This document shows, piece after piece, positions 1 to 35,157 of a stretch of DNA of 35,157 nt. The position numbers and the translations under genes were made by a program. Location: the NCBI GenBank assembly GCA_002721275.1, contig PBJZ01000002.1, positions 161,836 through 196,992 on the forward strand, read 5' to 3'. The notes under the pieces were generated by a model. It worked only from the letters and a program-made list of their open reading frames with translations, was not told the origin of the DNA and did no database searches. How positions within the stretch are numbered: position 1 is the stretch's first letter; each line of letters starts with the position of its first letter. The stretch comes from Flavobacteriaceae bacterium (GTDB lineage: Bacteria; Bacteroidota; Bacteroidia; Flavobacteriales; Flavobacteriaceae).

Positions 1-1
1 C

Positions 2-883
2 TTATTTATCCTGTGTAATCATTTATTCTCACAAAATGATGCACAAATTGTTGTATTAGGTACACTTCAAGATGGTGGCTTACCACATATAAAATGCACC
101 AGATCCTGCTGTATTGGTAATAAAAAAATAAATAATTATAAAGTATCATCCTTAGGCTTAACAGATCCATCCAAAAAGAAATTTTATATTTTTGATGCCA
201 CTCCTGATTTTTCGACTCAATTCAACTACATGAAAAATAGGTTTAACTACAATTTAGATGGGATTTTTTTGACTCATGCACATATAGGACATTATTCTGG
301 TCTAATGTTTTTAGGGAAAGAAGCGATGAATTCTGTATCTGTACCAGTTTTCACCATGCCCAGAATGTTCAATTTTCTGAATGAAAATCAACCTTGGTTT
401 CAATTGATAAATGAATCAAATATAATTACATCAAAAATTTATGATAATAAATTATACAAAATATCCGATGATATTCATATAAAACCAGTTTTAGTCCCAC
501 ACAGAGATGAGTTTTCTGAAACAGTTGGTTTCTATATTTATGGCCCCAATAAAAAAATTCTTTTTATACCCGACATAGACAAATGGAGTAAGTGGAAATT
601 ATCATTAAAAAAAATTATACGCGATCTAGATTTATTATTTATTGATGGAACTTTTTATGATAACTCGGAAATTAATTATCGAGATATAAATGAAATTCCA
701 CATCCATTTATCAAAGAAACATTAGAATATCTTGAGAACATACCTGTATCTGATAAAAATAAAATATATTTTATTCATTTGAATCACACTAACCCTCTAA
801 TAGACCCCACAAATCATTCAACACTCGATGTAATTTCCAAAGGTTATAATATCGCAAAATTTGGTCAAACTTTTGGGCTTTAA
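2..883 (+). CDS. PqqB-like MBL-fold metallohydrolase (5' partial)
   Basis: The reading frame is open from base 2, so the gene begins left of the window; 293 codons are present. The first residues look like the end of a signal peptide, followed by VVLGTLQDGGLPHIKC, the strand-loop that opens PqqB-type metallo-beta-lactamase-fold proteins. The metal-binding motif is HAHIGH (bases 275-292), where the usual HxHxDH aspartate is glycine. Later landmarks are FIPDID, FIDGTFYD and FIHLNHTNPL, the last probably giving another metal-ligand histidine. PqqB itself acts in pyrroloquinoline quinone synthesis, but no other pqq gene is seen here and the protein appears to be exported, so a PQQ role is doubtful. 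Family assignment is fairly firm; substrate unknown. The ATG at 230 is internal and not the true start. Confidence 0.75.
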   Translation, partial: LFILCNHLFSQNDAQIVVLGTLQDGGLPHIKCTRSCCIGNKKINNYKVSSLGLTDPSKKKFYIFDATPDFSTQFNYMKNRFNYNLDGIFLTHAHIGHYSGLMFLGKEAMNSVSVPVFTMPRMFNFLNENQPWFQLINESNIITSKIYDNKLYKISDDIHIKPVLVPHRDEFSETVGFYIYGPNKKILFIPDIDKWSKWKLSLKKIIRDLDLLFIDGTFYDNSEINYRDINEIPHPFIKETLEYLENIPVSDKNKIYFIHLNHTNPLIDPTNHSTLDVISKGYNIAKFGQTFGL

Positions 884-904
884 ATGTTATTACATTTATA
901 TTTG
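872..904 (+). promoter_or_regulatory. Bacteroidetes-type promoter for the NADP reductase gene
   Basis: TTTG at 872-875 and TATATTTG at 897-904 are separated by 21 bases. This fits the Bacteroidetes primary sigma consensus (TTTG, 17-23 bases, TAnnTTTG). The -33 element overlaps the end of the preceding gene, and the -7 element lies 25 bases before the ATG at 929. Function is inferred from pattern and position only. Confidence 0.55.
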
Positions 905-928
905 CAGATCATTTTATTTAGATAAATT

Positions 929-1942
929 ATGATTAAAACTGATATTTTAATAATAGGAGCCGGTCCTGTTGGGCTTTTTGCTGTATTTGAGGCCGGTCTG
1001 ATGAAACTCAGATGTCATTTGATAGATTCAATACCAATTCCAGGTGGTCAACTTTCAGAAATTTATCCAAAGAAACCAATATATGATATCCCTGGAATTC
1101 CAAATGTTTTGGCAGGAAAGTTGGTTGAGGATTTAATAGATCAGGGTAAGCCTTTTAAACCAGGATTTACACTTGGAGAAAGAGCAGAAACTATTTCTAA
1201 GTCAAAAGATGGCAGTTTTAATGTCATTACTAATAGAGGCACTCAACACAATGCCAAAGTAATTTTCATAGCTGGTGGATTAGGTTGCTTTGAACCAAGA
1301 AAACCAAAAATTAATAATATTGAATTTTTTGAGAATAAGGGTGTTAACTATATCATTAAAGAACCAAGTGATTTTAAAGGAAAAAGAATTTTTATATCTG
1401 GAGGAGGAGATTCAGCATTAGATTGGGTTAATTTTTTTGCTGAAAAATCTAAAATTCCTGTTGGTTTAGTTCACAGAAGTAATCTTTTTAGAGCTCATAA
1501 AGATTCAGTCGATAAAATGTTCAAACTTAGGGATCAGGGTAAAATTGTTTTGCATACAAATTCCGAGGTAATTGATTTAACTGGTGATAGTAAATTAGAA
1601 AAAATAACAATTAAAGAAGGCGATGGAAATGTAAAGTCTTTCGATCTAGATTTTTGGTTTCCATTATTTGGATTATCCCCAAAGTTGGGTCCTATTGCTA
1701 ATTGGAATCTTGAAATTGCAAATAATGCCATAAAAGTAGATAATACCCTAGATTATCAGACAAATATAGATGGTATTTATGCAATTGGTGATGTGAATAC
1801 TTATCCAGGAAAGCTAAAGTTAATTCTTTGTGGTTTTCATGAAGCTACACTAGCTGTGCAATCTGCTTACAAGAAGATTTTTCCTGAAAAAAAAGTTGTA
1901 TTAAAGTATACAACCGTTCAAGGTATTCAAGGATTTGATTAA
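929..1942 (+). CDS. Thioredoxin reductase-like ferredoxin/flavodoxin-NADP(+) reductase
   Basis: Predicted 337-residue cytosolic flavoenzyme that moves electrons between NADPH and ferredoxin or flavodoxin. An FAD-binding GAGPVG (residues 10-15) opens the protein. PGGQLSEIYPKKPIYDIPG (about 38-56) is the conserved stretch of the TrxR-like FNR family. The NADPH site is GGGDSALDW (158-166) followed by VHR. The second FAD motif is IYAIGDVNTYPG near residue 285. The CxxC redox pair of true thioredoxin reductases is absent, which favours FNR of the YumC type; length fits that family. It has its own promoter and ends in a 4-base convergent overlap with cutC. Confidence 0.88.
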   Translation: MIKTDILIIGAGPVGLFAVFEAGLMKLRCHLIDSIPIPGGQLSEIYPKKPIYDIPGIPNVLAGKLVEDLIDQGKPFKPGFTLGERAETISKSKDGSFNVITNRGTQHNAKVIFIAGGLGCFEPRKPKINNIEFFENKGVNYIIKEPSDFKGKRIFISGGGDSALDWVNFFAEKSKIPVGLVHRSNLFRAHKDSVDKMFKLRDQGKIVLHTNSEVIDLTGDSKLEKITIKEGDGNVKSFDLDFWFPLFGLSPKLGPIANWNLEIANNAIKVDNTLDYQTNIDGIYAIGDVNTYPGKLKLILCGFHEATLAVQSAYKKIFPEKKVVLKYTTVQGIQGFD

Positions 1943-2658
1943 TTTTTTTTTGCTACATCAACAACACTTTTGATCTTCATAACGGAGGGCCTTCTTAAAG
2001 TTTGATTTAAAAAAGTTTTTTCAATAGATTTTGGTATGTAGCCACTCCATTTTTCCTTTTCAGTTCCTGAAAGGTGAATTGATTCAAAACCATTGTTTTT
2101 AAATATCAATGCAGATTCCTTGTTGATCCCACCTCCTGGTTGAATTAAAATGTTTGAGTTATAATTTTTCCAATCAATTAAATTTTCGATTCCTTTAATC
2201 GCTGTATTAGCTTTTCCAGATGAAAGTATTCTATTTACTCCGAATGATTCGAGTATATCGATCGCTTCTTTTGAATCAACAATATTATCAAAAGCCCTGT
2301 GAAATGTAATTCCTACATCTTGGGATACTTCTGCAATCTTACTAAGTTGGTTAATATTAATTTTAAAATCACCGTTTAGTACTCCAATTACTATACCTTT
2401 AACTCCAAATTTTATTGCATACTTTATGTCATTTATAATTGTATCAAATTCTTTATCATTATATATGAAATGTCCTTCTCTTGGACGTATTAGGCAATTA
2501 ATTGGCGCATCTGAAATATTTATGGCATCTTTTATCAACCCAATTGATGGTGTTACACCACCAACACTAAGACAAGAACATAGTTCAATTGAATCAACAC
2601 CAATATTGTTGGCTATAATTACGGATTCAATTGAATCTGAACAAATTTCAATCTTCAT
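1939..2658 (-). CDS. cutC: CutC family protein
   Basis: A 239-residue TIM-barrel protein of the CutC family. Recognisable blocks are the N-terminal MKIEICSDSIESVIIAN, SVGGVTPSIGLI, the IRPREGHFIYND segment, VGITFHRAFD, NRILSSGKA and ILIQPGGGI. The family was linked to copper homeostasis in E. coli, but its biochemical activity is not settled, so the copper role is a family label only. The gene stands alone on this strand. It diverges from an HxlR regulator across 132 bases and overlaps the reductase stop codon at TTAA. I saw no clear promoter upstream on its strand. Confidence 0.9.
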   Translation of the reverse strand: MKIEICSDSIESVIIANNIGVDSIELCSCLSVGGVTPSIGLIKDAINISDAPINCLIRPREGHFIYNDKEFDTIINDIKYAIKFGVKGIVIGVLNGDFKININQLSKIAEVSQDVGITFHRAFDNIVDSKEAIDILESFGVNRILSSGKANTAIKGIENLIDWKNYNSNILIQPGGGINKESALIFKNNGFESIHLSGTEKEKWSGYIPKSIEKTFLNQTLRRPSVMKIKSVVDVAKKN

Positions 2659-2735
2659 GATAAATAGTTGTTTACTAATTATTTAGACTTTATATAAATT
2701 ATATTTACTTTAAAATTAATTTGATCTTTTTAAAA

Positions 2736-2762
2736 TTGGTTTAATTATTTTATATAATTTTG
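2736..2762 (+). promoter_or_regulatory. Possible promoter for the HxlR-led gene run
   Basis: TAATTTTG at 2755-2762 matches the -7 consensus TAnnTTTG and lies 28 bases before the ATG at 2791. A TTG at 2736-2738 is 16 bases upstream, slightly short of the usual spacing. The match is therefore imperfect. Confidence 0.4.
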
Positions 2763-2790
2763 AAATAAAACTAAAGTAAATTTTTAGAAT

Positions 2791-3243
2791 ATGAAACAAA
2801 GAAGTAAATGTGCTTTATCTGCTTGTCTTGATTTCATTGGTGATAAATGGTCTTTACTGATAATAAGAGACATGATTTTTTTTAAAAAAAAAACATTTAA
2901 TGATTTCCTTACAAGTAAAGAAGGCATAGCATCTAACATTTTAACCAATAGATTAAAGAATTTATTATCTGAGAGGTATATTCAGTACAGGATTAATCCA
3001 AATAATAAAAAGGTTAAATGGTACTATCTCACTAACAAAGGTATTAATACCTATCCTATAATTAGTGAGATGATGAAGTGGACAGTTAAAAACTCAAATT
3101 TAGTTTACAGCGAAAAATCCATAAACTTAGTAAAAAAATTTAGCGACAAACAATCTACAGCTTTTCAGAGAAAGATAATATCATCATATTCGGATTCACG
3201 CAATGATATAATTGAGAATTCTTTACAAAATTCTTCCTTTTAA
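2791..3243 (+). CDS. HxlR family winged-helix transcriptional regulator
   Basis: A 150-residue DNA-binding protein. The N-terminus CALSACLDFIGDKWSLLIIRDMI (C7 and W20) is the HxlR hallmark: a cysteine followed by the helix with GDKW. The winged helix continues through FNDFLTSKEGIASNILTNRLKNLL (recognition helix) and WYYLTNKG (wing). Many HxlR proteins sense redox or reactive electrophiles through the N-terminal cysteine, which is present. A lysine- and serine-rich tail of about 50 residues follows the core. It is the first gene of a rightward run with photolyase, an LLM monooxygenase and an SSS transporter and may control that run or itself; no operator was identified. Confidence 0.88.
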   Translation: MKQRSKCALSACLDFIGDKWSLLIIRDMIFFKKKTFNDFLTSKEGIASNILTNRLKNLLSERYIQYRINPNNKKVKWYYLTNKGINTYPIISEMMKWTVKNSNLVYSEKSINLVKKFSDKQSTAFQRKIISSYSDSRNDIIENSLQNSSF

Positions 3244-3302
3244 ATATTAAATTTAATTTAATATTATAGATTTACCTTTTATTTTCTTTAACATAAAAAA
3301 AC

Positions 3303-4601
3303 ATGTTAAATTATACTATATTTTGGTTTAGAAGAGATCTTAGATTAGATGATAATTGTGGGCTTTACGAAGCATTAAAATCATCTAAAAATGTTCTTCC
3401 TATATTTATTTTTGATAAAAATATTATTAATGAGCTTGATAAAGATGATCCTAGAATTAATTTAATTTATGATCGTTTAACTAATTTAAACATCAAGATA
3501 AAAAATAAAAGTAAAATTCATTTATTTCATGGAAAACCACTCGAAATATTTAAAGAGTTGGTCAAAAAATATTCTGTTGAAAATGTATTTTTCAATCACG
3601 ACTATGAGCCCTACGCTACCTCTCGTGACAAAAAAATTTCTAAATTTTTAAAATCTAAAAGTATTAAAGTGCTTTCTTTTAAAGATCAGGTAATATTTGA
3701 AAAAAGTGAGATAGTTAAAAATGATGGTGATCCTTACAAGGTTTATACGCCATATTCAAATAAATGGTTGGAGAAGTATAATTTGATAGAGAAGTACAAT
3801 TTTCCCTCTCAGGATTTATTAAATAATTTTACATCACATTTTAATTCTAATTCACTAAAATTGGAGGAAATTGGTTTTACAAAATCGAAAATCAAAATTA
3901 ATAAATACAAGGTCAATCTAGATTTGATTAAAGATTATGAGAGTACTAGAAATTTTCCTTATTTGGACAATACAACTAGAGTAGGGGTGTATTTAAGGTT
4001 TGGTTTAATAAGTATTAGAAAATTAGTTAATGAAGCGAATCAGGATTCAAACAAGACTTACTTAAAGGAATTAATTTGGAGAGAATTTTTTATGCAGATT
4101 CTATGGCATTATCCTAATACTTTAACCGAAAGTTTTAAAAGTAAATATGATAAGATAGAGTGGAGAAATAATAAAATTGAGTTTAATAAGTGGTGTACTG
4201 GAAATACTGGATATCCCATCATAGATGCGGGTATGAGAGAGCTAAATGAAACGGGATTTATGCATAATAGGGTTAGGATGATAACAGGTAGTTTTCTATG
4301 TAAACACCTTTTAATTGATTGGAGATGGGGAGAAGCTTATTTTGCGAAAAAATTATTAGATTATGAACAGTCTAGTAATATAGGGAATTGGCAGTGGCTA
4401 GCAGGCTGTGGTGTTGATGCATCACCATACTTTAGAATATTTAATCCCTACGAACAGGTAAAAAAATTTGATAAAAATCATATATACATAAAAAAGTGGG
4501 TTCCTGAATATGAAAAACCGAACGACTATTGCTTGCCGATAGTTGATCATAAATTTGCCAGGGAAAGGTGTTTAGTGGAATATAAAAAAGCATTACAATA
4601 A
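3303..4601 (+). CDS. phrB: Deoxyribodipyrimidine photolyase (cryptochrome/photolyase family)
   Basis: A 432-residue class I CPD photolyase homologue; it would use blue light and FADH- to split cyclobutane pyrimidine dimers. The N-terminal Rossmann-like antenna domain starts with FWFRRDLRLDDNCGL (about 7-21). The FAD domain has ELIWREFFMQILWHYP, WCTGNTGYPIIDAGMRELN, FMHNRVRMITGSFLCKHLL and IGNWQWLAGCGVDASPYFRIFNP. The latter includes the tryptophan of the electron-transfer chain next to FAD. The length is slightly short compared with E. coli PhrB (about 470). It lies 59 bases after the HxlR gene and 8 bases before the next gene, so co-transcription is likely. A cryptochrome role cannot be excluded from sequence. 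Confidence 0.93.
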   Translation: MLNYTIFWFRRDLRLDDNCGLYEALKSSKNVLPIFIFDKNIINELDKDDPRINLIYDRLTNLNIKIKNKSKIHLFHGKPLEIFKELVKKYSVENVFFNHDYEPYATSRDKKISKFLKSKSIKVLSFKDQVIFEKSEIVKNDGDPYKVYTPYSNKWLEKYNLIEKYNFPSQDLLNNFTSHFNSNSLKLEEIGFTKSKIKINKYKVNLDLIKDYESTRNFPYLDNTTRVGVYLRFGLISIRKLVNEANQDSNKTYLKELIWREFFMQILWHYPNTLTESFKSKYDKIEWRNNKIEFNKWCTGNTGYPIIDAGMRELNETGFMHNRVRMITGSFLCKHLLIDWRWGEAYFAKKLLDYEQSSNIGNWQWLAGCGVDASPYFRIFNPYEQVKKFDKNHIYIKKWVPEYEKPNDYCLPIVDHKFARERCLVEYKKALQ

Positions 4602-4609
4602 ATATCAAT

Positions 4610-5758
4610 ATGCCTGATCTTGATAATAGCAATAAAAATGAAGCCGAAGTATCCTGGTTTGCTCCACTTTGTAACGGAGATGACAGATATTTGGGTTTCC
4701 ATGACTCTTCTTTCAAAAGTAATTGGAAAAATACATCGAAGATTGTAAAAAAAGCTGATAGTTTGGGTTTCAACAACATATTGTGTCCTTCATCTTATCA
4801 GGTTGGACAGGATACACTATCATTTGCTTCGGCAATTGCACCAGCAACCAATAACATAAATTTATTGACTGCTATACGTTGCGGGGAGGTTCATCCACCC
4901 ATGTTGGGAAGGGCAATAGCAACCCTTGATCATATTTTAGAGGGAAGATTAACACTTAATATTATATCTTCCGATTTACCTGGAACATCACTTTCATCTG
5001 AGTTAAGATACAAAAGATCGGATGAAGTTATTCAAATTTTAAAGCAGGGATGGACCAAAGATTATGTAAAATTTAATGGAGAGTTTTATTCTATTGAACT
5101 ACCATCTGATCCAGTTAAGACATATCAGCAAAATGGAGGTCCATTACTTTATTTTGGTGGATATTCTAATCTAGGTCTAGATCTATGTGCGAAACATTGC
5201 GATGTTTATTTAATGTGGCCTGACACAATTAAAAGAATTAAAAATCATATTGAAAAATTAAAAACAAAAGCAAAGATTTATAACAGATCTATTCAGTTCG
5301 GACTACGAATCCATATAATTGTTAGAGAAACTGAAGAAGAAGCGAGGTCATATGCCAAGCAAATTATTTCTAAAATTGATCTAAAAAAGGGTGACCAAAT
5401 TAGAAATAGAGCTTTGGACTCAAAGTCTACAGGTGTATCTCTACAAACTGATTTGAGAAATAAGTCTGATGATGACTATTTTGTTGAGGATTATTTATGG
5501 ACAGGTATTGGGATTGCAAGATCTGGTTGTGGAGCGGCCATAGTAGGTGATCCTGATCAAGTATTCAATAAACTTATGACGTACATGAAAATTGGAATTA
5601 AATCATTTATTTTATCTGGGTATCCTCATGATGAAGAGATTGATTATTTTGCAAAATATGTATTACCAAGAATTAATAATATCTCACTACCCAAATATCT
5701 TGGTAGAATTCCAAATAAAACACCTAAGTCTCCACTTGGATTGGGAAAAAGAAATTGA
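4610..5758 (+). CDS. LLM-class flavin-dependent monooxygenase, SsuD-like
   Basis: A 382-residue TIM-barrel enzyme of the bacterial luciferase superfamily. The closest pattern I recognise is alkanesulfonate monooxygenase SsuD: an SWFAPLCNGDDRYLG N-terminus, PLLYFGGYSNLGLDL, IHIIVRETEEEA, WTGIGIARSGCGAAIVGDPDQV and FILSGYPHDEE. SsuD uses FMNH2 and O2 to cleave sulfonates to aldehyde and sulfite. No partner flavin reductase (SsuE) or ssuABC transporter is present here. Instead the gene overlaps a sodium:solute symporter at TGATG, suggesting coupled translation and a shared, unknown substrate. Related enzymes act on methanesulfonate, dimethyl sulfone or other small compounds, so the substrate is open. 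Confidence 0.8.
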   Translation: MPDLDNSNKNEAEVSWFAPLCNGDDRYLGFHDSSFKSNWKNTSKIVKKADSLGFNNILCPSSYQVGQDTLSFASAIAPATNNINLLTAIRCGEVHPPMLGRAIATLDHILEGRLTLNIISSDLPGTSLSSELRYKRSDEVIQILKQGWTKDYVKFNGEFYSIELPSDPVKTYQQNGGPLLYFGGYSNLGLDLCAKHCDVYLMWPDTIKRIKNHIEKLKTKAKIYNRSIQFGLRIHIIVRETEEEARSYAKQIISKIDLKKGDQIRNRALDSKSTGVSLQTDLRNKSDDDYFVEDYLWTGIGIARSGCGAAIVGDPDQVFNKLMTYMKIGIKSFILSGYPHDEEIDYFAKYVLPRINNISLPKYLGRIPNKTPKSPLGLGKRN

Positions 5759-7299
5759 TGATTGATTTAGTTATTGTAATAGGTTATTTTATTTTGATTT
5801 TTATTACTGCAATAAAAAGTGGTAACTATAAAAATATTAGCAGTGATGAGTATTTCCTCAGTGGTAGACAATTGAAGTGGCCATCAATTGCAATTTCAAC
5901 AATTGCAACGAACGTTCAAGGTTATCAGTTTTTGGGAATGATGGGATCTGCATATCTGTTTGGATTAGCACAAGCCAGCTTAGAAATTAATGCGGTTCAA
6001 GGAATTTTACTTGCAGCTTTTGTTTTTGTTCCCATTTTTTTAAAAAATAAAATTTCAACAGTTTCAGAATTTATTAAAATAAAATTAGGAAAAACTCTAG
6101 CTCTTTGTTATTCAATAACTAATATTATTCTTTATTCTACTATTACAATTGGAGCTGCATTGTTTTGGGGAGCATATGCAGCTGATATGGTTTTTGGAGA
6201 TTTTTTAAGTTTTTTGAGTAATGATAGAACATCAAGAATTGCTATTTTAATTATTTTATTAGGATTTTTTTCTGCTGTATATACATATTTAGGGGGTCTT
6301 AGTGCTGTGGTTAGGACGGATATTATTCAATTTATTATTTTAATTTTCGGTGGACTTATCATATTATTTGTTTCACTTTATCACCTTGGAGGTTGGAATG
6401 AATTATATATTCAATCTCCTGAAAAAATGAAATTACACCTTCCCTCTAACCACGATACTCTGCCTTGGACACATATGTTTGGTTTATTTTTTTTGAATAT
6501 TAATTATTGGTGTGCTAACCAAACAATAATGCAGAGATCAATTGCTGCTAAAAGTATTAAGCATGCTCAAAAAGGTCTATTAGTTGGTGGTCTTCTAAAA
6601 TATTTTATGGCTGTAATTATCGTAATACCTGGTGTGGCATTATTCAATATTATTGATCAACCACTCATAGATCCTGATATGGCATTTCCATTTATAGTTA
6701 ATAATTATATTCCAACAGGATTAAAAGGAATAATATTGTGTGGTTTATTCGCTTCGCTAATGAGTACAGTTGATTCTACTTTTAATTCGATTGCTACTCT
6801 ATGGTCAATTGATATTTATTCGGTCTACATTAATAAAAATGCTAATGATCATAAAAAAATAAATTCAGGAAGAAAAGCAATATTTATCAGTTTAATAACT
6901 TCTTTAATAATGGGTTTAATCTTTTTGTATTTAAAATTTGATGACCAGTCCCTTGCTTTCACTCACAAACTTAATGAAATTAGATACTACATTAATTGTG
7001 GAATTGTTGTTTTAATATGTTCAGCCTTTATTTTGATTAAACCTAAGTTAAATCCAATTTATTTTGGATTTATTATTACACTGCCAATAAATATTTTTAT
7101 TCAATTTTTTTTTCCTGAAATAAATTATTTTTTGAGGGCCTTTTTTTCTATAGTTATTGGATTAATTATCTCATTAATTTTTAACATGAATCGAATTAAC
7201 TATAGAGAGAAAGTATTATTTTTTGGTTCAAACGGTATAAAAAATTTTGGAATAATAATGTTAATTAGTTTGATTTTAATACACATTATTTTTCATTAA
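5758..7299 (+). CDS. SSS family sodium:solute symporter
   Basis: A 513-residue inner-membrane transporter of the SLC5/SSS superfamily with about 13 hydrophobic segments. The N-terminal SSDEYFLSGRQLKWPSIAISTIATN matches the first conserved block; GLFASLMSTVDSTFNSIATLW is the SSS signature with the Na+-site Ser/Thr cluster. It should import a solute with Na+. I chose the ATG at 5758, which overlaps the previous stop (TGATG); a TTG three bases earlier is possible but unnecessary. Substrate unknown; coupling to the SsuD-like enzyme suggests that it brings in that enzyme's substrate or uses its product (inference). The gene ends in a 4-base convergent overlap with the TonB-dependent receptor. Confidence 0.9.
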   Translation: MIDLVIVIGYFILIFITAIKSGNYKNISSDEYFLSGRQLKWPSIAISTIATNVQGYQFLGMMGSAYLFGLAQASLEINAVQGILLAAFVFVPIFLKNKISTVSEFIKIKLGKTLALCYSITNIILYSTITIGAALFWGAYAADMVFGDFLSFLSNDRTSRIAILIILLGFFSAVYTYLGGLSAVVRTDIIQFIILIFGGLIILFVSLYHLGGWNELYIQSPEKMKLHLPSNHDTLPWTHMFGLFFLNINYWCANQTIMQRSIAAKSIKHAQKGLLVGGLLKYFMAVIIVIPGVALFNIIDQPLIDPDMAFPFIVNNYIPTGLKGIILCGLFASLMSTVDSTFNSIATLWSIDIYSVYINKNANDHKKINSGRKAIFISLITSLIMGLIFLYLKFDDQSLAFTHKLNEIRYYINCGIVVLICSAFILIKPKLNPIYFGFIITLPINIFIQFFFPEINYFLRAFFSIVIGLIISLIFNMNRINYREKVLFFGSNGIKNFGIIMLISLILIHIIFH

Positions 7300-9731
7300 A
7301 TCTTATACTGAATTGTAAAATAAAATGTTCTGGGTGCAGAAGGGATTATTCCCGGACCAGGATAACCAGTGGCTCTTCTAGAAAAATATTTATTATTGAA
7401 TAAATTGTTGAATCCTGATTCAATTTTTATTCTTTTTAAAGAATATGAAACTGATAAATCAAAAACATCATAACTAGGAATTACTCCAATAACTCCACTT
7501 AAATTACTCTCTATCGCATTTGATGAGTCAGTGAATTGATCTGATAAATAAGTGTATTGAAAATTAATCATAAAATTTTTATATCCATACTTGCTCCCAG
7601 TCTTTAAATTTAGACTTGGAACATACTCTACCATTTTTCCCTCAACTCCAGGTTCTTCAGAACGTGTATATTTTGAATTTATTAATGAAAAATTAAGGAA
7701 ATAGTTAAAGCTGTGATTAGGATTATTTTTTAAAAATAACTTCTTTAAATTTAAATCAACCAAGGTTTCAATACCTATTATGCTTGCATCACCTACATTT
7801 CCTCTTTCTGTTTTTACACTCCCATCTTGGAATGCTCTTTGAACAAAACCAATTCTATTATTATATGATAACAAAAATGTACTCATATCGTAGGATAAAT
7901 AATCACTAATTAATCCTCTAAAACCCATATCAAGTGTGAAACCATTTTCATCTGATATATTTGGGTTTATTGCGTATGCTGGATTAAATATACTTATATC
8001 AGCGAATGTGACAGATCGATAATTTTCTGAAATATTTAGATAAATTTCTAAATCAGTTGAATATTTGTAGCTTCCTCCCAGTCCTAGTAGTATGAAGTTC
8101 CTTTTTCTAATTTCATTATTTTCAATTGTTTCGTCAAAAATTACATTTCCGGCTGCATCTCGATTTGTTTTCTTATAACTACCATTGCTTTCGGTTTTGA
8201 TATATTCATATCTAAAACCAGGTGTTATAGACAGCTTATCATTTAAGTAAAAAATATTTTCAGCGAATAATGCAATATTTTTATTTGGGTATCTATAATT
8301 AGATTGAAAATTGTAATAAGGAAATTCTTTTGTTTTAATATCAAAATCCGCATCACTACCTATAGAACCTGGGCCCTGAACAGCAGAAGTATTTGAATTA
8401 TAATATTTAACTCCCACAACCCAGGTGGCATTTTTTTTGAAAATATCGTATTTTTTTAAAAATCTTATCTCCGTTCCATAGTTATTAAAGTCTCCTTTGA
8501 TTAAATCTCTCTCATTAAATGAATCAACTTGACTTACTCTGTTTGTTCTAAATCCAAGAGCATTTCTTTTGGCATTCAAGCCAAAAAAATTTGCCGATAA
8601 AATTGTATTTTTTGAAAAATTGTGTTTAAATGATAAATTATAAAGAAACCAATCAATTTGGAACCAGTTCCTTGATCTATTACTCTGAAATGGATTTTCA
8701 TTAAACATTATGTCTGTTAATCCACCACCTTGTTTTGCTAAATATTTTAAATAGGTTATTTCAGCACTTAATTGCGTTTTTTCACTTATTTCATACTCGT
8801 TTTTGAAAAATAAATTGAACGAATCAAATTCAGAATTATCCCTGAATCCATCACCTGATTTATAATTGATAAATGAGTAGATTTTATTCTTTCCTTTATT
8901 CAAACTCAAACTAGTAAAATTGGTGTAAAGACCATTTGAACCAGCAGTATTTCGGGTTATAATTTCCAATGGTTTATAGATATTAGAACTTTTCATTATG
9001 AAATTGACTAAACCCCCAAATTGTGTTCCATATTGAAGTGATGCTGCTCCTCTTAGTATCTGAATTTCTTCAATCGCTTCAGCTGGAGGACTGTAATAAC
9101 TTTCTGGATAACCTAGTACATCAGCACTTATATCATAACCATTTTGTCTGGTATTAAAATTTGATGTTCTGTTTGGGTCAAGTCCTCTTCCTCCAATGTT
9201 TAGCTGTAGTCCAGCATCATCATTTTGAAAAATATTTAGACCCACTACTTGACTATATATTTGTCTTGCATTATTTGTGGCTAGGTTAGCCATTGATTCA
9301 TTTAAACTTATAACTTCTGTTTTTTTTCCAGAATAAATCGATGTTCCTTCAAAATCTTTCAATCTTCTTAGTTCAAATACTCTTTTTTTTCGAGCATTTA
9401 CTACAACCTCTGAAAGATTTTGTGTTCTAGAAGGAAGTTCAACAATAATTTCATCAGTAGATATGGGATTTATTGCTTTCTCAATTACAGGATGATTTAT
9501 GGAAATAAAGATTAATGACAAAGGATTATCATCAACATTTATTTCAGAAAACTCACCAATATTTATCGTTGTAATATATCCAGTCTCTTTACTGTAAACT
9601 TCTACAGGATCATCAATAAATTCGTTATCTATAGTGAGAACTTTTATTTTAATTATGTTCTGTGAATAACCAAAATAAAAATTAAATAGAGTTATTAAAA
9701 CTATTATTTTAAAAGCCTTTGATTTCATCAT
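7296..9731 (-). CDS. FecA-like TonB-dependent outer-membrane receptor
   Basis: An 811-residue receptor with a signal peptide ending near FGYSQ. A short N-terminal beta domain (about 22-105) ends in NLSEVVVNARK. The plug (about 110-245) contains LQLNIGGRGLDPNRTSNFNTRQNGYDIS, ADVLGYPESYYSPP and EEIQILRGAASLQYGTQFGGLVNFI, followed by a roughly 22-strand barrel. The RGxxPN...RxNGxxIxADxxGYPE pattern is that of FecA-type ferric-citrate/siderophore receptors. It is the last gene of the leftward DUF4856-imelysin-HTTM set and overlaps the HTTM gene by 23 bases, so it is translated from the same message. Ligand unknown; an iron complex is most likely from family and context. Confidence 0.92.
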   Translation of the reverse strand: MMKSKAFKIIVLITLFNFYFGYSQNIIKIKVLTIDNEFIDDPVEVYSKETGYITTINIGEFSEINVDDNPLSLIFISINHPVIEKAINPISTDEIIVELPSRTQNLSEVVVNARKKRVFELRRLKDFEGTSIYSGKKTEVISLNESMANLATNNARQIYSQVVGLNIFQNDDAGLQLNIGGRGLDPNRTSNFNTRQNGYDISADVLGYPESYYSPPAEAIEEIQILRGAASLQYGTQFGGLVNFIMKSSNIYKPLEIITRNTAGSNGLYTNFTSLSLNKGKNKIYSFINYKSGDGFRDNSEFDSFNLFFKNEYEISEKTQLSAEITYLKYLAKQGGGLTDIMFNENPFQSNRSRNWFQIDWFLYNLSFKHNFSKNTILSANFFGLNAKRNALGFRTNRVSQVDSFNERDLIKGDFNNYGTEIRFLKKYDIFKKNATWVVGVKYYNSNTSAVQGPGSIGSDADFDIKTKEFPYYNFQSNYRYPNKNIALFAENIFYLNDKLSITPGFRYEYIKTESNGSYKKTNRDAAGNVIFDETIENNEIRKRNFILLGLGGSYKYSTDLEIYLNISENYRSVTFADISIFNPAYAINPNISDENGFTLDMGFRGLISDYLSYDMSTFLLSYNNRIGFVQRAFQDGSVKTERGNVGDASIIGIETLVDLNLKKLFLKNNPNHSFNYFLNFSLINSKYTRSEEPGVEGKMVEYVPSLNLKTGSKYGYKNFMINFQYTYLSDQFTDSSNAIESNLSGVIGVIPSYDVFDLSVSYSLKRIKIESGFNNLFNNKYFSRRATGYPGPGIIPSAPRTFYFTIQYKI

Positions 9732-11067
9732 TAAACGGTATTATCCAATTCTTATGTTTGAATGATTCTTTTTCATTATATAAATCAACAGCGGGGTCTA
9801 TAAATCTTTGACTAGATCTTCCATTAAGTGCAACATGACTATCAACAAAAATCTGAACATTTTTATGACCTTGACTAGTAAAATGATCACCCAGAAAATG
9901 CGCATATTCTAAAATAAAGTCTGGTTGAAAGCTCATTTGTTTTTCCTGATAGGATGTAAGGAAATCATCATTTTGAACGTAAAAATATTTTTTGCTTATA
10001 CTGTCCACGACTTTAAAATTTGAATATCCTCTTTTTTCAATCAACATAACTCGCCATGAAAATCTGTATCCCTGTTCATTCCAAAAAAGTTCACCCGGAT
10101 AAAAAAAATATCTAAATGGAATAATTAATTGAAGTAAGAAAAAAAATCCAATTATGATAAGATTATATTTATTTATTAATGGACTTTTGATTTGAGTTCT
10201 TTTTTTTAAATGAGTAATACTGATATCAAATATTTTAATAAAATACCTATAAATTTTACGGTATATATTTAAAATTTTATGTTGTGTGTTGTCATCAAAA
10301 AATATTAATGAACCAACTATCATTATATACGGAAACATACCAATCGGAAATAAAACTGCTGTAAATAAGTGAAAGAAAACAACTAGTAAAAACGCAACAA
10401 TTCTGGTTCTTTTAATTAATAATAAAAAGGGAATCATTAAATCATAAAACATTCCAGCCCAGCTCATAAAGTAATGAACCCATTGCTTTTGCATCAAATT
10501 TTCCCCTATAATTGGAAGATCGTACTTGGATGGAAGCCATATTGAAAGGGGCATTGCATTCAAAAGCCAATCAGAATTTATTTTTGCAATTCCTGCATAA
10601 AAATATACAATACAAATTAAAAGCTTAATACTATCTATAGTCCATCTAGGAACTTTGTAGTACTTTTTGGTAAAGATAGAGTCTAGAGAATAATTTGCAT
10701 TCAAAGGTAAAAAGCACATTAAAAAACTAATTGAACTAATAAAATAATAATGATTTAAATATGTAGTTTTATCCATTAGCTCTATATAAGTGAAGGAAAG
10801 AAAAAAGACAATTATTGAGTATCTATATTTGTAGCCAACAGCAACTAATATTGATGCTAGAGAACATATAATAAAAATTATATAAGTGTAATCACCTAGT
10901 ACCTTTATCCAACCGAAACCATAGTAAGAAAAATGAAATTCTGGATCAATGTAGAGTGTTTTTATCCATCCATTATACCAAAACCTTATCATACTAAGTA
11001 GCATTAGAATACCAAAAGAAATTCTAAAAACAGCTAATGATACAGAGTCAACATATTTTTTATTCAA
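9709..11067 (-). CDS. HTTM domain (vitamin K-dependent gamma-carboxylase-like) membrane protein
   Basis: A 452-residue membrane protein. The N-terminal two thirds hold about six to eight hydrophobic helices with HTTM landmarks: YLNHYYFISSISFLMCFLPL, VPRWTIDSIKLLICIVYFYAG, AKINSDWLLNAMPLSIWLP and FHLFTAVLFPIGMFPYIM. After a last helix near residue 305, the C-terminal ~140 residues are soluble, including FWNEQGYRFSWRVML and QEKQMSFQPDFILEYAHFL. HTTM is the membrane domain shared with vitamin K-dependent gamma-glutamyl carboxylase; activity of bacterial members is mostly undefined. Its place between imelysin and a TonB receptor gene suggests a role in metal uptake, perhaps modification of a partner protein (inference). 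It starts at ATG 11067, 66 bases after the imelysin gene. Confidence 0.87.
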   Translation of the reverse strand: MNKKYVDSVSLAVFRISFGILMLLSMIRFWYNGWIKTLYIDPEFHFSYYGFGWIKVLGDYTYIIFIICSLASILVAVGYKYRYSIIVFFLSFTYIELMDKTTYLNHYYFISSISFLMCFLPLNANYSLDSIFTKKYYKVPRWTIDSIKLLICIVYFYAGIAKINSDWLLNAMPLSIWLPSKYDLPIIGENLMQKQWVHYFMSWAGMFYDLMIPFLLLIKRTRIVAFLLVVFFHLFTAVLFPIGMFPYIMIVGSLIFFDDNTQHKILNIYRKIYRYFIKIFDISITHLKKRTQIKSPLINKYNLIIIGFFFLLQLIIPFRYFFYPGELFWNEQGYRFSWRVMLIEKRGYSNFKVVDSISKKYFYVQNDDFLTSYQEKQMSFQPDFILEYAHFLGDHFTSQGHKNVQIFVDSHVALNGRSSQRFIDPAVDLYNEKESFKHKNWIIPFNDEIKGF

Positions 11068-11133
11068 ATAATTCTTGATATTCTAATTAATTAAAATTGC
11101 CAAAAAACAATTTATTTACAGTAATGAGTATAT

Positions 11134-12351
11134 TTAATCTCCGTCTGCATCAACATAATCAACATTTATGTTTAAAGCTTGAAGCATATCAACTTTCATT
11201 AAAACAACAGCAGCCTGGATTTTATCATACACTTCAAGCATTTTTATTTTATTTTCATCAAGTTGAATAGTAAAATCATCATTAAGTTCGTCAAGACCAT
11301 TCATAGATGTGTTAAATTGGTCAGAGATTAGATCACCTAAGGGTGTTTCGTTTTTCTTTGTTTCAAGAAAGTCTACATATTCTTTGAAGCTTAATCCACT
11401 CTCTGTGCTGTTAGTATCAAAAGGTAAACCGTTAAAAAAACGATTTATACCTGAAAGCGCTTGCATGGCAAGAATTTTTGAAACGTCTTTCTTGTAATAA
11501 GCTTCAACTCTATCTGGTAAAGTTCCACCCGAGAAAACTCCTGCGGGAATACCTATCTTGTTGGCTCTAAAACCTTTTTCATAATAATAAATAAAATCAT
11601 TTGTCATCAAATTAATGCTTGAAGTTGCAGTATTTTCAATTGATGATACAAAAGAATCTCGATAAGATTTTTCCCAATCATCAATAACAACATTAGTAAG
11701 CTCCAACATTTGATTAGATAAAAGTTTTAAATATTTTAGATGATTATTGATTTCGAAAGATTCATCTGATTTGATATAAATATCTAATATTTCACTGTTA
11801 GTGGGTGCAATCCCGTGTAAGAGATAATCAATAGCAGGAAATCCCTGAGCACTATAATTATTAGGATTTTCAATATCGTTAACTCTATTTGAAATATTCA
11901 AATCAATTCTATCAGTACTTGCAGGGTATATATTCATTCTTGATGCAAAATAAATTTCTTCAGCTTTACCAATATTAAACATTTCAATGTATTGCCAAGA
12001 TTTATAGGCAGCAAGCCAATTATCCTTGACAAGATTAAAATTTTCTTCATTTACAGTGTTAACAAAACTCTCTACTGAGGAGTTTAGTGATTCCATATCT
12101 TCTTTAAATTTCTTGTGCGATGGAATAATTATTTGATCTGCCCAAAAAACAAGCATGGAACTTCTGTCAAAAGATGTATCTGTTGTTGTTGATGAAGTAC
12201 CAGAGGTGTTGGTGTTTGTTGGAGTAGTGGTTGTATTTGTTGGTGGAGTTTGTGTCTGAGTAATACTTTGGTATACGTTACTATCATCAGAGCTTTTGGA
12301 GCATGATAAATACATAATCATGAGTGCGTAGAGAAGTATTTTATTTTTCAT
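11134..12351 (-). CDS. Imelysin family (M75/IPBLP) lipoprotein
   Basis: A 405-residue surface or periplasmic lipoprotein: MKNKILLYALMIMYLSC gives a lipobox with Cys17. A Thr/Pro-rich linker (about 30-60) joins it to an all-helical imelysin domain (about 62-395). The imelysin signature appears as GFPAIDYLLHG (170-180), the Bacteroidetes variant of the GxHxxE site in EfeO. Family members are encoded in iron-regulated loci and bind metal or help a receptor; the proposed protease activity is doubtful. It lies in a leftward set with a DUF4856 lipoprotein upstream and HTTM and a TonB receptor downstream. It has its own promoter, bracketed by a 15-bp inverted repeat. Confidence 0.9.
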   Translation of the reverse strand: MKNKILLYALMIMYLSCSKSSDDSNVYQSITQTQTPPTNTTTTPTNTNTSGTSSTTTDTSFDRSSMLVFWADQIIIPSHKKFKEDMESLNSSVESFVNTVNEENFNLVKDNWLAAYKSWQYIEMFNIGKAEEIYFASRMNIYPASTDRIDLNISNRVNDIENPNNYSAQGFPAIDYLLHGIAPTNSEILDIYIKSDESFEINNHLKYLKLLSNQMLELTNVVIDDWEKSYRDSFVSSIENTATSSINLMTNDFIYYYEKGFRANKIGIPAGVFSGGTLPDRVEAYYKKDVSKILAMQALSGINRFFNGLPFDTNSTESGLSFKEYVDFLETKKNETPLGDLISDQFNTSMNGLDELNDDFTIQLDENKIKMLEVYDKIQAAVVLMKVDMLQALNINVDYVDADGD

Positions 12352-12386
12352 TAAAAAAATTTTTATAAATCTTATTTAGTCCAAAT

Positions 12387-12456
12387 AAATGATGACAAAT
12401 ATAATGTTAGAAGTTATTTTTACAAAACCTCATTTGCATTTTATTTGTCATCATTT
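12387..12456. repeat. 15-bp perfect inverted repeat bracketing the imelysin promoter
   Basis: Arm one, AAATGATGACAAATA, is at 12387-12401; its exact reverse complement, TATTTGTCATCATTT, is at 12442-12456, with 40 bases between. The left arm overlaps the predicted -7 element and the right arm lies about 15 bases beyond the -33 element. It could be paired operator half-sites or an RNA stem-loop in the message running from DUF4856 into imelysin. There is no T-run after it, so a simple terminator is unlikely. Confidence 0.7.
12396..12426 (-). promoter_or_regulatory. Promoter upstream of the imelysin gene
   Basis: Read on the minus strand, TTTG (12426-12423) is followed after exactly 19 bases by TATATTTG (12403-12396), a full match to the Bacteroidetes consensus. 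It lies 45 bases before the imelysin ATG. The same arrangement with identical spacing occurs before the DUF4856 gene. This suggests that imelysin, HTTM and the receptor can be transcribed separately from DUF4856. Confidence 0.6.
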
Positions 12457-12503
12457 CAATTAACAAAGAAAGATGAAATTAGTTTATGTTTAAACTATTT
12501 ATC

Positions 12504-13745
12504 TTATAAGCCTGTTGCAGCTTTAACCTTAGCGGCCATAGCATCTAGTTCAGCCTCAGTTCTGTCCCAAAAACCGTTTCCAGCTTCAAGTTCAGCGAGC
12601 ATTGCATTTACTTCGTCATAACTCATGTAAGGATTTCCATCTGCACCCTGAGTATATTGAAGGCTAAAAATTAATCCATACCCCTCAGATAAGGCGTGTA
12701 AATATGAAGCCATTTGGCCTGCAGCCAATTTATCAGCTGCAGAGCTTAAATAGTACTCAGCTTTATTACCAACAACTTTCGATAATTCAACCATAACAAT
12801 TTTGGCTTGCTCATCTCTTAAGGTGTAATTCTTACTAACTATAGCAGCTCTTCCAAGAACGAATGCGTCGTATATTTTTTTAGAAATTCCAGGTATATCG
12901 CTTTCTACTTTCTTAAGGTAGTAATTTAGCAATGATCCTTTTCCAGTTTCAGGAGCGAATTGGTTGTCTTGTCCGTATAAGTATCCGAATCCTTCATCCC
13001 AAAAGTGTTCCATTTTTGTGACGTTAAGCTCAGCAGCTGCGTTATCATCAGTTCCAGCGTAACCATAGACACCAGCATCATTATCATCTTTCACAGGGTC
13101 AAGCTTAGATTTAGATAGGTAACCACCCTCACCTATTATTTGGTCGAGGTTAAATGCTCCAATTAAACCTTTGCTGAATATTTGGTTCATTTCAAGACCT
13201 TTAGCATTTGCTTTTAGATTTGTTCTTGAACCATTTGCATCTGATACTAATCCAGCTACTCCAGCAGATCCATCTGTAGAAGCATTCACCGCAGGTATAA
13301 CATTGTCAACGAAATCCTTTATCCACGAATCAAATTTTGCTTTATTGACAGCGGTGTTTGGTGACTTAGCCCCAGTTTTATTACCAACTTTTTTAGAAGA
13401 GTTCAGAGAAGTATCTGAGAAACCTTGTCCATTATCAAACATATCTAAAATTCCAGCCTCAGTTGATGTTACATCATTCATTGCACTTTTTAGTGCGTCT
13501 GCTTGGCCTAATCTTGTAGTTTGTCCATCATAGAAAACCGTAGATTTACCATTTCTAGTAAAAGAGTATTCTGGTGGTGGAAAATTTATATTTACTGTGT
13601 CAACAACAGTTACTGTAACTGTTGGCCCTGGAACTTCAATCTGTCTAACAAGACCTTCTTGAAATTCATATTTAATTACTTCTTTTTCTTTTTCACATCC
13701 AATAAGAAAAACAGTAATTACAAATAAACTTAATAATTTTTTCAT
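12504..13745 (-). CDS. DUF4856 domain lipoprotein
   Basis: A 413-residue lipoprotein (MKKLLSLFVITVFLIGC, lipobox Cys17) of the Bacteroidetes DUF4856 family. The family start is visible as PPPEYSFTRNGKSTVFYDGQTTRL (about 57-79). The rest is mainly helical, with MEHFWDEGFGYLYG at 245-258, a His/Glu/Asp-rich helix that could bind metal (inference). Biochemical function is not known to me. It is first in the leftward set with imelysin, HTTM and a TonB-dependent receptor and is preceded by a consensus promoter and a palindrome. Both lipoproteins of the set are helical and about 400 residues, so they may form a pair at the cell surface or in the periplasm. Confidence 0.87.
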   Translation of the reverse strand: MKKLLSLFVITVFLIGCEKEKEVIKYEFQEGLVRQIEVPGPTVTVTVVDTVNINFPPPEYSFTRNGKSTVFYDGQTTRLGQADALKSAMNDVTSTEAGILDMFDNGQGFSDTSLNSSKKVGNKTGAKSPNTAVNKAKFDSWIKDFVDNVIPAVNASTDGSAGVAGLVSDANGSRTNLKANAKGLEMNQIFSKGLIGAFNLDQIIGEGGYLSKSKLDPVKDDNDAGVYGYAGTDDNAAAELNVTKMEHFWDEGFGYLYGQDNQFAPETGKGSLLNYYLKKVESDIPGISKKIYDAFVLGRAAIVSKNYTLRDEQAKIVMVELSKVVGNKAEYYLSSAADKLAAGQMASYLHALSEGYGLIFSLQYTQGADGNPYMSYDEVNAMLAELEAGNGFWDRTEAELDAMAAKVKAATGL

Positions 13746-13781
13746 TTTTAATATTTTTAATTAATCTAAATAAATTTTCCG

Positions 13782-13812
13782 CAAATATAATAACAGGAAA
13801 TATAAATACAAA
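13782..13812 (-). promoter_or_regulatory. Promoter of the DUF4856-imelysin-HTTM-receptor locus
   Basis: On the minus strand TTTG (13812-13809) and TATATTTG (13789-13782) are separated by 19 bases, matching the Bacteroidetes consensus. The -7 element is 36 bases before the ATG. A 17-bp palindrome lies 13 bases upstream of the -33 element. Confidence 0.6.
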
Positions 13813-13825
13813 ATTTATTTAGAAT

Positions 13826-13842
13826 AATTCTTAATAAGAATT
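13826..13842. promoter_or_regulatory. 17-bp palindrome, candidate operator of the iron-type locus
   Basis: AATTCTTA-A-TAAGAATT is a perfect 8-1-8 inverted repeat, just upstream of the DUF4856 promoter and 12 bases past the stop of the preceding gene. The symmetry and single central base resemble operators of Fur/DtxR-type dimeric regulators, but the sequence is not a classical Fur box. With only one central base it would make a poor RNA hairpin. Regulator identity is inference. Confidence 0.45.
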
Positions 13843-13856
13843 CAAAAGCTGAAATT

Positions 13857-14213
13857 TTAATTAGATTCTCTTTCTTTTCTTGCTCTAATAAAGCTCTGAA
13901 TAAATGATATGAGAGCTAGAATTGATGTAATGAGCATTACTAGTACTCTAATAATTCCCATTGAGTTGTTTCTTGCTATTGAACCTTTCAAAGGCATTAT
14001 GAGGCCAACCAAAACGATAAATGTTAAAAGGACTGCTATGTGAGCAATGATTTTATTTTCTTTTTTGACCCCATTATTGACTACTAACAATATTATCCCA
14101 ATAACTACAGGAATCAAAGCCGTGACAGCTTTTGACTCTGAATCAACATAACCCCATGTACCCATTGAAATTAGTGCAATTGCATTTACTAAACTTGTTG
14201 TATGTGCTTTCAT
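13857..14213 (-). CDS. Small four-helix membrane protein of unknown function
   Basis: A 118-residue protein with four hydrophobic stretches: about 8-24 (VNAIALISMGTWGYV), 30-47 (VTALIPVVIGIILLVVNN), 58-75 (AHIAVLLTFIVLVGLIMP) and 88-110 (IRVLVMLITSILALISFIQSF). It ends in a basic tail, RARKERESN. I recognise similar uncharacterised small membrane proteins but cannot name a family. It begins 45 bases after the permease/aminopeptidase gene on the same strand and may be co-transcribed with the ABC genes. No signal peptide or catalytic motif is visible. Confidence 0.75.
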   Translation of the reverse strand: MKAHTTSLVNAIALISMGTWGYVDSESKAVTALIPVVIGIILLVVNNGVKKENKIIAHIAVLLTFIVLVGLIMPLKGSIARNNSMGIIRVLVMLITSILALISFIQSFIRARKERESN

Positions 14214-14258
14214 AGTTAATTTTTAAATAAAATTAATAAAAAGTATTGGAAAATTTAT

Positions 14259-17200
14259 TTAATCAAAAGAAATTGATTTTATATTATCTGAATAAACACG
14301 ATCAATCAATATGTGTCTTGGATCAATTGCTGCTTTCAAGGGAAGGGTGTCTACCACAAAACTGAAATTCATTAATGAGTCAGTAAGATTAACTCTTTTT
14401 TGATAAATTAAATTTTCTTCATCTTCATCTGAAAAAACACCTATATCAATCCATTCATTTACAGCTACTTTTGTTTCATTACCAATCGAATCAGATTTAA
14501 TTTTCGAAGTTTCAACTTCAATATTAATTTCAAATTTACCGTTATTTAATTTTTTGGCACTGGCATTTGTCAATCTATTATCATATAAAGTAATGTCCTT
14601 AAACCAATCATTTATCAGGTATTTTAATGAATCAGGAACTTTAGGTTCTAAAATTTCTATAAAGTCTAATGATGTAGGATATGGAGTTTTATACTTGTAT
14701 TTTTCTAAAAACTCTTTAAGTGCCGAATTTACTTTATCTTCTCCGATGTAGTCTTGAAGTGCATATAAAATAACACTTCCTTTTCCATAATGAATGTATT
14801 GCTGGTTTTCTACTTTGTATAAAGGAAGTTCCTTTTCCAATTCTTGTGATCTACCTCTTAAATATCTATCATGATCATATTTTAAAAATTCTCTCATTTT
14901 CATTGGATTTTTCACTCTTTTTTTCATAGTCATTAGTGAAGAATATTCTGAAAATGATTCACTCAAAAATGTGGCACCTTGCATATTAGCTCCAATAACT
15001 TGGTGAGCCCACCATTGGTGTGCCATTTCGTGAGCTATTACTGCTTCTATTACATTATTTTCTTCTTCATCCTCCAGGTCAATTATGAATCCAAAAGATT
15101 CAGAGTATGGCATAGTTCCTGGAAAAGCTTGAGCAAATGTTGAAAACCTGGGGAATTCAATTATTCTTGCTTGATTATGATAATAAGGGCCAAAGTTATT
15201 TGTGTAATATATCAAAGAGTTTTCAACTGCATCTAACATCATTTCAATATTAATTGAATGCTTTGAATCATAATAAATTTCAATATCAACATCTTTCCAT
15301 TTTCTTTTAGCAACCTTATAATTGGCAGAAATAAATGAATAGAAATTTAATGAAGGGTGGTCAATTTTATATTTAAAATAGTTTCTATCATTTTCCTTCC
15401 ACTCTTTAACCAAAGTTCCGGGTGCGATTGCTATTTGATCGGAACTTGTTGATATTGTTGTTTCTACATCTATAAAGTCGGAAAAACCTCTTGAACCATA
15501 GTTTTCATTACAATTTGAATTACAATCAATTTCTAATTCAGGCATTCTATCTTTTATTGGAAGCCCAAGTTTTTTTCTTTTGTTTTTATCACCAATTTCT
15601 TTGCTTGAGTCATATCCAACATTTGGTAATATTTCCTCATTATTTAAAAATGATCCATTTTTAACTATACTGGTTGTTTCTCCTCCATTTGAGAACCCCT
15701 TTGTCTCATATGTATTTTTGATTTTTAAAACTAATGTGTCACCAGGTAACATTGGTGGGTTTATGGCATAAAAATGAACTCCATTTACTTCATCTTTGCT
15801 AATAATATTAGCATTTGGAAAATCAAAATCAAGTTCCCATTCTTTGTTTATATTGAGTAAAATACTGTCAACAACATTTTCATTTTGATTTACCAGTGTT
15901 AGATAAGCCAAAATATTTGCTTTTTTTATTTTTGGAAAAAGATCAATATTATAATTTGCATTGACAATTTTTGGAAAAGGTAAATCTTTATACTTTTTAT
16001 ATTTATTTTCATAAGAAACAGCTATTTTTTCATATTCATCACTTGATTTATATGAATTCAAAACTTGAGTATTATAAAAAACAAATGAGGAAACTAGAAT
16101 AAATAAAAAACCGACAACTGATACTGAAACTAAGTATAATTTATTTGTATTTATCAGAACTCCTTTTAACCTTTCTTTTAGAGATTTTTTTGAACCTCTA
16201 TTCCATATTGTTCCCGACAACATTAAAAACAATAATCCAAAAAGTATCCAATATAAATTAAACCAAAAAACTCCTTTGTTACTGGGACCAAAACCATTTA
16301 GATCAGAGTATATCATATATGGTGTTGATCCAATTGACAACATATTAGAATTGACATCAAGAATTAAAAGAATAATATCTATCAATAAAAGAACTATAAC
16401 TGATACCATGTATGCTAGATACTTATGATTAACAATTACCTGAATTGCAACAAGAGTAGCACATGTTGTTAGATAGACAGGAAATAAATTATATAAATAG
16501 TCCATTAGATATAATGAAAAATCTATTTTTGTGAAACCCATCATAAGCTGATAGATCACTGCAATAAAAACTAGAATTAAATGAAGAACAATGGACAATG
16601 AAAATAAGGACAAAGTTTTAGAAAAAAGAGGAATTAAAGTTGAATGTGCGGTTGAATCAATTACTTCATTCAGCTGAACATCTCTATCTCGCCATACCAG
16701 TTCACCACTAAAGAAAACTAAAATTATTAAAATAAAAAGACCAGAAGAACCACTTATCTGATCAACCATGAAATATGTTAAGGGATATGACTTTAGTCCA
16801 AGATATTCATACCCACTTACAAGACCGGCAATAAGCTGTATAACACTAAATACAAATAAGATTTTAAATGTAACATGTTTATAAATACTAGTCATATTAA
16901 TTTTAAAGAAACTTTTAAAATCTGAAAAATTGGAATTATTAATCATTTTTATAACTGGTCTTTCAGTAGCTGTATAAGATGAACCCCCAACTATATCCTC
17001 ATTTATTACTTTATTTTTGATACTTTTTGATTTAAAACTGAATCTTTTATATGATATAAATAAAATAATTGAGGCAAATCCAATCCAGATTAGTCTATTA
17101 TAGAGCAGAAGACCGCTCAAAGATGGGTTAAGAATGTTTTTTTCTAATGGAGTATAATATTTTGAGGTTACATTATATGCTTCAATTCCAAATACATCAA

Positions 17201-17834
17201 CTAAAGCGGCAATTGTTTCATTATCAATGTCAGAGGATAGCTGTCCAGCTATTATATAACCAACAAGAATTAACATTGCTCCAACGAATGATACCATGGT
17301 ATTTTTAAATTCTTGAGCTAATGAATAGATTATTGTTCCTCCAATAAACATATTAGGTAGAATAAATATTAAATAATTATTTATGAAAGTATCAAGGTAA
17401 AATGGACCAAACCTATCAGCTTCTATCCATCCCATCAAAGGGGCAACTTTTGAACCAATTATTATTCCAAAGAATACTCCAATTAATGGAATTGTGGAAA
17501 GAATTAGTGATGCAAAAAACTTACCCAGATAATATCCGAATTTATCTATTGGGGTTGTGTAAATAATTTCTTGAAAATTATTTTTATAATCTCTTAATGC
17601 TGAGTTGTTAAAGAAAGCCGCAGCAAATAATAAACCATTTAAAGAGAGAATTATTGAATAAATAGTAATAACATATGGAGCATTCCTATATACGTTACCT
17701 ACAGCCCCCCCTATAGTCACATCATTAGTTACGTTGGCAGCAAAAACTAATAAAAAAACAATAAGAAAAAAAAGATAAGACATAGGTTGTTTTAGGCTAT
17801 ATCTTAATTCGGCGAGGAAGAAATTTTTAAACAT
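14259..17834 (-). CDS. ABC-2 type permease fused to an M1 family aminopeptidase
   Basis: An 1191-residue inner-membrane protein. The first ~600 residues contain about a dozen hydrophobic helices in two ABC-2-like permease blocks. A last helix (about 590) leads to a soluble M1-type metallopeptidase domain. The zinc site is HEMAHQWW with H935, E936 and H939; the third ligand is probably E959 in TFLSESFSEYSS. The substrate-side motif reads AFPGTMPYSESFGF rather than classical GAMEN, as in this fusion family. The peptidase is predicted to face the periplasm. The ATPase gene lies 14 bases upstream, so the two form one transporter. The substrate is unknown; export coupled to peptide trimming is inferred. 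Confidence 0.88.
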   Translation of the reverse strand: MFKNFFLAELRYSLKQPMSYLFFLIVFLLVFAANVTNDVTIGGAVGNVYRNAPYVITIYSIILSLNGLLFAAAFFNNSALRDYKNNFQEIIYTTPIDKFGYYLGKFFASLILSTIPLIGVFFGIIIGSKVAPLMGWIEADRFGPFYLDTFINNYLIFILPNMFIGGTIIYSLAQEFKNTMVSFVGAMLILVGYIIAGQLSSDIDNETIAALVDVFGIEAYNVTSKYYTPLEKNILNPSLSGLLLYNRLIWIGFASIILFISYKRFSFKSKSIKNKVINEDIVGGSSYTATERPVIKMINNSNFSDFKSFFKINMTSIYKHVTFKILFVFSVIQLIAGLVSGYEYLGLKSYPLTYFMVDQISGSSGLFILIILVFFSGELVWRDRDVQLNEVIDSTAHSTLIPLFSKTLSLFSLSIVLHLILVFIAVIYQLMMGFTKIDFSLYLMDYLYNLFPVYLTTCATLVAIQVIVNHKYLAYMVSVIVLLLIDIILLILDVNSNMLSIGSTPYMIYSDLNGFGPSNKGVFWFNLYWILFGLLFLMLSGTIWNRGSKKSLKERLKGVLINTNKLYLVSVSVVGFLFILVSSFVFYNTQVLNSYKSSDEYEKIAVSYENKYKKYKDLPFPKIVNANYNIDLFPKIKKANILAYLTLVNQNENVVDSILLNINKEWELDFDFPNANIISKDEVNGVHFYAINPPMLPGDTLVLKIKNTYETKGFSNGGETTSIVKNGSFLNNEEILPNVGYDSSKEIGDKNKRKKLGLPIKDRMPELEIDCNSNCNENYGSRGFSDFIDVETTISTSSDQIAIAPGTLVKEWKENDRNYFKYKIDHPSLNFYSFISANYKVAKRKWKDVDIEIYYDSKHSINIEMMLDAVENSLIYYTNNFGPYYHNQARIIEFPRFSTFAQAFPGTMPYSESFGFIIDLEDEEENNVIEAVIAHEMAHQWWAHQVIGANMQGATFLSESFSEYSSLMTMKKRVKNPMKMREFLKYDHDRYLRGRSQELEKELPLYKVENQQYIHYGKGSVILYALQDYIGEDKVNSALKEFLEKYKYKTPYPTSLDFIEILEPKVPDSLKYLINDWFKDITLYDNRLTNASAKKLNNGKFEINIEVETSKIKSDSIGNETKVAVNEWIDIGVFSDEDEENLIYQKRVNLTDSLMNFSFVVDTLPLKAAIDPRHILIDRVYSDNIKSISFD

Positions 17835-17848
17835 TACAAATATTAATA

Positions 17849-18715
17849 TTATTGAATCTTAGTAAAGAAAACATCCTCGAGTGATGGTTCAATTTTTTTA
17901 AAGGTTTTATTTGGAATTTTTTCACTCAGAACATGAATTACCGGTTTGCCACCTATTAATTTATTTGAAATAACATTGAAGTCTTTATTGTAGCTTTTTA
18001 ATTCAGATCTAGAAATTTGTTTTTCAAAAACTTTTCCTTTCAATGAATTAATACCCTCATCGGGAGAACCGTTAAAAACTATTTTACCATTATTCATGAT
18101 TGCCATTTGAGTACAGAGTTCTCTAACGTCATCAACAATATGGGTAGATAAAATAACAATTACATCTTCACCAACATCAGATATCAGATCATAAAATCTA
18201 TTCCTTTCACCAGGATCCAGTCCAGCAGTAGGCTCATCAACTATTAATACTTTTGGGTTTCCAATTAATGCTTGGGCAATTCCGATTCTTTGCTTCATAC
18301 CTCCAGAAAAACCTTTAACACTTTTATTTTTCTTTTCGAATAAATTTACTTTTTGAAGTAAATAATTTACTAAGTCTTTTCTTTCAGATTTGACTGTGAT
18401 ACCTTTCAAAGTAGCAATATGATCCAATAGCTGTTCGGCAGTGATTCTCGGATAAACACCAAATTCTTGTGGTAAGTATCCAAGATTTTTTCTGAATTCT
18501 TGGCTATCTTTCAAGACGTTAAGTTTATCAAGAAATACTGTTCCCTCGTCAGGCTCTTGAAGTGTTCCAATTGTTCTCATCATGGATGATTTACCAGCTC
18601 CGTTCGGTCCTAAAAGACCAAACATTCCACTTGATATTTTTATTGTAATATTATCAAGTGCTTTTACACCGTTTGAGTAAGTTTTTGATAGATTTTTTAA
18701 TTCTAATGTACTCAT
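17849..18715 (-). CDS. ABC transporter ATP-binding protein
   Basis: A 288-residue nucleotide-binding subunit with all key motifs: Walker A GPNGAGKS (36-43), Q-loop Q83 in YLPQEFG, signature FSGGMKQR (136-143), Walker B VLIVDEP (156-162), D-loop AGLDPGE and switch His192 (LSTHIVDD). A C-terminal extension of about 80 residues follows, as in ABC-2 drug or lipid exporter ATPases. It sits immediately upstream of the permease/M1 peptidase fusion, its obvious partner. The start ATG at 18715 gives the standard N-terminus. It is transcribed divergently from the CarboxypepD_reg-like gene across 72 bases. Confidence 0.95.
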   Translation of the reverse strand: MSTLELKNLSKTYSNGVKALDNITIKISSGMFGLLGPNGAGKSSMMRTIGTLQEPDEGTVFLDKLNVLKDSQEFRKNLGYLPQEFGVYPRITAEQLLDHIATLKGITVKSERKDLVNYLLQKVNLFEKKNKSVKGFSGGMKQRIGIAQALIGNPKVLIVDEPTAGLDPGERNRFYDLISDVGEDVIVILSTHIVDDVRELCTQMAIMNNGKIVFNGSPDEGINSLKGKVFEKQISRSELKSYNKDFNVISNKLIGGKPVIHVLSEKIPNKTFKKIEPSLEDVFFTKIQ

Positions 18716-18787
18716 AAAAAAAAATTGAAATGCAATGTAATCTTTATATGTGAATCCTTATATATTTTTATTTAATATTTTTGAAAT

Positions 18788-20308
18788 ATGAAGTCAAGAA
18801 AAATTCAAATTATTTTTTTCCTTTTAATTTTTTCGAATATCAATTCACAGGAAATTTCTGGTATAGTGTTAGATAGTTTAAATAATGATCCAATTCAATT
18901 TGCTACAATAACAACTAATTTTAATATAAATACAATTACAAATGAGGATGGATATTTTAGAGTTTTAAAAAATAAACCTTATGCTGATAAGGATTCGATT
19001 TTTATTTCTTCATTAGGTTACAGATCTGTTAATCTATCAGCAAAAAATCAGCCAAAAAATTTAAGTATTTTTTTGTCACCAAAACCAATTGATTTGGAGT
19101 CGGTAATTGTCCAGAATCGAAAAAAAATAAGTGTGGATCAAATACTCAAAAATGTTAGAAACAACGTTATGAATACATATGAGTTTGGTTACAGGAAAAA
19201 AAAAATTTTTCGTAGGGTCACGAACATGTCTGGTATATCCAGATTTGATATAAAAATTAAAAATTCTTCTATTAAAGAGTTTGACCAATCCCTTTTTGAT
19301 AGTGTTGTGAATTCAATTCCAAGAAAAAACAATTCTTATTATGAGGTAATATCTGCCTATAATGGTAATCTTTCTGATCCGGAAATCCAAAAAATTAACA
19401 TTGTTAAGTCATTAGTTTTGAAAAACGAAGAGGGAGAGATTACAATCAAAGCAATAGAGGAGAAGATACAGCCTATTGTTGATTTGAGAATGAAACCAGA
19501 TTCATATTTTAAATTTAAATCAGGAATTTTTCCAGTTGATATTGAGGCTGATGGGGTTAATTTTAGATCAATTGATTCAACAAATATAGATCAGTTAAAA
19601 AAGATTGAACAATCAAAAAAAGATGAAATAAAGTCTTACAATGAATCAAATAGAAACATAACTAGAAACTTTACAAATGATTATCTGAAGAATGGAAAAA
19701 AAATAAACTTTGAAATATTTAAAAGTTCAAGAAAATATAAATTTATTCTTGAAAAGTTAGCTTATATAGGTTATGATCCAGTTTATATTATTAATTTTTC
19801 TCCTAATTCATCAAGTGCTAAATACAAAGGAAAAATATATGTGCATGCTGATGATTTTGCCTTAATTCGTTATGATTATGAGAATACTAAGCTTATTAGG
19901 GATTTTAATTTACTAGGTGTCTCTTTCAGTGTGGATGATAATTATGGAATAAGGATTTTTAAGAAAAATGATAGTGGCAAATATTATCTTTATTATTTCA
20001 GTAATTCATATAAAACCTCATTTGGATTGGATAGACCCTTAAAAATAATTGAAAAGAATAAGAATGTTAAGGGGAGGAGGAAGCAAAATCAATTGAAGAT
20101 GCAACTAAATTTTAATGGAAACAACCAAACCAAAGTACAGTACATTGTTCTGAGTGACTCAATATCTTCAAAATCAGAGTATGATCAAATCATCAATAAA
20201 GATGCAAATCTTCCTACTAAAGTTATCAAATATGACCCTGATTTTTGGAGCGATTACAATATAATTGAACCAACTCAAATTTTAAAAGAATTTAAAATTG
20301 ATAACTAA
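18788..20308 (+). CDS. Secreted CarboxypepD_reg-like domain protein
   Basis: A 506-residue protein with a signal peptide (cleavage near NINSQ, residue 21). A CarboxypepD_reg-like beta-sandwich follows: ISGIVLDSLNNDPIQFATI...TITNEDGYF...SLGYRSV (about 23-95), usual at the N-terminus of Bacteroidetes outer-membrane and surface proteins. The remaining ~400 residues are beta-rich and hydrophilic, with no enzyme motif I recognise. No TonB plug or barrel repeats are evident and the length is too short for a TonB receptor. The gene is 6 bases upstream of a bile acid:sodium symporter family gene, so the two are probably co-transcribed. Location is probably periplasm or outer membrane; function unknown. 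Confidence 0.8.
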   Translation: MKSRKIQIIFFLLIFSNINSQEISGIVLDSLNNDPIQFATITTNFNINTITNEDGYFRVLKNKPYADKDSIFISSLGYRSVNLSAKNQPKNLSIFLSPKPIDLESVIVQNRKKISVDQILKNVRNNVMNTYEFGYRKKKIFRRVTNMSGISRFDIKIKNSSIKEFDQSLFDSVVNSIPRKNNSYYEVISAYNGNLSDPEIQKINIVKSLVLKNEEGEITIKAIEEKIQPIVDLRMKPDSYFKFKSGIFPVDIEADGVNFRSIDSTNIDQLKKIEQSKKDEIKSYNESNRNITRNFTNDYLKNGKKINFEIFKSSRKYKFILEKLAYIGYDPVYIINFSPNSSSAKYKGKIYVHADDFALIRYDYENTKLIRDFNLLGVSFSVDDNYGIRIFKKNDSGKYYLYYFSNSYKTSFGLDRPLKIIEKNKNVKGRRKQNQLKMQLNFNGNNQTKVQYIVLSDSISSKSEYDQIINKDANLPTKVIKYDPDFWSDYNIIEPTQILKEFKIDN

Positions 20309-20314
20309 ATAGTA

Positions 20315-21244
20315 ATGAAAACTTTAAGTTTAATAAGCCGATACTTTCCAATATGGGTAATTTGCGTTTCAATATTATCAATTTATAATCCAAAAATATT
20401 CATTTGGTTCACTGATGATATGATAACCTATGGATTAGCTGGAATAATGTTAGGAATGGGATTAACCCTAAAGTTTAATGATTTTATTCAAATCATAAGA
20501 ATGCCTCATTGGATTTTAATAGGCTTATTTTTACAATTTACCGTTATGCCCATGCTTGGTTGGTCTTTAGCGTTTTTTTTTGACTTACCTAAATTTTTTG
20601 CTGTTGGGTTAATTTTGGTTTCTTGTTGTCCAGGTGGAACTGCCTCCAATGTGATAGTTTATTTATCTAAAACTAATCTTCCTCTTTCTGTCAGTATGAC
20701 AACAATTTCTACATTATCCGCAATAATTATGACTCCAATTTTAACTTCCATTTATTCAGGAACTTATTTAGAGGTTGATTCACTAGGTCTATTTTTAAGC
20801 ACAACCAAAGTGGTTTTGATTCCAATTTTTGTAGGAATTTTGTTTAATATTTTTTTACCAAGATTAACAAATAAAATCACCCCATTCTCTCCTTCTGCTG
20901 CAGTAATTTTGATTTGTTTAATCGTAGGAAGTATAATCGGTCAGGGCAAGGAAATAATTTTAAATTCAGGTATGAATTTATTTTATTCTATAATTATTTT
21001 ACATTTCTTTGGATTTATTTTTGGTTATATATTTTGTTATTTAATTACCAAAAATAAATTTGTTTCAAAAACAATATCAATTGAAGTGGGAATGCAGAAT
21101 TCTGGGCTTGGAGTGGTTCTGGCTCGGGATAATTTTATCAATCCCTCAACCGCTATTCCATCAGCAATTTCAAGTTTAGTTCACTCAGTAATGGGTAGTT
21201 TATTTGTTGTCCTATTTAAGGAAAAAAATATTAAAGTTAAATAG
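20315..21244 (+). CDS. Bile acid:sodium symporter (BASS) family transporter
   Basis: A 309-residue inner-membrane protein with about nine to ten helices. Typical BASS motifs are GLAGIMLGMGLTLKFNDF (about 40-57), CCPGGTASNVIVYLSKTNLPLSVSMTTIST (about 106-135) with the family's crossover-region polar residues, and EVGMQNSGLGVVLA (about 256-269). Bacterial members carry substrates such as pantoate or other organic acids with Na+; bile acids are unlikely in this setting. It follows the CarboxypepD_reg-like gene by 6 bases. A strong hairpin overlapping its stop codon probably ends the transcript. Confidence 0.92.
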   Translation: MKTLSLISRYFPIWVICVSILSIYNPKIFIWFTDDMITYGLAGIMLGMGLTLKFNDFIQIIRMPHWILIGLFLQFTVMPMLGWSLAFFFDLPKFFAVGLILVSCCPGGTASNVIVYLSKTNLPLSVSMTTISTLSAIIMTPILTSIYSGTYLEVDSLGLFLSTTKVVLIPIFVGILFNIFLPRLTNKITPFSPSAAVILICLIVGSIIGQGKEIILNSGMNLFYSIIILHFFGFIFGYIFCYLITKNKFVSKTISIEVGMQNSGLGVVLARDNFINPSTAIPSAISSLVHSVMGSLFVVLFKEKNIKVK

Positions 21245-21289
21245 AATACAATACTGAAATTGTTAAAATACAGTATCATATTCTATTTT
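21241..21289. terminator. Terminator hairpin between convergent genes
   Basis: A 16-base arm at 21241-21256 pairs with 21271-21286 (14 of 16 positions, two adjacent mismatches) around a 14-base loop. It is followed by TTTT on the plus strand. It lies between the stops of the BASS transporter (plus) and the NTF2-like lipoprotein (minus) and overlaps the transporter stop codon. It could serve both directions, though the T-run is better on the plus strand. Confidence 0.7.
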
Positions 21290-21294
21290 CAAAT

Positions 21295-21825
21295 TTATTC
21301 ATCTTCTCCTTTAGCTCTTTCGTAAACTAAAAACTCTTGGATTTTTCCTCCTGATATTCTAACATCAATTATTTGAGCTGCATTTACCTGATTACCCTCA
21401 ACCTGAAGTGTTATGTCATGACCAACAGTTACCCATTCCCTGCGCTCATTTTCATCATTAGATAAGTCGTTGGCTATCGCATATTTAATCTTCCATTTTG
21501 GAGAATTCGCTTCAAACCATGTTGTCAAAAATTCAATATGAGCATCAATACCCTTGATTAACTCTCCTCGTGGACCTCTAATAGTTATGGAATCTGAGTC
21601 TAGGGATTTAATTTGTTCTAAATCAACATCATTGTGTGCTTTTATATATTTTTCCCAAACAATTATATTTGATAATGATCCTGGTATCAAATCTCTTTTT
21701 TTATCGTCATCTGACATGTCGTATCCAATAACAGAGTTTGTTTCGACAACCTTTTCCGCGTTATTAACATTAACACATGATGTAATCAGTATTAACGATA
21801 GTATTAGTAATGTAATATTTTTCAT
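21295..21825 (-). CDS. NTF2-like (SnoaL-type) lipoprotein
   Basis: A 176-residue predicted lipoprotein (MKNITLLILSLILITSC, Cys17) with an NTF2-like cone fold. WEKYIKAHNDVDLEQIKSLDSDSITIRGPRGELIKGIDAHIEFLTTWF is the helix plus strand pattern of the family, and WVTVGHDITLQVEGNQVNAAQIIDVRISGGKIQEFLVYER is the C-terminal sheet. Members are small-molecule binding proteins or enzymes with varied roles; no catalytic residues can be assigned here. It stands alone, converging on the BASS transporter gene and diverging from the zinc protease gene. No consensus promoter was seen on its strand. Confidence 0.8.
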   Translation of the reverse strand: MKNITLLILSLILITSCVNVNNAEKVVETNSVIGYDMSDDDKKRDLIPGSLSNIIVWEKYIKAHNDVDLEQIKSLDSDSITIRGPRGELIKGIDAHIEFLTTWFEANSPKWKIKYAIANDLSNDENERREWVTVGHDITLQVEGNQVNAAQIIDVRISGGKIQEFLVYERAKGEDE

Positions 21826-21896
21826 TTTTTTGGTATTTAATTTTAATAAATATAATTATAATAATTTATTTATGTTTTACATTTAATTTATCATAT

Positions 21897-21904
21897 TATA
21901 TTTG
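21897..21904 (+). promoter_or_regulatory. Possible -7 element for the zinc protease gene
   Basis: TATATTTG, a perfect TAnnTTTG match, lies 19 bases before the ATG at 21924. No good TTTG -33 element is present at the usual spacing, so this is a partial promoter call. Confidence 0.4.
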
Positions 21905-21923
21905 TTTTTTATCAATACATTTT

Positions 21924-24464
21924 ATGAAATATTTATTCAATGCAATTTTTTTATTCAGTCTAACTTTGAGTTCTCAAATACCCAATAAAGACAAATCAAA
22001 AAAATCAAAAACCACGAAAACAATTCTTGATTTGACAAAAAATAGTCAAAAAATTGAGGGATTGTTTACTATTTATCAAGATTCTGTCAGCGGTAAGATT
22101 CAGATGGCAATATCAAAAGATCAGTTAAACAAAGATTATATTTACTTTTCTCAAGTAGCTGATGGAGTCAGCCAGGCAGGTAACATAAGGGGTCTTTATA
22201 ATGGATCGGCAATTTTTAATTTCAAAAAATACTTTAATAAAATAGAGATAGTAAGAATAAATACTAATTTTTACTATGACAAACAGAACCCGATCTCAAA
22301 GTCCAAAGAAGCTAATATTTCAAATTCCATTTTGTCAAGTTCAAGAATTTTAAATACAGATGAGAAAGATGATGTTTATTTAATTAGTGCAAATGAAATT
22401 TTTTTAACTGAAGATCTAAATCAAATCAAACCTTTAAAAAGCCCAAAATCTAACCCAAATGCATTTTCTCTTGGTAGTTTGGATAAGTTAAAATCAAAAA
22501 TCAATAAAATTAATAATTACCCCGAAAATCTTAATATAAAAACTGAGTACGTATACAAAAATAGATATCCGTTAAATGAGTTTTCAAACTCCATAACGGA
22601 TCCAAGAAATGTTTCAATTAAAGTTTTCCATTCTTTAATTGAGATGCCTGATAAAGATTATAAGATAAGATATGATGATCCTAGAGTAGGATATTTTTTA
22701 ACTAAAGTTGATGATATGACTTCAGTTGAAACAACAAACTACAGGGACATGATAAATCGTTGGAGATTGATTAAAAAATATCCAGAATTAGAATTATCTG
22801 AACCTATAAAACCAATTACATGGTGGATTGAGAATTCTACACCTGAAGAATGGAGAGAAACAATCAAAGAGGGAATATTAGAGTGGAACTTTGCTTTCGA
22901 AAAAGCTGGTATCAAAAATGCAATAGAGGTTAAGATTCAGCCAGATAATGCGAATTGGGATGCCGGCGATATCAGGTACAATGTCTTAAGGTGGACATCT
23001 TCTCCAGAAACTCCTTGGGGTGGTTATGGACCTAGTATGAAAAATCCACTGACAGGTGAGATTTTTGGCTCAGATATAATGCTTGAATATAAACACTTCA
23101 CAAACAGATTTTTTTATGACAAATTGTATTCTGATTCATCCGAAATAATGAGTCTGAAAAATGATTTCTTTGAAATTAATAATGATGATCATTTAAAATG
23201 TTCCTTGGGAGAATTTGTGCATGAAAAATTCTTGTTAGGAATTACTGTTAATGAAATATACAATGAAAATAATTTTGAATTAGATAAACTTAAGAAAGAG
23301 GCTATGAAGTCACTCATAATGCATGAAATAGGACATACCCTCGGCTTAAACCATAATATGAGAGGTAGTCATTTATTTACCCCAGATGAGTTGTACAACC
23401 CTGATGTTATAGAAAATAAAGCTTTAAGTGGTTCAATTATGGATTATGAAGCAATAAATTTATCTCCTGATAGACTTAAACAAGGCCAATATGAAAATAT
23501 GTCTATTGGACCTTATGATATTTGGGCAATACAATTTGGCTATTCTGATTTTAAAAATGACAATGAAAGAATAGCATTATTGGAAAGATCTACTGAAAAG
23601 GAGTTAGCATTTGGAAATGATGCTGATGATATGCGATCACCTGGTAAGGGTATTGATCCGCGAGTAATGACTGGTGATCTCTCATCTGATCCAATTAAAT
23701 ACTCAATAGACCGAATTCAGCTAGTTAACAAATTAATACCCAAGATCCAAGAAAAATTTTATGTCAAAGGTAATTCTTATGATGATTTAAGAAGGGCATT
23801 TTATGTTTTAAATTCTCAGGCGGCTAGGGCAGGGGATGTAATATCAAGATTTATTGGTGGTGTATACGTTGATAGATCAACCATGGGTCAAAAAGGAGGT
23901 GTCGCTCCTTACACTCCTGTAAGTTATAATGATCAGAAAAAAGCATTCAAAGCTTTGAGTAAATATGTTTTCTCTCCAGAAGCATTTAGAGCACCAAAAA
24001 AATTATATAAGTTTCTTGCCAGACAAAGAAGAGGTTTCGATTTTTTTGATGGTCCTGAAGATCCAAAAATTCATAAAATAGTCCTTGGAAACCAAACCAG
24101 AGTTCTTGCTCACGTACTTCATCCAAATACACTACAAAGGATTGTTGATTCTGAGTTATATGGGAATAAATATAAGCTAGATGAGTTTATGTTGGATTTA
24201 AACAAATCAATTTTTGAAGATGATATAAAATTAGATGTAAATACTTTTCGCCAAAATCTTCAATTAGTTTATGTTAATAGGTTGATAGATATATGTGTGG
24301 GTAAATCTTCGTCCAAATACAATGTTCATTCAAGATCAATGGCGTTGTATAATTTAAAATTAATACTCAAATATGTAAAAAATCCAAAAGGAAATGTAAT
24401 CAGTATTGCACACAAAAATCATATTTCAACTTTAATTAATAATACATTCAAGAAAATTGGTTGA
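21924..24464 (+). CDS. Secreted zinc-dependent metalloprotease (DUF5117-type)
   Basis: An 846-residue exported protein with a signal peptide ending near TLSSQ. The central domain holds a metzincin-like zinc site, HEIGHTLGLNH (H467, E468, H471, H477), and a probable Met-turn in SGSIMDYEAINLSP. The N-terminal region (about 35-230) with KIQMAISKDQLNKDYIYFSQVADG and the C-terminal half (RAFYVLNSQAARAGDVISRFIGG, APYTPVSYNDQKKAFKAL) match the large Bacteroidetes zinc proteases with DUF5117/DUF4953 regions. Length is typical for the family. It probably degrades proteins outside the cytoplasm; substrate unknown. Monocistronic by appearance, with a hairpin at its stop codon. Confidence 0.9.
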   Translation: MKYLFNAIFLFSLTLSSQIPNKDKSKKSKTTKTILDLTKNSQKIEGLFTIYQDSVSGKIQMAISKDQLNKDYIYFSQVADGVSQAGNIRGLYNGSAIFNFKKYFNKIEIVRINTNFYYDKQNPISKSKEANISNSILSSSRILNTDEKDDVYLISANEIFLTEDLNQIKPLKSPKSNPNAFSLGSLDKLKSKINKINNYPENLNIKTEYVYKNRYPLNEFSNSITDPRNVSIKVFHSLIEMPDKDYKIRYDDPRVGYFLTKVDDMTSVETTNYRDMINRWRLIKKYPELELSEPIKPITWWIENSTPEEWRETIKEGILEWNFAFEKAGIKNAIEVKIQPDNANWDAGDIRYNVLRWTSSPETPWGGYGPSMKNPLTGEIFGSDIMLEYKHFTNRFFYDKLYSDSSEIMSLKNDFFEINNDDHLKCSLGEFVHEKFLLGITVNEIYNENNFELDKLKKEAMKSLIMHEIGHTLGLNHNMRGSHLFTPDELYNPDVIENKALSGSIMDYEAINLSPDRLKQGQYENMSIGPYDIWAIQFGYSDFKNDNERIALLERSTEKELAFGNDADDMRSPGKGIDPRVMTGDLSSDPIKYSIDRIQLVNKLIPKIQEKFYVKGNSYDDLRRAFYVLNSQAARAGDVISRFIGGVYVDRSTMGQKGGVAPYTPVSYNDQKKAFKALSKYVFSPEAFRAPKKLYKFLARQRRGFDFFDGPEDPKIHKIVLGNQTRVLAHVLHPNTLQRIVDSELYGNKYKLDEFMLDLNKSIFEDDIKLDVNTFRQNLQLVYVNRLIDICVGKSSSKYNVHSRSMALYNLKLILKYVKNPKGNVISIAHKNHISTLINNTFKKIG

Positions 24465-24488
24465 TAATTATTTAAAAATTATCTTTTT
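24463..24488 (+). terminator. Short hairpin terminator after the zinc protease
   Basis: GATAATT (24463-24469) pairs with AATTATC (24477-24483) around a 7-base loop, followed by TTTTT. It overlaps the protease stop codon and the last codons of the opposing 95-residue gene. The stem is AT-rich and only 7 bp. Confidence 0.5.
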
Positions 24489-24759
24489 CAAATTCCTCGA
24501 GAGTCCAAGTTAACTCTGGATTATCAATATAGTCAATTTTATCACCCACTGCATGAGCGTGGATATCCTCGTCCTTTTTATCGAAATTTACAACCCAATA
24601 GTCAATTTTTTTTATTCGGGATATGCCTTCGATTAACTTAGCATCAATGTTATGGTTTTTTTTTAAATAATAGGCAAAAAAGTAGCAACTCTTCCAACTT
24701 TGTTCTTCTTTTGGCTTAAAGTTTTTAAGAAAATCTGATATTAATTTTTTTCTTTCCAT
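24472..24759 (-). CDS. 95-residue protein of unknown function
   Basis: I do not recognise this family. The protein is soluble, with no signal peptide or membrane helix. An N-terminal helix precedes SCYFFAYYLKKNHNIDAKLIEGI (Cys25), then KKIDYWVVNFDKK, IHAHAVGDKIDYIDN (H67, H69, D73, D76) and WTLEEFEK. The order of a cysteine at a helix start, then strands, then a His-containing strand and Asp resembles the core of papain/transglutaminase-like folds; this is inference from pattern only. It follows lpxD by 21 bases on the same strand and is probably co-transcribed with it. Coding character resembles its neighbours. Confidence 0.65.
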   Translation of the reverse strand: MERKKLISDFLKNFKPKEEQSWKSCYFFAYYLKKNHNIDAKLIEGISRIKKIDYWVVNFDKKDEDIHAHAVGDKIDYIDNPELTWTLEEFEKDNF

Positions 24760-24780
24760 TTAAGTATTTGACTTGAATAG

Positions 24781-25773
24781 TTAACTTTTCGCTAGTTTTT
24801 TAATTGCTACCCATTGTTTTAACATATCTCTATACTCAGCAGCTGGATAACCTAAGACAGTTGTTCCTTCCTTCACATCTGAAATGACTCCTGATCCTGC
24901 TCCTACACTTGCACCTGATCCAATTTTTGTATGTTCTTTTACGGATGCACCTCCACCAATCATTACACCATCACCTAATGAAACACTACCTGCTAAACCT
25001 GAATTTCCAGCCATAATACAATATTTACCCATTACGCTATTATGGGCAATTTGTACAAGATTATCAATTTTACTACCATCACCAATAATTGTACTATCAA
25101 AAGTGGCTTTGTCAACGCATGTATTTGCACCAATTTCAACGTCATTTCCTATAACAACGTTTCCAATGTGATGGATTTTGACTAAGCCTTTACCCTCGGG
25201 AGAGGGTCTGTATCCAAATCCGTCTGCGCCAATACTGACATTGTTGTGAAAAATACAGGAATTTCCAATAACTGAATTTTCCCTTATTACGGTTCCAGAC
25301 CAAAAAATACATTTATCACCAATTAGAGAGTTGTCAAAAACACTAACATTTGGATATAGTATAGTTCCTTTACCTATTTTAACGTTTTTACCTACGTAAC
25401 AAAATGGTCCTATTTTTACATCTTTTGATATAATAGCGCTTGGATGAATTACGGCACTTTGATGCACATCATTTTCAAAAACCGGAATATTATCGGGTGA
25501 AAAAATCTCAAGTAGCTTTCCCATCGCTATATCAGCGTCATCTACGAAAATTATTGGTTTATTACTTGTTTCAATTTTGATTGTTTTATTTACAATTGCA
25601 GCACTTGCTTTTGAATCACCCCAATATTTTTTGAATTTTGAATTTCCAATAAAGGTAATTTGACCTTTTTTGGCATTTTTTAGATCATTTAAACCGTCAA
25701 TAGTTAAATCTTCATTAAAATGTATTTCACCTGAAATATAATCAGCTATTTCCTTTAATTTGAATTTTTTCAT
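24781..25773 (-). CDS. lpxD: UDP-3-O-acylglucosamine N-acyltransferase
   Basis: A 330-residue cytosolic enzyme of lipid A synthesis: it adds a 3-hydroxyacyl chain from acyl-ACP to the 2-amino group of UDP-3-O-acyl-glucosamine. An N-terminal uridine-binding domain (about 1-100) leads into a left-handed beta helix of hexapeptide repeats (about 105-300). GADGFGY (182-188) and LVQIAHN with catalytic His244 are family marks. GYPAAEYRDMLKQ near the C-terminus is also typical. Its presence shows a Gram-negative outer membrane with lipid A. It has its own promoter and is followed by the 95-residue gene. Confidence 0.96.
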   Translation of the reverse strand: MKKFKLKEIADYISGEIHFNEDLTIDGLNDLKNAKKGQITFIGNSKFKKYWGDSKASAAIVNKTIKIETSNKPIIFVDDADIAMGKLLEIFSPDNIPVFENDVHQSAVIHPSAIISKDVKIGPFCYVGKNVKIGKGTILYPNVSVFDNSLIGDKCIFWSGTVIRENSVIGNSCIFHNNVSIGADGFGYRPSPEGKGLVKIHHIGNVVIGNDVEIGANTCVDKATFDSTIIGDGSKIDNLVQIAHNSVMGKYCIMAGNSGLAGSVSLGDGVMIGGGASVKEHTKIGSGASVGAGSGVISDVKEGTTVLGYPAAEYRDMLKQWVAIKKLAKS

Positions 25774-25789
25774 TAACCGTGGTTTTTCG

Positions 25790-25823
25790 CAAAAATACTT
25801 TATTTTATTAAACTATCCCCAAA
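25790..25823 (-). promoter_or_regulatory. Promoter of lpxD
   Basis: On the minus strand TTTG (25823-25820) and TATTTTTG (25797-25790) are 22 bases apart, within the Bacteroidetes range. The -7 element is 16 bases before the lpxD ATG, so the leader would be short. Confidence 0.45.
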
Positions 25824-25927
25824 AATAGTTAGGGTTTAATATTACATTTAAAAGGACACGATAATATTACAATTTCAATCTAATCTAAATAGATCTCTGT
25901 AAATTAAAGTTAATATCTTATTAATTT

Positions 25928-27448
25928 TTAATCTGGACATCCATTTAATTCTTTTTTACCAGGGACATCAGGGCAATTATCAATTTTGTCAATTACCCCA
26001 TCTCCATCTGAATCTTCATCTCCAAAATCCCTATCTTCCAGCAAATCTTTTGGTGCTTTCAAATTTTTATTGTGTATTTCTAATATCTCATTAATGGCTA
26101 ATAAGGCCTCAGGGTGTTTATCAGCAATATTATATTTTTCCGATGGATCTATGTCTAAATTATAAAGTAAAGGTTCATCTAAAACTATTTTTATATTACT
26201 TCCTTTGGGGTAATCGTATGATCCTTGGGTAATAAAGTGAGCTTTATAGCTTCCGTTACGAACAGCATAAACTTCTCTTTCACGATAGTAAAAGATTGTT
26301 TTTCTTTTAGACGCTTCATGATTAAGTAATGTGCTTTTAATACTAATCCCATCCATTATTCTGTCTTTTACCATGTCTATATCAGTCATATCCAAGATAG
26401 TAGGGAATATATCCATAGTTGAACCTAAATCACTTATAACACCAGTTTTTATGCTAGCTCCCCAAAAAATTGCAGGTATTCTCTGACCACCTTCCCATGT
26501 AGTAGCTTTTCCGTTTCTCAATAAACCTGCAGATCCTGAATGAGATTCGAATGGTAACCATGGACCATTGTCTGATGTGAAAATAATTATTGTATTATTA
26601 TCTAGTTTATGTTTTTTTAATTCTTGAACAATTAATCCAATACCATGGTCGATTTCTTCAATTACATCACCATATAGGCCTCTTTTACTTTTTCCTGAAA
26701 AATCGTCTGATGTAAAAAGAGGAGTGTGTGGCATGTTATGAGCTAAATAAATAAAAAAATTATTTTCCTTGTTATCTCTTATAAAATCTATAGTTTTTCT
26801 TGAAAATCGCTTAGTTATTGTTGTCTGATCTACAGGCCTCTCAATAATACTATTGTTCTCAATAAGTGGAATGTTATAGTTTGTCGACTTTGGTTTTTTA
26901 GTATTATATTTTTGCCAATATTGACCTCCTGGACAACAGGTCTCACCGTTTATTTTATCCATATCATTTGAATATGGAATCCCAAAATAATAATCAAATC
27001 CATGTTGAAGAGGGAGATAGTCTATTTTGTGTCCAAGGTGCCACTTGCCAATTATAGCTGTTTTATAACCGTTATCTTTTAATTTTTCTGAAATTGTAAT
27101 CTCAGAACTTGGTAATCCATTTCTTGAGTTTGGAAAAAGAACTCTATCTTTTGCTCCAATCATACCATTTCTGATTGGAAGTCTACCGGTTAGTAATCCC
27201 GCTCTACTGGGTGTACAAACACTTGAGGCAGAATAAAACTGTGTCCATTTTTGACCTTGTTGAGCTAAATTGTCTAAATTCGGTGTTTTAATTGTGGGGT
27301 GACCGTATATTCCTAAATCTCCATATCCCATATCATCCACAAATACAACAATAAAATTTAAATTTTTTTTAACTTTTACATTTTTGCAAGAGTTTAAAAT
27401 AAAAAAAGACAGTGTTAATGAAAATATTTTTAAAATGTAATTATTCAT
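25928..27448 (-). CDS. Lipoprotein sulfatase with C-terminal calcium-binding tail
   Basis: A 506-residue family S1-type sulfatase. MNNYILKIFSLTLSFFILNSC gives a lipobox with Cys21. Metal ligands appear in VVFVDDMGYGD (D38, D39), and the formylglycine site is CTPSR with Cys78 inside SVCTPSRAGLLTGR. Further marks are GKWHLGH and TSDNGPW. The last 35 residues, DEDSDGDGVIDKIDNCPD..., form a thrombospondin type 3-like Ca2+-binding unit, unusual for a sulfatase. A maturase (FGE or anSME) would be needed from elsewhere; none is in the window. The likely substrate is a sulfated polysaccharide, but no glycoside hydrolase or SusCD pair is adjacent, so specificity is open. Confidence 0.9.
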   Translation of the reverse strand: MNNYILKIFSLTLSFFILNSCKNVKVKKNLNFIVVFVDDMGYGDLGIYGHPTIKTPNLDNLAQQGQKWTQFYSASSVCTPSRAGLLTGRLPIRNGMIGAKDRVLFPNSRNGLPSSEITISEKLKDNGYKTAIIGKWHLGHKIDYLPLQHGFDYYFGIPYSNDMDKINGETCCPGGQYWQKYNTKKPKSTNYNIPLIENNSIIERPVDQTTITKRFSRKTIDFIRDNKENNFFIYLAHNMPHTPLFTSDDFSGKSKRGLYGDVIEEIDHGIGLIVQELKKHKLDNNTIIIFTSDNGPWLPFESHSGSAGLLRNGKATTWEGGQRIPAIFWGASIKTGVISDLGSTMDIFPTILDMTDIDMVKDRIMDGISIKSTLLNHEASKRKTIFYYREREVYAVRNGSYKAHFITQGSYDYPKGSNIKIVLDEPLLYNLDIDPSEKYNIADKHPEALLAINEILEIHNKNLKAPKDLLEDRDFGDEDSDGDGVIDKIDNCPDVPGKKELNGCPD

Positions 27449-27516
27449 ATTTCTAATTTATAATAAAGCTAACTTAATTTTGTGCAATTTTAATTTCAGT
27501 AAACAAGTAATTTCTA

Positions 27517-27524
27517 TAAGTTTG
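27517..27524 (+). promoter_or_regulatory. Possible -7 element for the 261-residue secreted protein gene
   Basis: TAAGTTTG fits TAnnTTTG and lies 25 bases before the ATG at 27550. A -33 TTTG at the right spacing was not found. Confidence 0.35.
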
Positions 27525-27549
27525 TTATATAACCAATAAATAAAATTAA

Positions 27550-28335
27550 ATGAAAAATATTATAATTACCCTTGTCTTCTTATTTAGTGTATCAATACAT
27601 TCTCAAGATATGTCAAATGTTCACAGAGTTTTTGAAGAAATTACTTTAAATAATGGCTTAGTCGAGGAGTATGCTGGATTTGAAAGTTTTTGGGGGACTG
27701 TTAAAGAGAAACAAATCAAAGATGGAAATCTACTAGGTTGGTTTGTATGGAAAGTTGATCCAAAAAGTAATGATAACCAACCTTGGACTGATTATATAGT
27801 TTTAAATGTTTTTGCTAATAAATCTCAGATGGATAAAATGAATTCTAAAGATGCTGAATGGTGGAATAAATACATAAAATCAGCACATAAAGGTAAAACA
27901 AAAAGATCAGTGATAAAAAAGTATTTGAAGGAGACTACAGATAATAAGTACAGAAAAAAGTCTGTAACTTATACTGTAAAAGGACTTGGTGTAATCTTAA
28001 CTGAACAGGCAGCCCCACAGGAGGGAACAAAAGCAGTCTACAGAGGAATTGAACAATTAAATTATGATTATGTAGACTTCGAGTTGAATTATTTTAAACC
28101 ATGGCACGAAGCTACTTCATCGAGGTTATATTGGGAGGTTAACGAAATTTTAAGTAGGTCAGATAATGCATATAAGCCTGTGACTCACACTATTTTTGAA
28201 ATAGTTAATCCAGATGTATCATCTAATAATGAAAATCTTTCTTTTACAGACCAAATGATGATAAAATACGGAGTTGCAAGTAGAAAAGAACATGGAAGAT
28301 TAGATCTCGAATTAATGAATTGGAGATGGAATTAG
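27550..28335 (+). CDS. Secreted protein of unknown function
   Basis: A 261-residue protein with a clear signal peptide (MKNIIITLVFLFSVSIHSQ). I cannot name a family. The body looks like two related alpha/beta halves. The first has FEEITLNNGLVEEYAGFESFWGTVKEKQIKDGNLLGWFVWKVDP. The second has FELNYFKPWHEATSSRLYWEVNEILSRSDNAYKPVTHTIFEIVNP. Both resemble the strand-helix-strand pattern of small dimeric alpha/beta-barrel (ABM/EthD-like) domains; this is inference. It is monocistronic, flanked by a possible promoter element and a hairpin terminator, and transcribed away from the sulfatase gene. Confidence 0.72.
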   Translation: MKNIIITLVFLFSVSIHSQDMSNVHRVFEEITLNNGLVEEYAGFESFWGTVKEKQIKDGNLLGWFVWKVDPKSNDNQPWTDYIVLNVFANKSQMDKMNSKDAEWWNKYIKSAHKGKTKRSVIKKYLKETTDNKYRKKSVTYTVKGLGVILTEQAAPQEGTKAVYRGIEQLNYDYVDFELNYFKPWHEATSSRLYWEVNEILSRSDNAYKPVTHTIFEIVNPDVSSNNENLSFTDQMMIKYGVASRKEHGRLDLELMNWRWN

Positions 28336-28370
28336 TATATCACTATTAAGTTTTTTTCCATCATTTTATC

Positions 28371-28408
28371 AAACTCCTAAAAATTATTTTCTTTTTTGGG
28401 AGTTTTTT
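28371..28408 (+). terminator. Rho-independent terminator after the 261-residue protein gene
   Basis: AAACTCC (28371-28377) pairs with GGAGTTT (28399-28405), followed by a T-run to 28408. The loop is 21 bases and AT-rich. It lies 35 bases after the stop codon at 28335 and between convergent genes; the T-run favours plus-strand use. Confidence 0.65.
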
Positions 28409-28473
28409 ACTTTAGAAAAACTAGGAAGTTTTATAATATATTTAATTTAAAAATCATTTAAATACATAACAAA

Positions 28474-29028
28474 TTAATAATGTATTAACGAAAATATACC
28501 ATAATTTCCATGATGTGAAATAGAGCAAGACTTTGTTAATATTGTATCCTCATGGTAATATATTGGAGCTCCATTTTTTAATTTTTTTTGTTTAATCTTA
28601 GTAGATGAAAATTTTGTTAAAGCCTCTAACTTTATTTTAATCTTCGAGTCAATGTATCTAGGTTTTACAAATTCAGTATAAGTATTTATATGCTTATCTG
28701 TATATGCAATAGAAGAGATGAAGTTTTTGTTTATAATTGACATTGTATAAAAAATCTCGTTATTGAAATAGACTAATCCTTCCAATTCTGAAATTAACAT
28801 GCAATCAAATTTTTTTGGAGCAAAAAAACGTGTTCCAGTAATTTGTGTATTTATCTTGTAGGCTGCTTCTTTCATGCTCCAAAATCTCCAAATCAAATTA
28901 AATGAATTTTTTGACGATATTATGAGACTCCTCTCATTGTCTGTAAATAGCTTATTTAGAAAATTTTTTCGACTCCAATTGCTTTCCTTTTCAGCAATCG
29001 ATAGGTCAACAATATCATTCCCAATCAA
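28474..29028 (-). CDS. 4'-phosphopantetheinyl transferase
   Basis: A 184-residue enzyme that should transfer phosphopantetheine from CoA to the adjacent carrier protein. GNDIVDL (3-9, with Asp5 and Asp8) and WRFWSMKEAAYK (47-58, Glu54) are the two signature blocks of the AcpS/Sfp superfamily. It is the last gene of the eight-gene operon. The start is TTG at 29028, sharing TTGA with the stop of the carrier protein gene; no ATG is available upstream and the GNDIVDL motif sits directly after the start. Having a private transferase suggests that the cell's AcpS may not activate this carrier. Confidence 0.87.
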   Translation of the reverse strand: MIGNDIVDLSIAEKESNWSRKNFLNKLFTDNERSLIISSKNSFNLIWRFWSMKEAAYKINTQITGTRFFAPKKFDCMLISELEGLVYFNNEIFYTMSIINKNFISSIAYTDKHINTYTEFVKPRYIDSKIKIKLEALTKFSSTKIKQKKLKNGAPIYYHEDTILTKSCSISHHGNYGIFSLIHY

Positions 29029-29279
29029 AGTTGTTGTAGTTTTATTTCAATGATATCAATTGCGGACTTAACAGAAAGCATTTTTTCCATGGATTCATTA
29101 TCAATTTCAATGCTATATTCATCTTCTACATCAAGAATAATATCAACTAAATTGGCTGAGTTGATCTTTAAATCATTGATGAAATCGGTTTCTTCAGACA
29201 GATTTTCGAAGGCTTTTTGATCTTGAATGTATGGTTTAACAATCTTTTTTAGTGAAGTTATAATTTCTTTCCTTTTCAT
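29025..29279 (-). CDS. Acyl carrier protein of the type III PKS operon
   Basis: An 84-residue acidic carrier protein. The phosphopantetheine attachment serine is Ser41 in LKINSANLVDIILDVEDEYSI, with Asn in place of the common Asp before Ser. Helix III is followed by MLSVKSAIDIIEIKL. This would hold the growing acyl chain while the ketosynthase, dehydratase and reductase of the operon act on it. It is preceded by a 72-base gap from the ketosynthase, the widest in the operon, and overlaps the phosphopantetheinyl transferase by 4 bases. The dedicated partners suggest it is distinct from the housekeeping AcpP. Confidence 0.9.
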   Translation of the reverse strand: MKRKEIITSLKKIVKPYIQDQKAFENLSEETDFINDLKINSANLVDIILDVEDEYSIEIDNESMEKMLSVKSAIDIIEIKLQQL

Positions 29280-29351
29280 TTATATTTTATTTAATATTTG
29301 TTCAATTGCAACAATTTGTAATATCATGGTTAGGATCAAACAAATTAATTT

Positions 29352-30620
29352 TTAATATCTCTTAAAAATAATACATCCATTCACATCACCAAAACCAAAA
29401 CTTGCCTTTGCAATTACGTTTAATTTCATTTTCAACATTTTAGTTGGAATTTTTTCTTTTGAAATTAATTTTAAAATTTCAGGATGTATTCTCTCGCAAT
29501 TTATATTTGGAAAAATAAATTGATGTTTTAATTGTAGAACTGTTGCAATGATTTCTATTGCAGCTGCTGCCGCTAAGCAGTGGCCTGTCATAGATTTTAG
29601 TGAGTTTATTATGGGAAATTTATCACCTTTTCTTTTCATAGCTTTTGTCCAGTTTTCAATTTCCAGAGTGTCTTTTGAAGTAGCTGTCAGATGACCATTA
29701 ATAGCATCAACTTGTTCACTTTTTACACTTGCATCTTTCATGGCATCTACAATACATTTTTGTACAGCATCTGGATTTGGAGCAGTAATTGTCCCACCAT
29801 TTCTTTGACCACCAGAATTCAGATTTCCCCCCAACACCTCGGCATAAATTTCTGCTTTTCTATCTAATGCACTTTTCAATGATTCCAAGACCAGAGCTCC
29901 AGCTCCGCTTCCAGGTACAAATCCTGATGCCATTGCACTCATTGGCTTAGAACCTTTTGTTGGACTCTGATTGTGTTTGTAAGTCATAACTCTCATTGCG
30001 TCAAATCCACCCCAAATATATGGACCGTCATCACTACAACTACCAACTAACATTCTTATCGCTTTACCAGATTGTATCCTTTCAAACCCCATCAGTAGTG
30101 CCTCTGTACCGGTTGAGCAAGCAGATGAGTTTGAAGTAACTTGATTGCCTAGTCCTAAAATTCCGCCTAAATATGCACTAACTCCACTTCCCATAGTTTG
30201 AACTACAACAGTGCTTCCAAGACGTTTTACTTTTTTGTTATCCAACTGGTATATTGCCTCTCTAAATTTATCAATTCCAGAAGTCCCTGAACCAAACACC
30301 ATTCCAGTCTCATAGTCAATAGATGAGTCTTTATTAATTTTAAATCCCGCATCTCTCCATGCATCCATACCGGCAATACATCCATATAAAATTCCAGAAC
30401 TATTAAAACCACGTAATTGTAAGGGTGATAGGTATTTACTTTTTAATTCTTGAGTAATTGGTGGAATTCCACCAATACAGCACGAAAAGTTCAAGTCCTC
30501 TAACTTTTGATGATGTCTAATTCCTGATTTTCCTTGTTTAATTGCTCCAAGGAATTCGTCTAATCCAATTGCATTGGGAGCGACTACACCCATTCCAGTA
30601 ATCACAACTCTATTTTTCAT
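29352..30620 (-). CDS. Beta-ketoacyl-ACP synthase (KAS I/II type)
   Basis: A 422-residue thiolase-fold condensing enzyme. The Cys-His-His triad is complete: C168 in SSACSTGTEALL, H310 in INGHLTATSKDTLE and H347 in KSMTGHCLAAAAAIE. It should extend the acyl-ACP by two carbons per cycle using malonyl-ACP. I place the start at ATG 30620, two bases after the dehydratase stop; a TTG at 30626 overlapping that stop would add two residues. It is not a chain-length-factor: the active cysteine is present and there is no second KS gene. Confidence 0.92.
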   Translation of the reverse strand: MKNRVVITGMGVVAPNAIGLDEFLGAIKQGKSGIRHHQKLEDLNFSCCIGGIPPITQELKSKYLSPLQLRGFNSSGILYGCIAGMDAWRDAGFKINKDSSIDYETGMVFGSGTSGIDKFREAIYQLDNKKVKRLGSTVVVQTMGSGVSAYLGGILGLGNQVTSNSSACSTGTEALLMGFERIQSGKAIRMLVGSCSDDGPYIWGGFDAMRVMTYKHNQSPTKGSKPMSAMASGFVPGSGAGALVLESLKSALDRKAEIYAEVLGGNLNSGGQRNGGTITAPNPDAVQKCIVDAMKDASVKSEQVDAINGHLTATSKDTLEIENWTKAMKRKGDKFPIINSLKSMTGHCLAAAAAIEIIATVLQLKHQFIFPNINCERIHPEILKLISKEKIPTKMLKMKLNVIAKASFGFGDVNGCIIFKRY

Positions 30621-30622
30621 AC

Positions 30623-31063
30623 TCAAATGATTTTTACCATACCTGATATTGTTCCTCTACTGACCAGCTCATTCTTGTTATTGAACATTTGAACTTTGCA
30701 TTTTAGTTTATTAAACCTAAAAAATATTTTTTCTGAGATAACCCTTACTTTTTCTTTTGGTTTGACTGATAAAAAAAAGTCTATTTGATTTGATGTAAGC
30801 GCAATTTTTGGTTTATTTTTTAAATCAATTTGATGATTTAATAAATATATACCAAGACAAACCAGACCTATTTGGGCCATTACCTCAATTAGAATCACTC
30901 CTGGGGTAATAGGATTATTTTTAAAATGTCCCAAATAAAAATATTCATCCTTTTTAAAAGTATAATATCCTTCTATTCCATTTTTTGATATGTTTGTTAT
31001 TTTTTCCACAAACATAAAGGGGTACTGATATGGTAAAAATTTTATAATATTTTCTTTTTTCAA
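30623..31063 (-). CDS. FabZ-like 3-hydroxyacyl-ACP dehydratase (hotdog fold)
   Basis: A 146-residue hotdog protein. LPYQYPFMFVEKI (10-22), GHFKNNPITPGVILIEVMAQIG (45-66) and the catalytic pair His46/Glu60 match FabZ. It would remove water from 3-hydroxyacyl-ACP. The start is TTG at 31063: no in-frame ATG lies upstream before residue 17, and this start gives the usual short lead before LPxxYPF. It is 29 bases after the SDR gene and 2 bases before the ketosynthase ATG, consistent with coupled translation. Confidence 0.88.
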   Translation of the reverse strand: MKKENIIKFLPYQYPFMFVEKITNISKNGIEGYYTFKKDEYFYLGHFKNNPITPGVILIEVMAQIGLVCLGIYLLNHQIDLKNKPKIALTSNQIDFFLSVKPKEKVRVISEKIFFRFNKLKCKVQMFNNKNELVSRGTISGMVKII

Positions 31064-31092
31064 AACTTTAAACTTTTTAATCCAGGATAAAC

Positions 31093-31887
31093 TTAATTAA
31101 TATGTTCCCCTCCATCAACAGTTATTGTAGTTCCATTAATCCACTTTGCTTCATCCTTACATAATAAATATACTACGTTTGCGATATCTTCAGGCTTTGT
31201 TAATCTTTTAAATGGATTACGTTTTAAAGTGTATTCTTTTATTTTGTCACTTTTTGGTATCATTCTAAAAGACGACGTATCAGTTACTCCAGCTTGAATA
31301 CAATTAGTTCTTATTCCAAAAGGAGCAAATTCTAAAGCGATATTTCTAGTTATAGCCTCTAATGTTGCTTTTGCAGCGGATATGGCAGCATAACTTTTCC
31401 ATGCCTTTTTATTGCCCTCGCTTGTAAAACTAACCACTCTGGAGTCTTTTGAAAATAGTTTAGCCTCAAAGATTAATTTAACCCATTCGTAGAGGCTTAT
31501 TCCCATCGTTTGTATTGTTAAACGAAAGTCATCTGATTCTAACGTTGGTTTTGAATTTGAAACCATAGGTTTTAAATTACCTTTAGCAATACTATGTACT
31601 AAGATTTTTATTTTACCTCCACGCAATTCTTTTTTCAAATTTTGCATGAATTTCTGTCTTTTGTCTGACTTAAAAGCATCAATATTGTAACTAGTAAAAG
31701 AAACTAATTCCTTTGAAATTATTTTGAAGTTTTTGTCTATTTCATCCAATTCAGATCTCAGGTTTCTGTGTATAATACATATATTCATTCCATGCTTAGC
31801 TAATTTTACTGCTGTTGCAAATCCCAACCCGGTTGATCCACCAAGTATCAATGCCCATTCATTTTTATTTTTAAATTCTTTCACCAT
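31093..31887 (-). CDS. SDR reductase with enoyl-ACP reductase-like active site
   Basis: A 264-residue Rossmann-fold oxidoreductase. The cofactor loop is GGSTGLGFA (17-25). The active site reads SYAAISAAK, with Tyr166 and Lys173, i.e. Y-x6-K as in FabI/FabL enoyl reductases; at the Y-x3-K position used by FabG the residue is Ile169. ATLEAITRNIALEFAPFGIRTNCIQAG and ITVDGG complete the fold. I therefore favour enoyl-ACP reductase of the FabL type over 3-ketoacyl reductase, though family membership alone does not settle it. It overlaps the type III PKS gene by 7 bases. If it is an enoyl reductase, the ketoreduction step must use the housekeeping FabG. Confidence 0.85.
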   Translation of the reverse strand: MVKEFKNKNEWALILGGSTGLGFATAVKLAKHGMNICIIHRNLRSELDEIDKNFKIISKELVSFTSYNIDAFKSDKRQKFMQNLKKELRGGKIKILVHSIAKGNLKPMVSNSKPTLESDDFRLTIQTMGISLYEWVKLIFEAKLFSKDSRVVSFTSEGNKKAWKSYAAISAAKATLEAITRNIALEFAPFGIRTNCIQAGVTDTSSFRMIPKSDKIKEYTLKRNPFKRLTKPEDIANVVYLLCKDEAKWINGTTITVDGGEHIN

Positions 31888-32933
31888 TCTAATAAAATTC
31901 TTTGAGCAGTAAATCCAGGACCAAAACTCAACATTAGTCCTTTATCACCTTTTGGTATATTTTTATCCATGAATCTCTCTAATACATATAAAACTGTGGC
32001 ACTTGACATATTACCGTATAAATTTAAAACTTCTTTCGTGTCATCAATATTTTTTCCAAATGAATTGAATAAATTTTCTACTGTATTTACAATTTTTTTT
32101 CCTCCTGGATGAAAAATCAAATGATTTATATCTCCTATTGTTAAGCCATTTCGGATTAAAAAAGGATGAATGATTTTTGAAAAATGATTTGAAATGGTTT
32201 CTGGAACTTTCTTATCAAGGATCATTTCTAAACCTGTATTGACTAATTTAAAACCCATGATATCAATTGAGTCATAAAAATGGTACATTGATTCATCTAT
32301 AACTTTAGGTCCAATATCTTCATCACATGAAGATAGAATAACACTAGAGGCACCATCACCAAAAATTGCTGCACTCACAATATTTGCCATTGAAAAATCT
32401 TCTAACTGAAAAGTTGCTGTTGGGGCTTCAACTGAAACTACTGCCGCTCTTTTATTAGGGTTAGATTTTAAGAAGTTTTTTGCGTAAATAATTCCTGAGA
32501 CACCAGCAACACAACCCATTTCCGTTACTGGAAGACGAGTGATATCATGGTTCATTTTTAAATTATTTATTAAATATGCATCTACAGATGGAATCATTAT
32601 TCCTGTGCAGCTGACGGTTATGATGAAGTCAATGTCTGTTGGTTTTAAAATTGCTTTTTCCAGAGATTTTTTCAATGATTCCTCTGCAAGTTTTGTTATC
32701 TCTTTCATGTAGATATTATTTTTCTCTTCAAAAGATGAATTGAAAAAAACTTCATCAACATCCATAATAGAGTAACGTTTATCTACACCAGCCCCCTCAA
32801 ACATCTTTACAACTTTTCTTTGAAATCTTTCATCTTGACCTTTTACCCAGTTTTTGACATAAGGAATAATATCTTTTGTTTTTCGAACGTATTTTGGTAA
32901 ATGCTTAGCTACAGATATTATTTTTATACTCAT
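31881..32933 (-). CDS. Type III polyketide synthase (chalcone/alkylresorcinol synthase family)
   Basis: A 350-residue condensing enzyme. The Cys-His-Asn triad is visible: C141 in MGCVAGVSGI, H275 in IFHPGGKKIV and N308 in YGNMSSATVLYVLE. The C-terminal FGPGFTAQRILLEW is the GFGPG loop of type III PKSs and separates it from FabH. It should condense an acyl starter with several malonyl units and cyclise to a resorcinol, pyrone or phloroglucinol ring. Its neighbours make and hold an acyl chain, so a long acyl starter is likely and the product probably an alkyl-resorcinol or alkyl-pyrone (inference). It is third in the operon, after the oxidoreductase and methyltransferase. Confidence 0.93.
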   Translation of the reverse strand: MSIKIISVAKHLPKYVRKTKDIIPYVKNWVKGQDERFQRKVVKMFEGAGVDKRYSIMDVDEVFFNSSFEEKNNIYMKEITKLAEESLKKSLEKAILKPTDIDFIITVSCTGIMIPSVDAYLINNLKMNHDITRLPVTEMGCVAGVSGIIYAKNFLKSNPNKRAAVVSVEAPTATFQLEDFSMANIVSAAIFGDGASSVILSSCDEDIGPKVIDESMYHFYDSIDIMGFKLVNTGLEMILDKKVPETISNHFSKIIHPFLIRNGLTIGDINHLIFHPGGKKIVNTVENLFNSFGKNIDDTKEVLNLYGNMSSATVLYVLERFMDKNIPKGDKGLMLSFGPGFTAQRILLEW

Positions 32934-32954
32934 TATGTAAATATTTATAAAATG

Positions 32955-33674
32955 TTATTTAATATTTTTCTTTAATAACCACAAATAACGGAAAGCCCAT
33001 TTCCATTTAATTGAAAAACTAACTTTCATTTGCGTGGAGATAGTCTCTATTTCTTCTCTTTTAAAAGCCTTTAATATTGAAATTAATCCATCCTCTATTA
33101 CCATCTTATTTTTTATAAAATATCCCATAAACTTAAAAAGATAGTATGCTAATATATTTCTATGCAAGTCATTTACAACAATACCAATTAATGAATTCTT
33201 TAAAATAATGCTTAAAATAGATATAATTTCATCATTGCTAAAATGGTGCATAAATAATGTACACAATGCGATATCATACTCTTGATTTTTAAAATCATCT
33301 GAGAAAATATCAATTTTTTTAAAATTAATTTCTGGATATGATTTTGATAATTCTTTTGCATAATCGATTGCTGCAGCATTTGCGTCAATTCCAATAAGTT
33401 TAAATAAATAATTTTCTTTTCTGCCAAACATTGCTATATCTCTTAAAATATCACCATTACCACAGCCAAGGTCTATAATTCTGATGACTTTATTTTTGGG
33501 TTGATTTTGAAGAAGTTTTTTTAGGCCTGTAATTGTTACTTTATTTCCTCCTAAAAACCTATTGATTAACTCTAGCTTGTCTAATGTGTCTCTGTAAATA
33601 ACTCCTTTAATACTAAAGTCATCCATGATTTCCATTTTAGTAGATCGATATGAAGTATCAACTAAAAAACTCAT
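32955..33674 (-). CDS. Class I SAM-dependent methyltransferase
   Basis: A 239-residue Rossmann-fold methyltransferase. Motif I is IIDLGCGNGDIL (66-77); the ribose-binding acid is Asp97 in LIGIDANAAAIDYAKELS; motif IV is DIALCTLFMHHFSNDE. The C-terminal part is basic. Such enzymes next to bacterial type III PKSs commonly O- or C-methylate the ring, so the product of the adjacent PKS is the probable substrate. The start overlaps the oxidoreductase stop by ATGA, and the PKS follows 21 bases after its stop. This family also includes ubiquinone/menaquinone-type methylases; nothing suggests those pathways here. Confidence 0.87.
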   Translation of the reverse strand: MSFLVDTSYRSTKMEIMDDFSIKGVIYRDTLDKLELINRFLGGNKVTITGLKKLLQNQPKNKVIRIIDLGCGNGDILRDIAMFGRKENYLFKLIGIDANAAAIDYAKELSKSYPEINFKKIDIFSDDFKNQEYDIALCTLFMHHFSNDEIISILSIILKNSLIGIVVNDLHRNILAYYLFKFMGYFIKNKMVIEDGLISILKAFKREEIETISTQMKVSFSIKWKWAFRYLWLLKKNIK

Positions 33675-34807
33675 ATTACTTTTATATTTTTTCCATGAGT
33701 AAATTGAATCATCTTTGGTAATAAAAATGGAATCATTTTTATAATTGAATAAGTAATCTGTGAGAAAATTTCACTTCTAAATAACCATGCAATAAAATGC
33801 CCCATTTTTAATCTTGTTTTAAATTCTTTATTCCAACTTATTAAATATTGATTTTCTAAATCCTTTCTATTTTTAATTTCCCCATTTAAAAATTGAATTA
33901 TCAATTCACTTGCTAATTTTGAACTTAAGATGGCCATCCCCATCCCATTTCCACACAACGGATGAATCATACCTGCAGTATCACCGCACATAATAATGTG
34001 ATTCTCTACAGGATTTTTCGTTTCGAAGGATATTTGACTTATTGTTAATGATTTTTTGAATAAAGAGGTAGATTCCTTAAAAATTTTTTTTAAATGCTTA
34101 TTTTTAAATACTACTTGATTTTGAAAATCAGAAATATTTTTATGTTTTTTAAATGAACTGTATTCAGTGATGTAGCATAAATTGATTGAATTGTTTTCTA
34201 CCTTAGACACACCGCAATATCCTCCTTTAAAATTATGTAATCCTATTAAGTCATCAGGAAATTTACCTTTTACATGTGATTTAACAGCCAAGTAAGGTGA
34301 CTTTTTTCGAATGAATTTTCTATTCATCTTTATATCCAAATCTGATCTTTTACCATAAGCACCAATTGCAATCTTACTCTTGAATGTTTTAGAATTTTTT
34401 GTTTTTATAATGAATAGATCATTTTGAAAAATAATCGATATTACGGAATCTTTTATAACTTTCACTCCGTTAAGACATGCTTTTTTTAACAACAAATTAT
34501 CAAAAAAATAACGGCTCATTCCAAAACCTCCAAGTGGAAGATTACCTTTTATTAAACTGCCGTTTATTGTACTAACATGAACTCTATTAATTTTTTTTGC
34601 ACCCTCCATGATGGGATCAATTTCTAATGAATTCAAATACGGAATTACTTCGTTAGATATATACTCCCCGCAAACCTTGTGTTTTGGGTATGATTGTTTT
34701 TCTATGACCAACACTTGTTTTTTTAATTTAGATAAATGAATAGCGCTAGTGAGTCCGGCCAATCCACCACCAACAATGACAACATCAAAAGATTTGATTT
34801 TTTTCAA
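33671..34807 (-). CDS. FAD-dependent oxidoreductase (geranylgeranyl reductase/hydroxylase family)
   Basis: A 378-residue flavoprotein of the p-hydroxybenzoate hydroxylase fold. FAD motifs: VGGGLAGLTSAIHLSK (12-27) with IEKQSYPKHKVCGEYIS (35-51), and MCGDTAGMIHPLCGNGMGMAI near residue 285. The PxxKxCGE block is typical of the GGR/tryptophan-halogenase-like group. It is first in the operon. By analogy with SrsC of Streptomyces it may hydroxylate or oxidise the methylated phenolic ring to a quinone; reduction of a polyene is the alternative. The start is TTG at 34807: an in-frame stop lies five codons upstream and no ATG intervenes. No consensus promoter was found before it. Confidence 0.87.
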   Translation of the reverse strand: MKKIKSFDVVIVGGGLAGLTSAIHLSKLKKQVLVIEKQSYPKHKVCGEYISNEVIPYLNSLEIDPIMEGAKKINRVHVSTINGSLIKGNLPLGGFGMSRYFFDNLLLKKACLNGVKVIKDSVISIIFQNDLFIIKTKNSKTFKSKIAIGAYGKRSDLDIKMNRKFIRKKSPYLAVKSHVKGKFPDDLIGLHNFKGGYCGVSKVENNSINLCYITEYSSFKKHKNISDFQNQVVFKNKHLKKIFKESTSLFKKSLTISQISFETKNPVENHIIMCGDTAGMIHPLCGNGMGMAILSSKLASELIIQFLNGEIKNRKDLENQYLISWNKEFKTRLKMGHFIAWLFRSEIFSQITYSIIKMIPFLLPKMIQFTHGKNIKVI

Positions 34808-34895
34808 TATTATGTATATTTAAATTTAGTAATATTTGATCAATAAACTTTATGGATATATCTACAAATTATTGCTCAATCTTACGCAGAAAAAC

Positions 34896-34921
34896 AAACC
34901 CCCACTAAATAGTAGGGGTTT
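34896..34921 (-). terminator. Hairpin terminator downstream of the tRNA-Ser fragment
   Basis: AAACCCCCACT (34896-34906) pairs with AGTAGGGGTTT (34911-34921) with one mismatch and a 4-base loop. On the minus strand it is followed by a T-rich run (TTTGTTTTTCT), so it should stop transcription coming from the right. It sits 12 bases after the tRNA-Ser 3' fragment, as a native tRNA terminator would. It also shields the biosynthetic operon from upstream read-through. Confidence 0.75.
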
Positions 34922-34933
34922 ACAAAGGATTAA

Positions 34934-34948
34934 GCGGAGAAGGAGGGA
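34934..34948 (-). other. 15-base tRNA-Ser 3'-end fragment (putative att core)
   Basis: On the minus strand, TCCCTCCTTCTCCGC equals the end of a tRNA-Ser: T-arm 3' strand, acceptor strand CTTCTCC and discriminator G. Immediately upstream, the expected TTCGAA T-loop is replaced by unrelated sequence, and no tRNA body follows in the remaining 200 bases. With its terminator intact, this is what remains at one end of an element that integrated in a tRNA-Ser gene and rebuilt the tRNA at the other end. Confidence 0.6.
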
Positions 34949-35055
34949 ACACAAACTATGAAATATTGCTCTCTAGCAAAACTCCCTAAAAAATAGTAAA
35001 AACTCAATTAATACAATACTTTACACCTTATTTAACACTCTCTCTTTCTTTCATC

Positions 35056-35085
35056 AAATTGCATTAAATTGCTTTAAATTGTATT
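35056..35085. repeat. Three tandem 10-base repeats (AAATTGNNTT)
   Basis: AAATTGCATT, AAATTGCTTT and AAATTGTATT follow each other directly with 10-base period, one turn of the helix. Such phased short repeats are typical of protein-binding arrays, here possibly arm-type integrase or excisionase sites next to the att core. Confidence 0.6.
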
Positions 35086-35088
35086 TCA

Positions 35089-35110
35089 CCGTACAAATGC
35101 CGTACAAATA
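35089..35110. repeat. Direct repeat of CCGTACAAAT, 11-base period
   Basis: CCGTACAAAT occurs at 35089-35098 and 35100-35109, separated by one base. It lies 3 bases after the AAATTG repeats and is the most GC-containing motif in this edge. Its position near the tRNA fragment suggests a recombinase arm site; I cannot show which protein binds it. Confidence 0.6.
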
Positions 35111-35157
35111 TTAATAAATTATTTATCTTCATATACATGAATTTAAATTTATAATGG

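Follow-up and report, generated by a model that had tools for sequence, protein, structure and literature searches.

Near the end of the window (the whole 35,157-nt stretch of DNA analysed here, from a Flavobacteriaceae bacterium) lie eight genes, all on the minus strand between positions 28474 and 34807, where the original prediction had placed eight leftward genes, several of them overlapping. The first in the direction of transcription, as also in related loci, encodes an FAD-dependent oxidoreductase of the geranylgeranyl-reductase/UbiH-like superfamily (33671..34807). After it come genes for a SAM-dependent methyltransferase (MT; 32955..33674), a type III polyketide synthase (PKS; 31881..32933), an SDR of the enoyl-ACP-reductase type (31093..31887), a FabZ-like hot-dog dehydratase (DH; 30623..31063), a FabF-type ketosynthase (KS; 29352..30626), an acyl carrier protein (ACP; 29025..29279) and a 4'-phosphopantetheinyl transferase (PPTase; 28474..29028). 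Four junctions overlap: MT/FAD, KS/DH and PPTase/ACP by 4 bases each and SDR/PKS by 7. The window stops where its contig does, with 350 bases left on the upstream side of the FAD gene. In a sister genome (G002) the unit is followed on that side by a tRNA-Ser and a TatD gene, so no operon gene is expected beyond the contig end. Promoter and terminator scans found sites no more numerous than in shuffles, and scans of the window for tRNAs and for Rfam families (at the gathering threshold) gave no match.

The families named beforehand for the eight proteins hold up in Pfam and NCBIfam, with the subtype of the SDR and the score of the ACP in need of qualification. The key catalytic residues said to be visible are there and invariant in all PKS, KS, DH and ACP rows compared, judged by the catalytic motifs of their families. 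These counts, and the PKS tree used below, draw on 101 rows, 100 of them different: the window, 88 of 89 related loci (L040 dropped) and 12 more.

The PKS matches Chal_sti_synt N and C in Pfam and has the CHS-like fold and Cys-His-Asn triad of a type III PKS, with C141/H275/N308 in 101/101 rows, the window included. Its predicted structure (pLDDT 93.8) lies nearest, among solved structures, to PKS11 (Z 52.2), whose entry title names methyl-branched alkylpyrones, and then to CylI (Z 48.5), solved structures of which contain a beta-ketoacyl mimic or a resorcinol product. An identity as DpgA can be set aside: the NCBIfam score is 163.7 bits against a cut-off of 425, and the match is generic, since 8/8 other Bacteroidota type III PKSs tested have it in common. 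A search for plasmid-borne relatives returned 167 records, all below 60% identity, with 33.1% the best among the matches listed.

The two genes upstream would act on the ring. The FAD protein scores above cut-off for the Pfam DAO and FAD_binding families and below it for TIGR02032 (103.5 bits, cut-off 158.8), and is likely a ring hydroxylase or oxidase. Its N-terminal glycines are missing from six rows, owing to start or frame calls. The MT is above the Pfam cut-off for Methyltransf_31 and Methyltransf_25, and its SAM-motif residues D68/G70 are present in 99/100 rows; they are missing in L061, again through start or frame calls.

Then there are the four genes of a kind found in type II fatty acid synthesis, together with their PPTase. 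The DH (PF07977, 50.6 bits) keeps H46/E60 in 98/98 rows. The KS (PF00109 and PF02801) keeps C170/H312/K344/H349 in 94/94, and scores 256.4 bits against TIGR03150, the FabF equivalog, whose cut-off is 493.75; its catalytic residues are present nonetheless. The ACP falls below cut-off both in Pfam (17.7 bits against 20.8) and with TIGR00517 (38 bits). Its phosphopantetheine site reads Asn-Ser where Asp-Ser is usual, N40-S41 in 94/94 rows, with Ser41 invariant. The PPTase (PF01648, 44.8 bits) has a gene that overlaps or abuts that of the ACP in 70/71 neighbouring pairs; it stands apart from the unit in 5/9 relatives and is not beside an otherwise complete unit in 8/89 loci. Two loci (L072 and L075) show an extra MT-like match between the ACP and PPTase genes.

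The SDR had been called simply a reductase. The family stands, and the type can now be narrowed to enoyl reductase. It carries a Y166-X6-K173 pair in 79/79 rows, the catalytic pair of FabL/FabI-type enoyl-ACP reductases. A FabG-type ketoreductase is rejected, the Tyr position of YxxxK being Val or Ile in 79/79 rows. Among solved chains the SDR comes closest to 3oic, an enoyl-ACP reductase [NADPH] (88.4 bits), by a slim lead over the runner-up at 82.5 and the best FabG at 76.0. Its best NCBIfam match is FabL itself (NF005975), at 148.2 bits well short of the equivalog cut-off of 328, and the protein may work like FabL though it is not filed as FabL. If the SDR acts as an enoyl reductase, as it seems to, some enzyme from outside the operon has to carry out ketoreduction. 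A malonyl transferase and a KAS III are also missing from the eight genes, which therefore fall short of a full fatty acid synthase. The earlier claim that the operon has its own dissociated fatty acid synthase thus survives in part: type II enzymes do lie here, beside a separate housekeeping set, but they do not make up a full one. Elsewhere the genome has a separate FabF-ACP pair, a FabA/Z-type frame and a FabI-like gene (read by eye), and two PPTases were found in it, the operon's own included.

How constant is the arrangement? Related loci were picked by similarity to the PKS of the window, 9 and then 80, giving 89 (87 distinct, since L031/L040 and L032/L068 are duplicate contigs by their length and genome; L052 and L054 derive from one bin). 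A search for the gene set in other genomes, as had been suggested, shows that a unit of seven to eight genes recurs in relatives in a fixed order. KS, DH and ACP were all detected beside the PKS in 81/89 loci, in one gene order. In five of the eight exceptions (L041, L051, L058, L080 and L109) the locus ends at a contig end. In L061 the FAD, MT, DH and KS genes are in broken frames, and in L119 the unit is split, with DH-KS-ACP-PPTase kept on another contig. The last, L089, is a metagenome bin with FAD-MT-PKS-SDR and no DH, KS or ACP, whose genome shows only a FabF of 32% identity. The PKSs form a discrete clade, found in 33/395 sampled genomes of the phylum, 30 of these in the family of the window. 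Of these 33, 12 were checked and 12/12 have KS, DH and ACP beside the PKS, as against 0/20 more distant type III PKS loci, four of which were stretches of less than 18 kb (6.8 to 15.9 kb). Among 40 relatives, close copies of KS and DH occur in 10/10 with the PKS and in 0/30 without it. The linkage between PKS and synthase-like genes, on whose presence in relatives the original prediction had staked itself, is therefore strong, clade-specific and reciprocal. Across related loci the overlap at three junctions has a median of 4 bases, and the reading of the eight genes as one operon is supported.

Of known systems, the nearest begins with SrsABC of Streptomyces griseus, where a type III PKS, a methyltransferase and an oxidoreductase share an operon. 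The parallel drawn earlier between SrsABC and the head-group part is confirmed: here too the type III PKS, methyltransferase and flavin oxidoreductase adjoin, which is what marks operons of the Srs/Hid type. Passages on HidABC (hierridins, Cyanobium) and on planctomycete operons describe type III PKSs with a methyltransferase and an oxidoreductase (PMC10896814). They mention operons of two, three or five genes, and in them KS, DH, ER (enoyl reductase), ACP and PPTase go unmentioned. The locus would be a new form of these phenolic-lipid operons.

A second parallel concerns the supply of the chain. In Azotobacter, ArsD acts alongside ArsA as the type I fatty acid synthase that feeds ArsB and ArsC. 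In the ArsABCD system of Azotobacter vinelandii the ACP domain of ArsA carries fatty acids that are described as passing directly to ArsB and ArsC, two Streptomyces type III PKSs likewise accept acyl-ACP, and the synthase is type I according to the title of the primary paper cited (all in the review PMC6274091). The same source places the residue that switches ring type at W281 of ArsB and G284 of ArsC. A synthase in the same operon that feeds type III PKSs is thus the known case there and, from the genes, the proposal here. The differences are that separate type II proteins (84 to 424 aa, none a multidomain type I synthase) replace ArsA/ArsD, as had been foreseen and as the eight reading frames confirm, that no ketoreductase is included and that ring-modifying genes are added. 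Chains handed over from carrier proteins also figure in PMC8086630: HidC, with a proposed C14 acyl-ACP start unit, and the cylindrocyclophane pathway, where a PKS-extended chain on a free-standing ACP goes to the type III PKS CylI and becomes an alkylresorcinol. CylI is the second-nearest fold to the PKS studied here, but its pathway as described there has type I PKSs, a halogenase and an alkylating enzyme, families absent by Pfam from the eight.

A type II KS, DH and ACP beside ring formation is also the pattern of flexirubin/dialkylresorcinol (DarA/DarB) and aryl polyene clusters of Bacteroidota. The PKS here, by contrast, scores 22.5 bits against the DarB dialkylresorcinol synthase model (NF053539), whose cut-off is 550, and the eight genes include neither a ketoreductase nor an acyltransferase nor a second KS.

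I propose that the operon encodes a dedicated pathway whose product is a ring-headed lipid, and consider this probable, given the fixed order, the reciprocal linkage, the invariant residues, the separate housekeeping copies and the fold neighbours of the PKS. The PPTase would prime the operon's own ACP, on which the FabF-type KS would lengthen an acyl chain. A housekeeping enzyme would supply ketoreduction, the FabZ-like protein would dehydrate and the FabL-like SDR, where present, would carry out enoyl reduction. The acyl or beta-ketoacyl chain would then leave the ACP for Cys141 of the type III PKS; this enzyme would add malonyl units and cyclise the product to a resorcinol or pyrone, to be oxidised and methylated by the flavoprotein and the MT. 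As predicted, Pfam finds neither a thioesterase nor an AMP-ligase family in any of the eight proteins; direct transfer from acyl-ACP to the PKS is what gene content suggests. The ring would be a resorcinol, pyrone or quinone. It is most likely that many marine flavobacteria carry one conserved gene set for such a lipid. Points against a dedicated pathway are that the operon lacks a ketoreductase, malonyl transferase and KAS III, that the PPTase is sometimes apart, and bin L089. Gelidibacter and Winogradskyella strains are examples of relatives with the full operon.

This model raises the question of what happens where the ER gene is missing, as in 22/101 loci; within Polaribacter, P. glomeratus (L067) has it and P. 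irgensii (L059) lacks it. Presence and absence change at least nine times on the PKS tree, a quick tree (37/97 inner branches below 80% support) that does not tell gain from loss. Such a pattern predicts a switch in chain saturation. As an addition to the dedicated pathway, loci without ER might leave the double bonds in place and make polyenyl ring lipids, resembling aryl polyenes, the saturated form being the other branch. There is no sign that the gene has moved elsewhere: in 13/13 genomes searched, covering 13 of the 22 ER-less loci, the best remaining SDR match is at most 31% identical, and the catalytic residues of KS, DH and ACP are intact in the ER-less rows examined too. A type III PKS cluster of Aequorivita, moreover, appears in PMC6139392 with the antiSMASH label 'T3pks-arylpolyene'. 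A housekeeping enoyl reductase could do the step all the same, and the FabI-like gene of this genome is a candidate, which leaves the polyene branch doubtful. A further five ER-less loci include L188, where a weak SDR match of 78 bits lies about 1 kb past the FAD gene, on the opposite strand.

An alternative view is that the pathway resembles Srs and Hid but runs on ordinary acyl-CoA or on housekeeping acyl-ACP, while the operon's KS, DH, ER and ACP alter the chain only slightly, by a single elongation or double bond, or serve a different product. Three planctomycete type III PKSs, from MT-oxidoreductase-PKS or MT-PKS operons, gave alkylresorcinols in C. glutamicum from the fatty acyl groups of the host, and passages on them propose CoA-activated fatty acids as substrates (PMC10896814). 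No chain-initiation enzyme lies in the operon, moreover, and in one bin KS, DH and ACP are missing although the PKS is there. Against this alternative stand the reciprocal co-occurrence, the single gene order and the retention of both halves in the genome where the unit has split, and I think it unlikely. That two unrelated pathways travel together on a shared promoter is very improbable: genes can cluster for other reasons, and in the sister genome the unit has tRNA-Ser on one side and a tRNA-end copy on the other, as mobile cargo can, but the linkage is clade-specific over many genera and the genes overlap.

The proposed pathway bears on a common class. Type III PKS clusters make up 10.74% of predicted biosynthetic clusters in Flavobacteriaceae, about a tenth (PMC10734526), and antiSMASH counts or labels for those of flavobacteria or Bacteroidota also appear in PMC7440613, PMC9860996, PMC9859067, PMC6139392 and PMC12843772; no type III PKS passage was found in PMC9248904. 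The passages on flavobacterial type III PKS clusters name no product, a weak negative, as many subscription papers lay outside the search. A unit found through its PKS in 33 of the 395 sampled genomes of the phylum gives this class a testable pathway, and variation in the ER offers an experiment of nature on the control of chain saturation.

The product is also a candidate lipid for the envelope of marine bacteria. By BLAST clustering, a YceI-like neighbour accompanies 31/89 loci and an MMPL-like neighbour 15/89; Pfam tests covered two of the YceI members and one of the MMPL members, and the latter scores below the NCBIfam HAE3 cut-off. The lipid/isoprenoid-binding gene described in the operon of 'S. 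ferox' recalls the YceI-like neighbours. Such company suggests transport toward the envelope, and in lineages with these neighbours the lipid may go toward the outer membrane. The fullest version of the proposal, in which a dissociated type II synthase with a private Asn-Ser ACP feeds acyl- or beta-ketoacyl-ACP directly to the type III PKS, repeated gain or loss of the ER switches between saturated and polyene ring lipids and, in some lineages, MMPL-like and YceI-like proteins move these to the outer membrane, I put forward only tentatively.

Eight ORFs on the minus strand were confirmed at 28474-34807 of the window, where the original prediction had placed eight leftward genes, several of them overlapping. 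Four junctions do overlap (PPT/ACP by 4 bases, KS/DH by 4, SDR/PKS by 7 and MT/FAD by 4), and the others leave gaps of 72 bases (ACP/KS), 29 (DH/SDR) and 21 (PKS/MT). Family searches agree with the protein families already assigned: a flavoprotein of the geranylgeranyl reductase/UbiH superfamily (FAD), a methyltransferase (MT), a type III polyketide synthase (PKS), an SDR, a FabA/Z-type dehydratase (DH), a FabF-type ketosynthase (KS), a carrier protein (ACP) and a phosphopantetheinyl transferase (PPT). The catalytic residues that had been visible in one sequence do not vary across the rows examined. The window runs to the end of a contig, from a genome of 1.62 Mb that is 83% complete. Adjoining the operon are a sulfatase (25928-27448), whose C-terminal stretch weakly resembles thrombospondin type 3 repeats (below the cut-off), and a 261-aa protein with no Pfam match (27550-28335).

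There is little reason to regard the chain-building genes as chance neighbours of the PKS. In a sample of 395 genomes of the phylum, the clade to which this PKS belongs is found in 33 (own genome counted) at 626 bits or more, 30 of them from the window's family and three from other families of the class, and a further 140 genomes have matches of 251 bits or less. Neighbourhoods were examined for 12 of the 33 clade genomes and for 20 of the lower-scoring 140. Relatives of KS, DH and ACP lie beside the PKS at all 12 clade loci and at none of the 20 lower-scoring loci, four of which have relatives of MT and FAD only (one FAD match is weak, at 31 bits). The linkage is reciprocal. Among 40 relatives, the same ten genomes (own counted) that carry the PKS at 64% identity or more, and no others, carry the KS at 59% or more (E up to 1e-60), and those ten carry the DH at 47% or more. 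Among the remaining 30, six have weaker DH matches (33-41%), which in five cases lie in frames of 458-470 aa. Because the 40 relatives are akin to one another, these co-occurrences cannot be counted as independent events. A lack of conserved linkage in relatives, which would have spoken against the original prediction, is not what the genomes show.

The order FAD-MT-PKS-SDR-DH-KS-ACP recurs in all nine other PKS-bearing relatives; the PPTase adjoins the unit in four, and other genes are inserted within it in two. At least 80 further loci came from named genomes (at least 578 candidates), the matches listed including Polaribacter, Winogradskyella, Psychroserpens, Lacinutrix, Gelidibacter, Tenacibaculum and Aequorivita. 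The nine relatives and 80 listed loci make a set of 89, of which 87 are distinct. The search of other Flavobacteriia for the eight-gene set, proposed at the outset, thereby bore the association out: KS, DH and ACP were all detected with the PKS at 81 of the 89, and the detected genes keep one order, save for one locus with broken frames and two with an extra MT-like match. The junctions are close, with overlapping or abutting genes in 70 of 71 ACP/PPT pairs and in 79 of 87 FAD/MT pairs. The PPTase is not beside the ACP at eight listed loci where the rest of the unit is present. In one genome (that of L119) the unit is divided between two contigs, FAD-MT-PKS-SDR lying apart from DH-KS-ACP-PPT, and a metagenome bin (L089) is an exception to the linkage as far as its sequence reaches. 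Inserted material was seen in three related loci: a gene with DUF218 and hemopexin domains (L032, 7306-8532), extra gene material (L034, 11397-13903) and an extra gene between DH and KS (L107).

How complete is this set of enzymes? Judged by sequence, the SDR is of the enoyl-reductase (ER) type. Tyr-X6-Lys is present in 79 of 79 rows, FabL heads the NCBIfam matches (below its cut-off), and among solved chains an enoyl-ACP reductase comes first at 88.4 bits, with other SDR and FabG chains close behind (82.5 and 76.0). The operon would then supply KS, DH, ER, ACP and PPTase, and ketoreductase and malonyl transfer must come from elsewhere, so the idea that it has its own dissociated fatty acid synthase holds for those five components and not for these two functions. 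Elsewhere the source genome encodes a second FabF-type KS adjoining an ACP gene, a second PPTase, and a second FabA/Z-type protein whose 476-aa frame looks by eye like LpxC-FabZ. Its SDR matches number 13, with FabG-like and FabI-like ones recognisable by eye among them. The copies in the operon are thus additional ones. The usual carrier-protein motif at the phosphopantetheine site is Asp-Ser. In this ACP (29025-29279) and 93 relatives it is Asn-Ser, in 94 of 94 rows, which together with the overlapping PPTase gene suggests an insulated carrier. The invariant Asn could be a mark for recognition by the operon's own PPTase.

The ER is the dispensable member. It is absent from 17 of the 89 listed loci and five of 12 further ones (22 of 101 rows), its state changes at least nine times on the PKS tree, and no close copy was found elsewhere in 13 ER-less genomes tested. 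In five Polaribacter loci (L055, L063, L070, L078, L080) the gap between the PKS and DH genes holds an ORF of the REP-associated tyrosine transposase type where relatives carry ER; the one tested matches Y1_Tnp above the Pfam cut-off and the REP-transposase model below its own. Because KS, DH and ACP keep their residues, the pathway probably remains functional without ER, either making a less reduced chain or relying on a housekeeping reductase.

The head-group trio (type III PKS, methyltransferase, flavoprotein) is the one found in Srs/Hid operons, in keeping with the parallel first drawn with SrsABC. In C. glutamicum, planctomycete enzymes encoded in such operons yielded C15 and C17 alkylresorcinols (PMC10896814). 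For HidC an acyl-ACP starter is proposed (PMC8086630), and ArsB/ArsC take chains from the fatty acid synthase of their own operon (PMC6274091). Given HidC and ArsB/ArsC, hand-off from an ACP to a type III PKS would not be new in itself. Mycobacterial PKS11 (Z 52.2, rmsd 1.4 over 345) is the closest match to the predicted structure of the PKS (pLDDT 93.8) and leads by sequence comparison too; cyanobacterial CylI (Z 48.5, rmsd 1.6 over 346) comes next. CylI is described as making an alkylresorcinol from a chain that is carried by a free-standing ACP and extended by type I PKSs (PMC8086630). This resemblance is compatible with, though no proof of, a long or beta-keto acyl starter. What may be new is the dissociated, clade-specific type II set with its dispensable enoyl reductase, of which no description was found in the accessible parts of the literature on type III PKS systems. 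The accessible parts of the flavobacterial literature count or label such clusters, and no product was found there: type III PKSs are 9% of Flavobacteriaceae clusters mined in one study and 10.74% in another (PMC7440613, PMC10734526), one cluster, 69% identical to a Zobellia enzyme, is labelled 'T3pks-arylpolyene' (PMC6139392), and an Aquimarina family is termed unlike any known cluster (PMC9860996).

At 31 of the 89 listed loci a YceI-like gene lies directly beside the unit, 28 times upstream of FAD (-14 to +5 bases) and three times downstream (-8 to +18). YceI proteins are a family of lipid-binding periplasmic proteins. An MMPL-like transporter lies directly downstream at 15 of the 89 (-23 to +63 bases). 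Such neighbours, neither of which was found at the operon of the window or of its sister genome, suggest that the product is a lipid and is transported away from the inner membrane.

Within the genus, the PKS is present in two of seven genomes, all incomplete (68-90%). The sister's operon adjoins tRNA-Ser(GGA) and TatD, with an imperfect copy of the tRNA end (17 of 22) at the opposite side. A third genome has other genes in that place, between the tRNA and a copy matching at 18 of 22. When the window was shuffled five times, the best match was 14 of 22 each time, and the tRNA-end-like stretch at the window's own contig end is at that level (14 of 22); the intact tRNA of its genome is on another contig (C23). 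The stretches concerned are 34914-35157 of the window and, on related contigs, 513-7119 of L031, 7535-10846 of L223 and 186-274 of L225. This arrangement suggests that the operon site is a hot spot for insertion. In the operon, window and sister are 92% identical at the DNA level, against 84% in the flank beyond the tRNA (C23 compared with the sister), and the operon was perhaps transferred recently.
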